Assembly (NCBI GenBank): GCA_018812905.1
Contig: JAHJCN010000034.1
Span: 1-43,305, forward strand
Length of the DNA: 43,305 bases
Reading direction: 5' to 3'
From: Patescibacteria group bacterium
Lineage (GTDB): Bacteria > Patescibacteriota > Patescibacteriia > Magasanikbacterales > GWA2-37-8
How positions within the stretch are numbered: position 1 is the first letter of the stretch; every line of letters begins with the position of its first letter. The notes beneath the pieces are model-generated. The model was given only the letters and a program-made list of their open reading frames with translations. It made no database searches and was not told the origin of the DNA. The position numbers and the translations under genes were made by a program. Shown one piece after another: positions 1-43,305 of the stretch.

Positions 1-60
1 CTCACTCCCGAAGGAACACGATTTTGAGTCGTGCGCGTCTACCAGTTCCGCCACTCGCCC
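1..60 (-). tRNA. tRNA-Leu (anticodon CAA), partial
   Basis: The reverse complement reads as the 5' part of a type II tRNA: a 7-base acceptor arm starting GGGCGAG at position 60, a D arm with the usual GG, and a 5-bp anticodon stem closing the loop CTCAAAA. The anticodon CAA (complement of 24-26) decodes UUG leucine. The next bases start a long variable arm (CCTTCGGG), as expected for Leu. The T arm and 3' end lie beyond the left edge of the window. Confidence 0.9.
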
Positions 61-86
61 AATTTTGTCTAATATTATAGCATTTT

Positions 87-115
87 TTGTTTTTTTGTCA
101 ATCGTGTGTTATAAT
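87..115 (+). promoter_or_regulatory. parA promoter
   Basis: A TTGTTT -35-like hexamer (87-92) is followed by a 17-base spacer and an extended -10, TGT-TATAAT (107-115). The predicted transcript starts near 122, about 15 bases before the parA ATG, with no Shine-Dalgarno motif in that short leader. Confidence 0.55.
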
Positions 116-136
116 AACACAGTTATTATCGCTATT

Positions 137-901
137 ATGCCATCCATAATATCTGTTGTTAACCAAAAAGGAGGAGTGGGTAAAACCACGACAACCGTCA
201 ATTTGGCCGCCGGTTTGGCCGAATTAGGCAAGTTTGTTTTGCTTGTTGATTTGGATCCTCAAGGCAATGCAACCTCCGGATTAGGCCTCAAGCATCAAGA
301 ATTGGACAAGGGTCTATACCACACTCTAGTGGGCCAGCACCGCTTGCACGACGTAGTGTTGAATACCGGCCATGCCGGCTTGAGGGTAGCTCCGGCCACC
401 CCGGATTTGGCGGGCGCAAATGTGGAATTGGTGAACATGGAGGGGCGAGAAAACAAATTGGCGGATGTTTTGAGTGAAGTGAAGCATGCCTACGATTTTA
501 TTTTAATTGACTGCCCGCCTTCTCTTGGCATTCTAACCCTGAACGGCCTGGTAGCCGCCGACCACATACTCATTCCGGTGCAAGCCGAATATTACGCTTT
601 GGAAGGCTTGGGTCAACTTTTAAAAACTATAGATTTGGTGCGTGAAAATGTTAAGCCTAATTTAAACGTTTTGGGAGCTGTGCTCACTATGTTTGATGGA
701 CGCAATAGGTTGTCCGAAGAGGTTTTGCACGAATTATATAAATATTTCCCGAATAATATTTTCAGATCGGTTATACCACGCGCAGTTCGCTTGGCCGAAG
801 CTCCGAGTTTTGGAAAAAGCATTTTTGCCTACGAGCCGCATGGTAAGGGGGCAAGGGCATACGAAAGATTGGTGAAGGAAGTGCTGGGTTGTTTTGAGTA
901 A
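137..901 (+). CDS. parA: ParA-family chromosome partition ATPase (Soj)
   Basis: This is a 254-residue Walker-type partition ATPase that works with ParB to segregate the chromosome origin. The deviant Walker A KGGVGKTT spans residues 11-18, including the signature lysine K11. VDLDPQGN is at 37-44 and the Walker B-like FILIDCPPSLG at 121-131. The frame is open upstream to 65, but the ATG at 137 gives the canonical N-terminus (MPSIISVVNQKGG) and lies just downstream of a good -10 box, so I use it. Length is normal for chromosomal Soj proteins and no N-terminal DNA-binding domain is present. It is followed by parB after 112 bases and probably co-transcribed with it. The product is certain at family level. 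Confidence 0.96.
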   Translation: MPSIISVVNQKGGVGKTTTTVNLAAGLAELGKFVLLVDLDPQGNATSGLGLKHQELDKGLYHTLVGQHRLHDVVLNTGHAGLRVAPATPDLAGANVELVNMEGRENKLADVLSEVKHAYDFILIDCPPSLGILTLNGLVAADHILIPVQAEYYALEGLGQLLKTIDLVRENVKPNLNVLGAVLTMFDGRNRLSEEVLHELYKYFPNNIFRSVIPRAVRLAEAPSFGKSIFAYEPHGKGARAYERLVKEVLGCFE

Positions 902-904
902 CAA

Positions 905-1008
905 ACGTAAAATGTAAATATTAAAAATCAAAATTATTGAATCCGCCTTGGGCGGACGAGATAATTTTTCAATAATTTTGCATTTTGATTTTTGCATTTT
1001 GATTTTTC
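905..1008 (+). repeat. Composite inverted repeat between parA and parB (A/T-rich family R6 around an R8 hairpin)
   Basis: The arms AAAATCAAAATTATTGAA (left) and its near complement TTCAATAATTTTGCATTTTGA (right, shown here split by use of only its start) flank a TCCGCC-TTG-GGCGGA hairpin at 942-956. A tandem GCATTTTGATTTTT motif repeats towards 1008. The element fills nearly all the space upstream of parB and leaves no recognisable ribosome-binding site. Confidence 0.65.
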
Positions 1009-1013
1009 TCACT

Positions 1014-1862
1014 ATGTCATTAGGCCGAGGATTGGGTGCTCTTATCACCCCAACAACAAAACGATCATCCGGGGTATCCGGTTTGCCTGGCTCTGCAGAT
1101 AAGATTTGGCATATACCGCTTTCAGAAATTGGCGCCGACCCCAACCAGGCGCGTAAAAGTTTTGATATTGAAGGTTTGCAGGAATTGGCCGAATCGATTA
1201 AGAGCCACGGTCTTCTTCAGCCGCTTTTGGTTTCGGAAAAAACCGATGGTGGCTATGAGCTTATCGCCGGCGAAAGGCGATTGCGCGCGGCCAAGATGGC
1301 CGGTTTGACAACCGCGCCAGTTATGGTCAAAAAAATGGCCGATCAGCAAAAATTGGAAGTAGCTTTGATTGAGAATATCCAAAGAGAAGATTTAAACCCA
1401 ATCGAAGAGGCCTTTGCTTATAAGCGTTTAATGGAAGAGTTCGATTTGACACAAGATGAAGTTGGAACAAAGGTGGGGAAAAGCAGGCCGGCGGTTGGCA
1501 ATGCAGTGCGCCTATTGGACTTACCGGAAGAAGTGCAGGCTGCCGTGGTGGGAAAGAAAATAAATGTAAGCCAAGCCAGATCTTTGCTTAGTTTGGAAAC
1601 GGCCGAAAAGCAGCTGGCCATGCTTTCGTCCATGCTTGGACAGCGAATTACAGTGCGAGAACTGGAAAGAGAGGTAAGTAAAAACAAAAAAGACAAAAGT
1701 CATTCGCGTCGTGACGCCAATTTGACGTATCTTGAAGATAAATTACGGGCCGCGCTGGGTACCAAGGTGAATATCACCCAAAAAGGAGATAAGGGCACGG
1801 TTTCTATACAATATTATTCCAAAGAAGAACTGGGTCGTTTGATAAAAAGGATGTCTGAATAA
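1014..1862 (+). CDS. parB: ParB-family partition protein (CTP-dependent clamp)
   Basis: This 282-residue ParB binds centromere-like parS sites and recruits ParA. The start MSLGRGLGAL is the canonical ParB N-terminus that stimulates ParA, which fixes the ATG at 1014 rather than the open upstream frame. The ParB/Srx nuclease-fold domain (about 33-125) contains the CTP-binding GERR motif at 86-89 followed by LRAAK, and ENIQREDLNPIEEA at 120-133. A helix-turn-helix (DLTQDEVGTKVGKSRPAVGN, about 144-163) follows, and the C-terminal dimerisation region ends at 282. It is downstream of parA on the same strand and ends just before a terminator. I see no parS site by eye within the window. Confidence 0.96.
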   Translation: MSLGRGLGALITPTTKRSSGVSGLPGSADKIWHIPLSEIGADPNQARKSFDIEGLQELAESIKSHGLLQPLLVSEKTDGGYELIAGERRLRAAKMAGLTTAPVMVKKMADQQKLEVALIENIQREDLNPIEEAFAYKRLMEEFDLTQDEVGTKVGKSRPAVGNAVRLLDLPEEVQAAVVGKKINVSQARSLLSLETAEKQLAMLSSMLGQRITVRELEREVSKNKKDKSHSRRDANLTYLEDKLRAALGTKVNITQKGDKGTVSIQYYSKEELGRLIKRMSE

Positions 1863-1880
1863 ATTTTGTATCCATAAAAA

Positions 1881-1906
1881 TCTCCCGCCTATGCGGGAGA
1901 TTATTT
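1881..1906. terminator. Bidirectional terminator between parB and rsh
   Basis: A perfect 8-bp stem, TCTCCCGC-CTAT-GCGGGAGA (1881-1900), is flanked by A-rich sequence on the left and TTATTTG on the right. On the minus strand it is followed by a T tract. It lies between the convergent ends of parB and rsh and can serve both. Confidence 0.85.
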
Positions 1907-3421
1907 GTCCGGATTTGATTTTTCGCTCTTTATCTTCTTAGGCAAAATTGCCGCCAACCAGCTTTTTTTGTTGGAATTCAAAGTGTTCTTTATATGAACT
2001 TTAGCCATATGAGTTTTGGCGAGTTTCATCCAATCGGGGCTTGGTCCTTTGCGATTTTTGTCCGTAATAATTTCCACTACATCACCGCTTTTGAGCGCCG
2101 TATCCAAACTTACGAGCTGATCGTTAATTTTTGCTCCATTGCACTTATCTCCAACTTCGGTATGAATGTGGTATGCGAAATCAATGGGTGTGGCATCTTC
2201 TGGCAAATCAATAACATCGCCTTGAGGAGTGAAGACGAAAATGCGATTATGGAAAAAATCCACTTTCATCTCGTCCAAATCGGACAGGTTTTTCAAAATG
2301 TCTTTTTGAAGATGCGCCAATTCTTTGGCCCAATTTACTTCTTTGTTTGGCAGGCGGGCGCCATTTTCATCATAATGCCAATGAGCGGCAATGCCGTACT
2401 CGGCCTCATCGTGAATTTCCTTAGTTCTAATTTGAAACTCGACGACTTTGCCATCGTCGCAGAAAACCGTGGTGTGCAAAGATTGGTAGCCGTTGGGCTT
2501 GGGTTGGGCGATATAGTCTTTGATGCGGCCCTTGAGGGGTTTCCACAAACGGTGAATGATGCCCAAGGTGGCATAGCAGTCGCCAATATCCCCCACAATT
2601 ACTCTGATAGCTACGATATCGTGGATGGTTTCCGAGTCCCAGCCTTTTTTTGTAAGTTTTTGGAATAGGCGATAGAGTTGTTTTTCTCTTCCGTGAACTT
2701 CAAAATAGTTAATTTTTGAAGTATCCAATTCTTTGCGCATGATTTCCATTATTTTTTCCAGATACGCCTCTTCGCTCGAAACCACCTTATCATGGATGGC
2801 CTTAACCCGTTCGTATTCTTTTGGGTAGATGTGGGGAAATGACAAATCTTCCAAAAGTCCCTTGAATTCTCCCATGCCTAAGCGGTTGGCGATGGGAGCG
2901 TAAATCTCCAAGCTTTCCAGCGCGATGCGGTATTTTTTATTGGTGGGTTGCGCGCTCAACGTCATCAGATTATGTGTGCGATCGGCAAATTTGATTATCA
3001 TAACGCGCACATCTTCCGCCATGGCCACGAACATTTTACGCAAATTTTCAATATATCTTTCCACTCCGCGATATTTGAGAGTTCCAAGTTTGGTAATGCC
3101 TTTTACCATTGAAGCTATATCTTTGCCAAAGTTTTTTTCTACCTCTTCTAAGGTTATCTGCGTATCTTCCGGTACGTCATGGAGCAGAGAAGCTATCACA
3201 ATATTAACTTCAATCTTCATAAGGGCTAAAATATAGGCAACGCTTAGCGGGTGAGTGATGTACGGTTCACCGCTTTTGCGCACTTGCCCTTCATGGGCGC
3301 GAGCGGCGAAATCATAAGCCAGCCGGACCATATCCAGATCGGCCGGAATGCAGTATGTTTTAAGCTCTTTGAGCAGATCGCTCAATTGAATTTTGGGGGG
3401 CAACAATATTTTGTAAGCCAT
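1901..3421 (-). CDS. rsh: RelA/SpoT-homologue (p)ppGpp synthetase/hydrolase, short form
   Basis: This 506-residue bifunctional stringent-response enzyme makes and degrades (p)ppGpp. The HD hydrolase domain has H43, HD at 81-82 and the D147-R-T-H-N151 motif, so hydrolysis looks possible. The synthetase domain contains GRIKDYIAQPKPNGYQSLHT (298-317) and the EFQIRT strand (328-333), all intact. A TGS domain spans about 392-455. The protein stops about 50 residues later, so the C-terminal helical, zinc-finger and ACT domains of full-length Rel (about 730 residues) are absent; ribosome-linked regulation may therefore differ. LLHDVPEDT carries a proline where most homologues have valine or another small residue. 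It has its own promoter downstream of the topA terminator. Confidence 0.93.
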   Translation of the reverse strand: MAYKILLPPKIQLSDLLKELKTYCIPADLDMVRLAYDFAARAHEGQVRKSGEPYITHPLSVAYILALMKIEVNIVIASLLHDVPEDTQITLEEVEKNFGKDIASMVKGITKLGTLKYRGVERYIENLRKMFVAMAEDVRVMIIKFADRTHNLMTLSAQPTNKKYRIALESLEIYAPIANRLGMGEFKGLLEDLSFPHIYPKEYERVKAIHDKVVSSEEAYLEKIMEIMRKELDTSKINYFEVHGREKQLYRLFQKLTKKGWDSETIHDIVAIRVIVGDIGDCYATLGIIHRLWKPLKGRIKDYIAQPKPNGYQSLHTTVFCDDGKVVEFQIRTKEIHDEAEYGIAAHWHYDENGARLPNKEVNWAKELAHLQKDILKNLSDLDEMKVDFFHNRIFVFTPQGDVIDLPEDATPIDFAYHIHTEVGDKCNGAKINDQLVSLDTALKSGDVVEIITDKNRKGPSPDWMKLAKTHMAKVHIKNTLNSNKKSWLAAILPKKIKSEKSNPDK

Positions 3422-3428
3422 ATTCAGA

Positions 3429-3457
3429 TGTCATTCCGAGTGAAACGAGAAATGTGC
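3429..3457. repeat. Half-copy of repeat family R4 (GTCATTCCGAG...) in the rsh leader
   Basis: TGTCATTCCGAGTGAAACGAG resembles the outer half of a dispersed palindromic unit. A second half-copy is upstream of the gene at 22387-23313. It lies inside the predicted rsh 5' leader. Confidence 0.5.
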
Positions 3458-3477
3458 TAATTGCAGACAACAAAATA

Positions 3478-3506
3478 ATTATATCTTTTAATTCGAGAAA
3501 AAGCAA
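3478..3506 (-). promoter_or_regulatory. rsh promoter
   Basis: On the minus strand TTGCTT (3506-3501), a 17-base spacer and a perfect TATAAT (3483-3478) form a strong sigma-70-type promoter. Transcription would start near 3471, giving an approximately 50-base leader that contains the R4 half-repeat. Confidence 0.7.
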
Positions 3507-3532
3507 TAAAAAACTCCGCTGTTAAGCGGAGT
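3505..3532 (-). terminator. topA terminator overlapping the end of the coding sequence
   Basis: The stem ACTCCGCT/AGCGGAGT (3513-3520 with 3525-3532) is followed on the minus strand by TTTTTTATTGC. The loop (3521-3524) contains the topA TAA stop codon, so the last three sense codons of topA form the 5' arm of the hairpin. Confidence 0.85.
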
Positions 3533-5732
3533 GTTTATACGAACATTCTTTATTAGAACATTTGACTGTGCCCTTTGCGGCATACACCAATAATTGTTTG
3601 CATTCCGGGCAGGCCTCGCCGGTTGGCCTATCCCAGAGAGCGAAATCGCAATCCGGATAGCGATTGCAGGAAAAGAAGATCTTCCCGCGCTTACTGCGGC
3701 GCTCAATGATTTCGCCTTGACCGCATTTCGGGCATTTTACATTTGTCTTTTTTTCAATGTTTTTTATGTTTTTGCAATTGGGATAATCGGAGCAGCTAAG
3801 GAATGGGCCGAAACGGCTTACTTTGCGCATCATTGGTTTTCCGCATTTTTCGCAAACTTCGTTGGTGGGTTCTGGCGCGGCATGGGCGGTGTCGCCTTCG
3901 CCGGTTAATGATTTGGTATTTTTGCATTCCGGAAAACCGGTGCACGCCAAAAATTTTCCAAAGCGTCCGCGCTTGATGACCATCGGCTTGCCGCATTTTT
4001 CACAGACTTCGTCGGTTTTTTCTTCCGTTTTTTTTAACTCCTTATCTTTTTTGTTTAGATTTTCTTTGAAAGGATGATAGAAAGCCGCGATTACAGGCTG
4101 CCATTCTTTTTTCCCGACAGAAATATCATCAAGATCTTCTTCCATTTGCGCTGTGAATTTAAAATCCACAATATTGGGAAAATGGGCAACGAGTAGGTCA
4201 TTTACAACATAGGCGATTTCTTTTGGCATTAAACGCTTTTTTTCGTCGCGTTCCACGTAGCCTCGGTCTTCGATTGTGGCAATAGTTGGGGCAAATGTTG
4301 ATGGACGACCTATGCCAAATTCTTCTAAAGCTTTCACCAAAGTGGCATCGGAATAGCGAGAAGGAGGTTCTGTAAAATGTTGTTCGGGTTTTAATTCTCC
4401 ACATTTCAGAGATTCATCCACCGCCACCTTGGGTAAAATATTTTCTTTGGTTTTGTCTGGGTATAGTTTTAAATAACCGTCAAAAATTATTGTTTGGCCG
4501 GTGGCGCGGAAGTCATAGTCATTGGAACTGACGATGTCAATGCCGAGCGAGTTCAATTCGGCCGGAGCCATTTGTGTGGCTACGGCGCGGCGCCAGATAA
4601 GGTCGTACAGTCTGAATTGGTTTTTGTCCAGGAATGGCTCAACCGAATTCGGAGTGCGCATGGCTTCGGTGGGGCGAACGGCTTCGTGTGCCTCTTGCGC
4701 GTTTTTACTTTTATTTTGGTATAGACGAGGCTTTTCAAGTGAGTATTTTTCTCCATATTCTTTCGAAATCGTTTCCTTGGAATCGTTTAAAAATTTTTCC
4801 GACAAGTTCACCGAATCGGTACGCATATATGTGATGAGACCAATTTGGCCTTCCGAGCCAAGCTCTATGCCTTCGTAGAGCTGTTGCGCCAAACGCATGG
4901 TTTGTTTGGCAGAAAATCCCAGACGATGATTGGCTTCCTGCTGAAGAGTGGAAGTGGTGAATGCCGCCGGTGCAGTGCGTTTTGACTTTTTTTCCTCTAA
5001 ATTTTTTACAGTATATTTTACGCCATTTAAATCGTTCAATATTTTATCCACCTCATCTTTGTTTTTTAAATCCAGCTTCTCTAATTTTTTATCACCAATG
5101 CCCACAAGTTTGGCTGAAATTTTTTCATCGCTTTTTTCAATATCAAAAATACCTTCGATGGTCCAATATTCTTCGGTTTTAAAATCTTTAATTTCTCTTT
5201 CGCGCTCCACGACAAAGCGCACGGCCACTGATTGTACGCGGCCGGCCGAAAGTCCTTTGGCTACCTTGCGCCAAAGAAAAGGGGAGAGTTCATATCCCAC
5301 CAGGCGGTCCACCACACGACGAGCTTGTTGAGCATCCACCAATTTCAAATCCAATGGTCTGGGATTTTTCAAGGCGTGCATTATCGCGCTTTTGGTGATT
5401 TCGTGAAAAACAATACGTTTGGCTTTTTCCGGTTTTATTCCCAAGATATGGGCGAGGTGCCAAGAAATGGCCTCTCCCTCTCGGTCTTCGTCAGTTGCGA
5501 ACAACACTTCATCTGCTTTTGATTTAAAGTCTTTCAATTCTTTCACCACTTTGGATTTGTCGCGGTTCACCACGTATTGTGGTTCAAAATTATGTTCAAT
5601 GTCAACACCCATTTTGGTTTTGGGCAAATCGCGCAAATGACCAAAAGAAGACCGGACAATGTAGTTCCGGCCCAGAAATTTAGTGATGGTTTTGGCTTTT
5701 GTGGGTGACTCGACGATTACGAGGGTGGACAT
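3522..5732 (-). CDS. topA: DNA topoisomerase I (type IA)
   Basis: This 736-residue type IA topoisomerase relaxes negative supercoils. The TOPRIM domain starts at MSTLVIVESPTKAKTI and carries the metal-binding D81-x-D83-x-E85. The active-site tyrosine is Y302 in ITYMRTDS (300-307). Four C-terminal C4 zinc-ribbon motifs bind single-stranded DNA at about 577-603, 627-653, 667-695 and 708-730. The frame is open further upstream to 5870, but the ATG at 5732 gives the standard N-terminus and lies downstream of a consensus promoter. The acidic linker between fingers 1 and 2 (about 606-624) is slightly long. Its stop codon is embedded in the terminator loop. Confidence 0.97.
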   Translation of the reverse strand: MSTLVIVESPTKAKTITKFLGRNYIVRSSFGHLRDLPKTKMGVDIEHNFEPQYVVNRDKSKVVKELKDFKSKADEVLFATDEDREGEAISWHLAHILGIKPEKAKRIVFHEITKSAIMHALKNPRPLDLKLVDAQQARRVVDRLVGYELSPFLWRKVAKGLSAGRVQSVAVRFVVEREREIKDFKTEEYWTIEGIFDIEKSDEKISAKLVGIGDKKLEKLDLKNKDEVDKILNDLNGVKYTVKNLEEKKSKRTAPAAFTTSTLQQEANHRLGFSAKQTMRLAQQLYEGIELGSEGQIGLITYMRTDSVNLSEKFLNDSKETISKEYGEKYSLEKPRLYQNKSKNAQEAHEAVRPTEAMRTPNSVEPFLDKNQFRLYDLIWRRAVATQMAPAELNSLGIDIVSSNDYDFRATGQTIIFDGYLKLYPDKTKENILPKVAVDESLKCGELKPEQHFTEPPSRYSDATLVKALEEFGIGRPSTFAPTIATIEDRGYVERDEKKRLMPKEIAYVVNDLLVAHFPNIVDFKFTAQMEEDLDDISVGKKEWQPVIAAFYHPFKENLNKKDKELKKTEEKTDEVCEKCGKPMVIKRGRFGKFLACTGFPECKNTKSLTGEGDTAHAAPEPTNEVCEKCGKPMMRKVSRFGPFLSCSDYPNCKNIKNIEKKTNVKCPKCGQGEIIERRSKRGKIFFSCNRYPDCDFALWDRPTGEACPECKQLLVYAAKGTVKCSNKECSYKHSA

Positions 5733-5763
5733 ATATGAACCGCTATTAGCTGGAGTATAAATT

Positions 5764-5792
5764 ATAATAGGATATTTTGGGTTTTGTGTCAA
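5764..5792 (-). promoter_or_regulatory. topA promoter
   Basis: On the minus strand a perfect -35 TTGACA (5792-5787), a 17-base spacer and TATTAT (5769-5764) precede topA. An overlapping TATAAT (5766-5761) has a 20-base spacer. The predicted leader is about 25 bases. Confidence 0.7.
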
Positions 5793-5795
5793 ACG

Positions 5796-5898
5796 GTGGC
5801 GTGTAACGCGTAGCGTGTAACGTGTAACCTGTCCGTTATCGTTGTCCTTCGCATCGTTCACTACAGGCAAAGCGTTGTGCGTTACGCGTTACACGCAG
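5796..5898. repeat. Repeat family R5 (GTGTAACGC units, inverted), copy 1
   Basis: The left part has tandem GTGTAACGCGTAGCGTGTAA-type units and the right part holds the complementary GTTACGCGTTACACG. The centre (about 5830-5870) is unrelated. Related copies are at 14123-14197 (inside recG) and 33128-33199. The element supplies the last codons and the stop of dprA. Confidence 0.75.
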
Positions 5899-6974
5899 GT
5901 CGTGTACGCCATTCCCCCGGCATTACGCACGAGACCCTTAATTTCCATCATCGTTAGGGCGCTGGTCACGGTGGGGCTGTCCAGGTTGCTTTCTTTGGTT
6001 ATCAAATCAATGTGTTTTGGCTCGCGAGACAGGCAATTTTGTATTTTTTCTTCAGTGGAATTGGCGGGCAATAAATTGGGTTGGACTGGCGATGTTTTTA
6101 GAAAATTTTGTAAATTAATCGCCTCAAGAGCGTCTTCGGGTTTGGCGACTAGCTTTGCTCCCATTTTAATGAGTTTATTACATCCTTCGCCACCCAAATT
6201 GGTGGCATTATGTGGTACTGCCATTACGTCGCGATTGTAATCTAGAGCGAGACGCGCGGTGATGAGCGCGCCCGATTGAAGCGGGGCTTCAATTACGATG
6301 GTGCCATGTGATAAACCGGCGATGATTCTATTTCTGGCGGGGAATGAGTATTGGGTTGGTAAAAAGTCCGGCGGGTATTCGGAAAGCACGGCGCCATCAT
6401 TGGCGATGATTTGTTCGGCCAGCAATTTGTGGGCGGCCGGATAAACACTTTGTTTGTTAACCCCGCAACCGAGCACGGCGATTGTGATGCCTTTCGCGTC
6501 CAATGCGGTTTTGTGCGCGATGCCATCAATGCCCAGAGCGAGTCCGCTGATAATAACGAGACCATGGGTTGCTAAAGGCCCAACCAGCACTTCGCACATT
6601 TGCTTGCCGTAATTTGAAGATTTTCTGGTACCCACCACGCCAAGAGACGGCTTGCCGTCCTCCGGAAGTTTGCCTCTATAAAACAAAGTATGAGGCGGGT
6701 CGGCAATCTCAGCCAGTAATTTTGGATAATCACTTTCGCCTAAAGAAGTGGTTTTGATTTGCTCTTTTTCCAGCCTCTCCATTATTTTTTCCACTGAAGT
6801 TTTTTCTCGCCACAGTAAAAATTCGTAGGCAATATTTTCTTCCATACCGGCACGGCAGATTTCTTCAAGTTCCGCTTGCCATAAGTTTTGTAAATTTGAA
6901 AAATGGCCGACCAATTTTTTATAGCGGTTGTAGGTGATTTTGGGGAAGTGGGCTAGGGCCGCGTGATAGTTCAT
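5889..6974 (-). CDS. dprA: DNA-processing protein DprA
   Basis: This 361-residue DprA/Smf protein binds incoming single-stranded DNA and loads RecA during natural transformation. The N-terminal helical (SAM-like) region spans about 1-70. The Rossmann-like domain contains VVGTRKSSNYG (113-123), ISGLALGIDG (142-151), FPARNRIIAGLS (211-222) and ALITARLALD (236-245). A winged-helix C-terminal domain covers about 305-360. The final residues and stop codon lie within repeat R5, so the original C-terminus may have been altered. It implies that DNA uptake is possible, consistent with DprA being common in reduced genomes. Its upstream region is a large inverted repeat (7005-7109). Confidence 0.94.
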   Translation of the reverse strand: MNYHAALAHFPKITYNRYKKLVGHFSNLQNLWQAELEEICRAGMEENIAYEFLLWREKTSVEKIMERLEKEQIKTTSLGESDYPKLLAEIADPPHTLFYRGKLPEDGKPSLGVVGTRKSSNYGKQMCEVLVGPLATHGLVIISGLALGIDGIAHKTALDAKGITIAVLGCGVNKQSVYPAAHKLLAEQIIANDGAVLSEYPPDFLPTQYSFPARNRIIAGLSHGTIVIEAPLQSGALITARLALDYNRDVMAVPHNATNLGGEGCNKLIKMGAKLVAKPEDALEAINLQNFLKTSPVQPNLLPANSTEEKIQNCLSREPKHIDLITKESNLDSPTVTSALTMMEIKGLVRNAGGMAYTTCV

Positions 6975-7004
6975 GGCAGCAAATATTTATTTGCGAAGAG
7001 TGGT

Positions 7005-7109
7005 ATTTGGCGAGGAATATATGTTTTTTTCGCGCCAAGACTCCCTTTGGTCGCCCCGCGTGGCGGGGTTATGATTGGCGCTTCAAAAAATACATATCCC
7101 TCGCCAAAT
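7005..7109. repeat. 105-bp imperfect inverted repeat between pth and dprA
   Basis: The left arm (7005-7038) and right arm (7075-7109) are near-perfect reverse complements: both run from TTTGGCGAGG through an A/T-rich block to GCGCCAA. The interior holds a CCCCGC-GTGG-CGGGGT-like hairpin (about 7054-7070). It fills the pth-dprA gap and looks like a small MITE-like unit, or a strong RNA hairpin that could end pth transcription. No gene is visible in it. Confidence 0.75.
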
Positions 7110-7123
7110 TAGAGCAATAAATT

Positions 7124-7654
7124 TTATTCTAAACCCACAAGGTCATTAATTGCTTTGTCCAGAACTTCGTCCAGAACTTTCTTTTCTTCTTTTCCCAACT
7201 TTCCCAACACAAAATCCGCCGTATCGTCAATTTCGCGCGTCTCGGGCGCCACTCCAATGCGTACGCGCGTAAAATTTTGCGTTCCCAAATGTTCAATGAT
7301 TGATTTTACGCCGTTGTGTCCGGCGGAACCTCTATCGGTTTGGATTTTGTATTCTCCAAGAGCGATATCTTTGTCGTCGTGAACAACAATAATGTCGCTT
7401 GGCGCGAGCTTGAAGAAGTCGGATATTGCCCGCACGGCCAAGCCCGATTCGTTCATGAAGGTTTGAGGTTTGGCTATGACGATTTTGCTACCGTTATGCA
7501 GCCCGGCGCTAATTTTAGCGTTAAACTTTTTTTCTAATTTAAAATTTGAAAATTGTAAATTGGAAACCAATTTTTCCGCGAGGAGGAAGCCAACATTGTG
7601 GCGAGTGTTTTGATATTCCTTGCCCGGATTGCCCAGGCCAACTATTAATTTCAT
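7124..7654 (-). CDS. pth: Peptidyl-tRNA hydrolase
   Basis: This 176-residue enzyme releases peptides from drop-off peptidyl-tRNAs. Catalytic and substrate residues match the E. coli enzyme in sequence context: N9 and H19 (GLGNPG, NTRHNVGF), N68 (FMNESG), D93 (VVHDDKD) and N114 (AGHNGVKS). Between helix 1 and the strand starting KFNAKI there is a short insert (about residues 30-40, SNLQFSNFKLE) encoded by an A/T-rich repeat (R6). Its ATG overlaps the der stop codon (ATGA), so translation is coupled to der. Length is slightly short at the C-terminus relative to the usual 185-195. Confidence 0.95.
   Translation of the reverse strand: MKLIVGLGNPGKEYQNTRHNVGFLLAEKLVSNLQFSNFKLEKKFNAKISAGLHNGSKIVIAKPQTFMNESGLAVRAISDFFKLAPSDIIVVHDDKDIALGEYKIQTDRGSAGHNGVKSIIEHLGTQNFTRVRIGVAPETREIDDTADFVLGKLGKEEKKVLDEVLDKAINDLVGLE
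7533..7569. repeat. R6 A/T-rich repeat inside pth
   Basis: The sequence TTTCTAATTTAAAATTTGAA and the following TTGTAAATTGGAAA are of the same type as intergenic tracts at 9031-9063 and 33849-33950. They encode the variable stretch SNLQFSNFKLE in pth. Confidence 0.55.
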
Positions 7655-9027
7655 ATTCTTTTTTTCATTTTAGAGAGTTTGATGATAATCGGCGTGGCAA
7701 AAAAACTGAACTGTTCGCGCAAGCGATTTTCAATGTAGTGAACATAGGAAATGTTCACCGAAGTCTTGTTTTTTATTTTCATGTCAAACAGAGGCGGATC
7801 GGTTCTAATTTGCGTCAGACCCAAAATCTCCGGATGGCGAACGCCTTTTCCGCGCGAAGGCAAGTGCTTGCGTGTGGCGTTTTTAATAAATTCATGAAGA
7901 GTTGCATCGGACAGAACGGTACGCCTTTCGTTCCAGGCGCGAATGATTAGCGGAAATATTTGGTGAATGCGATAGGATGATTTGGCGCTAACAAAAGCAA
8001 TGGGCGCAAAATCCAGATGGGGGAAATATCCGTAGATTGATTTTTTCACTTCATTGCGAAAAGAATCGTCATTATCTTCCGCCTTATCCCATTTATTTAT
8101 TACAATAATCACGCTTCTGGTGTGCTCACGTAATAGTCCGGCCAGCTGTTGATCTTGGTCCGTGACAGGTTCCGAAGCGTCCAGAATCAGCAAAACAACA
8201 TCCGAACGGTTTATCATTTGAATACTCTTGCCAATACCGTATTTTTCAAGTTCGCCCGAAACTTTAGTCTTTTTGCGTATGCCGGCGGTGTCCACAAACA
8301 ACATGGGTAGACCTTCCACCTCCACCAAAGTGTCGTGTGGTTCGCGGGTGGTGTGTGGCATGTCGCTAACTATCACTCTTTCTTCGCCGATTAGCTTGTT
8401 GAATAGCGTGGATTTTCCAACATTTGGTTTTCCCACGAGCGCCACTCTGATCGGATTAAATTCCCGGACTTTTTTCGGCCGGATTTTCATTTTATTAAGA
8501 TGAGTAAAAATTGTATCCAAGAGATCGCCAGTGCCGGAACCGTTTTGGGCGGACACCGGGGTGGGTTCGCCAAACCCGAGCTTGAGCCAATCTCGGTCGT
8601 GCACGCGCATGCGTAAATCCGCGCCGTCCGCCTTGTTTGCCACAAAAATTAATGGCTTGTCTTTGTGTTTTAATTTAAGTCTTTTTGCCAATTCTTTCTC
8701 TTGAGGATAAATTCCTTCGGTGACGTCTGTAACAAAAAGTACTAAATCCGCTTCTTTCAACGCAATTTCTGTTTGCTCAATAATATTTTCTTCCAGAGGC
8801 ACTTTTTCGTCAAAAGTTAGGCCGCCAGTGTCAACTAAGCGAACTTTTTTGCCACGCCATAAAATAAGGCCTATGTTGCGCGTGCGCGTGGTGCCGGCAA
8901 CAGGGGAGACTATGGCCTTATTGCTTTCCGTGAGGCGATTGAAAAGCGTGGATTTGCCAACATTAACGCGGCCAACCAATGCAACGGTGGGCAAATTCAG
9001 ATCAATAATTTTAGCGGGAGTAGACAT
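7651..9027 (-). CDS. der: Ribosome-associated double GTPase Der (EngA)
   Basis: This 458-residue GTPase assists assembly of the 50S subunit. The first G domain has GRVNVGKS (19-26), DTGG (66-69) and NKAD (131-134). The second has GKPNVGKS (199-206), DTAG (246-249) and NKWD (311-314). A KH-like C-terminal domain follows. The G2 regions are unusual: the first reads AGTTRTRN where most family members have GTTRD, and the second reads PHTTREPH in place of PGTTRD. The nucleotide-binding motifs are intact. It lies between the LCP gene and pth, all on the minus strand; the gap to the LCP gene contains only an A/T-rich repeat. Confidence 0.95.
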   Translation of the reverse strand: MSTPAKIIDLNLPTVALVGRVNVGKSTLFNRLTESNKAIVSPVAGTTRTRNIGLILWRGKKVRLVDTGGLTFDEKVPLEENIIEQTEIALKEADLVLFVTDVTEGIYPQEKELAKRLKLKHKDKPLIFVANKADGADLRMRVHDRDWLKLGFGEPTPVSAQNGSGTGDLLDTIFTHLNKMKIRPKKVREFNPIRVALVGKPNVGKSTLFNKLIGEERVIVSDMPHTTREPHDTLVEVEGLPMLFVDTAGIRKKTKVSGELEKYGIGKSIQMINRSDVVLLILDASEPVTDQDQQLAGLLREHTRSVIIVINKWDKAEDNDDSFRNEVKKSIYGYFPHLDFAPIAFVSAKSSYRIHQIFPLIIRAWNERRTVLSDATLHEFIKNATRKHLPSRGKGVRHPEILGLTQIRTDPPLFDMKIKNKTSVNISYVHYIENRLREQFSFFATPIIIKLSKMKKRI

Positions 9028-9030
9028 AGA

Positions 9031-9063
9031 AAATAGAAAATGTAAAATTCAAAATGTAAAATT
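9031..9063. repeat. R6 A/T-rich repeat between the LCP gene and der
   Basis: Near-tandem AAAATGTAAAATTCAAAATG units fill the 37-base gap upstream of der. Similar tracts occur at 905-1008 and 22352-22384. No Shine-Dalgarno motif can be seen before the der start. Confidence 0.6.
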
Positions 9064-9064
9064 T

Positions 9065-10600
9065 TTATTCACCGATATCGTTTCCCAAAACAACCAGCAC
9101 GTCCGTTTCTTGTTTGTATTTTAATCCGGTTTCATTTTCTTGTGTAGTGGGATTGTCGTAATTAATAGTGAGCCACGTTGGTAATTCTGTCAGAACATTT
9201 GTTTTTAAAATTTTTTTTAAATTATTTACAATTTCAGTATCAACATTTTGATTTATCAGATAGATACTGGAGGTTGTGACGGGGCGTTTGATAGCGTTGC
9301 CAATGGCGTTTATGGCAAATCCATTTTCCTCAAGCTTTTTTTCCATTTTTGAAGCCAGACCCACTTGCCAAGTGCCATTTTGAATTTCGATTTTTGCCGA
9401 AGGGAATAGTGGGGGTGCGGGGTTTTGAATTGCCGGAGAGGCGTTGGTGGTGTTAACCAAGCGTGGCGGTGTGGAACTGGGAGTCCAATCATCCACAAAT
9501 ACATTTTGAATGGCGGAATTGATTTCATCGAAATTGTCAGTTCGAGGCGCAAGAGTGAAGCCGGCTGTTGGTGCGTTATAATTTACCAAATATCCATCTA
9601 TGCCATTATCCAATACTAATGTTTTGACGTCTCCGTTCATTTCACGAGTCACACTAGCCAAATACATTAATTGCCCAAAATCCAAATTGGTTGATACGTG
9701 GTTGGAAAGCGAGTCCCAAATTTTTTGTATTTTCAGAGGATTGGCATATGTTCCAATGGAAAGTAGTCTTTCTTTTAAAGCCATTAAAATCAATTGTTGG
9801 CGTTTGGAGCGCGCGAAATCGGAACCTTCGCCGTTGTTGCCGTGGCGTGAGCGCGCGTATTGCAAAGCTTTTTCGCCAAACATGGTTTGCGGACCGGCTT
9901 CAAAACTCACTGGCGCGAAAGATTCATTGGGGCCTGGAAATTGCGAGTCGGAGAAAGCACGCGGTACGTCCACGTAGACGCCTCCCACTGCATCAATGAT
10001 CTCTTGAAAAGCCGCGAAATCCACGCGAATATAATAGGGGATTTCCATACTAAATGTCTTGGAAAAAAAATGACGCGCGTATTCTCCTCCCTGGCCAGAT
10101 TCTTTGCCTTCTCCCCACGAATTCACAAAATTAATTTTGCGTAATCCTTGGTTTTCCACGGTAACACCCAAATCGCGCGGTATGGAGGTCATGGCCACTT
10201 CGTTGGCGCTTGGTCTAATGCTTACGATAATATTGGTGTCGGTGAGGTAGGGCCCGTCATGTCCGGGACCGCCCATGCCCAAAAGCAGGATGTTCACCCT
10301 GTCTTGGCTTTGTCCTTCCAAGAAATTGTTGTTGTGAAAAATGAAATTTTTTACAATTTGCAAAAAACCGATCTTTTTAGGTTTTAGGGTCACCGGATCG
10401 TAGGCTACGGAGTCCCCGGGTAGTTGCCCAAGAGAGTATTTGCGATAGACGCAATTGGAGGTAAACAGCAGAGCAACAACCAAAATCAGCAGGATTAGTA
10501 AAAAACGCCCCCTTTTTCTAGGCGGCTTAGGGTTTTCATAAATTGGCTTAGGCTCCAGCAAATTCACTGGTTCCGACATTATAGGTTGGCTTTCTTCCAT
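9065..10600 (-). CDS. LytR-CpsA-Psr (LCP) family envelope protein with LytR_C domain
   Basis: This 511-residue protein is predicted to be anchored by a single N-terminal membrane helix (33-50) after a basic cytoplasmic tail. LCP enzymes transfer undecaprenyl-linked glycopolymers to peptidoglycan or to envelope proteins. The LCP domain (about 100-280) has LLLGMGG (105-111), T120-D121-T122-N123, PRDLG (141-145), YARSRHG (248-254) and the arginine-rich DFARSKRQQ (261-269). A LytR_C domain spans about 397-509, after a Pro/Ser/Thr-rich linker. ATG at 10600 lies 10 bases after a TATAAT, so the mRNA is probably leaderless; an internal ATG at residue 8 is possible. TSNC (47-50) is not a good lipobox. 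Confidence 0.9.
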   Translation of the reverse strand: MEESQPIMSEPVNLLEPKPIYENPKPPRKRGRFLLILLILVVALLFTSNCVYRKYSLGQLPGDSVAYDPVTLKPKKIGFLQIVKNFIFHNNNFLEGQSQDRVNILLLGMGGPGHDGPYLTDTNIIVSIRPSANEVAMTSIPRDLGVTVENQGLRKINFVNSWGEGKESGQGGEYARHFFSKTFSMEIPYYIRVDFAAFQEIIDAVGGVYVDVPRAFSDSQFPGPNESFAPVSFEAGPQTMFGEKALQYARSRHGNNGEGSDFARSKRQQLILMALKERLLSIGTYANPLKIQKIWDSLSNHVSTNLDFGQLMYLASVTREMNGDVKTLVLDNGIDGYLVNYNAPTAGFTLAPRTDNFDEINSAIQNVFVDDWTPSSTPPRLVNTTNASPAIQNPAPPLFPSAKIEIQNGTWQVGLASKMEKKLEENGFAINAIGNAIKRPVTTSSIYLINQNVDTEIVNNLKKILKTNVLTELPTWLTINYDNPTTQENETGLKYKQETDVLVVLGNDIGE

Positions 10601-10610
10601 ATTTTAAGGC

Positions 10611-10619
10611 ATTATACCA
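10611..10619 (-). promoter_or_regulatory. Extended -10 of the LCP gene, leaderless spacing
   Basis: TGG-TATAAT (minus strand, 10619-10611) ends 10 bases before the ATG at 10600. A start 6-7 bases downstream of the -10 leaves a leader of about three to four bases. Confidence 0.6.
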
Positions 10620-10641
10620 CAGAACCCCATTCTTTTCAACC

Positions 10642-10670
10642 TTGATTTTTTTATTTTGCCATGCTATACT
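10642..10670 (+). promoter_or_regulatory. tRNA-Val promoter
   Basis: TTGATT (10642-10647), a 17-base spacer and TATACT (10665-10670), extended by TGC, lie 16 bases upstream of the tRNA 5' end. Confidence 0.7.
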
Positions 10671-10686
10671 TTTTCATAGTTTTAAC

Positions 10687-10760
10687 GGACTCATAGCTCA
10701 GTTGGTTAGAGCGTACGGTTCACATCCGTAAGGTCAGAGGTTCGAGACCTCTTGAGTCCA
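10687..10760 (+). tRNA. tRNA-Val (anticodon CAC)
   Basis: A complete cloverleaf: acceptor GGACTCA/TGAGTCC, D arm GCTC...GAGC, anticodon stem TACGG/CCGTA with loop TTCACAT (anticodon CAC at 10721-10723, decoding GUG), T loop TTCGAGA and discriminator A at 10760. The 3' CCA is not encoded. It has its own promoter and terminator, so it is a single-gene transcript. Confidence 0.95.
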
Positions 10761-10763
10761 CAG

Positions 10764-10785
10764 GAAGCCTTTTGGGCTTCTTTTT
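10764..10785 (+). terminator. tRNA-Val terminator
   Basis: GAAGCC/GGCTTC stem (10764-10769 with 10775-10780), a five-base loop, then TTTTT starting at 10781, four bases after the tRNA. Confidence 0.85.
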
Positions 10786-10807
10786 GTTTGCGGTGATTTC
10801 GCAAATG

Positions 10808-10816
10808 TGGTATTAT
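10808..10816 (+). promoter_or_regulatory. Candidate extended -10 for the 10905 gene
   Basis: TGG-TATTAT at 10808-10816 could start a transcript near 10823. This would give an approximately 80-base leader containing the perfect hairpin at 10865-10886. Confidence 0.4.
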
Positions 10817-10864
10817 ATATACTAGTTGTGCTGTTGGCTGTGAACTGTTCCAGTCAGAGGCTGG

Positions 10865-10886
10865 TCCGCTCGCCCAGGCGAGCGGA
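10865..10886. repeat. Perfect 10-bp palindromic hairpin (R8 type)
   Basis: TCCGCTCGCC-CA-GGCGAGCGGA is a perfect inverted repeat 18 bases before the ATG at 10905. It resembles the small GC hairpins at 942-956 and 40579-40593 and the paired hairpins at 42836-42868. Confidence 0.7.
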
Positions 10887-10904
10887 GGCCATTATCTATA
10901 AAAT

Positions 10905-11411
10905 ATGCCTAAAGATTTAGCCAAAGAAAATGCAAATTTTGGCAAGGTAATTTATCAGTGGACAATTAAGGAATTTGAAAAGTATAATCGCGATAGGCGT
11001 TGGTATGTTTTTATGGGTATAATCGGTGTTGCTCTTTTGGTTTTCGCGGTTTTAACCGCCAACTATCTTTTTGCCCTGTTGATTATTTTGTTCGTCATAA
11101 TTCTGTTTATGGGCGACATGACCGAGCCCATGGATATTCCATTTGCCATCACAAACACCGGCATCATCATTGGGAGCAGATATTATAAATTCAGCGAGCT
11201 TAGGAATTTTTGGCTGATTTACAACCCGCCGGATGTGAAAAATTTATATTTTACCTTCACCAATGTTTTTAGACACAGATTACAGGTTCCACTTATGGAT
11301 TATGACCCTCGGCCGATCCGTGATCTTTTGTTGAAATATTTACCTGAAGATTTGGAGCAGGAAGAAGAGCCGTTTTCCGACCGATTGGCTCGGACATTCA
11401 AGATCCATTGA
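10905..11411 (+). CDS. Small membrane protein with PH-like C-terminal domain (uncharacterised)
   Basis: This 168-residue protein has a polar N-terminus (1-33), two closely spaced membrane helices (about 34-52 and 54-70) and a soluble C-terminal part (75-147) that alternates short strands and ends in a helix (RPIRDLLLKYLP). The two-helix hairpin followed by such a domain is typical of bacterial membrane proteins with a PH-like fold, but I cannot confirm a family. The last 20 residues are acidic then basic. It lies alone between two tRNA genes. Function unknown. Confidence 0.8.
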   Translation: MPKDLAKENANFGKVIYQWTIKEFEKYNRDRRWYVFMGIIGVALLVFAVLTANYLFALLIILFVIILFMGDMTEPMDIPFAITNTGIIIGSRYYKFSELRNFWLIYNPPDVKNLYFTFTNVFRHRLQVPLMDYDPRPIRDLLLKYLPEDLEQEEEPFSDRLARTFKIH

Positions 11412-11438
11412 TTTTTTTTCGGTTTTGTGCTAATATGT

Positions 11439-11499
11439 CGAAATACGAAAAGTACAAAGCTATGAAATCAATGGTTTTTTTGTACTTTATACGTACAAA
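11439..11499. repeat. R7 repeat (ATACGAAAAGTAC...) in the gap before tRNA-Arg
   Basis: AATACGAAAAGTACAAAG on the left pairs approximately with TTTTTTGTACTTTATACG on the right, forming an inverted unit. The same motif (ATACGAAATACGAAA) occurs inside uvrB and uvrA. It covers most of the 110-base gap; no clear tRNA promoter is visible around it. Confidence 0.6.
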
Positions 11500-11522
11500 A
11501 ATGAGTTAAAAATACTCAGCGC

Positions 11523-11594
11523 GCACCCGTCGTTCAACGGATAGGACACTGGCCTGCGAAGCCGGAAATTTAGGTTCGATTCCTAACGGGTGCA
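11523..11594 (+). tRNA. tRNA-Arg (anticodon GCG)
   Basis: Complete cloverleaf: acceptor GCACCCG/CGGGTGC, D arm GTTC...GGAC, anticodon stem CTGGC/GCCGG closing loop CTGCGAA, a four-base variable loop, T arm TTAGG/CCTAA with TTCGATT, and discriminator A. The anticodon at 11556-11558 is GCG, decoding CGC and by wobble CGU. CCA is not encoded. Most bacteria use ACG, edited to inosine by TadA, for this codon box, so GCG is unusual. Confidence 0.92.
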
Positions 11595-11600
11595 CAAAAA

Positions 11601-11630
11601 AATAGATACCACCTTGGTATCTATTTTTAT
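11601..11630. terminator. Terminator after tRNA-Arg, also serving the convergent gene
   Basis: An 11-bp stem AATAGATACCA/TGGTATCTATT with a three-base loop is followed by TTTATTTTTT on the plus strand and preceded by an A run, so it can act in both directions. It lies between tRNA-Arg and the end of the minus-strand gene at 11643. Confidence 0.85.
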
Positions 11631-11642
11631 TTTTTATAAAAG

Positions 11643-12467
11643 TTATATCCAATTTGTATCTTGAATAATGCTTTTTAGCATATCGGAATCCGACCAAATC
11701 GGCGTATTGTTTTTTATTCCCAAGCTTTGGCCTAACGCTATTGCTTCTTTTGCCAGAAAAATTCTTCCTTTTAGCGATTCGTTAATGTCGTTCAAATATC
11801 GTTCTGGGGTTTCCAGCAAGCGCGCTTGTTTTGTTTGCCTAAGTTTTCTACCTGTTGTTCCGTGTTCTCCTTTTATTTTCGCAAGCGTTTTAAAAATTTT
11901 ATTTTTCTTATCTTCGATTTCTTTTTTTAGCGGGTCAATTTTAAAACCTTGCCGAGCGAGCCACAACTCTTCAATTTTTTGTTCAAATTCAGGATCGTTC
12001 AATCGTTCCGTTATTTTTTTCGCCAGTTCGATGTTTTGTCCATCACCAGGTACGTGGATAAAATTTTTGGTAGTGACGCCGGTGGTATTCGGATCATCCT
12101 TGAGGAAAAAACCTAACGATAGAAAATTTAGTTTTTTTATAAGTAAATTTGCCGTTTCATCTGGTTCAATATCGTATCCGTGGTCGCCGTCCGTTTCAAT
12201 CGGAATGGCAAGATGAAATTTTGGCTGTCTTGCTTCCGGTTTATTTTGTCCGCCGAATTCTCCTTCTAAAAATTTTTCGTATGCTACGATATTTTCAATA
12301 GATATATCTGGCGGTACACTGGTTTGCGTTCTTTTTTCTTCGCGACCTTCTTCGTCTTCGGTAATGTCAGCAAAAAGATCATCAACATCGACATATTCTC
12401 CTGTCGTAGAACCCGGATGATATTCGGATGGCACAACGCCCCTTGTTTCTATTTGCACTTCGCTCAT
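11643..12467 (-). CDS. Uncharacterised protein
   Basis: I do not recognise this 274-residue protein. It has no signal peptide or membrane segment. The N-terminal 75 residues are acidic and probably disordered (for example YVDVDDLFADITEDEEGREE at 25-44). A mixed segment (about 83-160) contains KFHLAIPIETDGDHGYDIEP. The remainder (about 160-245) is helical and charged, possibly coiled coil, ending in a tryptophan-containing tail (IWSDSD, DTNWI). It is a real gene by codon pattern and by its place between the shared terminator and the recG intergenic region. It is transcribed divergently from recG. Codon use looks like its neighbours. Confidence 0.75.
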   Translation of the reverse strand: MSEVQIETRGVVPSEYHPGSTTGEYVDVDDLFADITEDEEGREEKRTQTSVPPDISIENIVAYEKFLEGEFGGQNKPEARQPKFHLAIPIETDGDHGYDIEPDETANLLIKKLNFLSLGFFLKDDPNTTGVTTKNFIHVPGDGQNIELAKKITERLNDPEFEQKIEELWLARQGFKIDPLKKEIEDKKNKIFKTLAKIKGEHGTTGRKLRQTKQARLLETPERYLNDINESLKGRIFLAKEAIALGQSLGIKNNTPIWSDSDMLKSIIQDTNWI

Positions 12468-12569
12468 ATTGCCATATTAATATTAAATTGTTGTATGAAT
12501 ATAAAATATCATACAGTACCGGCAATTTTCAAGTTTTCTGTGAATAAAAACATTGTAGTGGCACGCGAA

Positions 12570-12593
12570 TGGCAAGATTCAAGATTCTTGCCA
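12570..12593. promoter_or_regulatory. Palindrome overlapping the recG -35 region
   Basis: TGGCAAGA (12570-12577) and TCTTGCCA (12586-12593) form a perfect 8-bp inverted repeat with an 8-base centre. The right arm contains TTGCCA, the only -35-like hexamer upstream of the recG -10. It may be an operator or just an RNA-level hairpin. Confidence 0.4.
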
Positions 12594-12609
12594 ACAAAAC
12601 CTCCATTTA

Positions 12610-12618
12610 TGCTATAAT
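12610..12618 (+). promoter_or_regulatory. recG extended -10, leaderless spacing
   Basis: TGC-TATAAT (12610-12618) ends eight bases before the ATG at 12627. Transcription would start at or within about two bases of the start codon. Confidence 0.65.
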
Positions 12619-12626
12619 GCTTGCAT

Positions 12627-14804
12627 ATGAAAGCAAACACCCCGATTGATCAATTAAACAAGGTTGGAAAAGCCACGGCTAGACGCCTTGAGCGGTTGGG
12701 AATACGTACTGCTCTAGATTTATTGTATTTTTTTCCTTTTCGCTATGAAGATTTTAGCCGGGTGGCGTTCATAGCCGAATTGATGGACGGGGAAAACGTG
12801 ACAATAAAAGGTAAAATAGAAGTTTTGGGCAACAAGCGTTCTTGGAAAAAAGGAAAAATGATCACTGAGGCTTTGGTTTCGGATTCTTCCGGCAGTGTGC
12901 GCGTGGTTTGGTTCAATCAGCCATATATCGCAAAAGTTCTCAAGCCAGGGGATGAAATATATTTGTCCGGAAAAGTTAAAAGCGACATGCTTGGTCCGCA
13001 GTTTGCTAGTCCGGCCTATGAGAAGTCCAACAGGGACGAAACCACTCACACCGCCAGACTTGTTCCTATTTATCCGGCCACAGAAGGTTTGTCTCAAAAA
13101 CAAATTAGATTTTTGGTGAGTCAGGTTTTGCCGCTTGCTGAAAAAATCACCGAATGGCTGCCCGAAGAATTTTTGGAGAAAAACGATCTTGTGCCTCTTC
13201 CCGCCTCGCTGAAAGGCATCCATTTTCCGGTTGATGAGATTGATCTTAAAAAAAGTACGGAACGGCTTAAGTTTGGAGAGCTGTTTTTGCTTCAGCTTAA
13301 GGCCGAATTGACGCGAAGGGAGAAGATGGCTGTTGTGGCGCCGGCGCTGTCTTTCAAAGAAAAAGAAATTCAAGAGTTTGTAAAAAAATTGCCATTCACA
13401 TTGACCAAAACGCAAAAGGTGGCAACTTGGGACATCTTGCGCGACATTAAAAAAACCGTACCCATGAATCGATTGTTATCCGGCGATGTTGGGTCGGGAA
13501 AAACAGTGGTGGCGGCAATTTCCATGCTTGACGCGGTTTTGAACGGTTATCAGGCGGTGCTTATGGCGCCGACGGAGATTTTGGCGAAGCAACATTACGA
13601 CTCATTGTGTAAATTGTATGAAGGTTCAGATGTTAAAGTGGGGCTGTTGACTCGCTCGCAAGCGCTTAATTTTCAATTTTCAATTTCTAATTTGCAATCA
13701 ATTTCCAATGATTCAGTTAATAAACGGAAGAAGAGTCTGATAAAAGAAATTAAGGATGGGCAGGTGCAAATTGTTGTGGGCACTCACGCGCTATTATCCG
13801 AAAAGGTTGAGATGAAGAATTTGGGTTTGGTGGTGGTGGATGAACAGCACAGGTTTGGCGTGGAACAACGAAAAATGATAAAGAACAAAGGGAAAGGCGC
13901 GCATTTTTTGAGTATGACCGCCACGCCGATTCCGCGTTCTTTGGCTCTTATGATTTACGGCGATTTGGAGGTTTCCACAATAAACGAAATGCCGCCCGGA
14001 AGAAAGCCTATTATTACGCGTCTAGTTGAGTCTCATAACAGGCAAAAGGCCTATGATTTCATTCGCGCGCAAATAAAACAGGGGAGACAGGCGTTTGTGA
14101 TCTGTCCTCTCATCTCGAATTCCGCAACGTGCAACGCGCAGTGCGATAACGGTCAAGACGATACAGGTTGCACGTTGCACGTTACACGTTACGCGTCCAC
14201 CGTGTCGGACGAAAAGAAAGCCGTACTTTCGGAATATGAAAAACTTTCCAAGACGATATTCCCCGATTTGCGCGTAGGGTTTTTGCATGGAAAATTAAAA
14301 CCGACGGAAAAGGAGAAAATCATGGATAATTTTTCCACTAAAGGCGGAAAAAATCACGTAACAGACATCCTTGTTTCGACTTCAGTCGTAGAAGTTGGAG
14401 TGGACATTCCCAATGCCAGCGTAATGATGATAGAAGGGGCGGAGAAATTCGGCTTAGCTCAATTACATCAATTTCGCGGCCGAGTAGGCCGTTCGAGTAA
14501 CCAGTCCTATTGTTTGCTCTTCAGCGACTCTTTATCAAAAAAGGCCGAGGAGCGTTTGAAGTTTTTTGAAAAGACACTGGACGGCTTTAAACTGGCGGAA
14601 AAAGACTTGTCCATGCGCGGTCCCGGGCAAGTTTATGGCACTTTGCAGAGTGGACTGATGAATTTGCGTTTGGCAAAATTAACGGATACGGATATAATTA
14701 AGAAGGCGCGAGAAACTGCCAAAACCATCGTAGCAGATTTAAATAATTTTCCTTCCATTTTGCGCAAAATCAAGGAGTGGGAAGGGAATGTGCATTTGGA
14801 ATAA
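12627..14804 (+). CDS. recG: ATP-dependent DNA helicase RecG
   Basis: This 725-residue branch-migration helicase acts on stalled forks and recombination junctions. An N-terminal wedge/OB domain (about 55-150) precedes a helicase core with GDVGSGKT (about 287-294), DEQHRFG (about 405-411), MTATPIPRSL and the C-terminal GRVGRSSNQSYC. Two stretches interrupt conserved blocks: residues about 347-361 (NFQFSISNLQS, repeat R6) and about 499-525 (CNAQCDNGQDDTGCTLHV, repeat R5). Both are in frame, so the gene is intact. The ATG at 12627 is chosen because the upstream TTG falls only two bases after the -10 box. It precedes the Nudix-fusion gene by nine bases, suggesting one transcript. Confidence 0.95.
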   Translation: MKANTPIDQLNKVGKATARRLERLGIRTALDLLYFFPFRYEDFSRVAFIAELMDGENVTIKGKIEVLGNKRSWKKGKMITEALVSDSSGSVRVVWFNQPYIAKVLKPGDEIYLSGKVKSDMLGPQFASPAYEKSNRDETTHTARLVPIYPATEGLSQKQIRFLVSQVLPLAEKITEWLPEEFLEKNDLVPLPASLKGIHFPVDEIDLKKSTERLKFGELFLLQLKAELTRREKMAVVAPALSFKEKEIQEFVKKLPFTLTKTQKVATWDILRDIKKTVPMNRLLSGDVGSGKTVVAAISMLDAVLNGYQAVLMAPTEILAKQHYDSLCKLYEGSDVKVGLLTRSQALNFQFSISNLQSISNDSVNKRKKSLIKEIKDGQVQIVVGTHALLSEKVEMKNLGLVVVDEQHRFGVEQRKMIKNKGKGAHFLSMTATPIPRSLALMIYGDLEVSTINEMPPGRKPIITRLVESHNRQKAYDFIRAQIKQGRQAFVICPLISNSATCNAQCDNGQDDTGCTLHVTRYASTVSDEKKAVLSEYEKLSKTIFPDLRVGFLHGKLKPTEKEKIMDNFSTKGGKNHVTDILVSTSVVEVGVDIPNASVMMIEGAEKFGLAQLHQFRGRVGRSSNQSYCLLFSDSLSKKAEERLKFFEKTLDGFKLAEKDLSMRGPGQVYGTLQSGLMNLRLAKLTDTDIIKKARETAKTIVADLNNFPSILRKIKEWEGNVHLE
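13667..13710. repeat. R6 A/T-rich repeat inside recG
   Basis: Near-tandem TTTTCAATTTTCAATTTCTA-type units, the same kind as the tract at 33849-33950, encode NFQFSISNLQSISN between the TRSQ segment and the helix before the DEQH motif. The insertion keeps the frame. Confidence 0.7.
14123..14197. repeat. R5 repeat (GTTACACGTTACGCG family) inside recG, copy 2
   Basis: Left GCAACGTGCAACGCGCAGTG and right GCACGTTGCACGTTACACG form an imperfect inverted pair and match R5 copies at 5796-5898 and 33128-33199. It is translated as part of a Cys-containing insert not expected in RecG. Confidence 0.75.
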
Positions 14805-14813
14805 ATATTTTTT

Positions 14814-17183
14814 ATGAGCGAAACAAAGATGTCGGAGGTATTGGTGCATGGAGTTGATGCTGAACCAGCCAGAGAAAAAGAAGCGGTCAGACGCGTGTCA
14901 AGAATCTTTTTGACTCGATCAAAGTCCGCCGATAAAATCATCAAAGAAATTTTGGCGGGAAAAAATCCCGCAGATATTAAATTTATCACGGCAAAATGGA
15001 TTGAAAAAGATGAGGGTAGTGAAAACCCGCGTCAACTAATGCCGGCAGGTGGAAAAATAAAGCCGGATGAGACAGCCGAGGCGGCGGCCATTAGAGAAGC
15101 TCTGGAAGAAACCCATCTGCGCGCGGCAGATGTTGAAGGATTGGGAAACATTCGTTATAGTTTTCATCATAAAAAATCAAATCAAGAATTAACCGTGGAC
15201 GAAACGCTTTTTATCGGAAAAATCTTGCCTTCGGATGTGGCTTATCCGCTTGACCCAAAGGAAGATAAAATCGCGGGTTTCCACGATCTTGATGTGGATG
15301 AATTGGCTAAGCTTTTTGAAAAAGGCCAAATCAACAAGGAAAGCGTTGATCACGCGCTACATTTGCTCGGGCATTTGAATGTGAAAGATTCAGAAGAAAA
15401 AAAAGATCCCAAAGAAGTGCAAATTGTTTTGGATAAATTTATTAAAAAAATGAGAGACAAAGAAATTGATAAAAAAAAGAGTATTTTTAAACATCTGCTT
15501 GGGTTAATGGTGCAAAATGATTTGTTGGTGCATGAGGGAGCTGAATATTGGCTTGAACAATTTAGCATTGCCGGGTATGATCAACAAGAAAATGAAGATT
15601 TTATTAGAAGGTTTTGGGAGTTTTTTGGTGAAGCAAAAGAAATTGTTCCCAGTAATAAAAAAGACGCGAGTTTAAAGCAAAACCTTCTTTGCCGCGCGGT
15701 TGATTTAAGTAATTTTGAGGAGGAGATAGAAAGCGCGAACAAATTGGGTTCAAATATTGAAGCAACCATTCGGTCCATTTACGCGCTTTTGGAGGCCAAA
15801 TATTATAGCGAACATTATTTGCAGATAATGGCTGAAAACGAGAAGATGAAAGGGTTTGTGGGTGGACTCACGCGATTTTCTGAAGCAATTTCAAGCGGAG
15901 GCGAAACTCTAGAACAAAAATTTCTCAATTTAGGCAAAGCAAAAGATAAGGCGGAGGAGCAAGACAAGATAGTTAAAAGTTTTTTGTACGAATTTGGTTT
16001 GGACAATGAGCTTGTTGGCGAGACGCTAGACGCCACTGACTCCTTTCTTTTTGAGATGCATCAAGATGCTACCAAGCACGAGAGAGAAAAAAGTAAGGAG
16101 GAGGGGATTAAATTCACTTTTGACGATCAACTGGAGGAAGTGAAGGGGGGAGACGTTTTTAGCTTGTTGGAAAAAGCCTTTCCGTCCGGGAAGGATGCCA
16201 CATGGAAAAAGAAATTGGAACAGGTTGGTTTTAAAAACGAAGAAGAAAAACATAAATATCTCCGTACTGTTGTTTATGAAGCCAGACGCAAGCTGGCTCT
16301 TTTGTATGTTTTTAAAGATGCGATAAAATATTATGAAGGGATGAAGGATTATCGGTCCGGTGAGTTGGCTCAGAAAAGGATTTGGGGAAAAGTTTACGAA
16401 GCGCCGTTAAAGTATCTTGCAACCGAAAAAAAATATGAAAACCATGTTTTGAAAGATGTTGCGGAAAAAATTTCTGATGAAGGAGAGGGAAGTCCGGCTG
16501 TGAGAATAATTTCAAATAAATATTATTGCACGATGGAGACCGCGCCGATGAAAGAGCTTAATTCTTTTTTGCGAAAGAAGATTGTGCGTGGAATTGATAA
16601 TGATAGCGAAATTAAAGATTTGTATAGGCGTTCGATCGTTTTGCATAGCGGCAAGGATGACGAAGCGGATGCCAGATTGTATACAAGGGACAGTCAGCCA
16701 ATTGAGCACATGGATAGAATAAAAGGAAAGGGCGGAAAATCGGTAGGAGCGTTTAATGAAATAAGGGCGGTAAAAGATGTGATGGAAGATATTTTATCTC
16801 AAGGAGAAGATGTGGAAATTGTATATTATGATCCGACCCCGCGGGTGGGTCAAAAATTTGCGAGCAAAGGCGCGGGTGGAGGAAGCAAGATCAGGATGTG
16901 TAAGTTTTATGTAAAATTTGGCGACGAGCAAAGCCGGACGCATTACGAAGAGGTGCAAGTATATTTGCCGAGCGTGGATGAACAGGGCAACGTCAAACAT
17001 GCTTCATATTATCACGCGGAGAAAAAACTTGATGATGATACATATAAGCTTAATAGGCTTTTTGATACGAAAACCATGCACTCATTCGTGGATTTGCTGT
17101 ATCCGCCGGGGGTATATGGCCATGCGGTTAGAGAATTGTTCGGTTCGGCGACAAAAGAAAAAAAGAAAAAGAAGAAGTGGTAG
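14814..17183 (+). CDS. Nudix-domain protein with a long uncharacterised C-terminal region
   Basis: This 789-residue protein begins with a Nudix hydrolase domain (about 25-175). The Nudix box is at 80-102 in the GX5EX7REUXEEXGU pattern: G80, E86, R94-E95, E98-E99, with H101 in place of the usual glycine. All metal-binding glutamates are present, so hydrolysis of a nucleoside-diphosphate-linked substrate is plausible. The remaining approximately 600 residues match no family I know: they are charged and mostly helical to about 580, then mixed alpha/beta (about 580-760), ending in a lysine run (KEKKKKKKW). A second ATG (14829) is also possible. It lies nine bases after recG. Confidence 0.8.
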   Translation: MSETKMSEVLVHGVDAEPAREKEAVRRVSRIFLTRSKSADKIIKEILAGKNPADIKFITAKWIEKDEGSENPRQLMPAGGKIKPDETAEAAAIREALEETHLRAADVEGLGNIRYSFHHKKSNQELTVDETLFIGKILPSDVAYPLDPKEDKIAGFHDLDVDELAKLFEKGQINKESVDHALHLLGHLNVKDSEEKKDPKEVQIVLDKFIKKMRDKEIDKKKSIFKHLLGLMVQNDLLVHEGAEYWLEQFSIAGYDQQENEDFIRRFWEFFGEAKEIVPSNKKDASLKQNLLCRAVDLSNFEEEIESANKLGSNIEATIRSIYALLEAKYYSEHYLQIMAENEKMKGFVGGLTRFSEAISSGGETLEQKFLNLGKAKDKAEEQDKIVKSFLYEFGLDNELVGETLDATDSFLFEMHQDATKHEREKSKEEGIKFTFDDQLEEVKGGDVFSLLEKAFPSGKDATWKKKLEQVGFKNEEEKHKYLRTVVYEARRKLALLYVFKDAIKYYEGMKDYRSGELAQKRIWGKVYEAPLKYLATEKKYENHVLKDVAEKISDEGEGSPAVRIISNKYYCTMETAPMKELNSFLRKKIVRGIDNDSEIKDLYRRSIVLHSGKDDEADARLYTRDSQPIEHMDRIKGKGGKSVGAFNEIRAVKDVMEDILSQGEDVEIVYYDPTPRVGQKFASKGAGGGSKIRMCKFYVKFGDEQSRTHYEEVQVYLPSVDEQGNVKHASYYHAEKKLDDDTYKLNRLFDTKTMHSFVDLLYPPGVYGHAVRELFGSATKEKKKKKKW

Positions 17184-17209
17184 AGAAAACAGGATAGAGA
17201 ACAAGGGGG

Positions 17210-17235
17210 GGGCGCTGCGGCAGGCGTCCTTTTTT
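17210..17235 (+). terminator. Probable terminator after the Nudix-fusion gene
   Basis: GGGCGC (17210-17215) pairs with GCGTCC (17224-17229, one G-T pair) across an eight-base loop and is followed directly by TTTTTT. Confidence 0.6.
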
Positions 17236-17275
17236 GGTATTGATATTTTTGAAGTGCGGGGAGGATGTCGTTATT

Positions 17276-17357
17276 GTCATTGCGAGGAGCCCGCGAAGGT
17301 GACGAAGCAATCTCTTCGTCAATGGGATTGTTTCGTCGCTCCGCTCCTCGCAATGAC
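17276..17357. repeat. R1 palindromic repeat, full copy between convergent genes
   Basis: Ends are GTCATTGCGAGGAG and CTCCTCGCAATGAC, with inner GACGAAGCAATC and GATTGTTTCGTC, so the whole 82-bp unit is an imperfect palindrome. A right-end fragment (CTTCCTCGCAATGACA) recurs immediately after at about 17373-17387, next to the radA stop codon. Confidence 0.9.
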
Positions 17358-17390
17358 AAGCTTATTTAACTCTTCCTCGCAATGACAGGC

Positions 17391-18833
17391 CTACTTAATA
17401 ATTTTTTCCACAACCTCTTGCACGTTTTTTATTGAAGCGATTTTTAAACCGGGGATTTTAGGCAAATCCGGATGGTGGGGGACAACTGCGAAATCAAATC
17501 CCATTTTTTTAATTTCTTCCAATCGTTTTTTTATTTGTGGCACCGCGCGAACTTCTCCGCTCAAACCCACCTCGCCAAAAGCGGCAAGATTTTTTGGAAT
17601 CTCTTTGTTTTTTGTGGCCGATGCAATGGCCAAGACCACAGCCAAGTCCGCGGCCGGTTCTTCGGCTGTGAGTCCGCCGATTACATTAAGAAAAATATCG
17701 TAAGTATCCAATGGTAAGCCGGCGCGTTTGCTCAAAACAGCTGATAACATTTGCAAACGGTTGGTGTCAAAACCGGAAACTTTGCGCTGGGGAAAACCAA
17801 AGGCGGTTTTTGTCACCAAGGCTTGGATTTCCATGAGGAGCGGGCGAGTGCCTTCCATTAAACATGTTACGGCCGAACCCGGCACGTTTTCCGGACGGCC
17901 GGCGAGCATCGCGGCGGATGGATTTTTTACTTCAACGAGTCCGTTTTCATCCATGGAAAAAATTCCAACTTCATCGGTGGAGCCAAAACGGTTTTTGGCC
18001 GCGCGAAGGACGCGAAATTGGTGGAAGCGATCGCCTTCCAGATAGAGCACGGTATCAACCAAATGCTCCAAAGTTTTTGGGCCGGCCACATTGCCTTCTT
18101 TGGTCACTTGGCCAATGAGAATGATAATCGTGCCTGAAGATTTGGCTGTTTCCATCAGCTTCACGGTGCAGACGCGCACTTGGCTCACACCACCGGCTTC
18201 TCCTTCAACTTCGTCGGAGTGGATGGTTTGAATGGAGTCGATGACGGCTATTCTATTGTCATTGCGAGGAGCCTGCGAAGGCGACGAAGCAATCCCACTG
18301 TTTGGTATTGTAGGCGAAGAGATTGCTTCGTCGCTACGCTCCTCGCAATGACAAGCGCGAATCGTCGCGATAATACTCTCCACCCCAGTCGCATTTCCAA
18401 TCCGCAACGTATCCGATTTTATTTTTAATCTCTCCGCCCGCAATTTTATTTGCTCCACGGATTCTTCTCCGGAAATATATATGGTATTTGGAATGATGGA
18501 TGCGATTTGGGCGGCCAGCGTGGATTTGCCGATGCCCGGTTCACCGCCTAAAAGAACAAGAGAGCCCGGAACAAGGCCCCCTCCCAAAACTCTGTCCAAT
18601 TCTTCAATTCCAGTTTTTATCCTCGCGACATTTTTTCCTTCTATTTCCTTGAGTGTATTTGTTTTTACCGCGGGGTATTCATTTTCTTCTGATTTTTGAT
18701 TTTTTTCTCTGTCGCTTCCGGCGGTGGATTTTTCAATCGTGCCCCATTTCCCGCATTCTAAACACCTGCCCGTCCATTTTGTGAATTGAGCATCGCAGTT
18801 GGAACAAATGAAGATTAAACTATTATTTTTCAT
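17391..18833 (-). CDS. radA: DNA repair protein RadA (Sms)
   Basis: This 480-residue RecA-like ATPase promotes branch migration and processing of recombination intermediates. The N-terminal C4 zinc finger is C10, C13, C24, C27. The Walker A GEPGIGKS is at 97-104, SGEES at 121-125 and the RadA-specific KNRFG at 280-284. A Lon-protease-like C-terminal domain follows to 480. Between IIATIRA (154-160) and RIAVIDSIQT (194-203) there are 33 extra residues encoded by a complete R1 palindrome, in frame, placed just before the Walker B strand. It is the last gene of the minus-strand run that starts with clpC. Confidence 0.96.
   Translation of the reverse strand: MKNNSLIFICSNCDAQFTKWTGRCLECGKWGTIEKSTAGSDREKNQKSEENEYPAVKTNTLKEIEGKNVARIKTGIEELDRVLGGGLVPGSLVLLGGEPGIGKSTLAAQIASIIPNTIYISGEESVEQIKLRAERLKIKSDTLRIGNATGVESIIATIRACHCEERSDEAISSPTIPNSGIASSPSQAPRNDNRIAVIDSIQTIHSDEVEGEAGGVSQVRVCTVKLMETAKSSGTIIILIGQVTKEGNVAGPKTLEHLVDTVLYLEGDRFHQFRVLRAAKNRFGSTDEVGIFSMDENGLVEVKNPSAAMLAGRPENVPGSAVTCLMEGTRPLLMEIQALVTKTAFGFPQRKVSGFDTNRLQMLSAVLSKRAGLPLDTYDIFLNVIGGLTAEEPAADLAVVLAIASATKNKEIPKNLAAFGEVGLSGEVRAVPQIKKRLEEIKKMGFDFAVVPHHPDLPKIPGLKIASIKNVQEVVEKIIK
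18258..18352. repeat. R1 palindromic repeat inside radA
   Basis: A complete GTCATTGCGAGGAG...CTCCTCGCAATGAC unit, 95 bases (99 with the flanking TT/AA), is translated on the minus strand as 33 residues starting CHCEERSDEAIS and ending APRNDN. Confidence 0.92.
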
Positions 18834-18881
18834 ACGGAGAAAATTTTTTCCAACAGTTATAATGTCATCTGTTATTAAATG

Positions 18882-20369
18882 TCATTCGGCCGAAGGAAAC
18901 GTTTTTATACACGCACCGGTATTTGGATAATCTGCTGAGGTAAAATGAGCTGTGGTATTAAGACCTATTTTTTCCCATATAAATCGTCGAGGATCGGCGT
19001 GGCTTGCTCCTTTTACTTGGCAATGGCCTATGACGTGTGTATCATCAAATCTTACCGATGTCCTTTGAGTAATTTGTTGAATTAATGTTTTAAGCGCATC
19101 GTATTGTTCGTTTGTATAATTGGAGCATGTTTTAAAAGTTGGGCTGGCCGGATTTGAAGAACAGCCTGCTGGGGTTGCTAGATCAATACCAATAGCTCTA
19201 ACGTTGGCGGCTTCAGCGTGATTCGTGATATATTCTTCCCCTGCGACTTGGTAGATTTTTCCTTCCCGATCAATAATATATTGAGCCAAAATTTGATAAC
19301 CTAATTTTCTTGTTGTTCCAATCCATGCTCCGATAGTCTGATCGGGAGAACGTGCGCCCTCGTGAATTACGACAGTATCTATTTTGTTTAAAGCACGTTT
19401 GCTTTTTTCGCTGATTATACAATCCCATGCTCCAAAATATTTATTATCCCCCGTTGCGTAAATTGATTTTGGTTCGGCAGGTGTTGTCCCGGCGCAATCA
19501 ACATCTTTGCCGGTTTCTGCTCCAGCACCTAATCCCGTATCTCCAAATGGTATGGAGAGAGATTCTGTAGCAATATATTTCACCCTCAAAGCCGTAAAAC
19601 TCACCAGCGCCGGATTGATAGTGTACATGATTGCGTATGACCCCCAAAGAATCATCAAACCCAAGAGAATTTGTCCAATACGTTTGTAGCCTGCTGTTTT
19701 TCCTTCGCCTCCGCCAGAAAGAATAATCCGTACTCCTTGAACGATAATCATTATCACCGCGATAATGCTGGCCATGGCCACTCCGAATTTATACATGGCG
19801 GCGATATATTGGCCGAGCCAGGGAATGTAGAGGTATCCTTGTTCATCCACCGCGGATTCAAGCTTCGTAAAATCTAGGCCTGGAATTTTGATGGCCAATT
19901 TGTCGGAAATATCTTCGGTGATGTTGGTTACTTCAATTTTTGAGGCGGCAGTTGGGTTTAAAAGAAAATTTATCGCTTTACTAAGGGGCGACGCCACATC
20001 AGTTGGTGGAATGGCAAAAAAAATGTCTTCTTTGTTTGTTGCCACACAGTAATCTAATTTATATGTCGCGTCAAAACCATTTATACAACGCCATTCTCCG
20101 CCGTGAGCCGGCGCGTCGTATCTATTAAAACAATCTTCAGAATTTGAAATTCCCAATTCATCACAGTCACAATACCATTCATTATTTCCGGACGCGTCCT
20201 TTTTGCTGCTTTCTTCGCAGTCTTCAGACAAACATTGATCATTGTTTTGGCATTTGTCCCCAATTTTTAAAGTTGCTTCCGCGGAGACAAATCCGGATGG
20301 AAGAAGCAGGAAAAATAAAAAAAATAAAAGATAACTTGTGGCGACAGCTTTCATTTTATTTTTTTGCAT
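18882..20369 (-). CDS. Exported Cys-rich protein with T4SS-pilin-like membrane pair and zinc N-acetylmuramoyl-L-alanine amidase domain
   Basis: This 495-residue protein has a signal sequence (hydrophobic 11-29, possible cleavage after VSA30). A Cys-rich module with eight cysteines follows (40-108). Two hydrophobic helices (about 193-217 and 230-256) separated by a short Gly-rich, basic loop (SGGGEGKTAGYKR) resemble VirB2/TrbC-type pilin subunits found in Patescibacteria. The C-terminus is an Amidase_2/PGRP domain (about 328-470) with the AmpD-like zinc set H336 (VVIHEG), H449 (IGHC) and D459 (HADP), so it should cut peptidoglycan stem peptides. It follows the DsbA-like gene by five bases; that enzyme could form its disulfides. 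Individual domains are confident; the combined role is inferred. Confidence 0.85.
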   Translation of the reverse strand: MQKNKMKAVATSYLLFFLFFLLLPSGFVSAEATLKIGDKCQNNDQCLSEDCEESSKKDASGNNEWYCDCDELGISNSEDCFNRYDAPAHGGEWRCINGFDATYKLDYCVATNKEDIFFAIPPTDVASPLSKAINFLLNPTAASKIEVTNITEDISDKLAIKIPGLDFTKLESAVDEQGYLYIPWLGQYIAAMYKFGVAMASIIAVIMIIVQGVRIILSGGGEGKTAGYKRIGQILLGLMILWGSYAIMYTINPALVSFTALRVKYIATESLSIPFGDTGLGAGAETGKDVDCAGTTPAEPKSIYATGDNKYFGAWDCIISEKSKRALNKIDTVVIHEGARSPDQTIGAWIGTTRKLGYQILAQYIIDREGKIYQVAGEEYITNHAEAANVRAIGIDLATPAGCSSNPASPTFKTCSNYTNEQYDALKTLIQQITQRTSVRFDDTHVIGHCQVKGASHADPRRFIWEKIGLNTTAHFTSADYPNTGACIKTFPSAE

Positions 20370-20374
20370 ATTAA

Positions 20375-21034
20375 TTATTCTACAAATTTATCCAACATTT
20401 TTTTCAAATCCACGCCTTCATCCAAATTTATTTTTTTATTGTTTACAAAAACCGATGGCAAGGATTTAATGCCAAGAGATTGCGCCAAAAGCATGGAAGT
20501 GTCGGCCTTGGATTGGGCGTCCGGTGTGTTGGCGCATTGCCATAGAGCATCGGCGTTAAGCCCGGCATCTTGCGCTACTTTTTTTATTTGCGTTTCATTA
20601 AAAGACATTTTTTCGCGCATGGCCGTTTCAATGAATTTGAACTGCTCGCCGTCGCCCTGCAGAGACGCGCAATAGACCGAGGCTCCGGCCAGTTTGTTGG
20701 TTTGAAAAAAATAATGTGGGATGGCGGTGTCTTTCCAAATCAATCTTGCGTTTGAAGGATTTTGTTTAACAAAATCGCTGATTAGCAAATGCGTGGCGCG
20801 ACATTCACGGCAATCCAAACTGCAGAATTCCACAATGGTAATCGGAGCGCCAGGGTTTCCAAACACGGCATCGCTTTCGTCAATGGGAATGTCGTAGGAT
20901 ACCGCGCTTATTATTGGTTCTTTGCTGGGATGAGTGGTAATATTTTGGAATTTATTGAATTGAGATATGAAAACCAGCAAAAGAATCGCCACGATCAGAG
21001 TAAAAAGGCCTATGAATTTTTTTTCTTTTGACAT
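20375..21034 (-). CDS. DsbA-like membrane-anchored thiol-disulfide oxidoreductase
   Basis: This 219-residue protein has an N-terminal signal anchor (7-24) and an extracytoplasmic thioredoxin-fold domain of the DsbA/DSBA-like thioredoxin_4 type. The redox motif is C75-R-E-C78, preceded by an extra C71 (VEFCSLDCREC). The cis-proline loop is KSLPSVFVN near 195. It probably oxidises or isomerises disulfides in exported proteins; the Cys-rich amidase fusion five bases downstream is the obvious client. A TATAAC nine bases before the ATG suggests a leaderless transcript. Confidence 0.9.
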   Translation of the reverse strand: MSKEKKFIGLFTLIVAILLLVFISQFNKFQNITTHPSKEPIISAVSYDIPIDESDAVFGNPGAPITIVEFCSLDCRECRATHLLISDFVKQNPSNARLIWKDTAIPHYFFQTNKLAGASVYCASLQGDGEQFKFIETAMREKMSFNETQIKKVAQDAGLNADALWQCANTPDAQSKADTSMLLAQSLGIKSLPSVFVNNKKINLDEGVDLKKMLDKFVE

Positions 21035-21043
21035 AGTTATACT

Positions 21044-21049
21044 GTTATA
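21044..21049 (-). promoter_or_regulatory. Candidate -10 of the dsbA-like gene, leaderless spacing
   Basis: TATAAC (minus strand, 21049-21044) ends nine bases before the ATG at 21034. No convincing -35 is visible. Confidence 0.4.
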
Positions 21050-21080
21050 TTTTTATTTACAGGGGGAACGATTGCGGTGG

Positions 21081-21115
21081 GATTGCTTCGTCGCCTCCGG
21101 CTCCTCGCAATGACA
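21081..21115. repeat. R1 half-repeat
   Basis: GATTGCTTCGTCGCC followed by GGCTCCTCGCAATGAC is the right half of R1, abutting the stop codon of the propeller-like gene. Confidence 0.85.
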
Positions 21116-21116
21116 G

Positions 21117-22349
21117 TTAAATATTCACTTCAAACACTCCGCTCTGCGCGGAATCTGTAAAAAACAGTTTGTTGTTTTTTTGATCAAAGACCATTTCTTT
21201 TATACGATAATCTCCGCCCAGAGGAACACCTTGCTTGAGGCCGGTTCTGGCGTCAATGCGAAATAAATCATAATAGCTGTTGCTCACAACAGCCGGAGAA
21301 ATACCAGCGCCCTGTGGCATATCGCGCGGAACAGCGCAATAGACAACATCATCATCGGCAAAAGCGCATTTGTCGGCCCATGTGTTTAATTGCAGAGCTT
21401 GCCGACCGCTTCCGATTTGATCTCCGGAGGAATTAACAATCCATAATTCCGGTTTGAAATCACTGCGCGCGCTGTAAACACTGTAAATTAGTTTGTTGCC
21501 GGTGGGAGACCATGAAGGTTGGAAGCCCAAACCTTCAACAATAGTTGACTTAAAATTTTCATGATTTTGGCCCACAAACAAAACTTCCCGGCGATAACCG
21601 CTTTGAGCCTCGCCGGTTTGAGCAAAAGCCAGCACTTGGCGGTTTGGCGACCAGTCAACGATAACTTGATCGGCGTTGTTGCCCATCGGCTCAATTGTTT
21701 TGGTGCCGGTGCCATCGTCATTGGTGGTGATGAGCCAGCGGTTTTCCGGAGATAAGCCCATGCTTTTGGCGACAATTTGTCCTCCTTCCGGAGAAAAAGA
21801 AAACTCGCTCCAGTGCTTGGGTAAAGTTGTGGTTTGTTTTTGCAAATTAAAATTATACACCACCTTTGAGCCGTCCGGGTATTCCAACACGGCTTTGTCT
21901 TGGGTTTTTGCCCAGGTGACATTGGAAACATTGTAGAAAACTTGATCGGTGAGCGCCTGCGGTATCCCATCTGTTCCAATGCGATAGAATTTTCCATCGG
22001 CGGTATTGTGATAGCGCACAGAAGCGGAAGATTCGTTGAGGGATGGAAAAGCGGCGGATTCGGAGGTGAGTCGAGTGACAGGCGCGGGTTGCGCGTAGGA
22101 TGGTGTCGGAGGTTGTGGAATGACTCCGGCGGATGGCAGAGCTGGCGCGGTGGGAGGGGTTGGCTCTCCGGTTGGCGGTACGGCTTCGCCTGATGGAGGC
22201 AAAGCGCCTGGTGTGATGATTGGCCGGAGGCTCGGAATAATTTGGCTGATTGGCACTTTTTTGAAAAAAACAAAATAGATGCCAAGTCCGATAACAGCGG
22301 CCAGCAGCAAAAGGAGGGTGATTAGCAAAATACGTTTTAGGCCGGACAT
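21117..22349 (-). CDS. Membrane-anchored protein with beta-propeller-like repeats
   Basis: This 410-residue protein has an N-terminal membrane anchor (6-29), a Pro-rich linker (about 44-92) and an extracytoplasmic domain. That domain repeats strand-rich blades with TolB/PD40-like patterns: for example FSPEGGQIVAKS, WSPNRQVLAFAQ and WSPTGNKLIYSV, spaced about 50-60 residues apart. The W/F-SP-x-G motif is characteristic of these six- or seven-blade propellers. A scaffold or binding role at the cell surface is likely. It lies between the three-helix membrane protein and the dsbA-like gene. The 3' end abuts an R1 half-repeat. Confidence 0.8.
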   Translation of the reverse strand: MSGLKRILLITLLLLLAAVIGLGIYFVFFKKVPISQIIPSLRPIITPGALPPSGEAVPPTGEPTPPTAPALPSAGVIPQPPTPSYAQPAPVTRLTSESAAFPSLNESSASVRYHNTADGKFYRIGTDGIPQALTDQVFYNVSNVTWAKTQDKAVLEYPDGSKVVYNFNLQKQTTTLPKHWSEFSFSPEGGQIVAKSMGLSPENRWLITTNDDGTGTKTIEPMGNNADQVIVDWSPNRQVLAFAQTGEAQSGYRREVLFVGQNHENFKSTIVEGLGFQPSWSPTGNKLIYSVYSARSDFKPELWIVNSSGDQIGSGRQALQLNTWADKCAFADDDVVYCAVPRDMPQGAGISPAVVSNSYYDLFRIDARTGLKQGVPLGGDYRIKEMVFDQKNNKLFFTDSAQSGVFEVNI

Positions 22350-22351
22350 AG

Positions 22352-22384
22352 AAAATTTAAAATTTAAAAAACAAAATGAAAAAT
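22352..22384. repeat. R6 A/T-rich repeat
   Basis: AAAATTTAAAATTTAAAAAA and following A-rich units occupy the 37-base gap upstream of the propeller-like gene. Confidence 0.5.
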
Positions 22385-22386
22385 AT

Positions 22387-23313
22387 TTAAGCTGCTTCCA
22401 TCACCGGGCTCGTGGGTGCTTCTCCTATTCCGCCTCCCGCTCCTTCAACTCCGCCTATTTTTGGAGGAGCTCCGCCCTCTTCTCCTTCGCCGGCGCCAAG
22501 TTGCTGTTGCCTATTTACCGCGCTGGTGTATTGAAATGTGTCTTGGCTCATTCTTTGCTGAATTTCTTTGTTTCTTTCAGCTTTGCCCTTCCCTGTTATT
22601 CTTAAGTTTTCAGTCAATAATTTCAGAGCGCCTTTATTTTTTTTCAATTCTTTAAGAGCTTCAGTTTCCATCAGCAGAACGCCTACCGTATAACTTGGAA
22701 AGGCATTGATGATTGGAATAAATTCTATAACTACGGCGGCAATCAAGGGCCAAATTAGCATTTTAATTATTTGTCTTTTAAACCAAGTGCCTTCACCCCA
22801 GAGAAGGGCGAACATTACTGCGTCTAAAAAAATACTGATAATCGTGGAAATTGCCCCCGCGTCCAGAAATTCTTCTATTATGTTCCATCCATCAGTGACG
22901 AGCGATAAAATGATGGCAATAATAAAATATGTAAAGGCTCCACTTTTTATTCTTGCGTTAAGTTCTCGGCCGTATTTCTGGCCAGCCTGCTCGGCGCTAC
23001 CGGCAGCCATGTCTGTGGCATTTTGTTCAAAACTGATGCCCTGCTCATTCATCAATCTCTTTATCCTCATGTCTTCCTGAACTTGTTGCGTCATCTTTGC
23101 TTTTCTTTCCATCTGCCTTTGGCTATACATGTCTGTTTCGTTTTCTTCACCTTCGCCCTCATCCACCATCATAGGCGGAGCAACACCAAGACGGGCGTTC
23201 CAGCCGGTTGCCAGGGAAATTTGTTGCGTAGGAGCTTTGGGTGGTTGCGCGCCACCACTCATTGGCATGGGCGACCCTCCCACTGGTGTTGATTGTGGTG
23301 TTGCCTCCGGCAT
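22387..23313 (-). CDS. Multi-pass membrane protein, possible secretion or pilus accessory (uncharacterised)
   Basis: This 308-residue protein has a Pro/Met-rich disordered N-terminus (1-50), a charged helical segment (60-120, with RQMERKAKMTQQVQEDMRIK), three hydrophobic helices (about 126-141, 152-172 and 183-207) and a cytoplasmic-type basic helix followed by a Gly/Glu-rich tail (about 270-308). It has no enzyme motif. Its place between clpC and the propeller, DsbA-like and pilin-amidase genes, with short gaps, suggests a part in the same envelope system. That is inference from context. I do not recognise the family. Confidence 0.7.
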   Translation of the reverse strand: MPEATPQSTPVGGSPMPMSGGAQPPKAPTQQISLATGWNARLGVAPPMMVDEGEGEENETDMYSQRQMERKAKMTQQVQEDMRIKRLMNEQGISFEQNATDMAAGSAEQAGQKYGRELNARIKSGAFTYFIIAIILSLVTDGWNIIEEFLDAGAISTIISIFLDAVMFALLWGEGTWFKRQIIKMLIWPLIAAVVIEFIPIINAFPSYTVGVLLMETEALKELKKNKGALKLLTENLRITGKGKAERNKEIQQRMSQDTFQYTSAVNRQQQLGAGEGEEGGAPPKIGGVEGAGGGIGEAPTSPVMEAA

Positions 23314-23337
23314 AAAAATTAGGATGATAGTGAAAAG

Positions 23338-23384
23338 GGTTCCTCCCGACTAAATCGGGGCAGGTCGGATCCGTTCGGAATGAC
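23338..23384. repeat. R4 half-repeat with nested hairpin
   Basis: GGGTTCCTCCCGACT...CCGTTCGGAATGAC is the right half of an R4-type unit, containing a CCCGA/TCGGG hairpin. It fills the clpC-22387 gap; its outer end CGGAATGAC is complementary to the GTCATTCCG end in the rsh leader. Confidence 0.6.
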
Positions 23385-23396
23385 AATTTTGGACCA

Positions 23397-25916
23397 TTAA
23401 GAAGCGGTTAGCCGATCATCTTTCACTTCCAATTTATATTTCTCCTTCACCTTTTCCTTTAAAATAATTTCAGCCATCAAGTTTTCCACTTGCGCCCGTA
23501 CCTCGCGACGAATGTCGCGCGCTCCGGTTTTTTGGCCGTTCATTTGCGCGATTATCCACTTCAATATTTTTTCATCTGTTTTTAAGTTTGTATTGTATTG
23601 CGCCAGGCGACCGTTAAGTTCCAGCACTTCCAGTTCGGCAATTTTGATTAAATGTTCGCAAGAAAGGGGGTTGAATACGCAAATTTTATCCAGACGATTG
23701 ATGATCTCGGGTGAGAAAAATTCTTTCAATTTTTCTTCAATCATTTTCTTGCTTTCTCCTTTGTTGTCGTCCGCGTGCCCAAAACCAAAAACGCCCTTTT
23801 TTGCCTCTTCAGCGCCATAGGTGGTCGTCAATATTATTATAGCATGTTTTAAAGAAATTTTCTTGCCTGTGGAGTCGGTGATTTCACCATTCTCTAAAAT
23901 TTGCAAAAGAAGCTTGGTAACATCGCGATGAGCCTTGTCAATTTCGTCAAAAAGCAAAATACAATAGGGGTTCATTTTTACGCGGTCGGTAAATTGATTG
24001 GATTCTTTGTATCCAACGTAGCCGGCAGGGGAGCCAAGAAGTTTGGACACGCCAAAGCTTTCATTGAACTCGCTCATATTAAGCTGGATTAAGGCGTCCG
24101 CGTTGGGGTAGAGTTTTTTTGCCAAAACTTTGGCCATCTCGGTTTTGCCTACACCGCTATCACCAATGAAAAGAAAAGAAGACAGTGGACGATTGGGGTT
24201 GGATAAATTCAATTGGGCTTGGCGAATCGCGCGGCTTATTTCGGTCACGGTTTCATTTTGGCCCACTATATGTTTTTGGATTTCTTTTTCCAAACTAATA
24301 AGCCGATCTTTTTCTTCCAAAAATAATTCGCTGGGCGGATTTCCGGTTATTTTACTCACTTGTTCTGCCACATCGCGCATTGTGACGGTTCCGGCGGTTT
24401 TTATCTTTTTAGATTTGGCTGTCTCTTCGTTCTTTTTTATTTCCACCAAAATATCTTCTTCTTCCTTTTTCCACTTCACGGCTTCTTCAAATTTATCTTC
24501 ACTCGCGGCTTTTTCTTTTTCCAATGTGGCTTTGTCCAATTTTTGTTTCAAACGGGCAAGCTTGCTGTCTAATGAAGAAATTTTAGCTTTTAATCTTTTG
24601 GCGGCAGATGTTTCGTCCAGAAGGTCGATGGCTTTGTCTGGCAAAAATTTGTTGGAGATGTAGCGATTGGATAAACGCACGGCCGCTTCCACGGCTTCGT
24701 CCGTTATTTCCACATTATGGTAAAGCTCATAATTTTTCTTCACGCCTTTCAAAATTTTCACAGTATCTTCCGGGCTTGGTTCTTTCACGTGCACCGGCTG
24801 AAAACGGCGTTCCAGAGCCGCGTCGCTTTCAATGTATTTTTTGAACTCCGCCGGAGTAGTGGCTCCGATACAGCGAATTTGTCCGCGCGCTAAAACCGGT
24901 TTTAAAATATTGCCCGCGTCCATTGTGCCTTGGTTGGAGCCGGCGCCCACGATGTTGTGAATTTCATCAATGAATAAAATGATATTTGTGTCTTGCGCGA
25001 CCTCCTCCATCACTTGGCGCAAGCGCCCTTCGAATTCACCTCGATAGATGGTGCCGGCAATGAGAAGTCCCATGTCCAAAGCGTAGATTTTTTTGTTGAG
25101 CAGTAAATCGGGCACGTCTCCGGCTAGAATTTTTTTGGCCAAGCCTTCGGCAATGGCGGTTTTGCCAACGCCCGGATCACCTAAAAGCACAGGATTGTTT
25201 TTGGTGCGACGAGATAAAATTTGTATAACCCTTTCAATTTCTTGATCTCGGCCTATAACCGGGTCAATATTTTTTTGCGTTTCCGTATTGGTTAAATTGG
25301 TGGCAAAAAAATCCAAAGCTGTTTCTTTGCGCTTAGCTCCTTTTTTGTTTTGCAGGCTTTCCATTTCAGGCGGCTGCAAAACGTCGTTGAGGGAATCTTG
25401 AATCCGATCAACCGCCTCGGCCACTTCGGTGATCTGCGGGAATTGCGTGGCATTGGCCAGAACCGTTTGCAGTTGCTTTTCTAAATCCGCTTTTTTGATG
25501 GTGTTAATCTTCCAAATTTCTTTCAAAATGGAATCGGAAATTTCCACAAGCGCGCATAACAAATGTTCGGTGCCGATGTAGTTGTGGTGATTTTCGTGCG
25601 CAATGAACATGGCTTTTTCCAGAGCCATTTTGGAGGCAGGGGAAAAGGGGGTAAGTACGATTTGCGTTGATTGCTTGGTGGCCGGAGACGCCGGCGGTTC
25701 TTTGGTGGCGGGCAAGTTCAAAATTACTTGCTCAATAATTTTTTGTTCTATTTTGAAGCGCGACAAAATTTCACCAGCCACAGACCCTTTTTGGGTGAAA
25801 ATGGCAAAAAAAAGATGAATCGGTTCCACCATCGGATTTTTAAGTTCTGAAGCCAAATGTATACTGCGCGTTAAAACGTCTTTGAGATGAGAGGAGAAAC
25901 GATCTGTTATGTTCAT
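23397..25916 (-). CDS. clpC: ClpC-type AAA+ unfoldase
   Basis: This 839-residue Hsp100 protein unfolds substrates, normally for ClpP. A Clp_N double repeat covers about 1-150. AAA1 has GDPGVGKT (246-253), ILFIDE (313-318) and the ALERRF arginine finger (367-372). A middle UVR-like coiled segment (about 445-495) contains [18 protein letters not shown]2 has GDSGVGKT (585-592) and LLFDEID (654-660). GVFGFG (708-713) is a candidate ClpP-contacting loop. The short middle region argues for ClpC over ClpB. ATG at 25916 is ten bases after a TATAAT, so the mRNA may be leaderless. It heads the long minus-strand run. Confidence 0.94.
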
Positions 25917-25926
25917 AAAATCTAAA

Positions 25927-25932
25927 ATTATA
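25927..25932 (-). promoter_or_regulatory. clpC -10 box, leaderless spacing
   Basis: Perfect TATAAT (minus strand, 25932-25927) ends ten bases before the clpC ATG. The -35 area falls in the R3 repeat and is weak. Confidence 0.55.
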
Positions 25933-25943
25933 TCTCATGGCGT

Positions 25944-26027
25944 CATCCTGAATGAGGTGAAGGATCCCACATATTCGCGAGGATCCTTCCCGCTAGAGGC
26001 CGGCAAGCGCCATGCTCAGGATGACAA
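25944..26027. repeat. R3 palindromic repeat in the clpC / phosphohexomutase promoter region
   Basis: The ends GTCATCCTGAATGAGG and CTCAGGATGAC and the inner pair GGATCCC/GAGGATCC make an 84-bp imperfect palindrome. It separates the divergent promoters of clpC and the phosphohexomutase gene. Confidence 0.85.
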
Positions 26028-26032
26028 TAAGG

Positions 26033-26061
26033 TTGCCATATTTTTTCATACATTATATAAT
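26033..26061 (+). promoter_or_regulatory. Promoter of the phosphohexomutase gene
   Basis: TTGCCA (26033-26038), a 17-base spacer and TATAAT (26056-26061) are near consensus. The predicted leader is about 31 bases. Confidence 0.75.
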
Positions 26062-26098
26062 GCTTTTAGCCTTAAGTCAATGAGATTTTCATTTAAAT

Positions 26099-27916
26099 AT
26101 GGGGAATATTTCATTTTTGGAAAATTTAGAAAAATTAAAGAAATCGGGCTTGGTGGAGGCGGCTTTTTTGAATATTAAAAAATGGCTGGAGGGGGATGAA
26201 TACAAGGAATTTTGGGGGGAGATTGAACAAATGATCGCCAAAGAAGATATCGCCGAACTTAATGACGCTTTTTACCAAATGATTCCATTTGGAACCGCGG
26301 GACGGCGCGGGAAAATGGGTGTGGGCACCAATCGTATCAATGTTCGTGCAATTGCTGAATCCGCGCAGGGTTTTTCCGAATATTTAATTGAATGTTTTGG
26401 TGCGAACCAAACAAGCGAACGTGGGGTGGTGGTCACATATGATGTACGGCACCACTCATTGGATTTTGCGAAAATCACCGCTCAAGTTTTTTCGGCAAAC
26501 GGCATCAAAGCGTATTTTTTTGATAATATTCGTTCCACTCCCCAGCTGTCATTCACCATCAGATACAAAAAGGCAATTGGCGGAGTGATGATCAGCGCTT
26601 CGCACAATCCGCCCTCGGATAATGGAATCAAGGTATATTGGGAACATGGGGGGCAGGTTGTGCCACCGCATGATGCCAATATAATAAAAAAAGTTTCAGA
26701 AGTTAAGGGAATAAATTTGGAAGATTTTGAAGCGGAATTGAAAGCCGGAAAAATTGTGATGTTGGATGAAAGCGCGGACAAAGCCTACGCGGAAGCTGTG
26801 GGAAATTTGTCTTTGGGCGATTATCGTGACGTGCATGTGGTGTTTACCCCTTTGCATGGCTGTGCCAGCACTTCTTTTTTACCGGTATTGCGCCGTGTTG
26901 GTTTTAATCATATTGATGAAGTTGCGGAACAAATGACGCTTGACCCCGATTTTAGCCAAGTGGCCAAGCAAATACCCAATCCCGAAGTGCCGATTTCTTT
27001 AGGTATGGCCACGGATCAAGCGAAAAAAAGCCACGCCGATTTGGTGGTGGCCGCCGATCCGGATGCGGATAGAATTGGAGTGGTGAGCAGAGAATCATTA
27101 GCGAGCGATAATTATATTTTTTTGAATGGCAACCAAATTGGTGTTTTGATTTTTGATTACATCACCCGTGAATTGAAAAAGAAAAATGCGTTGCCGGCAA
27201 ATGGGGTACTCGTGAAAACAGTGGTAACAACGGATTTGCTCACCAAAATCGCCGAAGACAATAACTTGGAAACGATTCCGGATTTACCGGTGGGATTCAA
27301 ATATATCGCTGATGCCATTGAAAACAGAATGCTTGATAAGGTGTTTCTGTTTGGCGCGGAAGAGAGCCACGGATATTTATACGGCGATTACGCACGCGAT
27401 AAAGATGGCGCGGTGGCCGCGCTTTTGATTTGCGAGTACGCGGCATTGCTCAAAAAGGAGGGGAGAACTTTGTATGAACAATTGGAAAATATTAAGAGAG
27501 AATATGGATATTACAGGGAGTTGCTATTGGCCGTTTTCTATAATGGTATGGATGGCATGGATAAAATGCAAAAAATTATGAACGAATTACGGCGTAATTT
27601 ACCCATTGAGATTGCGGGTTTGAAGGTTATTTCTGTTTTGGATCAATTGAAAACAAATGGCTTTTTGGACAATGCTTTGGTTTTCTATCTAAACGCCGAA
27701 AAAACAATTCGTTTGGTGGTACGGCCGTCGGGTACAGAGCCGAAGATTAAATATTACGCGGCCGTGGGCCGAGCGGTTGGGAAAGACAAAACCGATGCTG
27801 AATATGGCGAAATTAAAAAAGATTGTGATGAGTTGGCCAGAAAAATTTTGGATGATATCGCGCTAAAATGCGAAAATATTTCGCCTGGCGGGCAAAAATT
27901 TGATATTTTGGGATAA
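26099..27916 (+). CDS. Phosphoglucomutase/phosphomannomutase-family phosphohexomutase
   Basis: This 605-residue alpha-D-phosphohexomutase interconverts hexose 1- and 6-phosphates. The catalytic phosphoserine loop is ISASHNP with S168. The N-terminal FGTAGRRGKMG is at 64-74. The metal-binding loop is DPDADRIG (about 320), the sugar-binding loop GAEESHGY (about 422), and the phosphate-binding loop RPSGTEPKIKYY near the C-terminus. The long form with an N-terminal extension of about 60 residues resembles PgcA/PGM2-like phosphoglucomutases rather than short GlmM enzymes. It sits alone between a near-consensus promoter and a strong terminator. Substrate preference cannot be decided from sequence by eye. 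Confidence 0.92.
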   Translation: MGNISFLENLEKLKKSGLVEAAFLNIKKWLEGDEYKEFWGEIEQMIAKEDIAELNDAFYQMIPFGTAGRRGKMGVGTNRINVRAIAESAQGFSEYLIECFGANQTSERGVVVTYDVRHHSLDFAKITAQVFSANGIKAYFFDNIRSTPQLSFTIRYKKAIGGVMISASHNPPSDNGIKVYWEHGGQVVPPHDANIIKKVSEVKGINLEDFEAELKAGKIVMLDESADKAYAEAVGNLSLGDYRDVHVVFTPLHGCASTSFLPVLRRVGFNHIDEVAEQMTLDPDFSQVAKQIPNPEVPISLGMATDQAKKSHADLVVAADPDADRIGVVSRESLASDNYIFLNGNQIGVLIFDYITRELKKKNALPANGVLVKTVVTTDLLTKIAEDNNLETIPDLPVGFKYIADAIENRMLDKVFLFGAEESHGYLYGDYARDKDGAVAALLICEYAALLKKEGRTLYEQLENIKREYGYYRELLLAVFYNGMDGMDKMQKIMNELRRNLPIEIAGLKVISVLDQLKTNGFLDNALVFYLNAEKTIRLVVRPSGTEPKIKYYAAVGRAVGKDKTDAEYGEIKKDCDELARKILDDIALKCENISPGGQKFDILG

Positions 27917-27921
27917 ATCAA

Positions 27922-27949
27922 AACACCTTCGATTGACGGAGGTGTTTTT
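27922..27949 (+). terminator. Terminator of the phosphohexomutase gene
   Basis: AACACCTTCG (27922-27931) pairs with CGGAGGTGTT (27937-27946), including one G-T pair, and is followed by TTT. It begins six bases after the stop codon. Confidence 0.85.
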
Positions 27950-27976
27950 CTTGAACTCATATATTCGCGCGCAAGT

Positions 27977-28006
27977 TTGCTTTTTTACGCGGATATATTA
28001 TATAAT
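27977..28006 (+). promoter_or_regulatory. Candidate rseP promoter
   Basis: TTGCTT (27977-27982), an 18-base spacer and TATAAT (28001-28006) would give an approximately 86-base leader. A second -10-like TATAAA at 28075-28080 lies only 18 bases before the ATG and could give a shorter transcript. Confidence 0.5.
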
Positions 28007-28098
28007 ACGTATCACTCTTTAGTCAATTATTTTTCGTATGGTATGGTAAAGAGAGTCGTAGCATTAATATATTGTATAAAATATTCGATTAATTTTTT

Positions 28099-29397
28099 AT
28101 GATTACGTTGATAATTTTCATAGCAATACTTGCAATATTGGTTTTATCGCACGAATTCGGCCATTTTATAGTAGCGCGCAAAAACGGCATCAAGGTGGAT
28201 GAGTTTGGTTTTGGTTTTCCTCCGCGCATTTTAGGTATACAATTTTTTAAAGAAATAAAATTGGAAAAAATCGCCGAACAGGAAAAAATAGAAGTGGAAA
28301 CGAAAGAGGAGGCAGGTGTATTGAAGGAAACTGTCACAGATACAATTCATGAAATAGACAAAGTGACTCAATCCAGAAAATGGCGAATAGTTTGGGGCAA
28401 TAAAGCCGTGGAAAAATTGCGCGAAGAAAATGCCGGTCGAGAAGGCACTATATATTCTTTAAATTGGATTCCACTGGGCGGTTTTGTGAGAATAAAAGGC
28501 GAAGATGGAGAAAACGCCCAAGATCCGGATAGTTTTGGAAGCAAAAAACCGTGGCAAAGAGCGCTTGTTTTGGTAGCCGGTGTTGCAATGAATATATTGC
28601 TGGCGGCCGTTTTGTTGAGCGTTGGATATATGGTCGGTTTGCCACAGATGACCGATCAGTTGTCCTCTGAAACCAAGGTTAAAGATAGGCGTGTTGAAAT
28701 TATGCAAGTGATACCGGGTAAGCCGGCCGAGCAAGCAGGTCTGGAAGCCGGTGATGTGGTGGTGAAATTAAACAACTTGGAAAATCCTCGCCTGAAAGAA
28801 ATGCAAAAATACGTGGATGATCATCGTGATGAAAAAATTTCCGTGACCGTGCGCAGAGAAAACGAGATGATCACAAAAAGTATTCAACCCGTAGTGTATG
28901 AAGAAACAGGTAAGGGTGGGCTGGGTGTGGCCATTGCCGAGGTAGGCATGGTGAGTTATCCCTGGTATCAGGCCATCTATTATGGCTTCCTCACTTCCTT
29001 TTTATATTTAAAAGAAATTATTGTTGCCTTTGCCTTGTTTATTAAGGGTTTGTTTGAAGGCGCTGGCGTTGGCGGAGAAGTTACAGGTCCGGTAGGAATT
29101 GCCGTGATGACCGGACGCGTGGCGCGTTTGGGTTTTGCCTATTTGGTGCAATTCACGGCCGTGCTTTCTCTCAATCTCGCCATCATCAACATTTTGCCAA
29201 TTCCGGCATTGGATGGCGGTCGTCTACTGTTTTTGCTTATTGCCAAAATTCGTGGCAAGGAGAATAATAAAAATGTGGAGCAACTGGTGCATACGATTGG
29301 TTTTGCTTTACTTCTGCTGTTGATTGTGGCTGTCACTTTTCATGATTTGCGTGCTTTTGGTGGTGTCTTTACGAATGCTTTTAAGAAAATATTTTAA
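28099..29397 (+). CDS. rseP: RseP-like site-2 intramembrane metalloprotease (M50)
   Basis: This 432-residue zinc protease cuts membrane-bound regulators. The HExxH motif is HEFGH (18-22) in the first membrane helix, and the second zinc-site motif is PALDGG (about 366-371). A PDZ domain spans about 200-265 with GKPAEQAGLEAGDVV. Four hydrophobic segments match the family. The segment between helices 1 and 2 (about 55-115) is longer than in E. coli RseP and rich in Glu/Lys. It is followed by an R1 repeat and pheS. Confidence 0.93.
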   Translation: MITLIIFIAILAILVLSHEFGHFIVARKNGIKVDEFGFGFPPRILGIQFFKEIKLEKIAEQEKIEVETKEEAGVLKETVTDTIHEIDKVTQSRKWRIVWGNKAVEKLREENAGREGTIYSLNWIPLGGFVRIKGEDGENAQDPDSFGSKKPWQRALVLVAGVAMNILLAAVLLSVGYMVGLPQMTDQLSSETKVKDRRVEIMQVIPGKPAEQAGLEAGDVVVKLNNLENPRLKEMQKYVDDHRDEKISVTVRRENEMITKSIQPVVYEETGKGGLGVAIAEVGMVSYPWYQAIYYGFLTSFLYLKEIIVAFALFIKGLFEGAGVGGEVTGPVGIAVMTGRVARLGFAYLVQFTAVLSLNLAIINILPIPALDGGRLLFLLIAKIRGKENNKNVEQLVHTIGFALLLLLIVAVTFHDLRAFGGVFTNAFKKIF

Positions 29398-29406
29398 CTT
29401 TTTATT

Positions 29407-29487
29407 GTCATTGCGAGGAGCCCTTTGGTGACGAAGCAATCTCTTACTTCGATGGGATTGCTTCGTCACTACGATCCTCGCAATGAC
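29407..29487. repeat. R1 palindromic repeat between rseP and pheS
   Basis: A full copy with GTCATTGCGAGGAG and GATCCTCGCAATGAC ends and inner GACGAAGCAATC/GATTGCTTCGTC. It fills most of the 104-base gap; the pheS ATG lies 14 bases after it, with no Shine-Dalgarno motif. Confidence 0.92.
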
Positions 29488-29501
29488 ACAAAAGTACATA
29501 T

Positions 29502-30548
29502 ATGCGTGAACAATTGGAAAAAATTAAGCGAGAAGCCTTAACGGCAATACAAGATGCCAAAGATATTTTAAATTTGGAGGAATTGGAAAATAAGCTGCTC
29601 GGCAGAAAGAGCGGGGAACTCACCAATCTGATGAAGAGCTTGAAAGATTTGGGAGCGGATATGAAAAAGGAAATGGGCCAATTGGCTAATGAAGTGAAAA
29701 CGGCAATTGATGGAGCATTGTCCGAAAAGAAGCAGGAAATAAAAAAAGCGGAGTGGGTGGGGGCGTTGGAAAAAGAAAGAGCGGACGCCACGCAGCCGAC
29801 TTTGCCTGTGAAAGAGCGCGGACATTTGCATCCTAACACCATCGTACAAAATGATTTGGAGAATTTGTTTACTTCTATGGGTTTCATGGTGTTGGATGGT
29901 CCCGAGCTGGAGAGCGATTACTATAATTTTGAAGCCGTGAATATACCCAAAACTCATCCGGCGCGCGACATGCAGGATACTTTTTATATTAAAAATCATG
30001 GAGTGAATTCGGACGCACCATGGGTGATGCGCACGCACACGTCAACAATGCAAGTGCGGGCCATGCAGAAATATGGCGCGCCCCTGCGCATGATTGTGCC
30101 GGGAAAATGTTTTCGCAACGAAGCGACCGATGTACGGCACGAACATACTTTTTATCAAATGGAAGGAGTTGTGATAGACAAAGGCATCAATTTCGGACAT
30201 CTGAAAGGGGTGTTGGAAATTGTAGCCAAACATTTATATGGCCCGGAAACCAAGGTGCGTTTACGGCCAAAATATTATCCCTTTGTGGAGCCCGGCGTGA
30301 ATGGCGAAGTGTCGTGTTATTTATGCAAAGGCGCGGGCTGTCGGCTTTGCAAAGAAAGCGGCTGGTTGGAAATTTTTGGCGCGGGCATGATTCACCCCAA
30401 TGTTTTGAAAGAGGGTGAACTTGATCCAAAAGTTTATCAGGGCTTTGCATTTGGTTTCGGTTTGATTCGTTTGGTGATGCTGAAGTATGGCATCGAAGAC
30501 GCTCGTCTTCAAATGAGCGGTGATTTGCGATTTTTAAAGCAGTTCTAA
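29502..30548 (+). CDS. pheS: Phenylalanyl-tRNA synthetase alpha subunit
   Basis: This 348-residue class II catalytic subunit charges tRNA-Phe. An N-terminal coiled coil (about 1-85) binds tRNA. Motif 2 is in CFRNEATDVRHEHTFYQMEG (about 205-224), and motif 3 is in FAFGFGLIRLVML (about 313-325). A four-cysteine loop, CYLCKGAGCRLC (about 269-280), followed by the conserved GWLEI and GAGMIHPNV, is common in a subset of bacterial PheS and may bind zinc. It is separated from pheT by four bases, so the two subunits are co-expressed. Confidence 0.97.
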   Translation: MREQLEKIKREALTAIQDAKDILNLEELENKLLGRKSGELTNLMKSLKDLGADMKKEMGQLANEVKTAIDGALSEKKQEIKKAEWVGALEKERADATQPTLPVKERGHLHPNTIVQNDLENLFTSMGFMVLDGPELESDYYNFEAVNIPKTHPARDMQDTFYIKNHGVNSDAPWVMRTHTSTMQVRAMQKYGAPLRMIVPGKCFRNEATDVRHEHTFYQMEGVVIDKGINFGHLKGVLEIVAKHLYGPETKVRLRPKYYPFVEPGVNGEVSCYLCKGAGCRLCKESGWLEIFGAGMIHPNVLKEGELDPKVYQGFAFGFGLIRLVMLKYGIEDARLQMSGDLRFLKQF

Positions 30549-30552
30549 ACAT

Positions 30553-33126
30553 ATGTTGATCTCACACAACTGGCTAAAAAAACACGTTAACATCAATAGC
30601 GCTTTTTCTCCGGAAGAAATTGGAGCCAAGCTTATGGCCTGCACGGTTGAGGTGGAAAAAATTGTTCGTCCCGGAAAAGACTTAGAGGGTGTTGTGGTTG
30701 GAAAGATGTTAAGCGCCGAAAAGCATCCCAATGCGGATAAATTGAAGGTTTGTAAAGTTGACGTGGGCGGAAAGGATCTACAAATCGTTTGCGGAGGCAG
30801 CAACGTGGCCGAAGGCATGCTCGTGGCCGTGGCCAAAGTCGGCGCCAAGGTGAAATGGCATGGCGAGGGCGAGCTAGTCGCCATGGAACCGGCAAAAATT
30901 CGCGGAGTGGAATCATTCGGTATGATTTGCGCTTCCACCGAGCTGGGTTTGGGAGAAATGTTTCCACTTAAGGATGAGAAGGAAATTCTTGATTTAACCG
31001 TTGTCCTCGGCAACACACCTGTCATTCCCGCGAAAGCGGGAATCCACGGTGGTGATCTAGATTCCCGCTTTCACGGGAATGACAAATTGGTGGGAAGGCC
31101 GTTAGCAGAAGTATTAAATTTAAATGACGCTATTTTTGAAGTTGACAACAAATCATTGTCCCATCGTCCGGATCTGTGGGGGCATTATGGCATTGCCCGT
31201 GAATTGAGCGCGTTGTTTAATAGAAATTTGGAAGAATACAAAACAATCAAGATCAAAGAAGGAAAAAATCCTGAAATGAAATTGGAAGTGGAGGTGGAAG
31301 ACGCCAAACTGTGTCCGCGGTATATGGCCGTGGCCATGACCGGAGTAAAGGTGGGGGAGTCACCGGCGTGGCTCAAAACCGCTTTGACCGCGGTGGGCGT
31401 ACGGCCGATCAATAATATTGTGGACATTACAAATTATTTGATGCTGGATTTGGGACAGCCAATGCATGCTTTTGACGCGGGGAAATTAACAATGTCCGAC
31501 ACAGGCGGATCGGCCTCTGGCCGAAACAATGAGCAATTAACAAAGATAAAAGTGAGAGCGGCCAAAGATGGTGAAAAGTTTTTGGCTTTGGATGGTAAAG
31601 AATATGAATTGGCTGAAAATGATCTGGTGATTGCTGACAACAAAAAACCGATTGCTTTGGCTGGTGTAATCGGCGGCGAAGAAACCGGCGTGACGGACAA
31701 TACCACCGCGATTATTCTTGAATCAGCCAATTTTGATCCGGCGATAGTGCGAAAAACATCCAATCGGCTGGGTGTGCGCACTGATTCGGCTCTGCGTTTT
31801 GAAAAAAGTTTGGATCCCACCAATTGTGAAATCGCTTTGAAAAAAGCGGTTGAGTTGGTGTTGGAAATGTGCCCGGAGGCAAAAGTCGCGAGCGATGTAG
31901 CGGACATCAAAGACTATGTTTTGGCTGTCGGTCCGATTGAAGTGGCAATAGACGAATTTTCCAAAAAGTTGGGCGTGAAAATTGAAGAAAAGCAAATAAA
32001 AAATATTTTGGATAAATTGGGTTTTGAAGTGAAAGCTAAAAAAGATTCGTACTCGGTGAAGATTCCCACTTGGCGCGCTACCAAAGATGTGTCCATTGCC
32101 GAAGATTTGATTGAAGAAGTGGCTCGCGTCTATGGGTTTGACAATATTCCCTCGGCCATGCCGAACTTCACCATAAATCCGCCGGAAAAAAATAAACTGC
32201 GCGATTTGGAAAGAAAAATTAAAAATATTTTGACCGCAGAACTAGGCTATACCGAAGTGTATAATTATTCGTTTGTAAGCGAGAACCAAATAAAAAAACT
32301 CGGAGACGATGTGGGTAAATATATTGAATTGGATAATCCGTTGTCCAAGGAAAAACCGTTTTTGCGCCGAAATCTTTTGCCAAATCTTTTGGAGAACGTG
32401 AAAAACAATATTGAACGCTGTGAAGAAGTAAAGATTTTTGAAATTGGCCTGACGTATAATAACGAGGAAACCGGACTGCGAGCGCGCGCGAATGACGACG
32501 AACTCTTGCCTCGTCAGGATTCTTGGCTCACTGCCATGTTTGTTGCCAAGCGCGAGCAAATACCCTTTTGGCAGGCGCGCCGAGCCGTGGAAACAATCTT
32601 CTCCGCCTTAAACGCCAAATGGGAAATATCCGCGTTGGACAAGGTTTTGCCGTGGGAACATCCGTCGCGCGTTGCTATGTTTGCTTGCGGAGGAAAAACC
32701 GTTGGAGTGATGTACGAGCTTCATCCGGCCGTGGCCGAGGCATTAGGCATTGATTCGCGTGTTGGGGTTGTGCGGATGAATTTATCAACCTTAACCGATG
32801 TTTTGGAGCAAGCGCCTCCCGAGGCTTCCTATGAGCCCGTTTCCATATATCCGGAAATTACACGCGACATTGCTTTTACAGTAAAAAGAGAAGTGGCGCA
32901 TGCCGAGATTACAGAGGCGCTAAAAGCAGTGGATCCGTTGCTTAAAAAAATAGAGTTGTTCGATGTGTTTGAGGGCAAGAATGTGCCTGCAGGGTCTAAA
33001 AGCATGGCCTATCATTTGACATATGCCAATTCCGAACGAACGCTGACGACAGAGGAAATTGATGCGATACAGTCGAACGTTGTGAATTTGCTGGCGGAAA
33101 AGTTTGGGGCGGAGGTGCGGCGGTAG
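30553..33126 (+). CDS. pheT: Phenylalanyl-tRNA synthetase beta subunit
   Basis: This 857-residue subunit has, in order, a tRNA-binding EMAP-like domain (about 40-150), the B3/B4 editing domain (about 205-430), B5 (about 455-530), a catalytic-like core and a C-terminal ferredoxin-fold anticodon-binding domain (about 765-857, starting YPEITRDIAFTV). At 157-177 an entire R2 palindrome is inserted in frame, giving VIPAKAGIHGG followed by DLDSRFHGND, between ILDLTVVLGNT and the GRPLAEVLNL segment. The rest is intact. The total is longer than the usual approximately 800, partly because of this. Residues about 314-326 (SDTGGSASGRN) may be another repeat-derived stretch. Confidence 0.96.
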   Translation: MLISHNWLKKHVNINSAFSPEEIGAKLMACTVEVEKIVRPGKDLEGVVVGKMLSAEKHPNADKLKVCKVDVGGKDLQIVCGGSNVAEGMLVAVAKVGAKVKWHGEGELVAMEPAKIRGVESFGMICASTELGLGEMFPLKDEKEILDLTVVLGNTPVIPAKAGIHGGDLDSRFHGNDKLVGRPLAEVLNLNDAIFEVDNKSLSHRPDLWGHYGIARELSALFNRNLEEYKTIKIKEGKNPEMKLEVEVEDAKLCPRYMAVAMTGVKVGESPAWLKTALTAVGVRPINNIVDITNYLMLDLGQPMHAFDAGKLTMSDTGGSASGRNNEQLTKIKVRAAKDGEKFLALDGKEYELAENDLVIADNKKPIALAGVIGGEETGVTDNTTAIILESANFDPAIVRKTSNRLGVRTDSALRFEKSLDPTNCEIALKKAVELVLEMCPEAKVASDVADIKDYVLAVGPIEVAIDEFSKKLGVKIEEKQIKNILDKLGFEVKAKKDSYSVKIPTWRATKDVSIAEDLIEEVARVYGFDNIPSAMPNFTINPPEKNKLRDLERKIKNILTAELGYTEVYNYSFVSENQIKKLGDDVGKYIELDNPLSKEKPFLRRNLLPNLLENVKNNIERCEEVKIFEIGLTYNNEETGLRARANDDELLPRQDSWLTAMFVAKREQIPFWQARRAVETIFSALNAKWEISALDKVLPWEHPSRVAMFACGGKTVGVMYELHPAVAEALGIDSRVGVVRMNLSTLTDVLEQAPPEASYEPVSIYPEITRDIAFTVKREVAHAEITEALKAVDPLLKKIELFDVFEGKNVPAGSKSMAYHLTYANSERTLTTEEIDAIQSNVVNLLAEKFGAEVRR
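31021..31083. repeat. R2 palindromic repeat inside pheT
   Basis: GTCATTCCCGCGAAAGCGGG on the left and CCCGCTTTCACGGGAATGAC on the right, with a short spacer, form a 63-base unit of exactly 21 codons. Confidence 0.93.
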
Positions 33127-33127
33127 A

Positions 33128-33199
33128 TCGTGTAGCGTGTAACGTGAAACGTGTAACCTGTCGATTGATACTAAACGTTGCGCGTTACACGTTACATGT
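33128..33199. repeat. Repeat family R5, copy 3
   Basis: GTGTAGCGTGTAACGTGAAA and CGTGTAACCTGT on the left face GTTGCGCGTTACACGTTACA on the right. It starts three bases after the pheT stop and matches the copy at 5796-5898 closely, including the central ACCTGTC. Confidence 0.8.
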
Positions 33200-33246
33200 C
33201 GCTTGGGTTATACACACCACCGGCCATTGTGAGCCGGTTTTTTAAT

Positions 33247-33255
33247 TGGTATAAT
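33247..33255 (+). promoter_or_regulatory. Extended -10 for the 33319 gene
   Basis: TGG-TATAAT at 33247-33255 predicts a start near 33262 and a leader of about 57 bases that ends with an AAAGGA ribosome-binding motif (33307-33312). Confidence 0.55.
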
Positions 33256-33318
33256 ACCTCAGTAAGATTAATTTCATCGTCGGTGCCATGCTTGCCGGAG
33301 ATGTTTAAAGGAAAAAAT

Positions 33319-33702
33319 ATGCTAGAAACATCAAGCCGAGATATTTTGTATATCGTCCTTTCGTTTTGTGTTCTGTGGGTGACTGTGTTTTTGTGCTGGA
33401 CATTCTTTTATTTTATCCGCATTTTGCGCAATGCGTTGCGTATTGTTGAAGAATTTCGCACTCGCATTCAGTTTTTAACCGAAGCGGTGGATTGCGTGCG
33501 TGGAAAAGTGGAAACCATGTCCGAGATTTTGAGTTTGGTGACAAATGGGGTGACAGGATATGTTAAAAAGACAGCGGAAAGAAAAGCTTCCGAATGGATA
33601 AACAAGGGAGCTGAGAAAATGAACGAATCGGCCAAAGAGGCGGTGGACAAAGCGGTGGAAGCCACGGCTAAAAAGATGAAAAGAATGGCAAAAAAGCTGT
33701 AA
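33319..33702 (+). CDS. Small single-pass membrane protein with amphipathic C-terminal helix
   Basis: This 127-residue protein has one membrane helix (about 11-33) followed by a long, charged, alanine/lysine-rich helical region (about 36-127), ending in MKRMAKKL. The arrangement resembles YtxH- or DUF948-like envelope stress proteins, but no family can be claimed. ATG at 33319 is chosen over the open upstream frame because AAAGGA lies seven bases upstream, one of very few Shine-Dalgarno-like sites in the window, and because the upstream codons fall in the R5 repeat and promoter. Confidence 0.7.
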   Translation: MLETSSRDILYIVLSFCVLWVTVFLCWTFFYFIRILRNALRIVEEFRTRIQFLTEAVDCVRGKVETMSEILSLVTNGVTGYVKKTAERKASEWINKGAEKMNESAKEAVDKAVEATAKKMKRMAKKL

Positions 33703-33719
33703 ATTCAATAATTTTTGAT

Positions 33720-33749
33720 AAAAAATCGCGCTTTGAGGTGCGATTTTTT
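33720..33749 (+). terminator. Terminator of the 33319 gene
   Basis: AATCGCGC pairs with GTGCGATT (one G-T pair) around TTTGAG, with A-run before and TTTTTT after, 18 bases downstream of the stop codon. Confidence 0.85.
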
Positions 33750-33775
33750 GCATTAATTGAGAAATTTGGTAAGAT
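33747..33775 (+). promoter_or_regulatory. Promoter upstream of dnaE
   Basis: TTTGCA (33747-33752), a 17-base spacer and TAAGAT (33770-33775) extended by TGG lie directly after the previous terminator. The transcript would start near 33782 and give an approximately 215-base leader for dnaE, or a separate short RNA. Confidence 0.55.
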
Positions 33776-33998
33776 AGACCGGCCAAGGTGGCACGGGTCT
33801 TAGTTAGTCTTGGTGGACTGGGATATTCTTATACATATTGAAAGTGCGTAAATTTTCAATCAATTTCCAATTATCAAACATTGTAATTGAAAATCGCATC
33901 ATTAAAAATTCAATGAAAATTTAATAATTGTAAATTGAAAATTAATCGACAAATTCTAAAAACTGCTTCGCTACTTTTTCTCTCGCAATGATAATTAT
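33776..33998 (+). other. Long structured, repeat-filled dnaE leader
   Basis: This gap has no gene. The first 60 bases are GC-richer and can fold (CCGGCCA-AGG-TGGCACGG; AGTC-TTGGTG-GACT). The A/T-rich R6 repeat follows (33849-33950), then a degenerate R1 right half (33963-33992, ending CTCGCAATGA). No Shine-Dalgarno motif precedes the dnaE ATG. Confidence 0.5.
33849..33950. repeat. R6 A/T-rich repeat, longest copy
   Basis: Runs of TTTTCAATCAATTTCCAATT and, further on, complementary AATTGTAAATTGAAAATTAA make an imperfect inverted arrangement in the dnaE leader. Confidence 0.65.
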
Positions 33999-36900
33999 AT
34001 GTCCAACTTTGTCCACCTTCACGTCCATAGCCACTATTCACTTTTGGACGGTTTGCCGAAAATTAAAGAATTGGTGAAAGCCGCGAAAGCGCGTGGTTTT
34101 TCGGCGTTGGCTTTGACGGATCATGGCAACATGTATGGCGCTATTGAATTTTATCAAGCTTGCCTCAAAGAAGGGATTAAGCCGATAGTCGGCGTGGAAG
34201 CCTATGTGGCGCCTGGTAGCAGGTTTGAAAAAGATCAAAAAGACAGATATTATCATCTGCTGTTGTTGGCCATGGATTATATGGGTTACAGGAATTTGAT
34301 GAAACTGGTTTCTCTTTCGCATCTTGAGGGCTTCTATTACAAGCCGCGCATGGACAAAGAAATTTTAAAACAATATCACGAAGGCTTGGTTGCGTCCACC
34401 GCTTGTTTGGGCGGAGAAATTCCTTGGATTTTGCGCAAAGAGAATAATTATGAAAAGGCTAAAAAAGTTGCTTTGGAATATCAGGATATTTTTGGCAAGG
34501 ATAATTTTTTCTTGGAATTGATGGACATCCCTGCTTTGGAAGGCCAGATGGAGGTGAACACAAAATTGATTCAGCTTTCCAAAGACACTGGCATTCCCAT
34601 GACTGTCACGCGCGATGTGCACTATTTGAACCCCGATGATGATGAAGCTCAAGATATTTTGACTTGCATTCGCGATGGCAATACCATTGATAATACTGCT
34701 CGCAAAACCATGGTGGGTATTGATGTATCTTTTGCCAAAGGCGACGATATCGCGGGAAGATTTCGTCATGTGAAAGAAGCAATTGAAAACACCGCTAAAA
34801 TTGCAGAGCGAGCGAATTTGCAATTGGAGTTGAACAAGTGGCATTTTGCCAACGTGGATCTTCCGGCCGGAAAAACGGACAACGAATATCTGAGTGATCA
34901 GGTCTATGAGCGTTTGGTAAAATTAATGGAAATAACCGATGAAGTGAGAAAGCGCGCGGATTACGAGTTGGGCATAATTACCACTAAGGGCTATTCGCCA
35001 TATTTTTTGGCGGTTGCCGACTATGTTAGTTACGCCCGCGCCAACGGTATTATTGAAACAACCAGAGGTTCGGGCGCCGGTTCCATTGTCTCCTATGCTC
35101 TGGGCATCACCACTGTGAATCCTTTGTATTTTAAATTGCCATTTGAGCGTTTTTTGAACCCATTTCGCCCCAGTCCACCCGATATTGACGCGGATTTTGC
35201 CGACGATCGCCGTGATGAAATGATTGCCTATGTGACGAAAAAATACGGTGATGACAAAGTGGCGCAGATTATTACGTTCGGTACCATGGCCGCGCGCGGA
35301 GCCGTACGTGATGTGGGGCGCGCGCTGGGCTATTCCTACTCTTTTTGTGATCAAGTTTCCAAAATGATTCCATTTGGAGCGCAGGGTTTTGAAATGACTT
35401 TGGAAAAAGCAATGACTTTAGAGCCGGATTTAAAATCTCTTTATGATAAAAATTCGCAAGTAAAGCGTCTGATTGACTTGGCACAGAAAATTGAAGGATG
35501 CGCTCGACACACTTCCATCCATGCCGCCGGCGTGGTGATTTCGCCCACTCCGCTTACGGATTTTACCCCAATACAGCATGAAGTCGGGGGCGAGCGCGTG
35601 GTGACGCAATATGAAATGCACGCTGTTGAAGCGGCCGGTGTTTTGAAAATGGACTTCTTGGGGATTCGTAATTTGTCCATCCTTGGGCATGCTGTGGAGA
35701 TTGTGGAGAAAACCACAGGGAAAAAAATCGATGTATACAATTTGTATCCATGGGATGATAAGAAGACTTATGAGATGCTAGCGCGCGGAGAAACCGTTGG
35801 AGTGTTCCAACTTTCCGGGTCGGGCATGACAAGATACTTGAAAGAGCTTAAGCCCGAATCCATTTTTGACATTATGGCCATGGTGGCGCTTTTTCGTCCT
35901 GGCCCGATGGAATCAATTCCTGAATACATCCGTCGCAAGCATCATCCGGAATTTATTGAATATCTTGACCCTCGCATGAAGGACTATCTGGATCAGTCGC
36001 TTGGTCTTATGGTGTATCAAGATGATGTGTTGTTAACTGCCATAAATTTGGCTGGCTACAACTGGGAAGAGGTGGATAAATTCCGTAAAGCCATGGGTAA
36101 AAAAATCCCCGAAGAAATGGCCAAACAAAAAGAAAAATTTTTTAAAGGATGCAAGGAGATCGGGAAATTAGCGGAAGAGAAAGTAAAGCGCATGTGGGAA
36201 TTGATCGAGCCTTTCGCGGCTTACGGTTTTAACAAGTCGCATGCCGCTAGCTATGGCGTGGTGGCATATCAGACGGCATATCTGAAGGCGAATTTTCCGA
36301 CGCAATACATGACCGCTGTGTTAATCGCGGAAAGCGGGGATATCGATAAAGTGCCGGGTATTATCCACGAATGTGAGCGCATGGGTATTAAAGTTTTGCC
36401 ACCGAACATCAATGAAAGTTTCAAAAATTTTGCCATGGTGTCACCTGATGACGGCACGCCGCCATATATCCGTTTTGGTTTGAGTGGTATAAAAAATTTA
36501 GGCGAGCACATTGCGGATGTAGTCTATCGCGAGCGAAAAGGAAATGGGAAGTATAAGAGTTTAGAAGATTTTTTAAAGCGAGTGCAAGACAGAGACCTGA
36601 ATAAAAAATCATTGGAAAGTCTGATTAAATGCGGGGCTCTTGATTTTTTTGGCTATGATCGTGGAACATTGCTCGGTAATATTGAGAATTTGTTAAATTT
36701 TACCAGACATTGTCAAGAAGAAAAATCCACTAGCCAAAATTCATTATTCGCCGGTACGGGTTTCGAATCTATTAGTAAAATTCGTCTGGAGCCGGCGACT
36801 GATGCTTTGCCTGACGAGAAAGTTTTGTGGGAGAAGGAATTGCTAGGTATCTATGTAACCGCTCATCCATTTGGCTTTTTTGAAAAAGTGATGGGCAAAA

Positions 36901-37523
36901 CTTTGACAGCGGTGCGAGATTTGTCGGGTGTTCAGCGAGGTAAGTGGGTTGTGGTGGGGGGCGTGATTGATAGCACCAAGAAGAAAATTACGCGCAAAGG
37001 AGCGGCTATGATGTTTGTAAAAATCCAAGACACTACCAGCGGTCTGGAATTGCTTGTGTTTCCGCGCACCTATGAAACCACCAAGGATGTATGGGTGGAA
37101 GGAAGCACGGTGTGCGTGGTGGGTAAAACTTCGGAAGAAGAAGGGGACGATAAATTGTTTGTGGAAAAGGCCTACACTTTGACCAAGGAAAACGCACAGC
37201 AACTGGCCGCGCAAATGTCCGTCAATGCCGGCGAGCCTTCGGTGAGGCACTGCGCTCCAGTCTCGTTCCAGAGTCATTCTAACCAAGCGAATGCGGGAGA
37301 AAGAGTTGCGAAAGTTGATGGAATTGAAATCGTGGTTGCGCCGGCGGAGATAAAGGATAAAGCCGATGCTATTAAACAACTTTTAGCAAAGTTTCCCGGG
37401 AGTAAAAAAGTTTTTCTTTCCGTGGGAAACAAAAAAATCAAGACTTCATATTCTGTTGAGCCGAGCGAAGATTTGTTGAAAGATTTACGGGAACTTGTTG
37501 GAGAAAATAACGTGCGTGTTTGA
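33999..37523 (+). CDS. dnaE: DNA polymerase III alpha subunit
   Basis: This 1174-residue protein is the replicative polymerase. The N-terminal PHP domain begins FVHLHVHSHYSLLDG, with metal-ligand histidines intact. The palm motif PPDIDADFADDRRDE (about 390-404) carries catalytic aspartates, followed by the thumb, fingers, tandem helix-hairpin-helix (about 835-880) and a C-terminal OB domain (about 985-1065). The C-terminus has a lower-complexity stretch (about 1073-1102) whose DNA resembles a repeat fragment (GAGTCATTCTAACC at its end), joined to a last conserved alpha/beta segment. The TGA stop overlaps the -35 of the next gene. Confidence 0.97.
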   Translation: MSNFVHLHVHSHYSLLDGLPKIKELVKAAKARGFSALALTDHGNMYGAIEFYQACLKEGIKPIVGVEAYVAPGSRFEKDQKDRYYHLLLLAMDYMGYRNLMKLVSLSHLEGFYYKPRMDKEILKQYHEGLVASTACLGGEIPWILRKENNYEKAKKVALEYQDIFGKDNFFLELMDIPALEGQMEVNTKLIQLSKDTGIPMTVTRDVHYLNPDDDEAQDILTCIRDGNTIDNTARKTMVGIDVSFAKGDDIAGRFRHVKEAIENTAKIAERANLQLELNKWHFANVDLPAGKTDNEYLSDQVYERLVKLMEITDEVRKRADYELGIITTKGYSPYFLAVADYVSYARANGIIETTRGSGAGSIVSYALGITTVNPLYFKLPFERFLNPFRPSPPDIDADFADDRRDEMIAYVTKKYGDDKVAQIITFGTMAARGAVRDVGRALGYSYSFCDQVSKMIPFGAQGFEMTLEKAMTLEPDLKSLYDKNSQVKRLIDLAQKIEGCARHTSIHAAGVVISPTPLTDFTPIQHEVGGERVVTQYEMHAVEAAGVLKMDFLGIRNLSILGHAVEIVEKTTGKKIDVYNLYPWDDKKTYEMLARGETVGVFQLSGSGMTRYLKELKPESIFDIMAMVALFRPGPMESIPEYIRRKHHPEFIEYLDPRMKDYLDQSLGLMVYQDDVLLTAINLAGYNWEEVDKFRKAMGKKIPEEMAKQKEKFFKGCKEIGKLAEEKVKRMWELIEPFAAYGFNKSHAASYGVVAYQTAYLKANFPTQYMTAVLIAESGDIDKVPGIIHECERMGIKVLPPNINESFKNFAMVSPDDGTPPYIRFGLSGIKNLGEHIADVVYRERKGNGKYKSLEDFLKRVQDRDLNKKSLESLIKCGALDFFGYDRGTLLGNIENLLNFTRHCQEEKSTSQNSLFAGTGFESISKIRLEPATDALPDEKVLWEKELLGIYVTAHPFGFFEKVMGKTLTAVRDLSGVQRGKWVVVGGVIDSTKKKITRKGAAMMFVKIQDTTSGLELLVFPRTYETTKDVWVEGSTVCVVGKTSEEEGDDKLFVEKAYTLTKENAQQLAAQMSVNAGEPSVRHCAPVSFQSHSNQANAGERVAKVDGIEIVVAPAEIKDKADAIKQLLAKFPGSKKVFLSVGNKKIKTSYSVEPSEDLLKDLRELVGENNVRV

Positions 37524-37548
37524 TTTAATCTTCCGGATAGGATACAAT
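37520..37548 (+). promoter_or_regulatory. Promoter of the CmpB-like gene
   Basis: TTGATT (37520-37525, overlapping the dnaE stop codon), a 17-base spacer and TACAAT (37543-37548) predict a start near 37555 and a leader of about 16 bases. Confidence 0.65.
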
Positions 37549-37570
37549 ACGTGTATTCTTGATAAAATTT

Positions 37571-38245
37571 ATGGCCGTCACATTTATTTTAGAGTTTTTC
37601 ATCTTCGCCTTTTTTGGTTGGATAATTGATACCGCCGATCGTAGTCGGATGGCGAGAAGATTTTCCCCAGGAGGTTTTTTTAGAGCGCCAATTTGTCCGA
37701 TTTATGGAATAGGTGGTTTAATGTTGGTTTTTATTTTTAAATATTTCTCTTCATTACCGTTCTATTCGTTGATTATTTTTGCCACCTTGAGTGTGATATT
37801 TTTAGAATATTTTGGCGGGATATTCAGCGAAAAAGTGCTCATGGTTAGACTCTGGGATTATTCCAAATCCAAATTTAATATCAGCGGCTATATTGATGCC
37901 GCTCATTCGTTTTATTGGCTTGTTCTCGTGTCAGTCTTTTATTTTTATATTTTTCCATCGGTTTTGAAGTTTGAGAATATTTTGATTGTACCGAAGTATT
38001 TTGATTTGCCGGCTTTGACCGTTTTTTTTCTTATTTTCGCTTGGTTTACTATCCGCAAAAGTCCGACCAGATTTTTAGAATTCAAGGACAAAGTTTTGGA
38101 TTTGTCGGTTAGCGAATATCAACATTTGGTATCGGATATCAAGAAATATCAAAAAATCAAATCGGATGACGCGCGACGAGCCTTGGACGAAAGAATTAGA
38201 AAACGCCTGAAGGACACAGGCGCGCGTATGAAAAAAAGAGACTAG
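37571..38245 (+). CDS. CmpB-like (putative ABC-transporter type IV, DUF1113-type) membrane protein
   Basis: This 224-residue protein has five or so membrane helices. Its pattern GGFFRAPICPIYGIGG (about 34-49), then LEYFGGIFSEK (about 78-88) and RLWDYSKSKFNISGYI (about 93-108), is the hallmark of the CmpB-type putative ABC-transporter family, whose function is not established. A charged C-terminal helix (about 160-224) is cytoplasmic. The ATG at 37571 is preferred over the upstream TTG at 37559, which falls at the predicted transcript start. The TAG stop is inside the loop of the terminator. Confidence 0.82.
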   Translation: MAVTFILEFFIFAFFGWIIDTADRSRMARRFSPGGFFRAPICPIYGIGGLMLVFIFKYFSSLPFYSLIIFATLSVIFLEYFGGIFSEKVLMVRLWDYSKSKFNISGYIDAAHSFYWLVLVSVFYFYIFPSVLKFENILIVPKYFDLPALTVFFLIFAWFTIRKSPTRFLEFKDKVLDLSVSEYQHLVSDIKKYQKIKSDDARRALDERIRKRLKDTGARMKKRD

Positions 38246-38258
38246 CATCTCTTTTTTT
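38231..38258. terminator. Bidirectional terminator containing the stop codon of the CmpB-like gene
   Basis: AAAAAAAGAGA pairs with TCTCTTTTTTT around CTAGCA. The loop contains the TAG stop (38243-38245); A and T runs on both sides let it serve the convergent tsaD gene too. Confidence 0.85.
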
Positions 38259-38260
38259 GT

Positions 38261-39442
38261 TTATTCTATTTCCCAATTCGGATCGGCTTTGATGGTTCGC
38301 CAATCGGCGAATTCTTTTTTTACGGCTTTGTAATATCCGGCCGTGGCGATCATGGCGGCATTATCCATGCAGTAGGTGTTCATTGGAAATAGGAAGTTGG
38401 AAATTTTTAAATTAGCATTAAGAGCTGTCTCGAGAGTTGATCTAAGTTTTACGTTCGCGCTGACGCCTCCGCCGAGAATGACTGTTTTTGGTTTATACTC
38501 TTCCGCGGCTTTTAAGGTTTTGGCAACAAGCACGTCAATAATAGCTTGCTCGAAAGAGGCGCAAAAATCTTCCAACGTAGGTGGCTCGGGCATCTGGGCG
38601 AAAAAACCGGCCGGTAATCTGATATGGTTTAAATGCATGGCGGCCAATTTGTGGTCGCGCAACCAATAGAGCGCGGAAGTTTTTAATCCGGAAAAACTCC
38701 AGCCAAAGGCCGGTTCGTTCTCAGAAGAGAAATCTATTTTTTCATTAATCATCGGGCGCGGGAAATTGATTGCCTGGGGATTTCCTTTCAAAGCCAATTG
38801 TGAAATTTGCGGTCCACCCGGATAGGGGAGATCCAGTAATTTTGCCACCTTGTCAAAACATTCTCCAGCCGCGTCATCCTTGGTTTTGCCGATCACTTTA
38901 TAACTACCTTGTTTTTTAATATAAATTAGTTCGGTATGTCCGCCGGATACGATTAATGCAAGAGCCGGATATTGGATATTGGATGTTGGATATTTTTGGT
39001 GATTTGAATTTTGTGGATTATTTGATATTTGAAATTTTGAATTTGTAATTTCTACAGAGTGCACATGCCCTTCAATATGATTCACAGCCACCAATGGAAT
39101 ATTCCAAGCATATGAAAGTGTTCTTGCCGCTTCCACGCCCACGACAAGTCCGGTGATTAGCCCTGGACCGGCCGTCACGGCAATCACGTCCGGCCGATTC
39201 TTTCCCCCCTGCCCGAGGGGGGATTCAAGGGGGGAGGGAGAGTTCAAAACTTCTTCAACCAGTGGCACAATTTTTTCCGCGTGCATGCGACCGGCAATTT
39301 CCGGCACCACACCGCCGTATTTTTTATGAATATCAATTTGCGAAGCGGTTTTTTCAGAAATCACAACATGACCCCGGTCGGATGATTCCACCAGGGCCAC
39401 TGATGTGTCGTCGCAAGATGATTCGATTCCTAAAGTTAGCAT
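38261..39442 (-). CDS. tsaD: tRNA N6-threonylcarbamoyladenosine transferase TsaD
   Basis: This 393-residue Kae1/TsaD protein makes t6A37 in ANN-decoding tRNAs. ASKHA motifs include GIESSCDDTS (5-14), AGPGLITGL, the metal-binding HIEGHVHS (H-x3-H, about 122-129), VSGGHTEL, and MDNAAMIA near the C-terminus. Two inserts are repeat-derived: residues about 68-81 (SPSPLESPLGQGGK, R9) and about 131-160 (ITNSKFQISNNPQNSNHQ and following, R6). Both lie in loops, the second right after the metal-binding helix. It is transcribed from a leaderless-type promoter, divergent from uvrB. Confidence 0.96.
   Translation of the reverse strand: MLTLGIESSCDDTSVALVESSDRGHVVISEKTASQIDIHKKYGGVVPEIAGRMHAEKIVPLVEEVLNSPSPLESPLGQGGKNRPDVIAVTAGPGLITGLVVGVEAARTLSYAWNIPLVAVNHIEGHVHSVEITNSKFQISNNPQNSNHQKYPTSNIQYPALALIVSGGHTELIYIKKQGSYKVIGKTKDDAAGECFDKVAKLLDLPYPGGPQISQLALKGNPQAINFPRPMINEKIDFSSENEPAFGWSFSGLKTSALYWLRDHKLAAMHLNHIRLPAGFFAQMPEPPTLEDFCASFEQAIIDVLVAKTLKAAEEYKPKTVILGGGVSANVKLRSTLETALNANLKISNFLFPMNTYCMDNAAMIATAGYYKAVKKEFADWRTIKADPNWEIE
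38967..39051. repeat. R6-type repeat inside tsaD
   Basis: GGATATTGGATATTGGATGT and then TTTGAAATTTTGAATTTGTA are tandem-like A/T units; they translate on the minus strand into an Asn/Ser/Gln-rich loop absent from most TsaD proteins. Confidence 0.75.
39201..39240. repeat. R9 repeat (CCCCCTTGAATCCCCCC type) inside tsaD
   Basis: The plus-strand sequence TTTCCCCCCTGCCCGAGGGG and the next GGATTCAAGGGGGGAGG form an imperfect palindromic unit, translated as SPLESPLGQGGK. Confidence 0.75.
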
Positions 39443-39451
39443 AGTGGGGGT

Positions 39452-39479
39452 ATTTTAGCATATTTTAGCGCATAGTCAA
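39452..39479 (-). promoter_or_regulatory. tsaD promoter, leaderless spacing
   Basis: On the minus strand TTGACT (39479-39474), a 16-base spacer and TGC-extended TAAAAT (39457-39452) end nine bases before the ATG at 39442. Confidence 0.65.
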
Positions 39480-39492
39480 TGTAAGCCGCGAG

Positions 39493-39521
39493 TTGACAAA
39501 TCGCCCAAAATGCGGTTATAT
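39493..39521 (+). promoter_or_regulatory. uvrB promoter
   Basis: Perfect TTGACA (39493-39498), a 17-base spacer and TTATAT (39516-39521). Transcription would start near 39528. The short leader carries the hairpin TCCCC-ATTTTC-GGGGA (39534-39549) and a T run just before the GTG start. Confidence 0.75.
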
Positions 39522-39564
39522 ACCCCCTATACATCCCCATTTTCGGGGAACTTTTGCGTTTTTT

Positions 39565-41832
39565 GTGAAGTTTAAAATTCACTCGAAATATAAACCTGAA
39601 GGCGACCAACCCAAAGCCATCGATGGGTTGTTTTTTGGCTTAAACAAGGGCATGAAAAAACAAATCCTGCTTGGAGTCACCGGTTCGGGTAAGACTTTTA
39701 CTATCGCCAATGTGATAGAAAAGGCTCAGATGCCTACCTTGGTTATTGCCCACAACAAAACTTTGGCCGCCCAGCTTTGCAATGAATTCCGTGAGTTTTT
39801 CCCGGATAATGCCGTGGAATATTTTGTGAGTTACTATGATTATTATCAGCCGGAGGCATATATTCCCAGTTCCGATACATACATTGAAAAAGAGGCCATG
39901 ATAAACGAAGAAATTGATCGTTTGCGACATGCTTGTACGCAGGCATTGCTCACTCGTCGCGATGTCATTATTGTGGCTTCTGTTTCAGCCATCTATGGTT
40001 TAGGCTCGCCCAAAGAATATGAAAAAATAGTTTTGCATTTACATTCCGGACAAGAGCTCAATCGCCGAGGCATGCTGGAGCAGTTAATCGCCATGCAATT
40101 TGAACGCACCAATAGCGACCTTACGCGCGGAAGCTTCCGAATGACCGGCCCGGTGTTTGAAATTGTTCCAGTGAATGAAGAAATGATTTATCGTTTGGAA
40201 ATCGGTGACAAAATCAATCGTATTGAAATGGTTGATCCGGTGACCAGAAAAGTAAAAAAAGGGTTGGAAGATATTTGGCTCTTTCCGGCCAAACATTATG
40301 TGGTGGGTGAACAGCAAAAAGAGAAAGCGTTCGCGTCTATCCGCCATGAACTCGGCGAACAATTGAAAAATTTTGAAGAACAAAAAAAAGTGCTGGAGCA
40401 TGAAAGATTAAAACGCCGTGTCAATTATGATTTGGAAATGATAAAAAATATCGGATATTGTAATGGCATTGAAAATTATTCCCGCCATTTTGATAACCGC
40501 ACCCCCGGCGAACCCCCATTTACTTTGCTTGATTATTTTGCGCACAATCATGTCGTTACGAGGAGCGAGCGACGCCTGTCCGCCTTTGGCGGGAAGCATT
40601 CTCTCGCTTCAAAAGATTGCCACGTCGGCCTTCGGCCTCCTCGCAATGACAACGCAGGGATTGCCGCGTCGTCCGCTCCGCGGCCTCCTCGCAATGACAA
40701 TTTTGATGGTTTTCTCACCATCATTGATGAGTCGCATGTGACTGTACCGCAAATCGGCGGTATGTATTTCGGTGACAAATCCAGAAAAGATGTTTTAGTT
40801 GATCACGGCTTTCGTTTGCCTTCGGCGCGAGATAATCGTCCACTCACCTTTGAAGAATTTGAAACACGCGTTGGACAAACAATTTATGTTTCGGCGACGC
40901 CCAGGGATTTTGAATTGCAAACATCGGATCAAGTGGTGGAGCAGGTTGTGCGCCCCACGGGACTTATTGACCCTGAAGTGATAATTCGTCCGGTGACAGG
41001 GCGAGCTCCAAGTGTCATTGCGAACGAAGAGAAGCGCTCTCACAATAAACAGACCAGCGAAGGGATTGCCACGTCGCCTTCGGCTCCTCGCAATGACAAT
41101 CGTAATTTGTCTCAAATTGAAGATTTGATAATTCGTATTGAAGAGCGTGTCCTACAAAACGAAAGAGTGTTGGTAACCACTTTGACCAAAAAAATGGCTG
41201 AAGATTTATCGGAATATTTGGAAAAGAAAAAAATAAAAGTGAAATACATGCATAGTGGTATAGAAACCATTGAGCGCATTGAAATTATTATGGCTTTGCG
41301 CAAGGGAGACATCGATGTTATTGTTGGCGTGAATTTGTTGCGCGAGGGCCTGGATATGCCGGAGGTTTCTCTGGTGGCTATTCTGGACGCTGATAAAGAG
41401 GGTTTTTTGCGCAACGCGACGAGTTTGATACAAACCATTGGCCGCGCGGCCAGGAACGTGAACGGCCAAGTGGTGCTTTATGCGGACAATATCACGAAAT
41501 CCATCAAAAAAGCGATTGACGAAACGGAGCGCCGCCGTGAAATTCAGGTGTCTTACAACAAAAAACACGGCATTACGCCGAAGACGATTGAAAAAAATAT
41601 TCGCAATATTTTGGAGGAGTTTGGGATTGGACGAAACATACGAAATACGAAAGGTACGAAAGTACGAAAGCGTGATAGTGAAATTACACGGTTGGATCTG
41701 ATTGGAGATGCCCGGCCGTTGCCGGAGATTATTAATGATAAAGAAAAGCAAATGAAAGAAGCGGCTAAAAATTTGGAATTTGAATTGGCGGCCATATTGA
41801 GGGATGAAATTCGCGAATTAAAGAGAAAATAG
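39565..41832 (+). CDS. uvrB: Excinuclease ABC subunit B (UvrB)
   Basis: This 755-residue damage-verifying helicase subunit hands damaged DNA from UvrA to UvrC. The GTG at 39565 gives the classic start [16 protein letters not shown]; the upstream TTG is the promoter -35. Walker A GVTGSGKT is at about 37-44, the beta-hairpin region [15 protein letters not shown] follows, then [15 protein letters not shown], and REGLDMPE and QTIGRAARN helicase motifs. A C-terminal UVR motif ends the protein. Three repeat-derived inserts (about 330-378, 484-511 and 692-703) make it roughly 80 residues longer than the usual 660-680. All are in frame between conserved blocks. uvrA starts one base after the stop. 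Confidence 0.96.
40552..40698. repeat. R1 palindromic repeat inside uvrB (insertion 1), with nested hairpin and duplicated right half
   Basis: GTCGTTACGAGGAGCG opens the unit. A TCCGCC-TTT-GGCGGG hairpin (R8) is nested at 40579-40593. Two right halves follow, each ending CTCCTCGCAATGAC. The length is 147 bases, exactly 49 codons. Confidence 0.88.
41014..41097. repeat. R1 palindromic repeat inside uvrB (insertion 2)
   Basis: GTCATTGCGAACGAAG on the left and GGCTCCTCGCAATGAC on the right enclose 84 bases, exactly 28 codons. It sits where UvrB normally reads the short VTGQVDDL-type link. Confidence 0.88.
41636..41671. repeat. R7 repeat inside uvrB (insertion 3)
   Basis: ACATACGAAATACGAAAGG followed by TACGAAAGTACGAAAG encodes [11 protein letters not shown] near the C-terminus. 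Almost the same DNA is in uvrA at 42281-42315. Confidence 0.75.
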
Positions 41833-41833
41833 T

Positions 41834-43305
41834 ATGCAAGACAAAATTATAATCAAAGGCGCGCGCGAACACAATTTGAAAAATATTTCTTTGGAGCTTC
41901 CGCGCAATAAAATGATTGTATTTACGGGCTTGTCCGGATCGGGTAAGTCGTCTTTGGCATTTGACACTATTTTTGCCGAGGGGCAAAGACGCTATGTGGA
42001 ATCTCTTTCGGCCTATGCTCGTCAGTTTTTGGGAGGCATGCAAAAGCCGGATGTTGATGAAATTGAAGGCCTGTCGCCGGCCATCTCCATTGACCAAAAA
42101 GCGCACAGCGCCAACCCGCGTTCCACGGTTGCCACAATCACGGAAATTTATGACTATCTGCGCGTGCTGTTCGCTCGCGCCGGCAAGCCGTATTGTCCGT
42201 TGTGTGGAACAAAAATTGAAAGGATGACAACGGATGAGATGAAGAGCAGCATCCTGAATAATTTGAAGTTCGATGATGACATACGAAATACGAAAAGTAC
42301 GAAAATACGAAAAAATGGCGAGCGGGAAATTCTATTGTTATCTCCGGTTGTTCGCGGGCGCAAAGGGGAGTATTATCAGATGCTCTATGATATTTACAAT
42401 TCCGGCTATTTGGAAGTGCGCGTGGATGGAAAGATGTATAGTTTGAAAGAGAGAATAATTTTGAGTAAAAACAGCAAGCATACGATTGAAGTGGTGGTGG
42501 ATAAGATTGTCATTGCGAGGAGTGATGAAAGAGCGACGAAGCAATCCCAAACATCGGCAAAAAACAACGGGATTGCTTCGGACGCATCTGTCGGCCTCGC
42601 AATGACAGATGACGCCGATCGTCGATTGTCCGAAGCCATCGCCAATGCCGTGGATTTGTCCAATGGTCTTTGCACGGTAATTTTTCCGAATGGGAACGAG
42701 CAGATATTTTCCACAGAATATTCTTGTCCTAAAGACGGTTTTTCTTTTCCCGAAATTGAACCGCGACTTTTTAGTTTCAACAGTCCGTATGGATCTTGCG
42801 AGGCCTGCACCGGCCTTGGCATTAAAGGGTTGTTTCCCGCCATAGGCGGGTTCGCCTCTGGCGGAAGCGAAGAAGAGTGTCCGAAATGCCACGGCAAACG
42901 CCTGAATGATAACGCGCTTAGCGTGAAAATTGCCGAAAAGAATATTTGGGAGATAACCAGTTTGAGCATTGCCGATGCCAGGGATTTTTTTGCGGGTATT
43001 GAAGAATTTTTGTCGGACAAAGAAAAAGAAATTGCAGGAGCCGTACTGCGCGAAATCAACAATCGTTTGCAATTTATGTTTGACGTGGGTTTGCATTATC
43101 TCACGCTCAACCGCAAAGCCGGAACGTTGTCCGGCGGAGAGGCCCAGCGTATTCGGCTGGCATCGCAAGTGGGCACACGGCTGGTTGGCGCCCTCTATGT
43201 GTTGGATGAGCCGACTATTGGTTTGCATCAACGCGACAACGACCAATTGGTAAAAACTTTGCGCAATCTTTGCGACGCGGGAAATACTATTATCGTGGTT
43301 GAGCA
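41834..43305 (+). CDS. uvrA: Excinuclease ABC subunit A (UvrA), 5' part, runs off the window
   Basis: The first 490 codons of the damage-recognition ATPase are present. Walker A GLSGSGKS is at 32-39, YARQFLGGMQKPDVD follows, the ABC signature LSGGEAQRIRLASQ starts near 432, and Walker B VLDEPTIGLHQRDN follows. The start ATG lies one base after uvrB. Three repeat-derived stretches occur: about 150-160 (IRNTKSTKIRK, R7), about 226-257 (R1) and about 335-345 (R8). The first zinc module reads C298-P-K-D301 ... C322-E-A-C325, with Asp replacing the usual second Cys. The insertion domain between GLG (327-329) and the next CPKC (349-352) is only about 19 residues. Other motifs are intact. Confidence 0.95.
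   Translation, partial: MQDKIIIKGAREHNLKNISLELPRNKMIVFTGLSGSGKSSLAFDTIFAEGQRRYVESLSAYARQFLGGMQKPDVDEIEGLSPAISIDQKAHSANPRSTVATITEIYDYLRVLFARAGKPYCPLCGTKIERMTTDEMKSSILNNLKFDDDIRNTKSTKIRKNGEREILLLSPVVRGRKGEYYQMLYDIYNSGYLEVRVDGKMYSLKERIILSKNSKHTIEVVVDKIVIARSDERATKQSQTSAKNNGIASDASVGLAMTDDADRRLSEAIANAVDLSNGLCTVIFPNGNEQIFSTEYSCPKDGFSFPEIEPRLFSFNSPYGSCEACTGLGIKGLFPAIGGFASGGSEEECPKCHGKRLNDNALSVKIAEKNIWEITSLSIADARDFFAGIEEFLSDKEKEIAGAVLREINNRLQFMFDVGLHYLTLNRKAGTLSGGEAQRIRLASQVGTRLVGALYVLDEPTIGLHQRDNDQLVKTLRNLCDAGNTIIVVE
42281..42315. repeat. R7 repeat inside uvrA
   Basis: ATACGAAATACGAAAAGTAC followed by GAAAATACGAAAAA encodes IRNTKSTKIRK in the UvrB-binding region. Confidence 0.75.
42509..42606. repeat. 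R1 palindromic repeat inside uvrA
   Basis: GTCATTGCGAGGAGTG and GACGAAGCAATCCC on the left, GGGATTGCTTCGGACG and CCTCGCAATGAC on the right. It is read in a different frame from the radA copy (VIARSDERATKQS). Confidence 0.9.
42836..42868. repeat. R8 double hairpin inside uvrA
   Basis: CCCGCC-ATA-GGCGGG is followed by TTCGCCTCTGGCGGAAGCG, two small GC hairpins of the TCCGCC/GGCGGA type. They sit exactly where the UvrA insertion domain is missing. Confidence 0.65.

Follow-up and report, generated by a model that had tools for sequence, protein, structure and literature searches.

The window analysed here, a stretch of 43,305 nucleotides (contig JAHJCN010000034.1 of the Patescibacteria assembly GCA_018812905.1), encodes a protein in which a pilin-type hairpin is fused to a predicted zinc amidase, and the most likely role of this fusion is that of a VirB1-like wall hydrolase, held in the membrane and with an exchangeable enzyme, that serves the patescibacterial type IV secretion system (T4SS) of FATA type. 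Its architecture, family membership, domain exchange and synteny, as well as the linkage to virB4 in relatives, were computed. What is new, as far as sequence comparison goes, is that only the pilin module is conserved while the enzyme is exchanged.

The window's genome (992 kb in 137 contigs, 96% complete) has Candidatus Magasanikbacteria (Patescibacteria, class ABY1) as its nearest named relatives, and the source bacterium of the cassette is tiny and probably host-dependent. The cassette comprises four intact adjacent minus-strand genes, located between clpC and radA. The features are as follows:

18882..20369, minus strand: pilin-module/amidase fusion protein, 495 aa (open reading frame, Pfam, homologue alignment, AlphaFold)
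20280..20369, minus strand: predicted N-terminal signal segment, about residues 1-30 (hydrophobic N-terminus; helix 2-22 in the model)
20025..20279, minus strand: Cys-rich extracytoplasmic region, about residues 31-115 (variable or missing in homologues)
19572..19898, minus strand: conserved T4SS_pilin-type module, about residues 158-266 (PF18895 in homologues, hhalign, model)
18987..19388, minus strand: Amidase_2 domain, residues 328-461, with zinc ligands H336, H449 and D459 (Pfam, alignment, Foldseek)
20375..21034, minus strand: DsbA/thioredoxin-like membrane-anchored protein, 219 aa, with CxxC (CREC) at residues 75-78
21117..22349, minus strand: membrane-anchored beta-propeller, 410 aa
22387..23313, minus strand: 308-aa protein, disordered at its N-terminus and containing hydrophobic segments
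23397..25916, minus strand: ClpC-type ATPase, the upstream limit of the conserved block
17391..18833, minus strand: RadA, the downstream limit of the conserved block
12621..14804, plus strand: RecG, found beside the block in relatives and also at T4SS loci of ABY1

A first-pass annotation of this DNA is confirmed in its coordinates, its three zinc ligands and its gap of 5 bases between the fusion gene and the DsbA-like gene, and the genes are intact. Its remark that the window holds no VirB4, VirB6 or VirD4 gene agrees with the listing of window proteins, from which the lack of virB4, virB6 and virD4 was judged.

The C-terminal part of the fusion protein matches Amidase_2 (4.5e-17, residues 328-461), and seven amidase-type homologues have His, His and Asp at the positions aligned with H336, H449 and D459. 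A Foldseek search with the C-terminal half returned the fold of AmpD, T7 lysozyme and PGRP. By profile, fold and ligands the domain is thus assigned as a zinc amidase, with predicted activity. The N-terminal Cys-rich region contains 8 Cys, and the domain layout proposed earlier, with a Cys-rich part, two helices and a zinc amidase with all its ligands, is borne out by Pfam, alignment and model. A recent phage origin of the amidase was considered and rejected, as phage amidases are only 25-34% identical (best E 3e-5).

Between these two parts lies the hairpin, which AlphaFold models as helices 183-217 and 222-251 with pLDDT of about 90-95. In the model, two hydrophobic helices are joined by a short connecting loop, as in the T4SS_pilin family PF18895. 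This family is matched by 41 of 58 homologues at E<=0.01, with the orthologues L041, L050 and L054 above the curated cut-off, and the window's own module scores too low for Pfam to report it. In hhalign, a profile built from 45 modules aligned over 67 columns with short pilins and pilin-bearing proteins encoded in this genome (probability 98.4, E 6.8e-15). The matches of orthologues and homologues and the alignment to the genome's own short pilins support membership of the module in PF18895. In addition, homologues including L130 weakly match an NCBIfam pilin-like conjugal transfer family (NF045849 Mbov_0395). A Foldseek search with the hairpin gave nothing at E<=0.001 and no T4SS pilin among the best 50 matches, hairpins being poor queries, and PDB sequence searches gave no match for the module, with module and whole-protein queries empty or noise. 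The earlier assignment of the two helices to the pilin family therefore stands on the PF18895 and hhalign matches, but not on similarity to a solved T4SS pilin. The same hairpin also holds a giant adhesin-like Ig/LamG protein, an observation that counts against a T4SS reading, since the hairpin could act as an anchor alone.

Among homologues, the conserved part consists of the module and short flanks, and the C-terminal enzyme varies. Pfam assigns Amidase_2, VanY/M15, SLT, M23, C39_2, Glucosaminidase, GDSL (together with SLT) and 3D domains, of which the 3D match and some M15 and M23 matches lie under the curated cut-off, and NlpC/CHAP-like or lysozyme-like domains were assigned by eye. By domain assignment, at least six kinds of enzyme are thus found on one hairpin at a common gene position. 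In sister proteins, module identity is 47-93%, and the C-termini are as unlike as shuffled sequence. Sister pairs with unrelated C-termini include L115/L119, L088/L090, L106/L130 and L121/L126. In L115/L119, the N-terminal region is 59% and the module 73% identical, and the enzyme ends are unrelated. The pair L102/L104, with C39 domains that are 64% identical, is a counter-example. A propeller tree of 39 loci implies 25 changes of the first enzyme, compared with a mean of 24.7 for shuffled labels; counting Pfam-type classes alone gives 16 against 16.4. Because the observed changes are close to the shuffled values, a descent signal in enzyme type is undetectable at the present sampling. Part of the changes may reflect differential loss of tandem copies, but at least several are, judging from the sister comparisons of sequences, true domain replacements. 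Outside ABY1, a pilin module is combined with NlpC/P60 (L196) or with a weakly SLT-like domain (L195); as these loci belong to other classes, the fusion principle is wider than ABY1.

Where contigs permit, genomes of the family retain the order ClpC–membrane protein–propeller–DsbA–fusion–RadA–RecG, and all 25 that were searched have a match to the fusion protein. A nucleotide-pattern search with the propeller gave 80 named loci in Magasanikbacteria, Uhrbacteria, Falkowbacteria and unclassified Patescibacteria, in many of which this gene order recurs and the fusion gene is present in one to three tandem copies. The propeller is present in 22/22 sampled ABY1 genomes and in 0/265 others of the phylum. 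PD40 (4.5e-05) is the sole Pfam family that it passes, and a role as TolB orthologue was rejected (TIGR02800, 19.4 bits versus a curated cut-off of 343). It is a candidate for an unknown component of the T4SS machine. The 308-aa protein has no significant family match, and relatives encode at its position disordered proteins with hydrophobic segments. Since these counterparts share no detectable sequence similarity, the gene is conserved in position only. In the first-pass annotation this membrane protein has three helices, a number taken from reading the sequence rather than from computation.

A FATA-type T4SS locus is encoded elsewhere in the window's genome, on contig 32, with VirB4 (CD1110 family, 2.8e-107), PrgI (8e-11) and TrsD. 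In other genomes of the family, virB4 lies 70-100 kb from the cassette on shared contigs. At such distances, or on separate contigs, the cassette and virB4 are not linked inside the window's family, and the linkage that the first-pass annotation had put up for checking does not hold there. It does hold in related lineages, where the block, retained across Magasanikbacteria, adjoins virB4, PrgI and TrsD. In a class-wide survey of 144 ABY1 genomes, the module lies within 15 kb of virB4 on the same contig in at least 46 of the 119 genomes having both, compared with a random expectation of about 6% (about two modules per 1 Mb). Twenty linked loci were read, and nearly all show PrgI-TrsD-VirB4, mostly with a VirB8-like gene, adjoining RadA-[pilin+enzyme]-(DsbA)-propeller; in several (L209, L210, L211, L213, L215), T4SS genes and cassette form one co-directional series. 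The virB4-linked fusions carry SLT, M23, VanY, Amidase_2 or C39 domains (Pfam). Independently of this, a survey has reported comF, recG and radA as neighbours of T4SS genes in ABY1 (PMC12102498). Besides the 119 genomes with both genes, 12 have virB4 only, 7 the module only and 6 neither. This co-presence was not used as evidence, as both are near-universal in the class and incomplete assemblies make the absences unreliable. In G205, G358 and G366, each at least 99% complete, the module is present and virB4 was unmatched. Most simply, the window's cassette would be the downstream end of such a T4SS cluster, split off in the window's family.

As the hairpin is found at one gene position, often beside T4SS genes, the fusion is probably the wall-opening part of the T4SS. 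The cassette would then be a detached downstream piece of the T4SS gene cluster. Its fusion protein would be exported and would insert its VirB2/PF18895-like hairpin into the membrane with both flanks outside, a topology that we infer because the protein has a predicted signal segment and its substrate is extracellular. Loop charges in a positive-inside test (2.7 K/R in the loop, 1.0 before and 2.3 after the helices) are compatible with this topology and undecisive. The zinc amidase would cleave the N-acetylmuramic acid–L-alanine bond. The hairpin would serve as a conserved chassis and the enzyme as a replaceable tool. VirB1 proteins of Gram-positive systems are anchored in the membrane with at least one enzyme domain outside the cell (PMC12857230). 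An anchored hairpin with an outside enzyme resembles this arrangement and thus points to a VirB1-like opener held by a VirB2-like module, which would make local openings in the peptidoglycan for the secretion machine or its pilus to pass. The first-pass proposal that a pilin module carries a wall hydrolase thus has good support: the helices match the family and the neighbourhood is conserved, so that neither condition named for refuting it came true. It is also more general than first proposed, because the enzyme is interchangeable; the penetration of the envelope and the transfer of substrates stay hypothetical.

Which wall is cut bears on a second reading, in which hydrolases tethered by an all-purpose membrane anchor remodel the cell's own wall during growth, division or recycling, with no T4SS role. 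The window's genome encodes Mur ligases and therefore probably makes its own peptidoglycan. The hairpin of the Ig/LamG protein and the separation of the cassette from virB4 in the window's family likewise favour this reading. It is nevertheless unlikely, given the contiguous T4SS cluster in many ABY1 lineages, the similar fusions beyond ABY1 and the random scatter of enzyme class on the tree, which is unusual for housekeeping wall enzymes. The scatter and the rapid turnover of enzymes suggest that closely related cells cut different walls, and a host wall would fit this better than the own one. Fast turnover of enzyme type would also be typical of a weapon system, in which the enzymes would be set free as effectors against prey or competitors, with the pilin module as a mere secretion or retention signal. 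This possibility appears very remote, as the module is kept across ABY1 and neither an immunity gene nor a cleavage site was noticed in an unsystematic look.

The fusion could also be a minor pilin within the T4SS pilus, probably at its tip, with the enzyme outside and boring through the host wall. This is a stronger form of the VirB1-like reading and compatible with it. The module is homologous to the genome's own arrayed short pilins, both of its flanks are presumably outside, and T4SS genes and pilins are present and, according to experiments, essential in Southlakia epibionticum (PMC10633639). Moreover, type IV pili offer an established precedent in modular tip pilins that carry grafted functional domains (PilB, PMC8179133). 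On the other hand, solved pilins gave no fold match in Foldseek, and the bulky domains on either side of the module, which reach about 380 and 460 aa in homologues, would hinder packing in any putative polymer. A minor pilin is somewhat improbable. Equally tentative is the idea that the fusion unites pilus (VirB2) and wall-drill (VirB1) functions in one modular protein, with the chassis in the secretion pilus and an enzyme that is exchanged upon encountering new host walls and could help to predict the host wall.

The DsbA-like protein (Thioredoxin_4, 2e-16) might alternatively be devoted to the oxidative folding of its Cys-rich fusion neighbour, with the pair as the functional unit. The two genes are only 5 bases apart, the window copy retains CREC, and a further DsbA and pilin pair exists on contig 94. 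The second Cys pair is invariant among DsbA-like neighbours, but the CxxC motif is lost in 12/47 of them. Most neighbours without CxxC have partners that are still Cys-rich (6-14 Cys), several with CxxC stand beside Cys-free fusions, and some loci are devoid of the DsbA-like gene. A dedicated folding pair is consequently quite unlikely. A general folding enzyme of the Cys-rich region was rejected on the same grounds, CxxC loss showing no match to Cys content. By sequence, DsbA catalysis is no conserved part of the unit, and the earlier listing of a "DsbA-like enzyme" finds no support as regards an enzymatic role, given the loss of the active-site motif in these neighbours.

A survey from 2025 reported that most Patescibacteria with VirB2 pilins are without VirB1, and proposed that other enzymes might substitute; it also counted PF18895 pilins near virB4 (PMC12102498). 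The fusions are concrete candidates for this absent role in ABY1, with examples outside the class, and offer a testable account of how a T4SS or pilus could pass through peptidoglycan, be it the own or the host wall. If enzyme exchange tracks the host, genomes could provide clues to the still unknown hosts of uncultured lineages. The open-access literature yielded no description of such pilin-hydrolase fusions, and a priority claim is therefore withheld.

Several known systems share parts of this design. With PF18895/VirB2-like patescibacterial pilins, the fusion shares a homologous two-helix module and a short glycine-rich loop. These pilins occur in the same genome class, often close to virB4. 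They are small (PMC12102498), whereas the fusion exceeds a stand-alone pilin, since enzyme and Cys-rich domains flank the module in a protein of about 500 aa. AmpD, T7 lysozyme and PGRP (PF01510) have the fold and the zinc ligands of the window amidase in common, which differs from them by its predicted export and anchoring via a pilin module. In PilB of Streptococcus sanguinis, a modular type IV pilin, the grafted functional domain is an adhesin (PMC8179133); the principle of a pilin module with a grafted domain is the same, but pilin superfamily (type IV filament) and machine are different. In function, the fusion may resemble the VirB1-like hydrolases TraG of pIP501, PrgK of pCF10 and VirB1, which are wall-cutting and encoded with the T4SS, as are the fusions in the window's relatives. 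In contrast to these, the anchor of the fusion is a pilin-family hairpin, its enzyme in the window is an exchangeable Amidase_2 domain instead of SLT and CHAP (SLT occurs in some homologues), and its gene is detached from the virB4 locus in the window's family.

The window carries a repeat element made up of inverted pairs of TGTCATTGCGAGG, a sequence matched 19 times against an expectation of 1.4 (at most two mismatches). One copy lies in frame within radA, and a half copy sits between the DsbA-like and propeller genes. The positions of the element are listed below, together with a NUDIX-domain protein adjoining recG, which has same-position homologues in some relatives (loci L040, L049, L053 and L071).

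Repeat element and NUDIX gene in the window
14814-17183: NUDIX-domain protein, 789 aa (NUDIX, 4.7e-10)
17275-17358: TGTCATTGCGAGG repeat element
18257-18353: TGTCATTGCGAGG repeat element
21103-21115: TGTCATTGCGAGG repeat element, half copy
29406-29488: TGTCATTGCGAGG repeat element
40639-40699: TGTCATTGCGAGG repeat element
42508-42607: TGTCATTGCGAGG repeat element

A second pair of DsbA and pilin-module genes is located on contig 94 of the same genome, G000 (L059, 10756-13054), with uvrA on one side and an OppA-like gene on the other; locus L064 shows this arrangement too. The 477-aa pilin protein of the contig 94 pair contains no recognisable enzyme. On contig 114 (L060, 5406-17045), a 695-aa pilin-bearing protein directly precedes a 3879-aa protein, in which an N-terminal T4SS_pilin module is followed by TIG/Ig-like and Laminin_G domains. 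This giant adhesin-like protein is apparently anchored by the same hairpin as the pilin/amidase fusion.

In Patescibacteria outside the class of the window, the pilin module is joined to NlpC/P60 (L196) or to a weakly SLT-like domain (L195). At the Falkowbacteria-type loci L117 and L157, the propeller gene has ComF-like genes after it and is divergent from a type IV pilus-like cluster (PilM, PilN/O, GspE, PilT and PilC, assigned by inspection). At loci L208, L210, L211, L213, L215 and L217, the propeller and the virB4/VirB8-like genes have an extra pilin-module gene lying between them. Its product has a Cys-rich tail and no recognised enzyme and is a candidate for a further T4SS component.
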